Shown: in pieces, positions 1 through 35,088 of the stretch | How the letters are laid out: every line of letters starts with the position of its first letter | How positions within the stretch are numbered: the stretch's first letter is position 1 | Source of the DNA: a virus | IMG/VR virus record: IMGVR_UViG_3300044821_000088 | Coordinates: 1-35,088 of that record | Reading direction: 5' to 3' (one strand) | Length of the DNA: 35,088 nt | Notes under the pieces: generated by a model | Seen by the model: only the letters and a program-made list of their open reading frames with translations | Databases searched by the model: none | Told to the model about the DNA's origin: nothing | Position numbers and translations under genes: made by a program

Positions 1-5
1 GAAGC

Positions 6-34
6 TTGACCGCCTGAACGGCTGGTGTGACTGT
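6..34 (+). promoter_or_regulatory. sigma70-like promoter P1 before the left-arm operon
   Basis: TTGACC at 6-11, a 17-nt spacer, then GACTGT at 29-34. It shares the ACTGTA followed by a nearby CA with two other promoters in the window (near 7948 and 10588). The first start codon (60) lies 25 nt beyond the -10, with a GGGAGG ribosome site between them. The call rests on hexamer similarity and the shared motif only. Confidence 0.45.
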
Positions 35-59
35 ATTCACTTCACGGGAGGTAACGACG

Positions 60-386
60 ATGCTGGACGAAGCGACGATCCGAGAAACGCTGCTGAAGGT
101 GGAGAGCGAAGCAGCGGAGAGCACGACGCGCGCGAACGAAGCGATCGCGGAGAGGCAGCGGGCGGGGACGGCGAACGATGCGCGCGAGTTGGAGTTGCGC
201 GAGAGGGAGTTGCGGCTGCGCGAGGAGTTGGCGGCGCTCGACCGCCGGAGGGCCGAGCTTTACGAGGCCGAGTGCACCGACGTGAAGCGCCACCGGGACC
301 TTCATCTGGCCGAGATGAAGCGCCACGGCGACGCGCTCGAGGTCATCGCCGGGTGCTTGCAGGCGAGCAGGGATCTGATCCGATGA
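60..386 (+). CDS. small charged coiled-coil protein
   Basis: This 108-residue protein is dominated by Glu, Arg, Ala and Leu. Its middle (about residues 25-75) has heptad-like runs such as ELELRERELRLREELAAL, which predicts a long alpha-helical coiled coil. No catalytic motif, signal peptide or membrane segment is visible. The start at 60 is chosen over an in-frame ATG at 27 because GGGAGG lies at 46-51 with good spacing. Its stop overlaps the start of the RusA-like gene (ATGA), so the two are probably translationally coupled. A structural or DNA-metabolism accessory role is possible but not shown. Confidence 0.65.
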   Translation: MLDEATIRETLLKVESEAAESTTRANEAIAERQRAGTANDARELELRERELRLREELAALDRRRAELYEAECTDVKRHRDLHLAEMKRHGDALEVIAGCLQASRDLIR

Positions 387-820
387 GCCGGAGAGCCGCC
401 ATCGTGAGCCGCCAGCATATCTGGATCCCAGGCCCCCTCCCGGGAGCGAATGAGGCGCTTGGGGCCTGCCGCCAGTCACGCGGGAAGGGCTCGGCGTACT
501 CCAAGCTCAAGGCCCAATGGACAGGCATCGTGGAGGCAATCGCCAGGAAGGCCAGGGCGCAGAGGACCGCGCCGCTGCTCCCGGTGAATCGCGCATCGTT
601 TCGCTTCAACTGGTGCGAGCTTGTCGTCGGTCGCAAGCGCGGCCGAGACCCGGATAACATCGACCACGGAATCAAGTACGTCCTCGACGGCCTGGTGGCG
701 GCCGGCGTCCTGCCAGGGGACACGCGAAAGTCGGTCGGCGAAAGGACGCACCGGACGATCCCGGTTGCAACGGCGCAGGAGGTCGGCGTCCTGGTCGAGA
801 TCGTCGAGGGCGAGGAATGA
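383..820 (+). CDS. rusA-like: RusA-like Holliday junction resolvase
   Basis: The 145-residue product fits the RusA family in length and layout. An N-terminal strand ends in the phrase IWIPGPLPGANEALGA. The diagnostic acidic block RDPDNIDHGIKYVLDGL sits near residues 94-110 and is followed by GVLPGDT. In RusA enzymes these Asp residues bind Mg2+ at the dimer active site and cut four-way junctions, resolving recombination and replication intermediates before packaging. The ATG at 383 overlaps the upstream stop, and the gene's own stop overlaps the next start. No other replication gene is visible in the window. Family assignment is firm; activity is inferred. Confidence 0.85.
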   Translation: MSRRAAIVSRQHIWIPGPLPGANEALGACRQSRGKGSAYSKLKAQWTGIVEAIARKARAQRTAPLLPVNRASFRFNWCELVVGRKRGRDPDNIDHGIKYVLDGLVAAGVLPGDTRKSVGERTHRTIPVATAQEVGVLVEIVEGEE

Positions 821-1005
821 GCCTCCGGACGGAGTCGGCGTTCGTCGTCGAGTGCGACGGCGAAGGCTGCCAGGAGGAGTACGTGGCGCTCGTGGGGATG
901 GACGCCAAGGATGCCGTATACGAGAGCGGATTCGCGTCGGAGAACGGCAAGCACTACTGCGATCAATGCTGCGAGACGAAGCCGGAGGAGGACGACGAAC
1001 CATGA
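817..1005 (+). CDS. small Cys-rich, probable zinc-binding protein
   Basis: The 62-residue acidic protein has two cysteine clusters, CDGEGC near residues 13-18 and CDQCC near 48-52, the spacing of a small zinc knuckle or treble-clef fold. An HYC sequence lies just before the second cluster. It overlaps both neighbours by four bases, so it belongs to the left-arm operon. No named family is recognised. Such mini zinc proteins in phages are often protein-interaction modules, but the partner here is unknown. Confidence 0.6.
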   Translation: MSLRTESAFVVECDGEGCQEEYVALVGMDAKDAVYESGFASENGKHYCDQCCETKPEEDDEP

Positions 1006-1487
1006 AGGACGCGCACGAACTGGCCAATCCGGCTGACTTCAAGACGATTTCGGAACTGGCGGCGTTCCTCGAAGGCACCCGCGCCGGCATGATCGAGGCG
1101 CGCGCTCGCGCCGAGAAGGCCGAGCGGGAGCGCGACGAATTCCGTTGCGCATTGGAGGTCGTCACGCGCGAGAGAGACGAGGCAAGGAACCGCCTCGGTG
1201 GACACGGCGGGCAAACCCACGGCGGTGAGAGTTGCAGATTCGCCGACGAGCACGTGCGAAGACTCAAGGCCGACCGAGACGCGATTGCTCAGCGCCATGC
1301 TGATGCGGTAGTGAAGTTGGAGAAGGCCGAGCGGGAGCGCGACGAGGCGCTGGCCAAGATTGCCGACATGCGGGATGCGCTTGCGGCTGCTGAGTTGGAG
1401 GCAGAATTGAGGGAGGTCACCAGGGAGCGCGACAGGCCCATGGCCGCCGAGTCACTGTCCCTTGACGGCATGGCGGTGCGCGGGTGA
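1002..1487 (+). CDS. coiled-coil protein with repeated AEKAERERDE motif
   Basis: The 161-residue protein is almost entirely helical and charged. The segment AEKAERERDE occurs near residues 32-41 and returns as LEKAERERDEAL near 107-118; VTRERDEARN and VTRERDR are further variants. This looks like internal duplication of a coiled-coil unit. A short Gly/His/Cys interruption (GGHGGQTHGG, then C) splits the two coils around residues 67-80. The start at 1002 overlaps the preceding stop and follows a purine-rich GGAGGAG. Function unknown; a second scaffold-like coiled coil beside the gene at 60 suggests the two could pair. Confidence 0.6.
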   Translation: MKDAHELANPADFKTISELAAFLEGTRAGMIEARARAEKAERERDEFRCALEVVTRERDEARNRLGGHGGQTHGGESCRFADEHVRRLKADRDAIAQRHADAVVKLEKAERERDEALAKIADMRDALAAAELEAELREVTRERDRPMAAESLSLDGMAVRG

Positions 1488-1654
1488 AGATCAGAAAACC
1501 AAAGGCGACGGACGAGCGGCTGGTAGAGTTAACCAAGCTCTGCAAGTGTGGTCGCCCACTAGGCTTCCACAGATTCCCGAAGCCGCACACGGTCCACGAC
1601 GACTACGACGAGGGGAAGGTCCTTTGCGCCGGATTCGAGGAGGCCAAGCCTTGA
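1484..1654 (+). CDS. 56-residue Cys/His-rich small protein
   Basis: A short ORF starts with GTG inside the preceding stop (GTGA overlap) and ends in TGATG, overlapping the next ATG. It begins VKIRKPKATDERLVELTKL and contains CKCGRPLGFHRF followed by HTVHDDYDEG and VLCAGFEE. Three Cys and three His suggest a minimal zinc-binding fold. Translational coupling on both sides is the main reason to believe it. No family recognised. Confidence 0.5.
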   Translation: MKIRKPKATDERLVELTKLCKCGRPLGFHRFPKPHTVHDDYDEGKVLCAGFEEAKP

Positions 1655-1887
1655 TGTTGTACTGCAACGGAATTCCAGCGCCAAACTGCAACGAAGGGTG
1701 CTTTGCGAGAGTCCAGTGCGTGGTTTGCCAACGCACCAAGGCACCCCGTGGGCTTTCGGTGCCGATGGAGGCGGCCAACGGTTACTGCGACTTCGAGTGC
1801 CGCGGGTACGAGGTCGCGCCAACGCCGCCACATAACTGGCCAAGCGAGATGTCTCGCGAGCCGCCCAGCCCAGAGGTGGAGGAATGA
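1654..1887 (+). CDS. Cys-rich small protein, probable zinc binding
   Basis: The 77-residue product starts MLYCNGIPAP. Its cysteines fall in a CX6CX3C run near residues 4-15, CVVC near 21-24, and CDFEC near 47-51, enough for two metal sites. The C-terminal 20 residues are Pro/Glu rich. The ATG at 1654 overlaps the upstream TGA, and its own stop overlaps the next ATG (1884). Role unknown; it is the third consecutive mini Cys protein in the left arm. Confidence 0.6.
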   Translation: MLYCNGIPAPNCNEGCFARVQCVVCQRTKAPRGLSVPMEAANGYCDFECRGYEVAPTPPHNWPSEMSREPPSPEVEE

Positions 1888-2408
1888 AGATCCGCGACCT
1901 CCCCGCCCGCGCCGCAGTGACCGCCGTGCTGTGGGCCGTGGGTGCGCTGTTCCTGGTGGTGGATTGCCTCGCGGGGTGCGCGACCGTTGGGCCGGCCACG
2001 ATCCCGATGACGCCGCCCTCGGTCGCTGACGAAGCCTGGAGATGTGTCGGCGGGACCGGCCCCACGCCCGCGATGGTCATCGTGCCTCAGTCGCAACTGA
2101 CGTGCTCGAATACGACGACGATCCCGCAGGGCTACGGGTGCGGGCGCGTCGGCTTCCCGATGCTCCCATCTCAGCCGTCGTGCGTGTGCCAGGCCGGCGA
2201 TGAAAGCGGCTCGCCGATTCGCGTTGCGCAGACGGGGCCGCCGGTGTTCCCCAAGCTTCAGAGGCTGTCGGACATGGCGATCGATCACGAGATGTACCAC
2301 CGGTTTCTGTTGCAAGTTTTCGGCGACGACGATAGAAATCATGTCCGGCCTGGCTGGCGAACGACGGTTCCAGGGTGCGACGCGAAGCTTGCAAGCGAAG
2401 GATACTAA
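1884..2408 (+). CDS. putative lipoprotein with an HEMYH motif
   Basis: This 174-residue protein has a basic N-terminus, a hydrophobic stretch at about residues 10-30, and LAGC at 29-32, which reads as a lipobox, so it is probably exported and lipidated at Cys32. The mature part is Cys-rich (Cys53, 74, 86, 100, 102). Near the C-terminus AIDHEMYHRF places HExxH at 135-139, the zinc-protease signature, with DRNH downstream near 150-153. HExxH alone can arise by chance, so peptidase activity is only a possibility. It sits directly upstream of a clear metzincin gene, which makes a related proteolytic or envelope role plausible. Confidence 0.55.
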   Translation: MKIRDLPARAAVTAVLWAVGALFLVVDCLAGCATVGPATIPMTPPSVADEAWRCVGGTGPTPAMVIVPQSQLTCSNTTTIPQGYGCGRVGFPMLPSQPSCVCQAGDESGSPIRVAQTGPPVFPKLQRLSDMAIDHEMYHRFLLQVFGDDDRNHVRPGWRTTVPGCDAKLASEGY

Positions 2409-2472
2409 CGACGAAGCGCGCGACGGAATGTTCCGGCTGCGCGCGACGGGAAGTGAACGCAGGAGGCTACCG

Positions 2473-3285
2473 ATGAAGAGGCTGATTCTTGGTTTGGTTC
2501 TAGTGGGCGCGTGTGGAGGCTCGTCGCCGCCTGTCGCAATTCTGGATCGCCAGTTCACGGGCACGTTCATACAGCCGCAGTCCGAGGTCGACGCGATGAC
2601 GAAGCACCTCGCTGAAGAACAGGCGTCGCTGACGTCTAATTCTGTGCCTCCCGTGCGTGGTCCGCAGTGGATCTACATCGACTTCAATACGCTCGCCACG
2701 GGGACGTGGGACAACCAGGGAGACAACTACCTCGACCTGTGCCACGGGCTGAACCCTGGTACCGTCGGGTTCGCCTGCGACAGCGCCTGTCAGGACGACA
2801 TCGTCTCGCGCGTGAGCCTCGACTATGGCAATCCGGTACTCGGCCCGATTGGCGTGAGCGTGACGAAGACGAAGCCGACGAACCCGGCGCAGATCAGGCA
2901 GACTGTCGTTGTCACGGCTGGTACGGGGGCGTTCTGCGGTCAGGGGCCGCTTGTCGGTGGCGGCACGCCAGGCAACGTCAGACAGTGCACGGAATGGATC
3001 GGCCAGGTCAGTTACGTGTTCGCCGGCTTGCCGCAGGTCACATCGGTTCAGCAGATCGCCGACGAGATCGCTCACGAAGCCGGTCACCAAATGGGACTGA
3101 TGCACACTTTCCAGCCAACGGGCGACGACATCATGGGGGTCGAAGGCCCTAACACCGGCAATCACTGCTTCTCCTCGGGGGCGGTACAGGTTGTCCAGGA
3201 CGTGGCCGATATCTGCAACCGCACAACGCAAGACGACTATGGCCGGCTTCACAGTGAGTGGGCGACCGGCATGAAGAGTCCGTAA
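2473..3285 (+). CDS. secreted metzincin-type zinc metalloprotease lipoprotein
   Basis: The 270-residue protein starts with a short signal, MKRLILGLVLVGAC, whose lipobox (LVGAC) points to lipidation at Cys14. The catalytic signature HEAGHQMGLMH (residues 201-211) matches the extended metzincin motif HExxHxxGxxH. In that motif three His bind zinc and Glu202 is the general base. DIMG at 219-222 supplies the Met-turn about ten residues later. Six or more Cys in the mature part suggest disulphides. AGGAGG at 2461-2466 sets the start. Secreted metzincins are unusual cargo for a phage. It may cleave host surface proteins during entry, lysis or lysogenic conversion; none of these is shown. A degradative role in cell-wall lysis is less likely because metzincins cut proteins. 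Confidence 0.75.
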   Translation: MKRLILGLVLVGACGGSSPPVAILDRQFTGTFIQPQSEVDAMTKHLAEEQASLTSNSVPPVRGPQWIYIDFNTLATGTWDNQGDNYLDLCHGLNPGTVGFACDSACQDDIVSRVSLDYGNPVLGPIGVSVTKTKPTNPAQIRQTVVVTAGTGAFCGQGPLVGGGTPGNVRQCTEWIGQVSYVFAGLPQVTSVQQIADEIAHEAGHQMGLMHTFQPTGDDIMGVEGPNTGNHCFSSGAVQVVQDVADICNRTTQDDYGRLHSEWATGMKSP

Positions 3286-3309
3286 ACGCACGAACGAAAG
3301 GAACTGGAC

Positions 3310-3942
3310 ATGATCAAGAAAGCATTGGCACTGGGACTCCTTGGCGCGACGCTGGTCGCCTGCGGTGGGCAGCCCCCATCGGACACGAGCGTGGGCGTCG
3401 CGACGAGCGACCTCATACAAATCGTCAAGTATCACTCGGATGGCAACGGAGACGGGAGCCCGCTGACCACGCAAGCCGTGAAGCCGTCGACTCCCTACGC
3501 GTCCGGCGTGAGCGACAACGGGAATCCCAACGGAGGCACCGAGGGCGAGGACCTGTACATTTTCGACCTCAGCAACCACAATCCGGTCCAGGTCGGAGAT
3601 ACCGTTACCTTCGGCGTGCAGGGCTTCCCGTCGAATACAGGTCGCCTGGCGTGCTCCTTGACGGCAACCGTGCAGAGTGCTCCTCAGCCGAACTTTCTGA
3701 ACACCTTCCCGCCCGAGTTCGGCGTCGGCGGCCAGAACTGCATCACGCAATACGCACAGGCCATCGGTAGCGGCGCGACGTGCATTGACGAGCGCGGCGT
3801 CACGCAACAGGCCGACTTCACCTTCATCGCGGGCAACTGCCAGCCGTTCGGCGTCAACGTATCGATGGACTGGCGGGTCGACACGCACGAGAACCCGTCC
3901 AGTACCGTTCGGCACTTCGCGTACAACGCCGACAAGTTCTAG
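3310..3942 (+). CDS. exported lipoprotein of unknown function
   Basis: The 210-residue protein begins MIKKALALGLLGATLVACGG, a textbook lipoprotein signal with the lipidated Cys at 18. The mature part is Gly/Asn/Thr/Pro rich with predicted beta character and four Cys, and has no catalytic motif I recognise. A GAAAGGAA ribosome site precedes the ATG. It follows the metzincin gene by only 24 bases in the same orientation, so the two are probably co-expressed. Possible roles are surface remodelling, superinfection exclusion (as known for other phage lipoproteins) or protection from the protease. These are guesses. Confidence 0.65.
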   Translation: MIKKALALGLLGATLVACGGQPPSDTSVGVATSDLIQIVKYHSDGNGDGSPLTTQAVKPSTPYASGVSDNGNPNGGTEGEDLYIFDLSNHNPVQVGDTVTFGVQGFPSNTGRLACSLTATVQSAPQPNFLNTFPPEFGVGGQNCITQYAQAIGSGATCIDERGVTQQADFTFIAGNCQPFGVNVSMDWRVDTHENPSSTVRHFAYNADKF

Positions 3943-3950
3943 TCACCTTC

Positions 3951-3967
3951 GCCCCTGGGGGAGGGGC
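3951..3967 (+). terminator. GC-rich hairpin between the lipoprotein gene and the tRNA-like RNA
   Basis: GCCCC (3951-3955) pairs with GGGGC (3963-3967) around a 7-nt loop, ending 4 nt before the tRNA-like acceptor strand. There is no T-tract, so intrinsic termination is uncertain. A very similar hairpin stands before the second tRNA-like element at 18654. Confidence 0.3.
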
Positions 3968-3971
3968 TTCT

Positions 3972-4039
3972 AGGGAGCATGGTGACCCCGGACGTGGATT
4001 CCACAACCGGCGTCCGAGGTTCGATTCCTCGGCTCTCTG
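3972..4039 (+). ncRNA. tRNA-like RNA lacking a normal D-arm
   Basis: AGGGAGC (3972-3978) pairs over seven positions, with one G-T wobble, with GCTCTCT (4032-4038). A perfect 5-bp T-stem, CGAGG/CCTCG (4015-4019/4027-4031), encloses the canonical 7-nt T-loop TTCGATT. Only 36 nt remain for the D-arm, anticodon arm and variable loop, about five fewer than usual. No standard 7-nt anticodon loop forms. The best hairpin there is CCGG/CCGG (3988-3991/4007-4010) around GTGG-ATT-CCAC. One register would give T33 followed by CCA (Trp), but its stem pairs poorly. No 3' CCA is encoded. It could be a degenerate tRNA, a D-armless tRNA mimic, or a processing signal. Confidence 0.45.
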
Positions 4040-4042
4040 CAA

Positions 4043-4099
4043 ACCTCCGCGCACAACAACCCGACCAGTCGGGAGCCGTGGCGGCACGTGCGCGGAGGT
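4043..4099 (+). ncRNA. three-way-junction RNA structure with a sequestered ribosome site
   Basis: A perfect 12-bp outer helix pairs 4043-4054 with 4088-4099. It encloses two further perfect hairpins: CCCGA-CCAG-TCGGG (4060-4073) and GCCG-TGG-CGGC (4075-4085). The 3' arm of the outer helix contains GGAGGT, and the text continues GATC, so GGAGGTGATC (4094-4103) is a full-length anti-16S match buried in the stem. No convincing ORF starts just after it. The structure could be a small structured RNA, a processing site, or a translation switch. Confidence 0.45.
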
Positions 4100-4334
4100 G
4101 ATCTTTCGAAGTTGCCCATAAAAACGGAGGTTGGTCCGGGGTCGACAGCCCGGAGGCGGCGCCGCCGCACGTCTGTCGGGGCTGGGCGGTTTGCCGATTG
4201 GCCGCACGCAGAACGCCGCAAGACGCGACCCAAACCCGCTTCACTGCTCGCATTGGGGCACGCCGGGGTGCAAGTCGAAGGCGTGACCGCCGGGGAGAGT
4301 CCCGGCAACGTTACCCAAACGACGGAGGATCCGA
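4100..4334 (+). other. 235 bases without a convincing gene, leader of the methyltransferase gene
   Basis: The stretch is very GC-rich with further self-complementary pieces: CCGGG/CCCGG around 4136-4153, the 12-bp palindrome GGCGGCGCCGCC near 4155-4170, and CCGGG-GAGAGT-CCCGG near 4291-4306. One frame stays open from 4102 to a TGA at 4336-4338 that would overlap the methyltransferase ATG. It has no ATG or GTG start and becomes Arg-rich, so it is not called. Probably untranslated structured leader. Confidence 0.4.
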
Positions 4335-4832
4335 ATGACGACAGTGAAGGGCGAACGGAAAGAAGAGAACCAGATCGTGCGGACGCCGCGGGAGTTCATC
4401 TACGCGGTTGAGGCCCGCTTCGGCGGCATCGTCGCTGACTTAGCTGCGAACGCAGAGAACGCGATCGCCCCGGTCTACTTCGGCCAGGGCTCGCAACACG
4501 GCGAGGACTCCCTGACGGCGAACTGGAGAAGACTGGGGTCCCTCGCCGGCATCGGCCTGCGCTGGCTGAACCCACCGTACTCCGATCGCGCGCAGCCGAT
4601 CGCGAGGTGGGCGATGAAGTGCGCCGAGATGCGGGGCAAGGTCGACGGCCCGATCGCGTTCCTGGTTCCCGCCGCCGTGTGCACGACCTGGTTCCGAAGG
4701 CACGTCGCGCCGCACGCCTACGTCTTCGAGCTTTTTCCGCGGGTGTTCGACAAGCAGATCCGCGACTGCATCCTCGCCCTCTACACGCCGGAGGGCTACG
4801 TCGGGCGCGAGCCCTGGGACTGGAAAGACTAG
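4335..4832 (+). CDS. dam-like: phage-type DNA N6-adenine methyltransferase (Dam family)
   Basis: The 165-residue protein matches the compact phage DNA N-6-adenine-methyltransferase family. It has TPREFIYAVEARFG near the N-terminus, a predicted SAM-binding ADLAANAENA stretch near residues 34-43, and the catalytic WLNPPYSD motif at about 77-84 (the DPPY/NPPY class that flips and methylates adenine). LVPAAVCTTWFRRHV follows. The start at 4335 has GGAGG at 4324-4328. It probably marks phage DNA against restriction or alters expression. The target site cannot be read from the sequence. It ends within four bases of the convergent lipoprotein gene. Confidence 0.85.
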   Translation: MTTVKGERKEENQIVRTPREFIYAVEARFGGIVADLAANAENAIAPVYFGQGSQHGEDSLTANWRRLGSLAGIGLRWLNPPYSDRAQPIARWAMKCAEMRGKVDGPIAFLVPAAVCTTWFRRHVAPHAYVFELFPRVFDKQIRDCILALYTPEGYVGREPWDWKD

Positions 4833-5137
4833 CGGTTGTTGAGCGTGGCCGAGCACGCGTCGACCGCGGCGCAGGTCGGCGCGGTCGCCATGCAGCCGAG
4901 ATCCCACGCGGTGAACCCGGACGTCGTGACGTTCTGGCAGACGTCGAGGCATGTCCGCCCGTCCGAGGTCGGCTCGGCAGCGGGGCACCCGAGCGAAAAC
5001 TCATGCTCGCAGACGTCGGCGCACGTAGCCGGGCTCGAGGCGGCGTCGGGTGACGGCGCCGGGGGCGCTGGCGTAGGCGCCACGACGTGCGCGCAGCAGG
5101 ACGACACGAGCACAGCCACCAAGGCGAAGGTCCTCAT
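4829..5137 (-). CDS. Cys-rich proline-linker lipoprotein, last gene of the minus operon
   Basis: The 102-residue product begins MRTFALVAVLVSSCCAHVVAP, a signal peptide with a lipobox at LVSSC. A Pro/Ala/Ser linker (residues about 20-37) leads to a compact domain with eight Cys, including CADVCEHEF, CLDVCQN and CAAVDAC. This is probably a disulphide-knitted periplasmic or surface domain. The start at 5137 overlaps the stop of the C1 protease gene (ATGA), which fixes strand and start. A proline-rich short lipoprotein next to a peptidase recalls an outer-membrane spanin, but spanins rarely carry so many Cys. It could equally be an inhibitor or anchor for the adjacent protease. Unrecognised family. 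Confidence 0.65.
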   Translation of the reverse strand: MRTFALVAVLVSSCCAHVVAPTPAPPAPSPDAASSPATCADVCEHEFSLGCPAAEPTSDGRTCLDVCQNVTTSGFTAWDLGCMATAPTCAAVDACSATLNNR

Positions 5138-5940
5138 GGCGCGCCCCCCACGAACGTAGGCACCGATTCCACAAGCCAGAGGTCGTCCGTTTCGTCCCAC
5201 GTCAGGTAGTCCGGGGCCATCCGCCAGAAGCCGGCCTCTCCCCACGTCGGCCCCCACGAGTTCACGACCCGGAAGTAGGGGGACTGGCCGCGCCACTCGA
5301 AATCGACGAGCGCCTCGGCGTGGCCGCCGGCCAGCGACAGGTTCAGCGGCGGCCCGACCGGCCCCTCGCCGAGGTTGCCCTGGCAGAATTGCTCGGACAC
5401 GGGGCAGCCGAACGCCACCAGGTAGCCGGCCGCCAGCGCCCGCCTCACGGCGTCGATGCGCGCGTCCCCGGCGGCGTCAATGCGCTCGTAGACGGTCGGC
5501 GCCCGCTGGTGGTCGGCCTCGCGGAACGCCTCTGGGCTGGGCATCGTGGCGTACGACTTCCCGTCGTCGAGGTAGGGCCAGGAGCTCTCCGGGGGGAGCC
5601 CGAACCGCACGATCGCGGCGAACGCGTCGCGCACGAAGGTGCCCGCGTCCTGGCCGGTCTGGTGGCTCAGCGCCCGGGCAACCCAGTAGACGAACGCCCG
5701 GGACGGCACCGGCCCGGCGACGCCCGACGCCCGGAACTGCGCCGCGCGCACCGCCTGTACCGTCGCGTGCGCCACGCACGAAGACTGGCCGCCCTGGTCG
5801 AGCACCGACAGCACGAGGCTCGAGTTGTCGACGTGGTCCGGCGGGGGCGGCAAGGTCGCCAGCCGCCCGGCCGCCAGCCGGTCAGGCGTGGCGCCCAGCG
5901 GCCGCGGGGGCGAGCGGCGGTACCCGAGCCCGCGCGTCAC
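5134..5940 (-). CDS. papain-like (C1 family) cysteine protease
   Basis: The 268-residue protein carries the full papain triad context. DQGGQSSCVAHA places the oxyanion Gln at 49 and nucleophile Cys at 55, GGHAEALVDF gives His207, and VVNSWGPTWGEAGFW gives Asn227. All four catalytic residues are present. The N-terminus (LGYRRSPPRPLGATPD) resembles the short Pro-rich lead-in of bacterial and phage C1 peptidases, and no signal peptide is seen, so it is probably made active in the cytoplasm. It starts with GTG overlapping the stop of the sponge-like gene and ends overlapping the Cys-rich lipoprotein start. Possible jobs are virion maturation, host takeover or lysis; the sequence does not decide. 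Confidence 0.85.
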   Translation of the reverse strand: MTRGLGYRRSPPRPLGATPDRLAAGRLATLPPPPDHVDNSSLVLSVLDQGGQSSCVAHATVQAVRAAQFRASGVAGPVPSRAFVYWVARALSHQTGQDAGTFVRDAFAAIVRFGLPPESSWPYLDDGKSYATMPSPEAFREADHQRAPTVYERIDAAGDARIDAVRRALAAGYLVAFGCPVSEQFCQGNLGEGPVGPPLNLSLAGGHAEALVDFEWRGQSPYFRVVNSWGPTWGEAGFWRMAPDYLTWDETDDLWLVESVPTFVGGAP

Positions 5941-6269
5941 TTCGCCAACGCAGCGCGGACGGCCGCGTCCTTCGACTCGAGGAGCTTGCGCAGGGCGACC
6001 GTGCGCTCCGGCGAGCGGGGAAGCTGCATGATCCGCTCGGACAGCACCAGGAACGGCCGCGACACGTCCTGGAGGTGCGCCGGCAGGTGGTCGACGGTGA
6101 AGAACTGGAGTATGTGCTCCGGCGCGGCCGCCGCTGCGATGACGGCGGACGCGACCGAGTTCTGCGCGTGCTCCGCGGCCGGCGACACCCTCGTGCCCAG
6201 CGACGGCCCGGGGACCGAGCCCTCGGTGGCCGTCAGGAACGCCGCGTGCTTCGCCTGGTAGTCGCTCAC
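5937..6269 (-). CDS. Acb2/Tad1-like small protein, candidate cyclic-nucleotide sponge
   Basis: The 110-residue protein has an Ala-rich N-terminal half and a C-terminal helical hairpin. That hairpin reads FTVDHLPAHLQDVSRPF (57-73), then a helix, then SPERTVALRKLLESKDAAV (86-104). From memory this pattern (aromatic-x-x-x-H/x-P, a long helix, P-x-S/N-x-E, then A-L-x-K-L-x-x-A/S-x-x-A) matches the hairpin domain shared by the anti-CBASS protein Acb2 and anti-Thoeris Tad1. Those proteins form oligomers that bind and hide cyclic oligonucleotide signals. The phage Acb2 fold is usually about 90-110 residues, so the length fits. GTG start overlapping the lipoprotein stop. Family resemblance is moderate; sponge activity is inference. 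Confidence 0.6.
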   Translation of the reverse strand: MSDYQAKHAAFLTATEGSVPGPSLGTRVSPAAEHAQNSVASAVIAAAAAPEHILQFFTVDHLPAHLQDVSRPFLVLSERIMQLPRSPERTVALRKLLESKDAAVRAALAK

Positions 6270-6724
6270 TTCGCGGCCGCCTTGCGCAGGAACACCGCCG
6301 GCGTCGGCACCACCAGCCCGCCGCCCGGGGTCGCTCCGAGCTTGTCGCCGGCCGCAGTCACGCCGATCGGCCCGGCAAGCTGGAGCAGGTCCACGTAGGC
6401 CGCTTTCAGGTCGGCGAACGCGGCGTCAATCTGAGCCGAGTTGGCCTCGGCCCCGGCGCTCGCCAGCCGCGCCACGATATCCGCGGCGCTCCGCACCCGG
6501 GCGATCCCCACCTCGATCTTCGCCTGCAACGTCGGGTCGGGCTTCTGTGCGAAATAGACCTTCTCGAAATCGGCAATGGTCGAGACGATGAGTTCGGCAT
6601 CCTGGACGTAGGCGATGACGGCCGGCAGGGTCGCGAGGACCCCCGCGCAGCCAACGAGGCCCAGGGCGACGGCCGCGCTCGCGGCCACGGTGCAGACGGA
6701 GGTCAGGATCCTGTGCTTCAGCAT
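6266..6724 (-). CDS. helical lipoprotein, first gene of the minus operon
   Basis: The 152-residue protein begins MLKHRILTSV and has a hydrophobic core ending LGLVGC, so lipidation at Cys26 is expected. The mature part is helical, with Ala, Asp, Lys and Val dominant (e.g. VYFAQKPDPTLQAKIEVGIA). A Gly/Pro-rich C-terminal stretch follows, and there is no catalytic motif. GAAAGGAA lies seven bases upstream of the ATG at 6724, and the promoter should lie in 6725-6898, shared divergently with the plus-strand gene at 6899. Its TGA overlaps the GTG of the sponge-like gene. Function unknown; an envelope-sited phage lipoprotein could act in superinfection exclusion or lysis. Confidence 0.65.
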   Translation of the reverse strand: MLKHRILTSVCTVAASAAVALGLVGCAGVLATLPAVIAYVQDAELIVSTIADFEKVYFAQKPDPTLQAKIEVGIARVRSAADIVARLASAGAEANSAQIDAAFADLKAAYVDLLQLAGPIGVTAAGDKLGATPGGGLVVPTPAVFLRKAAAK

Positions 6725-6898
6725 GATGTTCCTTTCGAGGTGAAAACGTGCCCGGTCCCGTCGCGCTGTCCCCGGGCACCCGGACGTAGAACCGGGCGGA
6801 AGAGACCCCCGAGAACGCCCCCGACGGTCGAGGCCAGCATGCCCCAGGGTCGCCGCCGGCTCAAGTCTCGGCCGTTGAGCCGCCGCCGCCGATCGCCG

Positions 6899-7375
6899 AT
6901 GATCGCCGCCATGAACCTCGCCAGCGGCGTACTCGAGAACTTCCGCACCGTCGTCCTGTCCGTCCTGGCGGCGTCGACGACCGGGGGCCGGTTCCACCAG
7001 GTGGCCTATCGCCGCGTCCTCGAGACCGGCTCCGTCCCGGGGGCCGACGGCTACTTCTCGGTCGCCGCGCCCAGCGTGCGCCTCGGCCGCCCCTTCTTCG
7101 GCGGCCCCGACGTCATCCGGGACATCGACGTGGTGATCGACGTGCTCTACTTCCGCTCGGCCGACCGCCGCACCAGCCAGCGCAACGGGTGGCAGGACCT
7201 CGCCCGCATCGGCGACCTGTGCGAAAACCCCGTCAACGGCAACTGGGCCTCGACGGGTATCCGCTCGGTGACGAAGTGGGGATGCCTCGAAACGAAGACC
7301 CTCCCGCAAGCCGAGCTTTGGACCGCCCGCTTCGTCGCGGAGTGGCAGCAACCCGGGGCCTACCCCGGCGCATGA
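6899..7375 (+). CDS. tail-terminator-like protein, diverged paralogue of the gene at 20178
   Basis: The 158-residue product aligns by eye with the neck/tail protein at 20178-20681. Both have a helix near the start, then a G-x-DG-aromatic-x-V strand (GADGYFSVAAP here, GRDGVYRVEAS there), then an aliphatic strand ending in YFR (VVIDVLYFRS, SLEIQTCYFRG). A helix before an N-x-G/W segment and a final strand (AELWTARFVAEWQ, FEIWRTRFNVEWL) complete the match. That alpha/beta order suits siphovirus tail terminators. The start is uncertain: ATGs at 6899 and 6911 lack strong ribosome sites, and an ATG at 6839 would add a basic tail with GAGG upstream. I prefer 6899 because the paralogue aligns from there. 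Confidence 0.5.
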   Translation: MIAAMNLASGVLENFRTVVLSVLAASTTGGRFHQVAYRRVLETGSVPGADGYFSVAAPSVRLGRPFFGGPDVIRDIDVVIDVLYFRSADRRTSQRNGWQDLARIGDLCENPVNGNWASTGIRSVTKWGCLETKTLPQAELWTARFVAEWQQPGAYPGA

Positions 7376-7409
7376 TGTAGGGCACGCCGCGTGCAGGGGC
7401 TTGCGCCGC

Positions 7410-7595
7410 ATGGACAAGCATCGACGCGGCGGCGGCGAATCGGACAGCGTGGCGGATCTCTTCAGGACCTTGCGTCCGCTCTACCCGGTCTCGACCGGGG
7501 ACGTGCTCGACCCCGTCGAGGTCGTCCGGCTCGCCGGTCACACCTTCGTGCGGTCGTGGCGCGGGCCGTGGGTCCTGACCGAAGACGGCGCCTGA
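7410..7595 (+). CDS. small protein of unknown function
   Basis: The 61-residue product starts MDKHRRGGGESD and continues VADLFRTLRPLYPVSTGD, DPVEVVRLAGHTFVRSW and RGPWVLTEDGA. The last part looks like a small beta domain. An in-frame ATG at 7401 is an alternative start; neither has a strong ribosome site. No family recognised. Coding status rests mainly on the plausible composition. Confidence 0.4.
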   Translation: MDKHRRGGGESDSVADLFRTLRPLYPVSTGDVLDPVEVVRLAGHTFVRSWRGPWVLTEDGA

Positions 7596-7609
7596 GCCGG
7601 GCGCGCGTC

Positions 7610-7816
7610 ATGCCGGTTCCACGTGGAACGGACGCCCCGCGCGGCGAAGTGTTCACTTGCCCAGTGTGTCACCGCGCGGGGGCTGGCTGGAAGCCGGTCA
7701 CCTCCGTGTGCTCCGGACAGCAGAGCGTTGGAGGTGGTCATGCCGTTACACCCGAGCGACGCGGCAATGCAACAAATCACAAGCGGATTCGACCGCCTTT
7801 GCACTTCTTCACATAG
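7610..7816 (+). CDS. doubtful small ORF with a CPVC knuckle
   Basis: The 68-residue frame reads MPVPRGTDAPRGEVFTCPVC and then HRAGAGWKPVTSVC before becoming low-complexity. The CPVC followed by a later Cys hints at a zinc knuckle, but there is no ribosome site. Codons 3-7 coincide with the perfect parS-like palindrome at 7616-7629, which could itself explain the sequence. Confidence 0.25.
   Translation: MPVPRGTDAPRGEVFTCPVCHRAGAGWKPVTSVCSGQQSVGGGHAVTPERRGNATNHKRIRPPLHFFT
7616..7629. promoter_or_regulatory. parS-like: perfect parS-like palindrome (candidate ParB-binding site)
   Basis: GTTCCACGTGGAAC is a perfect 14-bp palindrome that exactly fits the conserved bacterial chromosomal parS core GTTNCACGTGNAAC. 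No ParB gene is visible in the window, so the site would have to be read by a host or an elsewhere-encoded ParB. It lies in the weakly coding stretch between 7596 and 8094. Confidence 0.55.
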
Positions 7817-7961
7817 CCGCCATGCGTCGCGAAATAGAGGCCCTCGAATGCCACGCGTCAAGGATTCCAGGCATGACCCGTCGCGCCCCCGATTGTATGC
7901 AGGCGCCGTGCCAGCGCGCAGTGTAGACCCTTGGCCAGGCTTGTGTATACTGTACGCATGA
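7740..7961 (+). CDS. small ORF with strong ribosome site, possibly frameshifted
   Basis: GGAGG at 7730-7734 gives this ATG one of the better ribosome sites in the region. The frame starts MPLHPSDAAMQQITSGFDRL, which looks protein-like, then becomes Arg/Pro/Ser-rich up to a stop at 7961. In the +1 frame the text from about 7798 reads AFALLHIAAMRREIEALE and ends at 7926, a better helical continuation. So a one-base deletion, or a frameshift near CCTTTGC at about 7791-7797, may have split a roughly 60-residue gene. Its 3' end overlaps promoter P2. Confidence 0.3.
   Translation: MPLHPSDAAMQQITSGFDRLCTSSHSRHASRNRGPRMPRVKDSRHDPSRPRLYAGAVPARSVDPWPGLCILYA
7924..7953 (+). promoter_or_regulatory. promoter P2 with flanking direct repeat
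   Basis: TAGACC (7924-7929) is followed 16 nt later by TATACT (7946-7951), or 18 nt later by TACTGT (7948-7953). The latter is the ACTGTA(C/T)GCA element shared with P3. An 11-base near-repeat, TAGACCCTTGG at 7924 and TACACCCTTGG at 7964, lies exactly 40 nt apart on either side of the -10 and could be an operator. Confidence 0.45.
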
Positions 7962-8033
7962 TCTACACCCTTGGATACGCCAAACTGAGGTCATCACTAA
8001 GGCCAATTCCTAGCCGGCTCGCGGGTCCGCCCG

Positions 8034-8055
8034 GGCGCCCGAGTAGTCGGGCGCC
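8034..8055 (+). promoter_or_regulatory. perfect hairpin in the P2 leader
   Basis: GGCGCCCGA (8034-8042) pairs perfectly with TCGGGCGCC (8047-8055) around the 4-nt loop GTAG. It lies 25 nt before the AAGGAG ribosome site of the gene at 8095. It may be an attenuator-like or stabilising leader element. No T-tract follows. Confidence 0.4.
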
Positions 8056-8094
8056 GCAACGGCACCACGAACCTACCCACAAGGAGCAACGACC

Positions 8095-8328
8095 ATGGAA
8101 GCATTCCAGAAGATCTTGAGCCCGACCGTCACCGGCGCCCGCGGCGACATCCCTGTCTTCGTGAAGGTCATTTTCGACGGCACTCGGCTTTTGATAACCG
8201 GCGTCGAAGGTCCGCGCCGCAACGGCAACTGCTACGGCGGATGCGGGCAGATCACGCTTGACCCTGCTGCCGCCGACCGAGCGGCCTCTAACCGGGACGA
8301 GGCGTCCTCAAGGTGGCGCACGTGTTAG
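8095..8328 (+). CDS. small protein of unknown function under promoter P2
   Basis: The 77-residue product starts MEAFQKILSPTVTGARGDIP and has the pattern FVKVIFDGTRLLITGVEGPR, suggesting two or three beta strands, then NGNCYGGCGQITLD with two Cys and an Arg/Ser-rich tail. AAGGAG at 8081-8086 sets the start. It stands alone after a 142-nt leader, and its stop overlaps the convergent H1-like gene by a few bases. Unrecognised; an early or regulatory protein is possible given its own promoter. Confidence 0.55.
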   Translation: MEAFQKILSPTVTGARGDIPVFVKVIFDGTRLLITGVEGPRRNGNCYGGCGQITLDPAAADRAASNRDEASSRWRTC

Positions 8329-8525
8329 CCCTTGCCGACGCCGCCGCCGCCACCCTTGCCGCCGGATCCCTTGGAGCCCTTTCCGCTGCCCTTCTTGGCG
8401 CCGCCCTTCGCGCCTCCCTTGGGAGCGCCGCCCTTTTTCGCGCCGCCCTTGACGCCACCCTTCTTGCCGCCACCCTTCGGACCTTTGCCGGCCTTGCCGG
8501 CCTTTCCTGCTGCTTTCTTGGCCAT
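8325..8525 (-). CDS. histone-H1-like Lys/Ala/Gly-rich basic protein
   Basis: The 66-residue product is built almost only from Lys, Gly and Ala with a few Ser and Pro. It has repeated KKGG, AKGG and KGGAKK units and an N-terminal MAKKAAGKAGKAGKG. No acidic residue occurs, so the net charge is strongly positive. This composition matches the C-terminal domain of histone H1 and bacterial H1-like DNA-condensing proteins. The minus-strand ATG is preceded by GGAGG ten bases away, which argues that it is expressed. Its position beside the terminase genes suggests a role in compacting DNA for packaging or in coating host DNA; RNA or polyanion binding is equally possible. Confidence 0.6.
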   Translation of the reverse strand: MAKKAAGKAGKAGKGPKGGGKKGGVKGGAKKGGAPKGGAKGGAKKGSGKGSKGSGGKGGGGGVGKG

Positions 8526-8566
8526 GTGTTCGTAACCTCCGACACGAATGCTACCATCGTGCCAAC

Positions 8567-9076
8567 GTGGGACGAAGTCACAGGCTACCGGCCAACCTGA
8601 CCGCCGAGGAGAACGCCGAGGTCATCCGCGAGTCGTCGAAGCTGTTCACGCCCGAGCGGACCCAGGCGATCGTGACCTTCCTGCGCTCGGGGTCGTTCAT
8701 CGAGACCGCGGTCGCCGCGTCGGGCGTTTCGAGGTCCACCTTCTTCGTCTGGATGAAGCGCGGCGAGAAGGCGCACATGGGGAAGTTCAGGAAGTTCTAC
8801 CTGGACGTCCGCAAGGCGATGGCCGACTTCGAGATCGCGGCGGTCAACAGCATCCGCCGGGCCGGGGAGGAGAGTAGCTGGCAGGCCAGCGCGTGGCTTC
8901 TCGAGCGCAAGTTCCCCGACGAGTGGGGCAAGATCGAGCGCGTCGAGTCCACGGGCGCGAACGGCGGCCCGATCGAGGTCGCCGCCATGCGCGACCCGCG
9001 CGAGATGACGACGGGTGAGAAGCGCCGGTTGCTCGCCCAGCTTGACGCCGAGGACGCGGAGAAAGAGGACGAGTGA
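8567..9076 (+). CDS. terS: terminase small subunit
   Basis: The 169-residue protein has the small-terminase layout. An N-terminal helix-turn-helix (SFIETAVAASGVSRSTFFVW, about residues 43-62) is followed by a central helical oligomerisation region. The phrase ASAWLLERKFPDEWGK is typical of phage TerS and terminase-like DNA-binding proteins, and an acidic C-terminus would contact TerL. It would recognise the packaging site (pac or cos) on phage DNA. GTG start at 8567 without a clear ribosome site. Its stop overlaps the GTG of the large subunit gene. It diverges from the H1-like gene, so the 41 bases between them must carry both sets of signals. Confidence 0.8.
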   Translation: MGRSHRLPANLTAEENAEVIRESSKLFTPERTQAIVTFLRSGSFIETAVAASGVSRSTFFVWMKRGEKAHMGKFRKFYLDVRKAMADFEIAAVNSIRRAGEESSWQASAWLLERKFPDEWGKIERVESTGANGGPIEVAAMRDPREMTTGEKRRLLAQLDAEDAEKEDE

Positions 9077-10440
9077 ACGCCGCCGCCCGGCTCGACGCGC
9101 GGCTCCGGCTGAAGCTTGACAAGCGCGGCGAGGGACTGGACGCGTTCATCCGGCGGATGACGCCGCACCGGACGCCACCTCGGCACGTGGCGAAGATCAT
9201 CGCCCTGTTCGAAAAGGCGCTGACCGGGAAGAAGCCGATCAAGGCGGTCATCTCGATGCCCCCCGGTCACGCAAAGACGGTCACGGCGTGCAACGGGCTC
9301 GTCTGGTGGCTGACCAGGTCGCCGGCGGACACGCACGCCTATGGGACCTACTCGGACAGCCAGGCGCACGAGAAGTCGGTTCCCATGCGCAACCTCGCGC
9401 GCGCCGCCGGCGTGATCCTGTCCGAGGACACGAACGCCAAGGGGCTCTGGCGCACGACGTATGGGGGCGGGCTGATCGCCGGCGGCCGCGGATCTGGCTT
9501 CACCGGAAAGCGCGTGACCGGCGTCTGCGTGATCGATGACCCGTTCAAGGATCGCAACGAGGCCAATAGCAAACTGATCCGGGACGAGGTCTGGAGCTGG
9601 TACACCGACGTCATGCGCACCCGGCTCGAGGGCGCGTCAGAATTCGTGATCGCCACCCGGTGGCACGAAGACGACCTCATCGGCCGCCTGATCGCGAGCG
9701 ACGACGGCTGGGTCGTGATCAACTTCACGGCGCTGGCCGAGGACAACGACGCCATCGGGCGCGAGCCCGGCGAGGCGCTTTGGCCGGAGATGTTCCCGGT
9801 CGAAAACCTCGAGAGCATCCGCAAGACCGTCGGCGAGTTCACGTGGTCGGCGCTGTTCCAGGGACGGCCGGTTCCACGTGGCTCGAAGCTGTTCGGCGTG
9901 CCGCACTACTACGACCCGTTGCAGAAGCGACCTGACGGGTTCCGCCTCACGTTGTCCGCTGACCCGGCCGCCAGCGCGAAGACCTCGGCCGACTACAGCG
10001 CGGTCGTGGTGCTGGCAGAGTGGGGCTTCGGCGTCGAGCGCCGCGCACACGTCCTGTACGTCTATCGCGAGCAGGTCACGGTGCCGCAGTTCGCCCACGA
10101 CCTCGTGAACATTCAGCAGAAGTGGAGCAACACGCCGATCAACATCGAGGCGGTGGGAGCGTTCAAGGCGATCCCTCAGATGCTCCTCGAGCTTCGCCCC
10201 GATCTACTCATTGAGGAGATTCAGCCCGTCGGAGACAAGTTCACGCGCGCACAGGGCGTGGCCGCGGCGTGGAACCATGGTCGCGTGCTCGTGCCGCTCG
10301 ACAACCCGCCCTGGCTCGAGCCGTTCCTTGCCGAGATCACCGACTTCACCGGGGTCGGCGACCGGCATGACGACCAGGTCGATGCGCTGTCGGGCGCGTG
10401 GAACAACGGCGCGACGATGAACGTCTGGGACGTTCTATAG
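9073..10440 (+). CDS. terL: terminase large subunit (packaging ATPase/nuclease)
   Basis: The 455-residue protein has both TerL domains. The ATPase part carries a Walker-A-like MPPGHAKT (62-69) and a Walker B, VCVIDDP (151-157). The nuclease part has the RNase-H-like acidic residues in SADPAASAKTSADYSA near 295-310 and DRHDDQVDAL near 433-442. The protein docks on the portal, hydrolyses ATP to pump DNA and cuts the concatemer. GTG start coupled to terS. The length is normal for the family. The portal it must bind is encoded on the opposite strand 2.6 kb away, which is unusual. Confidence 0.92.
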   Translation: MNAAARLDARLRLKLDKRGEGLDAFIRRMTPHRTPPRHVAKIIALFEKALTGKKPIKAVISMPPGHAKTVTACNGLVWWLTRSPADTHAYGTYSDSQAHEKSVPMRNLARAAGVILSEDTNAKGLWRTTYGGGLIAGGRGSGFTGKRVTGVCVIDDPFKDRNEANSKLIRDEVWSWYTDVMRTRLEGASEFVIATRWHEDDLIGRLIASDDGWVVINFTALAEDNDAIGREPGEALWPEMFPVENLESIRKTVGEFTWSALFQGRPVPRGSKLFGVPHYYDPLQKRPDGFRLTLSADPAASAKTSADYSAVVVLAEWGFGVERRAHVLYVYREQVTVPQFAHDLVNIQQKWSNTPINIEAVGAFKAIPQMLLELRPDLLIEEIQPVGDKFTRAQGVAAAWNHGRVLVPLDNPPWLEPFLAEITDFTGVGDRHDDQVDALSGAWNNGATMNVWDVL

Positions 10441-10465
10441 CACGCACCGGGAATACTGTCTTCGC

Positions 10466-10561
10466 GTGACCATCTATCCTGGCGATCGCCTCGACGCGTG
10501 GCTGCTGGCGGTCGCGGTCTGCACCGCCGCGCTGGCGGCGTGGGCCTGGCTCTGGTGGTGA
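10466..10561 (+). CDS. putative 31-residue membrane peptide
   Basis: A GTG-started micro-ORF just after terL reads VTIYPGDRLDAWLLAVAV then CTAALAAWAWLWW, so about 20 residues form one hydrophobic, Trp-rich transmembrane helix. No ribosome site is obvious. Its TGA immediately precedes the -35 of promoter P3. A holin-like or regulatory micropeptide is imaginable. Coding status is uncertain because it is so short. Confidence 0.3.
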   Translation: MTIYPGDRLDAWLLAVAVCTAALAAWAWLWW

Positions 10562-10564
10562 GCC

Positions 10565-10593
10565 TTGACAGCTGCAAGCGAGCGCGGTACTGT
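10565..10593 (+). promoter_or_regulatory. sigma70-like promoter P3 with 142-nt leader
   Basis: A consensus TTGACA (10565-10570), an ideal 17-nt spacer and TACTGT (10588-10593), then ATGCA. From the end of the -10 to the next start codon (10735) is 142 nt, the same distance as for TACTGT of P2 and the gene at 8095. Both leaders end with CCCACAA, a purine-rich AAGGA ribosome site and ACGACCATGG. Confidence 0.55.
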
Positions 10594-10734
10594 ATGCAAC
10601 GGAATCCGACGGGGTGTAGTTTAAGGACTTCAAAAAGAACAACGTCGAAGCGGCTGAGCGACGGCGTAGACCTCGGCCTCCAGTCAACCCCGAGCGCCCC
10701 GCCGGTGCCCACAAACCCGAAAGGAACGACGACC
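10594..10734 (+). other. untranslated leader of the P3 operon
   Basis: There is no convincing gene here. The leader has an unusually A-rich patch (TTCAAAAAGAACAA near 10628-10642) in otherwise GC-rich DNA and ends with GAAAGGAA before the ATG at 10735. I see no strong terminator or riboswitch core. Confidence 0.4.
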
Positions 10735-11307
10735 ATGGGACAGGTTTTCGACGACTACCGACGCGTGACGAATGAACTGGTGCGAGTCAACGGGCTCCTG
10801 GAGAGGGCGGGGGGCGATATCGCCGCGATGAACCGGGGTAATACCAATTGTCATTTCGGCGAGCCGACGTGCAACTGCGCGCTCGACACGTCGGTCATTG
10901 ACACCGAGGCGCAGCGATTCGAGCGATTCGCGAGGGCGACCCCGGGATGGTCGTCCGATAAGTTCTGGAGCGATCGCTCGCTGCTGTACTCCGTCGACCT
11001 CAATTTCACGCGCGCGCGTGACGTGGCCAACGCGTGGAACGACGGCAAGGTCAAGATGCCGCCCCCGGTGGCCGCCGCGGTACCGCCGAAGATCGAACAG
11101 CCGACCATACCGCCGGCCGCGGTGCCGGCCGCGGTGCAGGCGGCGGTGCAGGCGGCGGTCGACGCGTTCCGCAAGGCCGTCGTCTATGCGGCGTTGGGTA
11201 AGGTGCCCCAAAAGGACCCCGATTTCCCCGGCGTCTGCCCGAGGTGCGGCGGCCAGGCATATGTGGGAGCGACGTCGGTCGACTGCAAGGCGAAGTGCTC
11301 GCCGTGA
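10735..11307 (+). CDS. helical protein with C-terminal zinc ribbon
   Basis: The 190-residue protein starts MGQVFDDYRRVTNELVRVNG, an amphipathic helix. It has a Cys pair region (NCHFGEPTCNC near residues 38-48), a Pro/Ala/Val linker (PPPVAAAVPPKIEQPTIPP, near 104-122) and a helix with repeated AAVQ units. A C-terminal treble of Cys, CPRCGG then CKAKC (residues about 170-188), reads as a zinc ribbon. It follows promoter P3 and leads a run of overlapping small genes. No family recognised. Zinc ribbon plus flexible linker suggests a nucleic-acid or protein adaptor. Confidence 0.6.
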   Translation: MGQVFDDYRRVTNELVRVNGLLERAGGDIAAMNRGNTNCHFGEPTCNCALDTSVIDTEAQRFERFARATPGWSSDKFWSDRSLLYSVDLNFTRARDVANAWNDGKVKMPPPVAAAVPPKIEQPTIPPAAVPAAVQAAVQAAVDAFRKAVVYAALGKVPQKDPDFPGVCPRCGGQAYVGATSVDCKAKCSP

Positions 11308-11555
11308 GCGACCTCGACGTGAAGCCCAGCGAGGCGATCAGGAAGCTGCGCCTCGAGCGGGACAGCGCCCGCGCGATCGCGATGGTGTTCGGCAGCGCCA
11401 TGATGGACATCGGCGAGATACTTGCTTCCAACGGCACCAGCTTCATTGCAAAGCTCGACCTGATCCGAGCCATCGACACCGAGACGCGCGCACGCATCGC
11501 CTCCCACCTCGTCGAGATTCAGTCGTGGTGCGGCCCCGACGGGAGCGCGCGATGA
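11304..11555 (+). CDS. small helical protein of unknown function
   Basis: The 83-residue product begins with GTG overlapping the upstream stop (GTGA): MSDLDVKPSEAIRKLRLERD, then AIAMVFGSAMMDIGEILASN and IASHLVEIQSWCG. It is predicted to be mainly helical, with no signature motif. The four-base overlaps at both ends (next ATG at 11552) are good evidence that it is translated. Confidence 0.5.
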   Translation: MSDLDVKPSEAIRKLRLERDSARAIAMVFGSAMMDIGEILASNGTSFIAKLDLIRAIDTETRARIASHLVEIQSWCGPDGSAR

Positions 11556-11731
11556 GCGTCGTGGAGCTTGTCTTCGCCGTCATCGGCCTCGGGGCGGTCA
11601 TGGCGGCGCTGGTGCTGGCGATGACCATGGCGGTCACGCGCAAGGCGACCGAGCGGATCATGGCGCTTGAGGACGAGATCAAGCGGCTTCGATCGCGGCT
11701 GCCATGGCCGGCGGGGGACGTGAGGCCATGA
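11552..11731 (+). CDS. small single-pass membrane protein with coiled-coil tail
   Basis: The 59-residue product has an N-out hydrophobic segment (LVFAVIGLGAVMAALVLAMT, residues about 6-25). A basic, charged helix (TRKATERIMALEDEIKRLR) and a Pro-rich end follow. One transmembrane helix followed by a coiled coil resembles a phage inner-membrane spanin or a small membrane regulator, but there is no adjacent outer-membrane partner here. ATG overlaps the previous stop, and its own stop overlaps the next ATG. Function not assigned. Confidence 0.5.
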   Translation: MSVVELVFAVIGLGAVMAALVLAMTMAVTRKATERIMALEDEIKRLRSRLPWPAGDVRP

Positions 11732-11910
11732 CCAAGGCGTTCCCGGCCATCTACACCGAGGACGGATCGGTGTTCATCGAGTCCGAAATGGACGACGCCA
11801 CGGCGATGGTCGTCGAGTTGGAGCCGCACACCGCGCGCGCCATTGGGGAGGTGCTGCTGCGCGCGTCGGCCAGTCTGATCCCGAAAGCCAGCGAGGCAAC
11901 GACATCATGA
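11728..11910 (+). CDS. 60-residue protein of unknown function
   Basis: It starts MTKAFPAIYTEDGSVFIESE, with two short beta strands, then a helix rich in Ala/Leu (HTARAIGEVLLRASASL). The start at 11728 overlaps the previous stop; a longer frame from 11704 would overlap the upstream gene more. Unrecognised. Coupled overlaps support expression. Confidence 0.5.
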   Translation: MTKAFPAIYTEDGSVFIESEMDDATAMVVELEPHTARAIGEVLLRASASLIPKASEATTS

Positions 11911-12185
11911 GCAACCCAGTCGGAACGGCGTTACGGATCATCCTCGACGGCGATGGCGCCTTCAAGGAGTTCGATGGGCGGATCGAAGAAGCCGAGTTCA
12001 CGCACGTGACCGCGCTCGAGGGCGGCATGGCGAGCGGGAACCCGTCGGTCGCGGTGCTGGTGCAGACGCGCGACGGGCGCGCGTTCTTCGCCCAGACGAG
12101 CCTGCGCCTGTTCCTGCTCGCGGCGGACGTGTTCAAGGCGAAGTACGGGGACCCGCGCGAGGAGCCGAAGGGCGGCCCGTCGTGA
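11907..12185 (+). CDS. 92-residue protein of unknown function
   Basis: The product starts MSNPVGTALRIILDGDGAFK and contains VTALEGGMASGNPSVAVLVQ, then RDGRAFFAQTSLRLFLLAAD, suggesting a small beta-sheet domain with a C-terminal helix. The second part resembles the short single-stranded-DNA or peptide-binding folds common in phages, but no motif confirms this. ATGA/GTGA overlaps on both sides. Confidence 0.5.
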   Translation: MSNPVGTALRIILDGDGAFKEFDGRIEEAEFTHVTALEGGMASGNPSVAVLVQTRDGRAFFAQTSLRLFLLAADVFKAKYGDPREEPKGGPS

Positions 12186-12637
12186 GCACGAACAAGTACG
12201 AGCGCGCCTGCCCCTACCCGACCATCGACGTGTACCGGGTCCTCGAGCTTTTCAACGTCACGAACCCGGCGATCCAGCATGCGGTCAAGAAGCTGCTGTG
12301 CACCGGCATCCGCGGCGGGAAGGACTTCGACCAGGACCTGGCCGAGTCGATCCAGGCGCTGACGCGGCTTCAGGAGATGCGGCGCGAGGATGCGGCTCTC
12401 CCGACATGCGCCGAGAAACCGCGGTGGCCGGTCAAGGGCGGATTCCCGGGGTGCGATCACTGCGGCCAAGTTCCTCGCATCGAAGCCGAACTGTTCGGCG
12501 TCGATGGGCGCGCCATCGCCGTCGCGTGCCACGGTCGCACGGCGACCGAGGAGATCAAGGACAGCGACGGCAGCAATCGGTTTGACATGGCGCTCGACCG
12601 CGCGCTGGTGAAGTGCCAGTGCAGGAAGCCGTTTTGA
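12182..12637 (+). CDS. conserved-looking phage protein with Cys pairs
   Basis: The 151-residue product has a distinctive N-terminal block, IDVYRVLELFNVTNPAIQHA then VKKLLCTGIRGGKDFDQDLA (residues about 15-54). Comparable sequences occur in many phage and bacterial small proteins of unknown function. After a helix there is a second domain with CDHCGQVPR near 97-105 and CQCRKPF at the C-terminus, probably one zinc site. GTG start overlapping the upstream stop. The N-terminal block may bind a nucleoside or nucleic acid, but I cannot support that from the sequence. Confidence 0.55.
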   Translation: MSTNKYERACPYPTIDVYRVLELFNVTNPAIQHAVKKLLCTGIRGGKDFDQDLAESIQALTRLQEMRREDAALPTCAEKPRWPVKGGFPGCDHCGQVPRIEAELFGVDGRAIAVACHGRTATEEIKDSDGSNRFDMALDRALVKCQCRKPF

Positions 12638-12873
12638 GCACGCCCGAGAAGATGGCGGCGCAGCGGTGGGACTACGTGGAATTCCTAGAGTGGCGCGACA
12701 AGGAGGCGGGCAAGATCATGCCGGCGCATCGGGCGGCCTACGAGATCAAGGCGCGCATTCGGAAACTGCGCATCTCGGCCGCGCGTCGCGGGACCAGCAT
12801 CGACGGGCGCGACGACTTCGACGCCTACGTGGCCGAGCACGGCCGCGGCGCGAAGACGGGGCCGCTCAAGTAG
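12634..12873 (+). CDS. 79-residue basic helical protein
   Basis: The frame MSTPEKMAAQRWDYVEFLEW is followed by a Lys/Arg-rich helix (EIKARIRKLRISAARRG) and an acidic DGRDDFDAYVAEHG. I chose TTG at 12634 because TTGA overlaps the previous stop, matching the pattern of neighbours; GTG at 12613 or 12619 and ATG at 12652 are alternatives. Unknown function; the basic helix could touch nucleic acid. Confidence 0.45.
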   Translation: MSTPEKMAAQRWDYVEFLEWRDKEAGKIMPAHRAAYEIKARIRKLRISAARRGTSIDGRDDFDAYVAEHGRGAKTGPLK

Positions 12874-13068
12874 GTGGCGCCGCGCTCGAAAGAGGTCTGC
12901 CTGTACGGCCACCCGTTCACCGAGGACAACGTCATCTGGCGCAACCGGCGGCACTTCGCGAAGCGGCGAGGCGAGTGGACGCGCTACCGGGTGCGCTGCT
13001 GCCGGCGGTGCTTCCGGCTGCGCAAGCGGCTGTCGGCCGAGCGGCGCCGCCGCGCTACCCCATCTTGA
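12874..13068 (+). CDS. small Cys/His and Arg-rich protein, HNH-like zinc fold
   Basis: The 64-residue product reads MAPRSKEVCLYGHPFTEDNV and IWRNRRHFAKRRGEWTRYRV, then CCRRCFRLRKRL. The C-x2-GHPF...N...C-x2-C arrangement is typical of the tiny zinc proteins related to phage HNH endonuclease metal sites, though the catalytic HNH residues are not complete. GTG start directly after the upstream TAG. Its last 14 bases overlap the 3' end of the convergent portal gene. Confidence 0.5.
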   Translation: MAPRSKEVCLYGHPFTEDNVIWRNRRHFAKRRGEWTRYRVRCCRRCFRLRKRLSAERRRRATPS

Positions 13069-15196
13069 GACGGCGCCTGGCCTTGCTCAGCGTCTTGTAG
13101 GGGCCACCGATCCGCTTGCCGTCGCGCATGACCAGCCACCCGGTGCCGTCGTGCTTGAAGGTGTCGCCGGCCATCCCGTCGGCGATGGTAGCGGTCGAGC
13201 TTGGCTCATTCACCACGTTCGCGTCCGGGTTCGCCGCCTTCCACTGGCTGAAGATGGTCTCAACGCCCTTGGCCATCGTCGCCTGACCGTCGGTCATCGG
13301 CGCCTTGGGGCCGTTCATGTGGATCACGCAGTCGGCGGTCACGAGGCCGGAGCGCAAGCCGCGCGCGGTCTGCACGCCTTCGATCACGTGCTTCGCTCCG
13401 ATGGCCCGCTGGCGGGCCGCAATGCTCGCCGGGGTCTGGTCCCAGTTGACGCCGCCTTCCGCCTCGGCGTCGCCGGTCAGCAGATCGTCGGTCGAGAACA
13501 CCGGGCGATCCTTCGCAAAGCTGGCGAGGGTCGTCTTTCCGTGTTTCGGGCCGCCGACGATGACGATGCTGCCGTGCGCGTCGAGGCAGTCCTGAAACCA
13601 TTTCGGGCAGGTCGTCGGCGCCGCGCTGTCGCCTGACTCCTTGGTCAACTGGCGCTCGCGCGAGACCTCGGCGGGGGCCGGCACATCCTTCGTGTTTGCG
13701 GCGGTGGCCGGTGGATTCGCGCCCTGGTTGGCGCTCGGCGCCGCGGCGGCTGCACCGGGAGCGAGGGGCTGGCCCGTCTTCGGATCGAAGTTGGCCGCCG
13801 GCGCGTTCGCTTCCTTCTCGGCCGCCTCGGCTTCCTGGTCGTCCTTCTCCTCGGCCTCTTCGACGTCCTCGTCCTCCATCGTGCGATAGACGCCGCGGTC
13901 CTTCAGTTCACGCGCGGCGAGCCCGCGGGAGACGACGCCGGCCGTGAGGTAGACGCCGTCCATCGTGCTCCGGTTCATGTCGCGCGTGGACGCCTCGACG
14001 TCGGACATCTGCCATAGTGGGTTGAAGGTGAGTTCGAAGCCCTCGGGCAGGCCGCCGAGAGCCGAGCGCACCAGCACCTCGTACAGGCGCATCAGCGGGG
14101 CGTGGAGCTTCGACTCCTGGTCACCGGCCAGGCGGTCGTAGTAGTTCCGAATATCCGCTTCGCCCGTGCTCGAGAGGCCGGCGGGGGACTGCCCGAAAAG
14201 ACGCGTGGTCGGAATGTCCGCGGCGCCCGACACGTCGATCATGAAGCGCACGAGGATCGCCTCCACGCCGCTGAACTGGCTGACCTTCTGCTGCCACGTC
14301 TCTTTCTCGGAGTCGAGCAACAGCGCCTTGTTCAGGGACTTGTTCATCATCCCAAGCTGGTACCGCTGCGCGATCTTCGAGTCCTGGCCGTTCATCGAGA
14401 GGGCTTGGACGAGGCCCTTGATCGAGATGATATCGACGTTGGCCTCGTGGAGCATCGAGCCGGCAGCGGAGCATGCGCCGTCGTAGTTCTGAACCGCGTT
14501 CAGGACGTGGAAAAGTTCGCTGTCGTCCCACATCGCGTTCTGCCGCCACTGGTAGTAGGGGAGTTCGCGGCCGGGCCAACGGACGACGCGCGTCCAGTGG
14601 ACCATCTGCCCGCTGTCGGCGATCGTGTACATGACCGGCTTGTTGTAGTTCGGCGAGGTGAGGTCCTGCTCGACGTCGACCACCGACGGGAAGCGCCAGC
14701 GGTCGAGCGTCACGAGGTTCAACAGCGAGCCCTTCTTGATCGAGTCGAGGTCCAGGGGCTGGGCCATGTCCTGGCCGTCGATCACCATGATCGTGCAGGC
14801 GCCGCCGTAGAGCCGCCCCCATTTCATCCCGGTGCGGACGCGCTGGCGAAACTCGAGGGCCTTCTCGGCGGCGTAGATGGCGTTCGCGTCCTTGTCGCCC
14901 TTGTCGCGCCCGTCCCAGGTGAGCGAGACCCACTCGCGGGTCATGTCCGCGACCGGCACGTCGACGATCTTGCCGGCGATCCAGGAGCCGCGGTACATGG
15001 CGTCCAGTTGAAGCTGGACCATCTGGATCGGGACGGCGTAGGTGCTGTACGCATTCTTGTCGCTGCTCGAGCCGAGCGCGCTGACCAGGTTCAGGAATCC
15101 GTCCATCGCTTCCTTCGGCGACGCGGGCGGCTTCCCGTCGGCGGCGGACACGGGACCGGCGGGCTGGACGATCTTCGGCGGGCGGCGCTTGCTCAT
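13055..15196 (-). CDS. portal protein (DUF1073-like) fused to a P-loop kinase-like domain
   Basis: The 713-residue protein has two parts. Residues about 30-440 resemble the DUF1073 portal family: AVPIQMVQLQLDAMYRGSWI, DVPVADMTREW, MKWGRLYGGACTIMV, IPTTRLFGQSPAGLSSTGE and DIRNYYDRLAG. This part should form the dodecameric DNA gate and the docking ring for TerL. After an acidic then Ala/Pro-rich linker (440-525) comes a second domain. It has a Walker A, IVIVGGPKHGKTT (544-556), STDD at 568-571 where P-loop kinases place substrate-binding residues, and KHVIEGVQTARGL near 602-614. The last residues, GWLVMRDGKRIGGPYKTL, form a short beta unit seen at ends of phage proteins. Most family portals end near 450-550 residues. 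The gene runs against all neighbouring head genes. Confidence 0.8.
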   Translation of the reverse strand: MSKRRPPKIVQPAGPVSAADGKPPASPKEAMDGFLNLVSALGSSSDKNAYSTYAVPIQMVQLQLDAMYRGSWIAGKIVDVPVADMTREWVSLTWDGRDKGDKDANAIYAAEKALEFRQRVRTGMKWGRLYGGACTIMVIDGQDMAQPLDLDSIKKGSLLNLVTLDRWRFPSVVDVEQDLTSPNYNKPVMYTIADSGQMVHWTRVVRWPGRELPYYQWRQNAMWDDSELFHVLNAVQNYDGACSAAGSMLHEANVDIISIKGLVQALSMNGQDSKIAQRYQLGMMNKSLNKALLLDSEKETWQQKVSQFSGVEAILVRFMIDVSGAADIPTTRLFGQSPAGLSSTGEADIRNYYDRLAGDQESKLHAPLMRLYEVLVRSALGGLPEGFELTFNPLWQMSDVEASTRDMNRSTMDGVYLTAGVVSRGLAARELKDRGVYRTMEDEDVEEAEEKDDQEAEAAEKEANAPAANFDPKTGQPLAPGAAAAAPSANQGANPPATAANTKDVPAPAEVSRERQLTKESGDSAAPTTCPKWFQDCLDAHGSIVIVGGPKHGKTTLASFAKDRPVFSTDDLLTGDAEAEGGVNWDQTPASIAARQRAIGAKHVIEGVQTARGLRSGLVTADCVIHMNGPKAPMTDGQATMAKGVETIFSQWKAANPDANVVNEPSSTATIADGMAGDTFKHDGTGWLVMRDGKRIGGPYKTLSKARRRLKMG

Positions 15197-15226
15197 GCCC
15201 TACGGTAGCGCGAGCGGCGCGTGCAG

Positions 15227-15403
15227 TCAGGACGCGCGCACGAGGTGGCCGAGCCCTTCGGCGCGCAGGGCGGCCTCGATGCGCTCACGCACGCCCGCCC
15301 GGGTCGGCTCGCCTCGGATCACCTTGCGCACGGTTCGGACGTCGGCGTTCGCGGCGGCCGCCACCCGGACGACCCTGTGATTCGCCGCTGTTGGAATCTT
15401 CAT
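15227..15403 (-). CDS. small LacI-type HTH DNA-binding regulator
   Basis: The 58-residue product starts MKIPTAANHRVVRVAAAANA and continues DVRTVRKVIRGEPTRAGVRE then RIEAALRAEGLG. VAAAANADVRTVRKVIRGE fits a LacI/TetR-style helix-turn-helix with its recognition helix near residues 22-32, and nothing else is present. It would bind DNA as a dimer. It lies just upstream of, and in line with, the portal gene, and diverges from the protease gene, so it could regulate either. A CTCAAAT-N10-ATTTGAG inverted repeat in the divergent region is a candidate operator. The longer minus frame from 15526 is ignored because it would run through that operator and the neighbouring start. Confidence 0.6.
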   Translation of the reverse strand: MKIPTAANHRVVRVAAAANADVRTVRKVIRGEPTRAGVRERIEAALRAEGLGHLVRAS

Positions 15404-15437
15404 GTTCCCATGATGGAAGCATGAAGCATGCAAGTCG

Positions 15438-15461
15438 CTCAAATACCGCTTGCGATTTGAG
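15438..15461. promoter_or_regulatory. operator-like inverted repeat
   Basis: CTCAAAT (15438-15444) and ATTTGAG (15455-15461) form perfect 7-bp arms with half-site centres 17 bp apart, suitable for a dimeric HTH protein. It lies between the HTH gene (minus) and the protease gene (plus). Just beside it are a tandem GAAGCAT repeat (15417-15430) and four CATG tetramers at 15401, 15409, 15420 and 15427. Confidence 0.4.
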
Positions 15462-15494
15462 GTTTTCGTCACCAGCGCCGAACACTCTGGGGGA

Positions 15495-16703
15495 ATGGGC
15501 ACCCGAATTTCTGTAGTCGACCTCATCGGATTGACCTCGCGGTCAATCGACGAAGACGGCTACATGAGCGCGCCGGCGGTCATCTCGACCTCGGACAACG
15601 TGCAGAAGTACCGGGCCGCCGACCTGGGTCTGACCGACCGACCGCCCGACGAGATGGTCGGGCTCTACCGGCCGACCGACGAGGTCATGGATCCCGAGAC
15701 GCTGGCCAGCTTCGACGGCAAGCCGATCACCATGAACCACCCGCAGGGGGGCGTCAGCGCGAAGAACTGGAAGCAGGTCGCGATCGGCGACGTCCACGAC
15801 GTGAAGGCCGCCGGCAAGAACACGGCGGCGCGTGTCGTCATTCGGGACTCGTATTCGGTCGGGCGCATCGCGAGCGGCAAGTCGGCGCTGTCGTGCGGCT
15901 ACAGCTTCGACCTCGATCTGACCCCCGGGGTGGCCAGCGACGGGACGCCCTACATCGGAGTTCAGCGGAAAATCCGCGGAAACCACACCGCGATCGTCGA
16001 CGTCCCCCGTGGTGGGCCGGTCTGTCGAATCGCCGACAACGCAGAGGAGAAGCCCATGGCGCTACGGAAGCTGGTACTGGACGGGATCGCGGTCGAGGTC
16101 GAGGACCGAGACGCGACCATCATCGAGAAGGCGATCGCCGTCGCTGACGCCGCCACGAAGGCCGCGCAGGACGCCGCGACCCAGGCGGGACAGGCCCTGG
16201 CGAAGGCCCAGGCCGACCTCGCCACCGAGCAGGCGAAGACGACCAAGCTGGTCGCCGACCACGCCGCCGCGCTCGCCGAGGTGACCGCCAAGATCCCGAC
16301 GCCGGCCCAACTCCAGGCGATGGCGACCGAGCTTTCGGTCGTCGTGGGAGACGCCGCCAAGCTGGCCCCCGCCGTGGTGCCCGCCGGCAAGTCGGCGCAC
16401 GCCATCCGCACCGAGACGCTGGCCGCCATCGTGGCCGACGGGGCCTCGACGGTGCGCCCGGTGGTGCTGGCCGTCCTCGCCGGCGTCGACGTCGCCAAGG
16501 CCGAGCCCGGCTCGGTCAAGGCCGCGTTCGACGCGTGCGTGGCCGCCGGGGCCGTGAAGGTCTCGGACGCCGCCGCGATCAACGCGCACAACGGCCGCGC
16601 GCTGTCGGTCGCCGGCTCGAGCGGGACCGCCCCCGCCAAGCTCACCGGCCGCGCGCTGGCGATGGCCAACATGCGAACCGCCGGCAATCCCGCCAAGGCG
16701 TAG
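15495..16703 (+). CDS. prohead protease/scaffold, DUF2213-like
   Basis: Of the 402 residues, about 1-190 resemble the DUF2213 family. DEDGYMSAPAVIS and a PTDEVMDPETLASFDGKPIT stretch are present. The MNHPQGG and VGRIASGKSALSCGYSF blocks are typical of the family's putative serine-type protease core. RKIRGNHTAIVDVPRGG follows. Residues about 195-265 are an Ala/Lys/Asp coiled coil, as expected of a scaffold that is digested during head maturation. The C-terminal Ala/Val-rich part ends GRALAMANMRT. I place the start at ATG 15495; a TTG at 15450 would also be in frame but lies in the operator-like site. It sits just before decoration and capsid genes, the usual position. Confidence 0.75.
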   Translation: MGTRISVVDLIGLTSRSIDEDGYMSAPAVISTSDNVQKYRAADLGLTDRPPDEMVGLYRPTDEVMDPETLASFDGKPITMNHPQGGVSAKNWKQVAIGDVHDVKAAGKNTAARVVIRDSYSVGRIASGKSALSCGYSFDLDLTPGVASDGTPYIGVQRKIRGNHTAIVDVPRGGPVCRIADNAEEKPMALRKLVLDGIAVEVEDRDATIIEKAIAVADAATKAAQDAATQAGQALAKAQADLATEQAKTTKLVADHAAALAEVTAKIPTPAQLQAMATELSVVVGDAAKLAPAVVPAGKSAHAIRTETLAAIVADGASTVRPVVLAVLAGVDVAKAEPGSVKAAFDACVAAGAVKVSDAAAINAHNGRALSVAGSSGTAPAKLTGRALAMANMRTAGNPAKA

Positions 16704-16745
16704 TCGCCGCTCACTCAACGCACACGACAACCAGGAGACACGCAC

Positions 16746-17264
16746 ATGGCAATTCCCTCTCTCGCCACCTACGGTGGCACGCTGCTTCAGCCCGGGTACC
16801 CGGGCCAGGTGTCCGAAGGCGGCCCGAACGTCATCAGGTCGATGATCAACGCGAACGCCACCGGCGTCGACTTCGGCGTTGCCGTGGGTCGCGTCGCCGG
16901 CACCGCGTTCGGGCAGACCGACAAGTGCTGCGCAATCGTGACCGGCTCGGAAATCGTCCAGGGCATCTCGGTTCGAAACCCCGCGCCGCTCGTTGCCCCG
17001 GCCGCCGGCGGCAACAACTCGGTGCTCTACGCGCAGAACACCCCGGTCCCGGTCATGACCTTCGGAGTCATTACGGTTCTCGCCGGTGAGACCGTGGCCG
17101 AGGGCGACACCGTCCTGTTCATCACGGCCTCTCAGCAGTTCGGGTCCGTGCAGACGGGGGCCCTCGCCGGCACCACCCGCATCGCGGTCCCCACCGCCAT
17201 CTGGCTCGACCCCGCGACCGTGGGCAATCCCGCCCGCATCCGCATCACCGCTTCCGGCACCTAA
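16746..17264 (+). CDS. capsid decoration (cement) protein
   Basis: The 172-residue protein is beta-rich and resembles phage structural cement/DUF2190-like proteins. It has IRSMINANATGVDFGVAVGR, then VTGSEIVQGISVR and MTFGVITVLAGETVAEGDTV, then a run of short strands ending ARIRITASG. Such proteins trimerise on the capsid surface and lock the expanded head. The gene lies between the protease/scaffold and the major capsid gene, the common order. ATG has GGAGA upstream. Confidence 0.7.
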   Translation: MAIPSLATYGGTLLQPGYPGQVSEGGPNVIRSMINANATGVDFGVAVGRVAGTAFGQTDKCCAIVTGSEIVQGISVRNPAPLVAPAAGGNNSVLYAQNTPVPVMTFGVITVLAGETVAEGDTVLFITASQQFGSVQTGALAGTTRIAVPTAIWLDPATVGNPARIRITASGT

Positions 17265-17295
17265 CCCGTCAACCGCAAACCAAAGGACAACGAAC

Positions 17296-18345
17296 ATGCT
17301 CATTTCCACGGTGGACGGGGAGACTCAGCAGCCCGTCACTTTCGAAGCCGACGACAACCGCGTCGCGCAACTCAATCACTTCGTCATGTCGAATCCCGAC
17401 ATCCTCGGGATGGGAAGATGGTCCGCCTTCGGCAAGAAGGCGAGCGACGCCGTCGAAGCGCAGGCGTTCGCGGTCTCGCAGCTTGCCTTTGTCGAGCAGA
17501 AGACGTACGAGAAGCAGTACGCGCCGCTCACCTACCAGACGCTGCTGGGGAACACCATCAGCTATGCGGACGGCGAATGGGCGCAGTCGATCGAGTACCA
17601 GATCGTCGACTACGTCGGGCAGGGGAAGCGCATCTCCGGCATGGCCCAGGATCTTCCCGAGGTCGACGTGGCCTACGCCCGCAAGATGTTCGCGGTCGCG
17701 CAGGGCGGCATCCAGTACAGCTACACCACGGAAGATCTCCGGGTGTCGGCGTACCTCCAGCGCCCGCTGCCGATCACGAAGCTGAAGGCCGCCAACATGG
17801 CGTACCTTCGCCACCTGAACACGGTGGCGCTCACCGGCGAGGCGTCGTCCGGGTTCACCGGGCTGTTCAACAACGCCTCGGTGGTCTCGAGCTTCACGTC
17901 ATCGGTCGCGGTGCCCTGGAGCACGACCGCGACCTCCGACCAGATCATCGCGGACGTCGTCGCGGCGGTCGCGTCGATCATGACCGCGACGCAGAACAAC
18001 AGCGCCCCGAACTTTCTCGCGGTGTCGATCCCGACCTTCGAGAACTTTCTGAAGCCGCGCAGCACCGTCAGCGACACGACCACCCTGGCGTTTCTCCAGG
18101 GCATCTACCCCAACATGAAGATCTTCCCGGTCTTCGAGTTGGCGGGGGCCGGCACCGGCGGCACGCTCAACCGCGCGGTGTTCTTCAACGCCGACGACGA
18201 GAACATGGTCTACCACATCCCGATGCCGCTGCGCTTCCTGGCGCCGCAGTACCTGGGGCTCAAGATCATCGTCCCCGGCGAGTACAAGTACGCCGGGCTC
18301 GAGATCCGGCGCGTCCCCACGGTGGCGTACCGGGACAACACCTAG
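17296..18345 (+). CDS. major capsid protein (DUF2184-like, HK97 fold)
   Basis: The 349-residue protein resembles the DUF2184 family of major capsid proteins. It has SQLAFVEQKTYEKQYAPLTY, then GEWAQSIEYQIVDYVGQGKR, QDLPEVDVAYARKMF, and an HK97-like end with PMPLRFLAPQYLGLKIIVPG. Length is usual for an uncleaved HK97-fold capsid protein without a delta domain, consistent with a separate scaffold gene upstream. The start is at 17296 with AAGGACAAC upstream. Hundreds of copies form the icosahedral shell around the packaged DNA. Confidence 0.85.
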   Translation: MLISTVDGETQQPVTFEADDNRVAQLNHFVMSNPDILGMGRWSAFGKKASDAVEAQAFAVSQLAFVEQKTYEKQYAPLTYQTLLGNTISYADGEWAQSIEYQIVDYVGQGKRISGMAQDLPEVDVAYARKMFAVAQGGIQYSYTTEDLRVSAYLQRPLPITKLKAANMAYLRHLNTVALTGEASSGFTGLFNNASVVSSFTSSVAVPWSTTATSDQIIADVVAAVASIMTATQNNSAPNFLAVSIPTFENFLKPRSTVSDTTTLAFLQGIYPNMKIFPVFELAGAGTGGTLNRAVFFNADDENMVYHIPMPLRFLAPQYLGLKIIVPGEYKYAGLEIRRVPTVAYRDNT

Positions 18346-18359
18346 CAGGAGGTTTTCCC

Positions 18360-18620
18360 ATGTTCGTCAAGAATGACACCGGGGCCGACGTGGTCCTGAC
18401 CGCTCCGCTGCCGGGCATCGACTTCTTCAGTCCGATGGCCGTCACGGTGGGCGGGAGCCACGTGCCCGATCGGATGATCGATGCTCTGATCACCGACGGC
18501 AAGCTGGCGCGCTCCGGGGAGGACGTCATTGTCCCTGCTGCACCCGCGGCGCCAGCGCCGCCCGAGCCGGTCGCGGAGAAGTCTTCGCGGTCGAAGTTCT
18601 CGCCGAAGATCAGCGAGTAA
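18360..18620 (+). CDS. 86-residue head-module protein, probable minor virion protein
   Basis: It starts MFVKNDTGADVVLTAPLPGI, a beta region, and ends with a Pro/Ala linker then KSSRSKFSPKISE. A strong AGGAGG eight bases before the ATG, only 14 bases after the capsid stop, implies high expression. Small proteins in this slot are often decoration or connector-joining proteins in related phages, but no family is recognised. Confidence 0.6.
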   Translation: MFVKNDTGADVVLTAPLPGIDFFSPMAVTVGGSHVPDRMIDALITDGKLARSGEDVIVPAAPAAPAPPEPVAEKSSRSKFSPKISE

Positions 18621-18629
18621 CCCCTAGCC

Positions 18630-18647
18630 GCCGCCCACACGGGCGGC
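18630..18647 (+). terminator. perfect GC hairpin before the tRNA-like RNA
   Basis: GCCGCCC (18630-18636) pairs with GGGCGGC (18641-18647) around ACAC. No T-tract follows. It ends 6 nt before the tRNA-like acceptor at 18654, the same arrangement as the hairpin at 3951. It may reduce read-through from the capsid genes or guide RNA processing. Confidence 0.4.
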
Positions 18648-18653
18648 GCACAT

Positions 18654-18722
18654 CGCGGTGAGCCTTAGGAGGCACCCGGGTCCATACCCCGGAACGAAGC
18701 GGTTCGAATCCGCTCACCGCTA
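18654..18722 (+). tRNA. short tRNA-like RNA, CAT anticodon, initiator-like features
   Basis: A 69-nt cloverleaf can be drawn. The acceptor CGCGGTG/CACCGCT (18654-18660/18715-18721) pairs at positions 2-7 but not 1-72. A 3-bp D-stem GCC/GGC with loop TTAGGA follows. The anticodon stem CCGGG/CCCGG (18676-18680/18688-18692) has a 7-nt loop TCCATAC holding CAT (Met) at 18683-18685. The T-stem AGCGG/CCGCT (18698-18702/18710-18714) encloses loop TTCGAAT. Unpaired 1-72 and GGG:CCC in the anticodon stem are hallmarks of initiator tRNA. Against it: C instead of T before the anticodon, a shrunken D-arm and no encoded CCA. The RNA ends 3 nt before the next gene's ATG. Confidence 0.5.
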
Positions 18723-18725
18723 CAG

Positions 18726-19121
18726 ATGGCCTACACGGCGGCCCAATTCATGATCGACTTCCCGGTCTTCGCCACGGCGAACGCCGCGGACGTGACGCGC
18801 CTGATCTCGCGCGCCGTGAACTACGTCGACGTCACCCGCTTCGATGTTTTCTACAACGAGGCGATGGGGCACCTCGTGGCGCACTTCATGGCGATCGAGA
18901 ACAAGGACACGGCGGTTGGCATCTCTGGCAACGCCGGAGACCTGACCTACAAGTCGGCCAGCGGCGCCAGCGGCGAGGCGCGGGTCGAGCGCGACGCCGC
19001 CAACGTCAGGATGCAGATGACGGACCCGTTCATGCGCACCACGTATGGCCAGCGATACTGCTGGCTGCGCGACAACTTCGCCGGGCTCGGGGGCATGGCG
19101 CCCCCCGCGGACGCGTGCTGA
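18726..19121 (+). CDS. head-tail connector, DUF4054-like
   Basis: The 131-residue product resembles the DUF4054 neck family. An N-terminal FMIDFPVFATANAADVTRLI is followed by ISRAVNYVDVTRFDVFYNEA, a helix with LVAHFMA, and a C-terminal TYGQRYCWLRDNFAG. These proteins form the ring under the portal that closes the head and receives the tail. Start ATG at 18726 has no ribosome site; instead the tRNA-like RNA ends 3 nt upstream. That may mean translation depends on processing or on that structure, or that ribosomes reach it by another route. Confidence 0.75.
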   Translation: MAYTAAQFMIDFPVFATANAADVTRLISRAVNYVDVTRFDVFYNEAMGHLVAHFMAIENKDTAVGISGNAGDLTYKSASGASGEARVERDAANVRMQMTDPFMRTTYGQRYCWLRDNFAGLGGMAPPADAC

Positions 19122-19158
19122 CGTGCTACAGCGGCTCCAATGCGGCAAGGGCGGGACG

Positions 19159-19992
19159 GTGTCGACCTTCTTCACGGGCCGGCGCCCGGTCTCGTGCACG
19201 GTCACGCTCACGAAGAACGACGGCACCGCGTTCGTGTCATCTCAGGCGTGCACGCTCGACCCGGTGAACACGACCCTCACCGCGGCCGCCAACGGCTCCA
19301 CGGGGACCGCCGGCACGCCGACCTCGCAGCTTCAGGTCGCATCGACGACCGGCATGGCGACGCGAAACCGCTACCTCGTCGGCGACGAGGAGGTGACCAT
19401 TAAGCAGGTCATAGACGGGTCCAACGTCCTGCTGTGGAGCCCGGTGATGCGCGACAAGCCGATCGGCACGCCATTCGTCGGGCTCGGCGTCTCGGCGGTC
19501 ATCGCGAACGTTCCTGGCGTCACCGACACGCCGCTGTGGGACTGCTTCGCCATCTTCACGACCGACCAGGGCGACGACCAGACCGAGACGTTGCAGGTCG
19601 TCCAGCGTGTGATCCCGAAGCGCCTGATCTCGGAGATCGACATCCGCAACATCGACCCCAAGCTGGCCGGCTCCCTGTCGGCCGAGCTTGACCTGTTCAT
19701 GGCGTTCGACATAGCCAGGGACCGAATGTTCATCGACCTGGGCGACTCTCAGCGGGCCGACACGTTCCTCGGCGTGGACCATTTCCGCAACCTGTGCGCG
19801 CACCGCTTCTGGCTCGACCGGGAATTTGAGTTCGGGGCCGAGTGGAAAGACCAGTTCGACAAGATCCGGGCCGAGTACGATCGGCTCAAGCGGCAGGTCA
19901 TGGCCGAGACCTCCGAGTTGAACGCCGACGGCACCGCCAGCGCGCCGACGTTCGCGGGGGCCTACCCGTTCATCGACCTGGAGGTGCTGTGA
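19159..19992 (+). CDS. neck/tail-associated protein of unknown function
   Basis: The 277-residue product (from GTG 19159, which has AAGGGCGGG upstream; GTG 19123 is the alternative) is beta-rich at first: VSCTVTLTKNDGTAFVS and a Thr/Ala/Gly stretch. Helical segments follow, such as QVVQRVIPKRLISEIDIRN and QFDKIRAEYDRLKRQVM. It lies between the connector and the tail-terminator-like genes. No catalytic motif is seen. Virion component or assembly factor by position. Confidence 0.55.
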   Translation: MSTFFTGRRPVSCTVTLTKNDGTAFVSSQACTLDPVNTTLTAAANGSTGTAGTPTSQLQVASTTGMATRNRYLVGDEEVTIKQVIDGSNVLLWSPVMRDKPIGTPFVGLGVSAVIANVPGVTDTPLWDCFAIFTTDQGDDQTETLQVVQRVIPKRLISEIDIRNIDPKLAGSLSAELDLFMAFDIARDRMFIDLGDSQRADTFLGVDHFRNLCAHRFWLDREFEFGAEWKDQFDKIRAEYDRLKRQVMAETSELNADGTASAPTFAGAYPFIDLEVL

Positions 19993-20174
19993 TGTTCCCG
20001 CTGCCCCTCGACCAATGGCTCGCTGCGGCGGAATGGGCCAAGCGCCCGCTGCCGGGGTTCGACCGGGCCGGCGGCGGCCCCGCGCACGACTGGCTCGCCC
20101 CGTTCTGCCTCTGCAACGCATGCCAGAACGCCAGGGCTCGCGCTGGCGAGGCGCAAATGCCCGAGACGGACTGA
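19992..20174 (+). CDS. 60-residue protein with CLCNAC motif
   Basis: The ATG overlaps the previous stop by one base, and the product begins MFPLPLDQWLAAAEWAKRPL. The motif CLCNAC near residues 41-46 could bind a metal. The end is Ala/Glu-rich. It may be a minor virion or assembly factor; too short to assign. Confidence 0.45.
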   Translation: MFPLPLDQWLAAAEWAKRPLPGFDRAGGGPAHDWLAPFCLCNACQNARARAGEAQMPETD

Positions 20175-20177
20175 CAC

Positions 20178-20681
20178 GTGGCCATCCTGACGGGCGCCAT
20201 CCTGACGCGATTCGAGGGCGTCATCGAGGCGACCCCCCGGGTCGGCGGCGTCTGGCGCAAGGCGATGCCCCGGTTCGAACTGGGCAAGCAGCCGATGGGC
20301 GGCCGAGACGGCGTCTATCGGGTGGAGGCGTCGGGCATCGACACTGCGCGGCAAGTCTTCGGCACCGGCGAGGTCGTCCGGAACCTCGGCAGCCTCGAGA
20401 TCCAGACCTGCTACTTCCGGGGGGGCGGCTCGAGCGGCGGCTACTACCTCGGCGGCGACCGGCTGAACGTGAACAAGCGGGCGCTCGACGACGCGTTCGG
20501 CTTCCCCGGGAGCCTGGGCCTGGTGTCCGCCTGCGAGGCGCCGCTGACCTACGACGAGGGCAACACCGGGATCCGGGTCGTCACCTTCCAGGATCACACG
20601 CTGGCGACCGACGGCCCTCTGTTCGAAATCTGGCGCACCCGGTTCAACGTTGAGTGGCTGGCGACCACGGTGTCATCCTGA
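20178..20681 (+). CDS. tail-terminator-like neck protein
   Basis: The 167-residue product has an early helix, then alternating strands: GRDGVYRVEAS, SLEIQTCYFRGG, TGIRVVTFQDHTLA and FEIWRTRFNVEWL. The alpha/beta order and place between the connector and tail tube genes fit the siphovirus tail terminator, which caps tube growth. A diverged copy is found at 6899-7375. GTG start just after the preceding stop. Assignment rests on position and fold impression, not a diagnostic motif. Confidence 0.5.
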   Translation: MAILTGAILTRFEGVIEATPRVGGVWRKAMPRFELGKQPMGGRDGVYRVEASGIDTARQVFGTGEVVRNLGSLEIQTCYFRGGGSSGGYYLGGDRLNVNKRALDDAFGFPGSLGLVSACEAPLTYDEGNTGIRVVTFQDHTLATDGPLFEIWRTRFNVEWLATTVSS

Positions 20682-20688
20682 GACGTCC

Positions 20689-21177
20689 ATGCTGAGCCCG
20701 CCGCCGATGCCCGCCATCTACCTGAACACCGAGGGGCTGTCCTCCGAGGCGTCCGATCTGATGGCGTCCGCGATGACCGAGGCGGCCGGCGAGTCGGCCG
20801 AGATCGGCATCTCGACCGGCGGCGTCCGCGGCGCGGACCTGAACGCCATCATCGCCCGAGCCCAGGCCAACCAGGGGCGTGACCCGTTCTGGTTCCCGCC
20901 GGCGGTCGTCGAGGAGTTGCGAGGTCGCATCCTGAAGGCGCTTGGCGTCAACAGCGGCGCGCGGGGGGCCATCTACCAGGGCATCGGCAACGTCATGCTG
21001 ACCACGATCCAGACCAACATGGACAACCAGCGCGGCCCCGGCGGGGTGTCATTCCGGGCGCTCACGCCGGAGTACGCCAAGAGAAAGCAGCGCAAGTTCG
21101 GCTTCATAACGCCGATTCTTCGTGCCACCGGGGATCTCATGGCCGGGCTGAAAATCGTCATAACCAAGGGCTACTAA
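20689..21177 (+). CDS. phage virion morphogenesis/tail completion protein
   Basis: The 162-residue product resembles the Mu gpG/HK97 gp10-type virion morphogenesis family: PEYAKRKQRKFGFITPILRA then TGDLMAGL near the C-terminus, where the Y-A-x-R-K...L-R-x-T-G-x-L signature is clear. In Mu-like phages such proteins join tails to heads. I use ATG 20689; ATG 20707 is also possible. Fits the neck gene cluster. Confidence 0.7.
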   Translation: MLSPPPMPAIYLNTEGLSSEASDLMASAMTEAAGESAEIGISTGGVRGADLNAIIARAQANQGRDPFWFPPAVVEELRGRILKALGVNSGARGAIYQGIGNVMLTTIQTNMDNQRGPGGVSFRALTPEYAKRKQRKFGFITPILRATGDLMAGLKIVITKGY

Positions 21178-21217
21178 CCACCAACCACTTCAGGGCGTGA
21201 GGATCGAGGCGGGAGGC

Positions 21218-21231
21218 GCCGGGCAACCGGC
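21218..21231 (+). promoter_or_regulatory. GNRA-type hairpin before the tail tube gene
   Basis: GCCGG-GCAA-CCGGC is a perfect 5-bp stem with a GCAA (GNRA) tetraloop. It ends two bases before GAGAGG, the likely ribosome site of the tail tube gene, and may protect or tune that mRNA. Confidence 0.35.
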
Positions 21232-21246
21232 AGAGAGGTATCGAAC

Positions 21247-22932
21247 ATGCCAACGGAACCCAGAAGGCAAAGTCAGGACCTGATCCTGACGTGCGCCGAG
21301 CCGCAGTATCGCGCCGCCCAGGAGCACGTGCTCACGCGCAGCTTCCGGCCCACCGCGATCAGCACGACCACCTTCACCGACGCCAACGTCGACGTCACCG
21401 CGGTCGGGTGCTACGTCATCCCCGAAGACGGCAACATCCGCGGCATGATCCGCCGAGTGCTCTCGGTCGCCGGGACCGTGGCGACCATCGATGCGCCCTG
21501 GCCGACCCCCGTGGGCAACACCGCGATCCGCGCGTGGGACCCGTCCGACGTCCCGGTGCGCGTCACGACCGCATCTGCGGCCGCCATCATCTCGACGACC
21601 CACGCCGCCATCGCCAACGAGCCCGACAACTACTGGGCGCCAGGCAAGGGCTACTATGCGATCGGCATGAGCGGGGCCAACGCCGGCAAGGCGTTCCAGC
21701 TTCTGTCGTTCACCTCGTCCACCGGCACTTTCACGCCGACGGCCGCGCTTCCGATCACCACCGCGGTCGGGGACCTGTTCCTGATCCGCAAGGTCATTCG
21801 GCCCGCCGCCGACGTCACCGCGTCGATCAAGGCGAAGTCGATCGCCCGGAAGATCATCGGCACCGGCTCCCAGGGCGGCGACATGCCGATCGTCCTGGCG
21901 AACGACGGGACCATCTCGATGGACATCGAGGGCCGCCCGCTGACCGTCGCGGCCGCCTCGGGCGTCGTGGCGACCCCGCCCATCGAGTTGGGGGACATCA
22001 TCGGCGATCACTTCAACCAGCTTCTGAACACCGGCGGCACTGTGTCGGCCATCGACGCCAACACGATCACGATGACCGCGGCGGTCCCCACCGTGAACGG
22101 GGCCGTCCTGCTGAACAACGGCAAGGTCGCTCCGATCCTGTCCGCCACCGGCGCCAACATCACGAAGTACGCGCCCGGGACGGCCGGCTTCGCATCGGTC
22201 ACGGTCGGCACCGTGGCCTACGCGAGCGCCAGCTACACCCGCAAGACGGCGAACTTCTTCACCAGGCTGTGGGAGCTTTACCGCGGCGGCAAGGTGGCCC
22301 AGGTCTTCGACGGCTGCGTGCCGACCCTGACCATCGACGTGCAGCGGCTGATGCCGGTGCACTTCAAGCTCGCGTACACGGCGGGGGAGTCCCTGCAATG
22401 GAACGTTAACCGCCCGGTCGCCCTCGGCGCCGCCACCAACCCGATCAGCATCCCCGACGTCGGCGTCCCGACCGACGGCAAGGGCTCGCGCGTCTGCATC
22501 GACGGGACCTTCGTCAACGTCATCTCCCTGTCGGTGAATGTCGGCCTCAAGCCGGTGCCGCGCATGTCGCTGAGCGGGCTCGGCCAGATGGACGGCTTGC
22601 TCGCCGATCTGACGGCGCCCACCGGGACGATGAAGATCTACGCCGACAACGATGACATCGCCGGCTTCACGGCGCTGATGGACCGGATGCAGAACCGCGT
22701 CCCGATGGCCGTGCTCTACCAGAAGGGGACGGCCCCGCGCGAGACGTTCTGGATCTTCATGCCGACGCTCGTATTCTCGGGCGAGGAGTTCGGCTACGAC
22801 GCCGGCCAGGGCGTCGCGACGATCCAATTCGAGTGCGTCTCGCCGGAGGCGGCGGTCGATCAGAGCAACGCTCAGTTGTTCCCGACCGCGACCTACCCGG
22901 GGCTCTCTGAGCTTTCCTTCGGGTGGTGCTGA
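21247..22932 (+). CDS. major tail tube protein
   Basis: At 561 residues this is large for a tail tube protein, but the C-terminal part (from about residue 340) has the tube fold pattern: CVPTLTIDVQRLMPVHFKL, VCIDGTFVNVISLSVNVGLK, FWIFMPTLVFSG, then GVATIQFECVSPEA. The first 340 residues contain additional beta-rich insertions (VTAVGCYVIPEDGN, VVATPPIELGDII) that could be outer decoration domains. It precedes the assembly chaperone and tape measure, the standard siphovirus order. No sheath gene is found, consistent with a non-contractile tail. Confidence 0.65.
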   Translation: MPTEPRRQSQDLILTCAEPQYRAAQEHVLTRSFRPTAISTTTFTDANVDVTAVGCYVIPEDGNIRGMIRRVLSVAGTVATIDAPWPTPVGNTAIRAWDPSDVPVRVTTASAAAIISTTHAAIANEPDNYWAPGKGYYAIGMSGANAGKAFQLLSFTSSTGTFTPTAALPITTAVGDLFLIRKVIRPAADVTASIKAKSIARKIIGTGSQGGDMPIVLANDGTISMDIEGRPLTVAAASGVVATPPIELGDIIGDHFNQLLNTGGTVSAIDANTITMTAAVPTVNGAVLLNNGKVAPILSATGANITKYAPGTAGFASVTVGTVAYASASYTRKTANFFTRLWELYRGGKVAQVFDGCVPTLTIDVQRLMPVHFKLAYTAGESLQWNVNRPVALGAATNPISIPDVGVPTDGKGSRVCIDGTFVNVISLSVNVGLKPVPRMSLSGLGQMDGLLADLTAPTGTMKIYADNDDIAGFTALMDRMQNRVPMAVLYQKGTAPRETFWIFMPTLVFSGEEFGYDAGQGVATIQFECVSPEAAVDQSNAQLFPTATYPGLSELSFGWC

Positions 22933-22933
22933 C

Positions 22934-23161
22934 GTGGACTTCCACGTGAAGGCCGAGGTCGCCATCGCGGCGGCTATCGAGGCGAATCCGGCGCACGCCA
23001 GCGGGGACCGGCACGGCCAGGACCCGCACACCGTCCGCATCGGCTTCGATGGCATCTCCGCGTTCGTGCCGTGCTCGTGCGGCGTGACGCTGGCGGTGCG
23101 CATCGAGCCGGACGCGGTCCAGGTGTTCCCTCGCGTCTCGGTGAACGACGATGGCGCTTAG
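22934..23161 (+). CDS. 75-residue tail-module protein of unknown function
   Basis: A GTG-started frame reads MDFHVKAEVAIAAAIEANPA then HASGDRHGQDPHTVRIG, and contains CSCGVTLAVRIEP. Its end overlaps the chaperone start by 11 bases. No motif or family is recognised; a small virion or assembly factor is likely by position. Confidence 0.5.
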   Translation: MDFHVKAEVAIAAAIEANPAHASGDRHGQDPHTVRIGFDGISAFVPCSCGVTLAVRIEPDAVQVFPRVSVNDDGA

Positions 23162-23726
23162 GCACGGGTACCGCCTGAACGACAGGCGCGACACCATCTG
23201 GATCGGAGACCCGGCGTTGCAGAACGTCCCGGACTCCGCGCGCGAGGACTGGGAGAAGGACGGCGACGCGGTCCATCTCCGCAACTACGCGACCGCGGGC
23301 GAGCCGGAGGTCTTCACCTTCCGGGCGCTCAACTTCACCGAGCGGCAGTACGTCATGGGGATGATGGACAACGCCAACCTCGGGCCGACGTTCAAGCAGG
23401 CGATCAGCTTCTGCTTCCGCCTGTGCGTGCGGTTCCCGGCGGCGTCCGAGTCATACGCCAGCCAGACGACCGGGCAGGCCGGCATGAAGATGCTGGAACG
23501 CGTGGCCGGCATGACGGTGCTGTCCGAGGGGTTCGCTGGCGATCTTCTCTGGCAATACCCCGACATGGTCGACTTCTACGGGCTGAAAATCTGGAACGCG
23601 TCATTCCCGACCGAGCCGGAAAAAAAAGCATCATCGCCGCCGCCCACGCCCCCGCAATCGTCGGCGGTGGCCTCTTCGACGGCCGGTACGGAGGCAACGG
23701 AAAAGCCGGCCGAGGCGGGTGCATAG
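23151..23726 (+). CDS. tail assembly chaperone G (short form)
   Basis: The 191-residue product is mainly helical to about residue 155 (e.g. FTERQYVMGMMDNANLGPTF) and then, after the AAA AAA codons at 23622-23627, a Pro/Ser/Thr/Ala-rich tail. In lambda and many siphophages the gene before the tape measure makes a short G form and, by -1 slippage, a longer GT form. Both wrap the tape measure and recruit tube subunits. Position and the slippery run support this assignment. The C-terminal low-complexity tail exists only in the unshifted product. Confidence 0.8.
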   Translation: MALRHGYRLNDRRDTIWIGDPALQNVPDSAREDWEKDGDAVHLRNYATAGEPEVFTFRALNFTERQYVMGMMDNANLGPTFKQAISFCFRLCVRFPAASESYASQTTGQAGMKMLERVAGMTVLSEGFAGDLLWQYPDMVDFYGLKIWNASFPTEPEKKASSPPPTPPQSSAVASSTAGTEATEKPAEAGA

Positions 23727-24091
23727 GTTGCCCCGTGGAGATGCGCCGGCAATGGTCGTGCCCCGACGTTGCTGAAGAGCGCGACGAGGGCACGTTCCTT
23801 CTGATCGAATCGACCGACCACGAGTTCCCAGAATGCCCGGCGGCGTACCTGCGCACGCCGGGTGACCTGGTGTTCCTGGCCGACCGATTCGGCAAGCCGG
23901 CGTTCGCCCCGCACCTCGACGGCGGCCAGCACCCGGCGCAGTTGATCTCGATGTACGCCAGCGAGATCGAGTTGGGAGCCCGGCCGGCGTCATCCCTGCC
24001 GCCGCTGGTCATCGACCTGGTCCACCTATGGATGAATGAGCGGCAGAAGTTCACGAACCGCGAGAACGAACTACGAAGGGCGGCGCGCTAA
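23151..24091 (+). CDS. tail assembly chaperone GT (-1 frameshift product)
   Basis: If ribosomes slip one base back at the A-run (23620-23627), the protein continues ...EKK then SIIAAAHAP and a Gly-rich linker. A second, structured domain follows to the TAA at 24091, containing QWSCPDV, LLIESTDHEFPECPAAY, TPGDLVFLADRFGKPAF and a terminal LWMNERQKFTNRENELRRA. The fused product would be about 313 residues. The same domain could also be made alone from GTG at 23735, but that start has no good ribosome site. Its stop overlaps the tape measure ATG (TAATG). Confidence 0.75.
23620..23671 (+). promoter_or_regulatory. programmed -1 frameshift signal
   Basis: Eight A residues (23620-23627) give the slippery A_AAA_AAA in the reading frame. 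Eight bases later a stem of nine pairs (one G-T wobble) forms between 23636-23644 and 23663-23671 with an 18-nt loop. Slippery run, spacer and stem together match the standard two-part signal. Confidence 0.75.
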
Positions 24092-26364
24092 TGGCCATCA
24101 CTGGTGAAGACAACATCGTCCTGAAGCTTGGGATCAAGGGCGTCGACCCCGCCGAGGCCCGCGCCATCGCCCTGCAAGGCTCGAGCGGGCTCGAGGCGGC
24201 GTTCAAGGAATCCCTCGCGCGCCAGGAGGAGTTGTACAAGGCGGCGGCCGGGTCGATGAACGCCGAGGCGCGCGCGGCCGCCCAAGCCGAGCTTGCGACC
24301 CACCAGTCGAAGGCGACGGCGATCCAATCGCTGCTCAAGCAGGCGTATGCAGAGGAGGAGGCGGCGGCCGCAGAGCACGCCAAGAAGATGCAGGAGACTT
24401 CGCTGGCCGGGCGCGCGACGGCGCTCGGGGAAGGTCTCGAAGCGACCAAGGCGAGCGCCATGGGCACGCTCGGCGCGGCCTTCTTCGGCTACGAGGCGAT
24501 CAAGGGCATCGGCGAATTTGCCGAGTCGATGGCGCACGTCGCCGCCGTGACAGATGCGTTCACGGGGAGCATCTCCGACTTGCGCGAGGCCACCGACGGC
24601 GAAATCAGCGACATGGACCTGATGACGGCTTCGAACTTGGCCGCGGCCAAGAGCCTTTCGCTGTCGTCTGACCAGTTTGGGATCGTGAGCAAAGCGGCGC
24701 TTCGCTTCGCAGAGGCCACTGGGGGTAACGTCAAAGAGGCGCTCGACGAGATGATTTCCGGCCTCGCGACCGGACGATCGCGCGGCTTGCAAATGGCCGG
24801 CGTCATCCTCGACCAAGAGGCCATCTTCGCCGACTACGCGAAGGCAATCGGGCACGCCGGCGAGACCCTGGACCAGCACGCGAAGAGCGTCGCCCTCAGC
24901 CAGGCGGCAATGGAAGCACTGGACCTCAAGACGATCGAGTTGGGCGTTCATGCCGAGGGATTCGGCGAAAAAATGCACTGGCTCGGGGCGCAAATCGGCA
25001 ACGTATGGACCGACATACTTGGCTTCTTCGCCAAGGGCGGAACGTACATCATCAAGCTGTTTGAACTTGATATCCCGAACTCTTTTCGGCAGTCGATCGC
25101 CGCATGGAAGGATCTGCTTCCTGGCCAGCACGGCAACGAAGATGCCGCCATGAAGGTCAACGCGGAGAAGACGGCGGAGTGGCAGAAAGCGCAACTGGAA
25201 AAGTCGCAGAAGGACGTGGACAGTGCGATGTCTCGCGTTGCTTCTGCTGGCGCCGCATATGCACCGGAGAAGGGCGGCAAGGGTGGCGTCCAGCGAGACA
25301 CCAACCCGACGACCAAGTTCGACTTCATGTCGAACTTGAAGCTCGCTGACATGGCCCAGGATGAGTACGGTGTATCCGGCCCCGACGGCTTGCCGCGTGG
25401 CGATGCGGACTGGATCAGCGAGCAGGCGGCCAAACGTGCGAAGGCGATCGGCGACTTCTGGAACAAGTCGCTCCAGGAGAAGTTCGGGGACCAGTCGCAG
25501 TATTCCGATGCCGAGCTTTCGACCATCTACTCGGGCGCTTCGAAGACGAAATCCGACGTCGTCCTGAACATGTTGAAGGGCGCGGGGTGGTCGGACGAGG
25601 ACATCGCGAAGGCCGCCACCGACACCGCCGACACCGTAGTCCACGACCTCGACGACAAGCTCAAGGCCGCCATGGACAAGATGGACAAGCAGACGAAGGC
25701 CAACAAGCAGAAGGCCGGTCCGCTGACGTCGAACATCATGGAGCAGTTCTTCGGACCCGACATCATGGACACCGCGCGCGACAAGATGACTCAGCTTCAG
25801 GGGATCGTCTATGACGCGAGCCAGACCATGTCGAACGACTTCGAGTCCGCCGGCGACAAGATGGCGAGCGGCTTCGGAAAGGCGGTGAGCGCCACCCTGA
25901 TCCACGGGACCAGCCTGACCGCGGGGCTTCGAAACGAGACCGAGGCCGTGCTCGAGTCCCTGTCGTCCCAGGCGCTCGGGCAGTCCCTGATGTACGCCGC
26001 GAAGGCGCTCGCGTGGGGCGCCGAAGCATTGTTCACTGGCGACGCACACGCGGCCGCCGCAGCCGCCGAGGCAGGCGCTGCCGCCGTCGCGTTTGGCGCG
26101 GTTGGCCTCGCAGCCGCCGGCGCCGCGCGCGCGGTCGGCACCTCGAGCACGTCGCCTGGCGGCACGCCGACCACGACCGGGTCGCAGCCCGGCTTCGGCG
26201 GCCCGACGACTTCGAGTTCCAGCGGTGGCCAGGGCGGCACCGTCATATTGCAGGTGTCGGTCATGCCGGGCGGTGAGTCGGCCGCCGGTGATTCCATCGT
26301 CAAAGCCATCGCCGCCTACCAGGCGCAGACGGGTCAAACGCTCGACCAGATGCTGAGGAACTGA
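24091..26364 (+). CDS. tape measure protein
   Basis: The 757-residue protein is helical and Ala/Lys/Glu-rich. A coiled N-terminus holds QEELYKAAAGSMNAEARAAA. There are membrane-insertable hydrophobic stretches, including AAFFGYEAIKGIGEF near 129-143 and LGFFAKGGTYIIKLF near 310-324. A Lys/Asp-rich middle leads to a C-terminal Ala block (AAAAEAGAAAVAFGAVGLAA) and a Gly/Ser/Thr region. Tape measures set tail length at about 0.15 nm per residue, which would give roughly 110 nm. It starts in the TAATG overlap after GT and ends in a TGATG overlap, so synthesis is tightly coupled. Assignment rests on position, size and composition. Confidence 0.85.
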   Translation: MAITGEDNIVLKLGIKGVDPAEARAIALQGSSGLEAAFKESLARQEELYKAAAGSMNAEARAAAQAELATHQSKATAIQSLLKQAYAEEEAAAAEHAKKMQETSLAGRATALGEGLEATKASAMGTLGAAFFGYEAIKGIGEFAESMAHVAAVTDAFTGSISDLREATDGEISDMDLMTASNLAAAKSLSLSSDQFGIVSKAALRFAEATGGNVKEALDEMISGLATGRSRGLQMAGVILDQEAIFADYAKAIGHAGETLDQHAKSVALSQAAMEALDLKTIELGVHAEGFGEKMHWLGAQIGNVWTDILGFFAKGGTYIIKLFELDIPNSFRQSIAAWKDLLPGQHGNEDAAMKVNAEKTAEWQKAQLEKSQKDVDSAMSRVASAGAAYAPEKGGKGGVQRDTNPTTKFDFMSNLKLADMAQDEYGVSGPDGLPRGDADWISEQAAKRAKAIGDFWNKSLQEKFGDQSQYSDAELSTIYSGASKTKSDVVLNMLKGAGWSDEDIAKAATDTADTVVHDLDDKLKAAMDKMDKQTKANKQKAGPLTSNIMEQFFGPDIMDTARDKMTQLQGIVYDASQTMSNDFESAGDKMASGFGKAVSATLIHGTSLTAGLRNETEAVLESLSSQALGQSLMYAAKALAWGAEALFTGDAHAAAAAAEAGAAAVAFGAVGLAAAGAARAVGTSSTSPGGTPTTTGSQPGFGGPTTSSSSGGQGGTVILQVSVMPGGESAAGDSIVKAIAAYQAQTGQTLDQMLRN

Positions 26365-27227
26365 TGCCGCGTCCATGCTTCATGAGCCAGATCCTGCCGT
26401 CGTCGAACTACACGGTTCAGGTGTCCGGCGGCAGCTTGCAGACGCTGCCGCTGACCGGGTTCTTCTACCTGTCGACGGCGAAGACCACCGCCGGCAACGG
26501 CCAGTCCCTGCTTCAGGCGCTGACGACCGCACTCAACGCGTCCTCGGGGCTGACGTGGACGCTGAGCCTTGATGCCAACCTCAAGGTCAAGTTCGTGCAC
26601 AATTCGGGCGCCGCGCAGACGGTGACGATGGGCGGGAGCCTGCTGTCGTCGCTCGGCTTCCACATCGGCACCGGGCCGGGCACGCAGACGTATACTCCGT
26701 TCGCGACGGGCGCCGGCGGCACGACCGCCGAGAACCGTTGCCTGTGGTTGTGGGAGCCCGGCCAGGTCTACGGAGACGCCGGGCCTGAACTGTTCGATCC
26801 GACGGTCAACGCCGGCAGCGTGCGCTCGGCTGGCGCGGCGGCGCGCGCGCCGGACAGCACCGCGTCCTTTGTCACGAACGGGATCCAGGTCCAGGCCACC
26901 TACACCTTCGTCGGCGTCTCGCCCTTCTATCGCGCGAAGCCGACCCTGGACTCGGGTGGCTACTACATGCAGTGGGACTTCGAGACCTGGTGGATCAACG
27001 GCCCCGCGCTCGGGCGGAAGATCATCATGTGGCGTGACCAGTCGAACCTCGTGAACCAGAGCGCGCCCTCCAGCAACAACGTCGTGCCGCTGAAGTACCT
27101 GGAATACTACCCCGACGACAGCATGCGCGCGCAGCCGGATCTGAACGCGACGAAGGCGCCGAACCTGTACTGGTGGGACATCACCCTGTCCCTGTGGAAG
27201 TCTGAGCTTGGAGACGTGACCTACTAA
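26364..27227 (+). CDS. tail-tip protein following the tape measure
   Basis: The 287-residue protein is beta-rich (LSTAKTTAGNGQSLLQALTT, then LSLDANLKVKFVHNSGAAQT). Trp and Tyr are common in the second half, for example GGYYMQWDFETWWINGP and APNLYWWDITLSLWKSEL. In siphophages the first gene after the tape measure usually encodes the distal tail protein or a tip component, and this is the likeliest role here. ATG overlaps the tape measure stop, and TAATG couples it to the hub gene. No diagnostic motif. Confidence 0.5.
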   Translation: MPRPCFMSQILPSSNYTVQVSGGSLQTLPLTGFFYLSTAKTTAGNGQSLLQALTTALNASSGLTWTLSLDANLKVKFVHNSGAAQTVTMGGSLLSSLGFHIGTGPGTQTYTPFATGAGGTTAENRCLWLWEPGQVYGDAGPELFDPTVNAGSVRSAGAAARAPDSTASFVTNGIQVQATYTFVGVSPFYRAKPTLDSGGYYMQWDFETWWINGPALGRKIIMWRDQSNLVNQSAPSSNNVVPLKYLEYYPDDSMRAQPDLNATKAPNLYWWDITLSLWKSELGDVTY

Positions 27228-30200
27228 TGACGACCACCGTTGCGAAGATGGGGCAGAACAGCGGCGGCGTTTCGCTGTTCTACTACCTCAAGATCACCGG
27301 GCTGCCCTACTACTTTTTCAGCGTCGTGAACCCGACCGATACGAAGTACGGGACGGCGGCCTGGACGCTGCCGACCTACGCCAGCTACCCGGGCTACTCC
27401 GCGGTGCAGGGGATGGCCATCCCAGCGGACACCATGTCGCAGTCGTTCGCCGACATGATCGGCGGCATCGGCAACGCGGAGAAGGCACGGATCACGCTGG
27501 CCGACTTCAACGCTAACGACGCCAACGGATCGTATCAGTTCCTCGCGCGGATGTTCGCATGCGGGATCCAGGCGACAGGATCGCAGATGACGCTCGCGAG
27601 GACGCTGGCGCCGGCCGACACGCAAGCCGTCTTCGTGAACGCGCCCCTGACGCTACCGAGCCCGCCGGGCGGGGCCATCCCGACCTTTCCCGTGATCCAC
27701 GTGGGCGGCGAAGCGTTCGGATGCGCGTGGACCACCGCGGTCGGCGGCATCACCACCGTGACCGTCTCGGGACAGCGCAACCTCTACCCGTGCTCGGCGG
27801 TGTTCCCGCCCGTGCCGCTGCACACCGTCCGATCCAACCCAGACGGGACCATCGACCAGACGACCGCGCAGCGGGCGACGTTCTCGCCCTACTCGATGAT
27901 CGGGCGCTCGGCGGCGCTGTACGTCGGAAACATGGATCCGAGCGGCGTCCCGTGCACCGAGGCCGAGTGCCAGATGCGCCTGCTTGGTCGGATCTCGAGT
28001 ATCGCGCTCGGGCAGGACGGGCGGTACGAACTTCAGCTTGACAGCCTGCTGGCCAACGCGGGCGCGCAGCAGGTATGCAGCGGGCTCTACCAGGGCACCA
28101 TCGCGCCTGACCAGATCGTCGTTCAGTCGGGCGCCAACGCGTTTCTGTGGGGCGTCCGAGCCGGCGCTGGCGTGACGTCCGGCCCGGCGCGAGCCAGCAG
28201 CGTCGTCGCCATCACCGCCGGGACGTACACGCTGGGGGCCTTGATCGCTGCGGTCAACCTCGCCATGTCGACGGAAGCCATCATCAACTACTTCGGCGTG
28301 CCCGGCGTGAATCCGTACCTGTGCATCCGCATGGTGAACGGGATGCGCACGTGCGTGTTCCAGAACAGCGAGGACATCGGATTCCACGGCGGCCCTTCGA
28401 CGTTCTTCTTGCGCAACCAGAGCGGCACGAGCGCCGGGTTCTTGCAGTGCCTCGGCTTCGACAGCCTGACCGGGCGTCAGACCGAATACGAGGCGGCGCC
28501 GCATTCAGGCGCGCTGCCGTGGGACATCACCCTGTCCTACTTCAACTACGTGAACGACTGCGTGACCTTCGGCGGCAACACCTACCAGTGCATCAAGGCC
28601 GGCGGGGTGGCCAGCGTCGGCGAGCAGCCGGGCGTGGTCACCACCTCGTGGCTTCTGATCCCGAACAACGGCACCGACGCGATACCGGACGCGATCATCG
28701 CCAACAACCCGGCGCCCGGGGTGTTTATCCCGTACTCGAGCTACGTCGGCGGCGGCCTCGGCGGCACTACGACCTTTAACATCACGGACTCGACGCCGCA
28801 CTGGTTCACCGACCAGGGCGACGGGGGCGGCCAGGCGTTCGTCCGTTTCGGCAACGGAGATCTCGTGCGCCTGGATCCAGCCACCTCCGGCTCGTCGGTC
28901 ACCATCGGCAAGTACGCCGACCTGTCGCTGTACCCGACCGCGGCGGCAACGAAGACCGGAACCACGGCGACGACCGCCTACTACAGCGTGCCTCAGGGGC
29001 AGGAGGCGACGGTGGAGCAGGTCGTCCTCGCCCCCGGTGATCACTCGCAGGAGGTCGGCCCGGGCGTTCTCCTCGGGCGGTTCGTAGCCAGCACCGGCGC
29101 GGGCATCGGCAGCGGGAACCTCGACTGCTACCCGCCCGGCGTCGGGCTCGGATTCGGCGCCGCCCTCGACGTCAATTCGTTCGCCCAGTACAGCGGGATC
29201 GACGTCATGCGGGCGGCCATCGTGGACTCGGCCACCACGCTCTCGGACCTGTTCGCGCCCATCGCGCGAGAGTACGGCTGGTTTCTGGTGTGGGACCCGC
29301 TCCAGTCCCTCTACACGCTGAAGTCGCTTCAGTCCCCGGTGGCCGCCGCATCGGTCGCGGCCCTGACGGAGTCGAACCGCGCGACGGTGAACGATCGCAC
29401 GGTGCAGACCCAGGACCAGTCGTCGTTGCGCTCAAGCTGGACGCTCAAGTGGGGGTACGACCGCTACAGCGATTCGTGGCTGGCACCCGATCTGACCGAG
29501 GTCGACACCTACGTCGTCTCGCAGTTCGGCATCGCGATCAAGGGCGAGACGATCCAGGACAAAACGATCCTCCAGTCGAACGGCTCCGGCGCGCTCCCGA
29601 TCCTGACCGGCCTGATGCTCGGGCGCGGGTACCTCTACCGGATCCCGTTCCTGAAGTGCAAGCGGTCGATCTCGAAGGTCGGCTCCCTGCTGTGCCCGGG
29701 GGACGTCTGCGCCTTCGTCGACAACACCGTCGTGAACCCCTTCACCGGGGTCATGGGGATCACCGCCGCCGATGCCATCTATGCGATCCTGACCCAGGTC
29801 GACTTCAACTATTCGACCGGCGTTGGGACCGTGACCGCCCTGCTGAACCGCCAGGATCCGGCGAGCGCGTTCGGCGCCATCGCCCCCTGCGCCGCGCTCG
29901 ACTATGCCGCGACCGGGCACGGGTACGACACCGCGACCGGAACGGTCACGTGCCTGAACCATTACACGGCCGCCGGCGGGGCGTTCTATGACGGCATCGA
30001 CTTCCATGTCGGAGACACCGTGGTCATCGCGTCCAGGGACGGCGACGGGTCGTCCTCGAGCCCGGCCCCGTTCCTGGTGACCTCGACCATCACCGCGGTC
30101 GCGGTCGACGGCCACACGGTGACGGTGGCCTCCGGGCTCGGCGTCACGCCGACGGGGATCGAACTGATCATGTATCTTCGGCACTACACCGTGGCCACCA

Positions 30201-30286
30201 CCACCCGACAGAAGTCGCTGGCCTTCCAGGGAGACAAGGCAACCATGCTGATCGAGGCCACCGTCCAGACGAACAGGTGGGCCTGA
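27227..30286 (+). CDS. large tail-tip/hub protein
   Basis: The 1019-residue protein is the largest complete gene in the window and lies where the central tail hub (tip or baseplate platform) is encoded. It is beta-rich with many aromatic residues. The C-terminal part, with phrases like GDVCAFVDNTVVNPFTGVMG and YAILTQVDFNYSTGVGTVTA, resembles the end of siphovirus hub proteins. No peptidase or cell-wall hydrolase motif was found. Its stop overlaps the next ATG (TGATG). It would hold the tail tip together and connect fibres. Confidence 0.6.
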   Translation: MTTTVAKMGQNSGGVSLFYYLKITGLPYYFFSVVNPTDTKYGTAAWTLPTYASYPGYSAVQGMAIPADTMSQSFADMIGGIGNAEKARITLADFNANDANGSYQFLARMFACGIQATGSQMTLARTLAPADTQAVFVNAPLTLPSPPGGAIPTFPVIHVGGEAFGCAWTTAVGGITTVTVSGQRNLYPCSAVFPPVPLHTVRSNPDGTIDQTTAQRATFSPYSMIGRSAALYVGNMDPSGVPCTEAECQMRLLGRISSIALGQDGRYELQLDSLLANAGAQQVCSGLYQGTIAPDQIVVQSGANAFLWGVRAGAGVTSGPARASSVVAITAGTYTLGALIAAVNLAMSTEAIINYFGVPGVNPYLCIRMVNGMRTCVFQNSEDIGFHGGPSTFFLRNQSGTSAGFLQCLGFDSLTGRQTEYEAAPHSGALPWDITLSYFNYVNDCVTFGGNTYQCIKAGGVASVGEQPGVVTTSWLLIPNNGTDAIPDAIIANNPAPGVFIPYSSYVGGGLGGTTTFNITDSTPHWFTDQGDGGGQAFVRFGNGDLVRLDPATSGSSVTIGKYADLSLYPTAAATKTGTTATTAYYSVPQGQEATVEQVVLAPGDHSQEVGPGVLLGRFVASTGAGIGSGNLDCYPPGVGLGFGAALDVNSFAQYSGIDVMRAAIVDSATTLSDLFAPIAREYGWFLVWDPLQSLYTLKSLQSPVAAASVAALTESNRATVNDRTVQTQDQSSLRSSWTLKWGYDRYSDSWLAPDLTEVDTYVVSQFGIAIKGETIQDKTILQSNGSGALPILTGLMLGRGYLYRIPFLKCKRSISKVGSLLCPGDVCAFVDNTVVNPFTGVMGITAADAIYAILTQVDFNYSTGVGTVTALLNRQDPASAFGAIAPCAALDYAATGHGYDTATGTVTCLNHYTAAGGAFYDGIDFHVGDTVVIASRDGDGSSSSPAPFLVTSTITAVAVDGHTVTVASGLGVTPTGIELIMYLRHYTVATTTRQKSLAFQGDKATMLIEATVQTNRWA

Positions 30287-31041
30287 TGGCCTTCGTCTTC
30301 TCCGAGCAGACGCGCCTGTGGCAGGCCGACCCCGGCGGGACCGACACGTGGACCGACAACGGCCCCCCGCTGCACTCGGCGCTCCTGCACGACGCCCCGC
30401 GGGTCCTGAACAACCTGGCGAGCTACTGTGAGCCCTGCTTCCAGTTCGTGGCGAGCGCCAGCATCAACGGGGTGGGCGCCATCGTCGTTCAGCCCCAATG
30501 GTGGCTCCAGGACACCGTCAATCAGCCAACGACGGGCTACGCGTTCCTGGGGTGCTTCCCGGTGCTGCTTCCGATCGGAGCGAAGCGGCTCTGCTTCACC
30601 CTCGGCATCCAGACGGACAACATCACGCCGCCGCCGGGGAGCGTCGAGTCGGCACCGTCGGTGACCCTGACCGGCGTGCGCCTGTACCTCAGTGCGTCAC
30701 CGATCCAGGCGGTCGACACGGGGCCGAGCGTGGCGCACGTGCCCGCGTACCCGAACCTCGAGTCCTACACCATCTCCGACGCCAGCTTCCGGGGGGCCTT
30801 CGTGTCGGCCGAGCTTGCGGCCGCGCCGCTCACGACCGCGCTGGCCGGGTCCATCACCTACAACTTCTACCAGGTCGCCGGTACCGGGTGGGTCAATTGG
30901 TACAACTCCTCGGCCACGTGGGATCCGACCGGCGAGGGCGCGCTGTGCTCCTGGTGCACGATCGCGGTCCCGTTCACCGGCGCGGTCCAATACGACCGCA
31001 TCCGGACGCGCGAGTTCTCGATCTGGGGGGTCTGGGAATGA
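30286..31041 (+). CDS. tail-tip or fibre-attachment protein
   Basis: The 251-residue product begins MAFVFSEQTRLWQADPGGTD and is beta-rich, with Cys-Trp features such as GALCSWCTIAV near the end and REFSIWGVWE at the C-terminus. Starts in a TGATG overlap with the hub gene and ends in an ATGA overlap. Likely a small virion protein linking hub and fibre; unrecognised family. Confidence 0.5.
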   Translation: MAFVFSEQTRLWQADPGGTDTWTDNGPPLHSALLHDAPRVLNNLASYCEPCFQFVASASINGVGAIVVQPQWWLQDTVNQPTTGYAFLGCFPVLLPIGAKRLCFTLGIQTDNITPPPGSVESAPSVTLTGVRLYLSASPIQAVDTGPSVAHVPAYPNLESYTISDASFRGAFVSAELAAAPLTTALAGSITYNFYQVAGTGWVNWYNSSATWDPTGEGALCSWCTIAVPFTGAVQYDRIRTREFSIWGVWE

Positions 31042-32189
31042 ACCGACAATTCGCTCCAATGGACGACGCCCGCCGGCTGGCCGGGCGCAACGGGCAGCCC
31101 GCCTCGGGCCGCGTGCTCCGGGACGCGATCCAGGCGCTCGACGCCATCGCCACGCGCCCGCGGCCGCTGTTCACGTGGCAGGGCGGCGCCACCGACGTCA
31201 ACACGTCCCAATCGGTGCCGTCCATTCGACACCGCTGGCTGGACGCGAGCCCTGGACGGTGCGGCGTCGCGGCGGTCGTCTACAAGCTCCCGACGCTGGG
31301 GACCCCGGTCACCGGGCAGGGCGCGACCCTGGGCATCACCGGCGCCTACGCCAACACGACCCAGGCCGCCGAGCCGGCGCGCAACGCCAACCCGTTCAAC
31401 GTGCCGCTGTTCCCATTCAACGCCAAGGAGACGAGCCCGCTGGTGTTCACCGTTCCGACCGGGTCGGCGACGCGCCCGCGGGGACTGGTGATCTCGAGCG
31501 ACACGGCGAATGGCCCGCAGATCCGAGCCGGCATGATCTTCGAGCGCAACAACGTCTTGCCCGGGACGTCGCCGGCGACCAACCCGCAGTACCTGACCGA
31601 CGACTGGCAGCAGGCCGGGCAACAGATCACCGGCCGCGACACCGCGAACAGCGACCTCCGATCGCTGCGCTCCTACCGCAACTATCTGCGCGCGGCATAC
31701 AAGGGTCGCCGGCTTCACTTCGGATGGTCGGCTGGGAACCCCGATGGCGGCGGCGTCCTGTCGCGCGTCTCGCAGATCGCGACCTCGACCTACAGCTACA
31801 TTCTCGATCCAACCGTCACGTCACCGACGGTGAACGGCCCCGGGATCTGCGTGCCGCTGCGCTACTCGGCGAGCGGAATCGGCACGCGCATCCGCCTGTA
31901 TGTCAGCGTGTACGCCGCCGTCACCGGAGGCACCGGGACATTCGGTTACTACAACCTCAACGACTTCGGCGCGATCCAAGGGCCGACCGCACTCAACAAC
32001 AGCCCGTCGGTGACCAGCGGGACGTTCGCCTGGTACGGCATCTCCGACCCGTTCGCCGAATCCACCGATGCCTACATGTTCGGAAACGCCACGCTCGCCT
32101 TCGACAAGATCATCCTGTGCGGGCGGTGCACCGGCGGCACGCTCAAGGTGGGCGCCTTCGCGATCCATTCCTACCACTCCCAAAGGTGA
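31038..32189 (+). CDS. tail/fibre-associated protein
   Basis: The 383-residue product starts MNRQFAPMDDARRLAGRNGQ, a helical N-terminus, then becomes beta-rich with Asn/Thr/Gly/Ser (TGAYANTTQAAEPARNANPF, GICVPLRYSASGIGTRIRLY). Its last residues are AFAIHSYHSQR. It is probably a receptor-binding or tip component by position between hub and fibre genes. No enzymatic motif seen. Starts in an ATGA overlap; the next gene begins 3 bases after its stop. Confidence 0.5.
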   Translation: MNRQFAPMDDARRLAGRNGQPASGRVLRDAIQALDAIATRPRPLFTWQGGATDVNTSQSVPSIRHRWLDASPGRCGVAAVVYKLPTLGTPVTGQGATLGITGAYANTTQAAEPARNANPFNVPLFPFNAKETSPLVFTVPTGSATRPRGLVISSDTANGPQIRAGMIFERNNVLPGTSPATNPQYLTDDWQQAGQQITGRDTANSDLRSLRSYRNYLRAAYKGRRLHFGWSAGNPDGGGVLSRVSQIATSTYSYILDPTVTSPTVNGPGICVPLRYSASGIGTRIRLYVSVYAAVTGGTGTFGYYNLNDFGAIQGPTALNNSPSVTSGTFAWYGISDPFAESTDAYMFGNATLAFDKIILCGRCTGGTLKVGAFAIHSYHSQR

Positions 32190-32192
32190 CCG

Positions 32193-35088
32193 ATGGCCAC
32201 TACCCTTCAGCGAGACGTTCGCCGGATCCAGGACTTCGGGTCCAACAGCCCGGCGCTCGATACCGTTCCGCTGGCCTGGCTCGTCGGTGACGTCCGCCTC
32301 AACACCGACGCCAACGGTACCGTAAACGCCTTAAATTACGGCATAATCGAGTGGGTCTGCACCGTCGCCGGCCAGCCCGGAACCTGGGTCGCGGTCTATG
32401 GCGCGGGCTCGGCGCCGATCAGCCTGACCAACCGCTCGATCGTGATCTCGGGCGGCGGCTCGATCCTCACCGAGGACAATCCGAACTTCATCATCGACAA
32501 CGTGAATCACCGCATGGTGATCGCGCTCGGCGGCACGTACACGCCCGCCACCGGCGCGCCGCTGACCATCTCGGGCCTCGGCACCGGCAGCCCCCGGGCG
32601 ATCCTGCTCGACTCGTCGAGCCTCCAGACGATCGTCAAGATCAACAACTCGTTCGGCATCGGGACCGCTGACGCCAACCAGTTTTTCATCGAGGTGAGCG
32701 GGACCCCCCGCGCGATCTGGCAGTCGAGCGGCACCTTCGCCGGCACCACGGCGGCAGTCGCTGGCGGCGCGATCGGCTGGCAAATGACGCCCGGGGGCCA
32801 CACGCTCCTCGCCGCCGAGTTCAACGACTTCTATTTCAACTGCGCCAACACCGCCACCCTGAACGGCGGCGCATCGATTTCGGCGATGCGCAACCTGCGC
32901 GTATTCCCCCGCACGTACGTAGCAGCCAGCGCCGCGACCATCACGACCGCGGCCGCACTCGCAATCGACTTCGCTCCAGCAGCGGGGACGAACGTCACGA
33001 TCACGCAGGCGCTGGCGCTGTGGATCATCAACAACGACTCCCGCTTCGGCGGCAACGTCATCGTCGACAGCCTCGCCGGTGGCACCTCTGCCATCGTCAA
33101 GGCGAGCACGACTGGCGTCCTTCAGCGTGCCGTGGCGGGGACCGACTACGTCGCGCCCTGGTCGCTAACGAATCCGAGCGTCGTGGTTTCCGCTGGCGGT
33201 TCCGTCCTGACCGAGGACAACTCCAATTTCGTTTACGACACGAGCAACCATCGACTCGTGCTCGGCACCGGCGGATCGTACACGCCGGCCGCTGGCGATC
33301 AACTCACGATGGCCGGCGGAAACCTGACGTTCAGCAACGCCGGCGGCCAGAGCATCAACAAAACTGGGAGCGGCGCCCTCAGCATCACGTACCCATCGGG
33401 CCAGCAGTTCGCGATCCTGCAAGCCGGAAGCGGCGCCCAGATCGTCCTCCAGGCACAGGGGAACTTCGTCTTCACGAACCCGACGATGGGCTCGACCGCA
33501 ACGACGGCGTTTCACTTCGTCGCCGGCAACTGGACGACCGCCGGGGCCGGCACCGAGATCTTCCATTTCCACATCGACACGAGCGGCGTGTTCCAGCGCG
33601 CAACCGGCGCGGTGACCCAGCAGCGGGCGACCTACATTCAGGCGCCGACGTACACGTTTGTGGGGGCGTCGACCATCACGACCGCCGCGACGCTGGCAAT
33701 TGAGAATGCGCCGGTCGCGAGTACCAACTGCACCATCACGCAAACCCTGGCGATCTGGTGCCAGTCGGGAGACATACGCGTCGGCGGCGGCGTCATCGCT
33801 GACGGCCTGGCCGGAGTCGGCAACCGGATGGTGTCCGCGTCGTCGACAGGGCGTCTCCAGATCGCGACCGTCGGCACCGACTATCCGAGCCCGCTCGCCA
33901 CCTACTGGGTCTCATCGAGCACGAACGCCCCGACGAACGCGGTCAACATCGGCGCGCTTTCGAGCGGCATCGTCAGCGTGAGCGTGAGCGGCGGCGTCGC
34001 GACTCCGTCGACTCAGACCCTGTCGAGCCCCGCCGTCCTGTTCGCGACCTCGAGCACCGCCATCGGCGGCGACGTCAACAACCTGGTGTGGGACAACGCG
34101 AACAAGCGCCTGATCGTCGGCCTCGCGGGCGCCTACACGCCAGCCGCAGGCCCCGAACTGACAATCGGAGGCGCCAGCACCGGCAACGTCACTATCTCGC
34201 TTCCGACCGCCACGATCCAGGGGATCTCGAAGACGAACGCGACGTTCTTCGTCGGCACCGGCGACGCCAACACGCTGCAACTCACGACCAACGCGATCGC
34301 ACGCGCGACGTGGGACTCGAACGGCGGCCTGACGTTGGCGTCATCGAACACGACCGCCGGCATCACCTCGCTGACGTTCAACCCGGGAAACGGGTCCTCC
34401 ATCGCGGCCGAGGTCATCGATGCCAGCTTCAACATGGCCGGCACGGTCAATCTCGCCGCCGGCGCGACCATCGCGACGATGCGCAACATGCATCTTTTCC
34501 CGCGCACGTACACGGCGACATCGGCTCGGACCATCACGACGGCCGCGACGCTCGAGATCAGCTTCGCGCCCGCCGCATCGACGAACGTCACGATCACGCA
34601 GCCGCTGGCGATCTGGGTTCCAAGCGGCGACGTCCGCTTTCAGTCCAACATCATCAACGATCCGCTCGGCGGTGCATCTTCGGTGCTGGTCAAGGCATCG
34701 ACGACAGGCGTGCTCCAGCGCGGCGTCCCGGGTACGGACTATGCGGTGTCCGTGGTCGCCGGCACCAACATCACCGTCTCGAACTCATCCGGCAATTGGA
34801 CCGTGAACGTGAGCGGCGGGGTCGTTCCGAGCCTGACCGCCGGCTCCGTCATCTTCTCGGGCGGCGGCACGACGCTCTCCCAGGACAACGCCAATTTCTA
34901 CTGGGACGACGCGAACAACCGGCTTTGGCTGCTCAACGGCAGCGCCCCTTCGCTCGCCTCTGGCGCTCCGCTCAACATCATGTCGTCGTCCGCCGGCAAC
35001 ACCGCGATCGCATTCGGGCAGGCGTCGCAGGCGCAATGGATCACGAAGTCTGGCGGCGGCTCCGTCCGCCTTCAGACTTCGACGGCGG
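32193..35088 (+). CDS. modular tail fibre/spike protein (partial, runs off right edge)
   Basis: An ATG at 32193 opens a frame that stays open to the end of the window (at least 965 residues). It is Gly/Thr/Ser/Ala/Asn-rich and built from repeated units. One unit reads ITTAA-x-L-x-I...NVTITQ-x-LA and ends VKASTTGVLQR-x-V-x-GTDY; it begins near 32935, 33673 and 34530. Another reads LTEDN-x-NF...N-H/K-R-L/M-x-x...YTPA-x-G and begins near 32460, 33200, 34070 and 34870. A longer block ending MRN-x-R/H-x-FPRTY is present twice. This architecture is typical of trimeric fibre shafts that grow by duplication. The receptor-binding tip is probably beyond 35088. The 3' end is missing. Confidence 0.75.
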   Translation, partial: MATTLQRDVRRIQDFGSNSPALDTVPLAWLVGDVRLNTDANGTVNALNYGIIEWVCTVAGQPGTWVAVYGAGSAPISLTNRSIVISGGGSILTEDNPNFIIDNVNHRMVIALGGTYTPATGAPLTISGLGTGSPRAILLDSSSLQTIVKINNSFGIGTADANQFFIEVSGTPRAIWQSSGTFAGTTAAVAGGAIGWQMTPGGHTLLAAEFNDFYFNCANTATLNGGASISAMRNLRVFPRTYVAASAATITTAAALAIDFAPAAGTNVTITQALALWIINNDSRFGGNVIVDSLAGGTSAIVKASTTGVLQRAVAGTDYVAPWSLTNPSVVVSAGGSVLTEDNSNFVYDTSNHRLVLGTGGSYTPAAGDQLTMAGGNLTFSNAGGQSINKTGSGALSITYPSGQQFAILQAGSGAQIVLQAQGNFVFTNPTMGSTATTAFHFVAGNWTTAGAGTEIFHFHIDTSGVFQRATGAVTQQRATYIQAPTYTFVGASTITTAATLAIENAPVASTNCTITQTLAIWCQSGDIRVGGGVIADGLAGVGNRMVSASSTGRLQIATVGTDYPSPLATYWVSSSTNAPTNAVNIGALSSGIVSVSVSGGVATPSTQTLSSPAVLFATSSTAIGGDVNNLVWDNANKRLIVGLAGAYTPAAGPELTIGGASTGNVTISLPTATIQGISKTNATFFVGTGDANTLQLTTNAIARATWDSNGGLTLASSNTTAGITSLTFNPGNGSSIAAEVIDASFNMAGTVNLAAGATIATMRNMHLFPRTYTATSARTITTAATLEISFAPAASTNVTITQPLAIWVPSGDVRFQSNIINDPLGGASSVLVKASTTGVLQRGVPGTDYAVSVVAGTNITVSNSSGNWTVNVSGGVVPSLTAGSVIFSGGGTTLSQDNANFYWDDANNRLWLLNGSAPSLASGAPLNIMSSSAGNTAIAFGQASQAQWITKSGGGSVRLQTSTA
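32460..35012 (+). repeat. tandemly related fibre-shaft modules
   Basis: Within the fibre gene, three copies of the ITTAA/TITQ/GTDY unit and four copies of the EDN-NF/YTPA unit recur at roughly 740-860 bp spacing. Copies differ at many positions, so they are old or diversified duplications, not recent exact repeats. The phase of each copy keeps the reading frame. Confidence 0.6.

Follow-up and report, generated by a model that had tools for sequence, protein, structure and literature searches.

A minimal kinase-like domain joined to a DUF1073 portal and to other head and packaging proteins of uncultivated phages

Introduction

In the virion of a tailed phage the portal has 12 subunits, with the C-terminus usually directed into the head. 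What purpose would a kinase-like domain serve at this end of a portal protein? The question is raised by a gene in the DNA analysed here, a virus contig of 35,088 bases (the window), in which an uninterrupted 713-residue reading frame runs from ATG to stop on the minus strand (13055-15196), the plus strand of the same interval containing stops in frame 1. An earlier note on the window had described a DUF1073-like portal at about residues 30-440, an acidic, Ala/Pro-rich linker, and a C-terminal P-loop domain with the motifs GGPKHGKTT and STDD; all of these hold, the linker lying at about residues 441-528.

Enzymes fused to phage head proteins are a published theme, as in MuF polymorphic toxins and polyvalent proteins (PMC5576092, PMC5512222, PMC9503650): PBECR, 2H and zeta-toxin-like domains are found on MuF and/or portal proteins (PMC5512222), and ART and Nudix domains have been added to this set (PMC9503650). 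A further association, which the earlier note had mentioned between DUF1073 portals and Acb1, was not confirmed, a literature search yielding nothing relevant.

Results

Layout and conservation of the portal-kinase gene

The features of the locus are given below; L008 is a related virus contig, and AK9 is the best match in profile searches of PDB sequences, which matched mostly in the P-loop region.

13055..15196, minus strand: whole fusion gene, portal plus mini-kinase, 713 aa; open reading frame with ATG start and stop codon at 13055-13057
13877..15196, minus strand: portal domain, residues 1-440, DUF1073 / Phage_portal_3, core 63-409 (PF06381 E 8e-95, PHROG 146 E 2.6e-123)
13613..13876, minus strand: linker, low-complexity, acidic and Ala/Pro-rich, residues 441-528 (from the sequence; 53% identity to L008, gapped)
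13172..13612, minus strand: predicted mini NMP-kinase-fold P-loop domain, residues 529-675 (AlphaFold pLDDT 88.7; structural matches; dN/dS 0.28)
13529..13555, minus strand: Walker A / P-loop GGPKHGKTT, residues 548-556 (alignment of 45 relatives)
13484..13495, minus strand: STDD motif, residues 568-571 (alignment A6; family consensus HTDDL)
13379..13381, minus strand: Glu606 in VIEG after beta-3 (E in 45/45 relatives; HMM alignment to AK9)
13055..13171, minus strand: basic beta-beta-beta-alpha tail, residues 676-713 plus stop (79% identical in L008, dN/dS 0.23; strands and helix in the AlphaFold model)
15227..15526, minus strand: small HTH-like reading frame, at most 99 aa, in the same orientation as the fusion gene and upstream of it (HTH by eye only)
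9073..10440, plus strand: putative terminase large subunit (TerL), on the strand opposite to the portal (reading frame named by eye, used as TerL seed)

Residues 30-440 are those of a normal DUF1073 portal (for example Vibrio phage CP-T1, MW202455 gene, 47% identity): PF06381 matches residues 63-409 with 318 bits against a curated cut-off of 33.8, and PHROG 146 (portal) spans residues 28-525. The matches listed among phage records do not go beyond about residues 4-438, and no single place in any of the 1,856 records covers 80% of the query. L010, a DUF1073 portal of 40% identity to the window protein, is without the kinase extension. DUF1073 portals exist both with and without the mini-kinase. 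A search with the whole protein recovers the fusion at full length (residues 1 to 713) in two IMG/VR contigs, L008 and L009, at 69% identity; the two encode an identical protein and are counted as one virus. Neither chance nor a sequencing error can thus account for the fusion in the window, and the erroneous joining of two genes, against which the earlier note had cautioned, is excluded.

Codon comparison of the window gene with L008 gives dN/dS values of 0.22 in the portal and 0.28 in the P-loop domain; the linker, at 0.37, is the least constrained part of the gene, and the final 38 residues stand at 0.23. All of these are rough figures in view of the high synonymous divergence. The P-loop domain is under purifying selection, which has retained it since the two viruses diverged. 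No conserved internal start codon for a free kinase was found within the window gene. The 38-residue basic tail (13055-13171) is confined to the window/L008 lineage, where it is as conserved as the portal; a motif search of the window found no second copy of it.

The surroundings of the gene are unusual for a head gene. Together with the HTH-like reading frame it forms a block (window 13055-15526, minus strand) that is antiparallel to the surrounding terminase, DUF2213-like and capsid-like genes (names given by eye), and the same antiparallel block is seen in L008/L009 (L008 5026-7393), with a similar HTH-like reading frame in the equivalent place (L008 5026-5298). No sigma-70-like promoter was found at the block. 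Related DUF1073 loci have the gene order portal, kinase, MuF; no MuF-like gene (PF04233) was found in the window record or in the 60-kb contig of L009.

Predicted fold and conserved residues of the mini-kinase

The last 191 residues of the window protein have no family model of their own in Pfam or PHROG. The domain search of the C-terminus alone that the earlier note had proposed does bring up P-loop families, all of them below threshold: PHROG 2071 'ATPase' is the best match (1.7e-4), followed by Pfam nSTAND3 and AAA_25 (about 0.01-0.02). PDB sequences gave no match to the window domain itself. AlphaFold predicts a P-loop fold for it with a pLDDT of 88.7, and for L048, a standalone relative of 128 residues, with a pLDDT of 95.6 and a pTM of 0.90. 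Foldseek matches both models to adenylate, shikimate and gluconate kinases and to hCINAP (best E 8.6e-5 for the window and 2.0e-4 for L048). In VIA-align, adenylate kinases come out on top for the window domain (Z 10.4, 125 aligned residues, rmsd 2.8) and for L048 (Z 10.2, 121 aligned, rmsd 2.8); these lists are filled by adenylate and related kinases and are no evidence against other families.

As modelled, the domain is a minimal NMP-kinase-like core with a P-loop kinase fold. It shares with the NMP kinase-like superfamily (adenylate, shikimate and gluconate kinases, hCINAP/Fap7) the predicted core fold, the Walker A motif and an acidic residue after beta-3, but differs from it in size, the standalone mini-kinase having only about 128 residues and being shorter than the listed matches, at 10-20% sequence identity. 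It also lacks the separate NMP-binding and LID subdomains, with their conserved arginines, that characterize adenylate kinases: the model of the 128-residue L048 core has no insert of such a size between beta-2 and beta-3 or after beta-4. The earlier note had left the choice between a kinase and another NTPase, and had named zeta toxins, polynucleotide kinases and AAA-type folds for comparison. Zeta toxins are not among the Pfam matches of 46 relatives at E ≤ 0.01, nor are polynucleotide kinases, which appear in one weak Foldseek match (4jt2_B, E 8.5e-3); membership in either group is without sequence-level support from any family model at this threshold. An AAA-type ATPase is disfavoured because the structural matches are kinases, and the predicted fold together with the conserved residues fits a phosphotransferase better.

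These residues are the ones expected of a catalytic site of the kinase type. Across 45 aligned relatives the first G, the P, and the G and K of GK in the GGP..GK Walker A are invariant, the window copy conforming to GxxxxGK[ST]; one position of the STDD site (HTDDL in the family) is D or E in 44 of the 45; and the P-loop Lys, the Asp/Glu after beta-2, the invariant Glu after beta-3 and an Arg on the next helix are all kept. The strongly conserved stretches of the family alignments are GGP..GK, the Glu after beta-3, the ensuing R.LRK helix, and Q..M.KG. In the profile alignment to AK9, WIVENFPLVREL pairs with the family's W-x-I-E-G, so that the invariant Glu stands where adenylate kinases have the Asp of their DGFPR motif. 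The window copy retains the P-loop Lys, STDD, the Glu, both helix Args, and the Gln, Met, Lys and Gly; on alignment it is a diverged member of the family, in which Trp52 and Lys72 (L048 numbering), nearly invariant elsewhere, are absent. L008 has in addition His in place of Arg68. Because of these replacements, specificity or activity may have drifted in the window and L008 kinases.

A family nearly confined to uncultivated viruses

With the window C-terminus alone as query, no match was found in viral contigs; tblastn links it to phage record MW202476 (Manatee Spring) at 2e-4, and BLASTP of the domain against the relative encoded there gives 3e-11, with 34% identity across 114 columns. This relative is not fused: its gene overlaps the end of a portal gene of another type (DUF4055). 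MW202476 is the sole carrier found among 50,697 phage records. Successive searches of viral contigs returned 4, 61 and then 80 loci, the last scan giving 156 confirmed matches. The family comprises at least 93 viral contigs (distinct records, duplicates removed, the window counted), mostly with free genes of 120-150 residues. An HMM built from 45 relatives matches all 43 records searched at E 1.1e-33 or better, most of these records having supplied related sequences or been found with them. Pfam and PHROG models match the family weakly, the best being AAA_18 (E 2.7e-6) and phrog_2071 (1.8e-5). L022 and L041 form a divergent branch of the mini-kinases; the L022 copy adjoins a PHROG 1297 ATPase, distant from the terminase.

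Bacterial and archaeal genome contigs from 84,980 species were scanned twice and gave 18 and 269 pattern matches, none of them confirmed, the limited sensitivity of pattern scans keeping this short of proof of absence; no relative was found on plasmids. The family is thus nearly confined to uncultivated viruses and nearly absent from isolate phages, as far as these searches reach. Both the family and its range of fusion partners appear to be new.

Fusion partners and gene neighbourhood

The recurrence of the module, either free or joined to one of several proteins of the head and of packaging, goes beyond what the window alone could show. Fusions occur in 13 of the 93 contigs, 12 of them scored and the thirteenth being the TerS-like L091, in about ten architectures, the portals among them belonging to three Pfam families:

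DUF1073 portal, kinase at the C-terminus: two lineages, the window with L008/L009, and L013 with L119 and L121
HK97-type portal (PF04860), kinase at the C-terminus: L039
Mu-type portal (PF06074), kinase at the C-terminus: L070
MuF-like head protein, kinase at the C-terminus: L037
MuF-like head protein, kinase at the N-terminus: L138
Terminase large subunit, kinase at the N-terminus: L105
Terminase large subunit, kinase at the C-terminus: L135
TerS-like protein, kinase at the N-terminus: L091
Scaffold-like protein, kinase at the N-terminus: L140

An enzyme domain is thereby carried on a head protein in the portal fusions and in the two MuF fusions. DUF1073 apart, each fusion type is known from one metagenome contig. 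In the domain tree, in which few forks are resolved, the 13 fused rows require nine changes, only three of them forced by well-supported branches; that the partners differ argues better for repeated fusion. Among the fusions identified, none involved a replication, lysis or tail protein. Stop-to-stop extensions in L033, L051, L056, L063, L064, L099 and L124 resemble read-through frames of high-GC DNA and were not counted as fusions.

Two further kinds of extended head protein were observed. The 811-residue protein of L138 (920-3352) continues past the mini-kinase and the MuF domain into a further C-terminal domain with a HipA-like NDDRHERNTLW...AIDNG stretch, a likeness seen by eye for which PDB and phage searches gave no match. 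In L014, L020 and L023, DUF1073 portals of about 770-800 residues have a long extra region past the portal core that is not a mini-kinase.

Free copies frequently overlap or abut the genes for TerL or for DUF4055, DUF1073, Mu-type and other portals. A programmed frameshift was weighed for the DUF4055 loci, whose kinase gene overlaps the portal in the +1 frame, but common descent can account for a shared frame and some copies have start codons near the domain, which makes an ordinary overlapping gene the simpler reading. Among 48 contigs of at least 30 kb, with neighbours labelled by seed-based phmmer and by representative Pfam/PHROG scans, the kinase is fused to, or lies within 1 kb of, a labelled packaging gene in 23. 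Random placement with a generously drawn packaging block leads one to expect 7.6, and 0 of 200,000 simulations reached 23; adjacency is thus about threefold above chance. At least eight contigs have the free gene at a distance of more than 5 kb from a recognised TerL.

Discussion

Judged from model and alignment, the mini-kinase is very probably an active phosphotransferase, and the window domain very likely is one or recently was. As the portal is an integral component of the virion, the kinase fused to it should be one too, and we consider it likely that the domain is present in the virion of the window phage; the virion location proposed in the earlier note is supported to this extent. Its suggestion that the domain could be ejected with the DNA is not, as portals normally stay in the virion and no sign of cleavage was found; nor is the action on host defence signals that it had raised.

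The explanation we favour, at a probability of roughly 0.45, is by analogy with the enzymes on MuF and portal proteins: a virion-carried enzyme that would serve the phage when infection begins or during head filling. Given a portal of 12 subunits with the C-terminus usually into the head, each particle would contain about 12 kinase domains, tethered by flexible linkers on the inside of the packaging vertex. There they would transfer phosphate from ATP bound at the P-loop to an acceptor. That the target is the next host rather than a step of assembly is conceivable, at somewhat less than even odds. Virion carriage draws on the intact fusion kept in a second virus under constraint, on two models nearest to adenylate, shikimate and gluconate kinases with catalytic-type residues conserved, on the recurrence of head and packaging fusions and the excess of packaging neighbours, and on the published PBECR, 2H, Nudix, ART and zeta-toxin-like precedents (PMC5512222, PMC9503650). 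Like these, the window family places an enzyme domain on a portal or MuF protein, with genes near terminase and portal; unlike them, it has no family-model link to those domains, occurs also on TerL, TerS-like and scaffold-like proteins and at the N-terminus of MuF, and is found almost only in uncultivated viruses.

The partners TerL (L105, L135), TerS-like (L091) and scaffold-like (L140) are, however, not retained in the virion, so virion carriage cannot be the common denominator of the fusions. Against it also stand the normal retention of portals at ejection, with no cleavage site identified, the distant free genes in at least eight contigs, and the residues replaced in the window and L008 copies. 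The three non-virion partners suit instead an enzyme that acts at the packaging vertex while still in the producing cell, perhaps recycling ADP/AMP near the terminase motor or phosphorylating head proteins or DNA ends, with the tether to TerL, TerS, portal, MuF or scaffold serving a local job. Every identified partner indeed meets at the procapsid or packaging vertex, fusions to replication, lysis or tail proteins are not seen, and free copies are often found overlapping or right next to TerL or portal genes. We nevertheless regard this as unlikely: the gene is often among packaging genes anyway, so that the choice of partner may only mirror the neighbourhood, at least eight contigs have it over 5 kb away from TerL, and most phages package without a mini-kinase, which was found in 1 of 50,697 phage records. 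A related proposal, that the kinase is a recurrent accessory of the packaging vertex acting on motor, portal or DNA end during packaging, would explain its joining to TerL, TerS, portal, MuF or scaffold in unrelated phages, and is in our estimate doubtful.

Slightly more doubtful is the possibility that the tether has no function, a general nucleotide or metabolite kinase gene in a tight late operon fusing to its neighbour whenever a stop codon is lost. Fusions at either end of the partners, to virion and non-virion proteins alike, agree with this, as do overlapping gene junctions, which ease fusion, and the copies beyond the packaging block; it does not fit with an adjacency threefold above chance, or with the retention of linker and fused domain across deep divergence in both the window/L009 and the L013/L119/L121 lineages. 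An assembly or sequencing artefact uniting two genes is vanishingly improbable, single contigs being the source of most other fusion types but a second virus having the whole fusion and a separate DUF1073 lineage of three viruses being fused as well.

For the window phage, then, virion carriage is placed slightly ahead, with modest confidence. More broadly, the recurrence of the kinase on head and packaging proteins of unrelated phages points to a recurring job for a kinase at the phage head. Enzymes on portal and MuF proteins are an established theme, and the mini-kinase adds to it a family that has no model in Pfam or PHROG. Few virus machines have been studied as much as portal, terminase and MuF, and a kinase-like domain is repeatedly joined to all three; if it is active, either phage heads bring a kinase into the host, or packaging involves phosphotransfer besides the hydrolysis of ATP by terminase.
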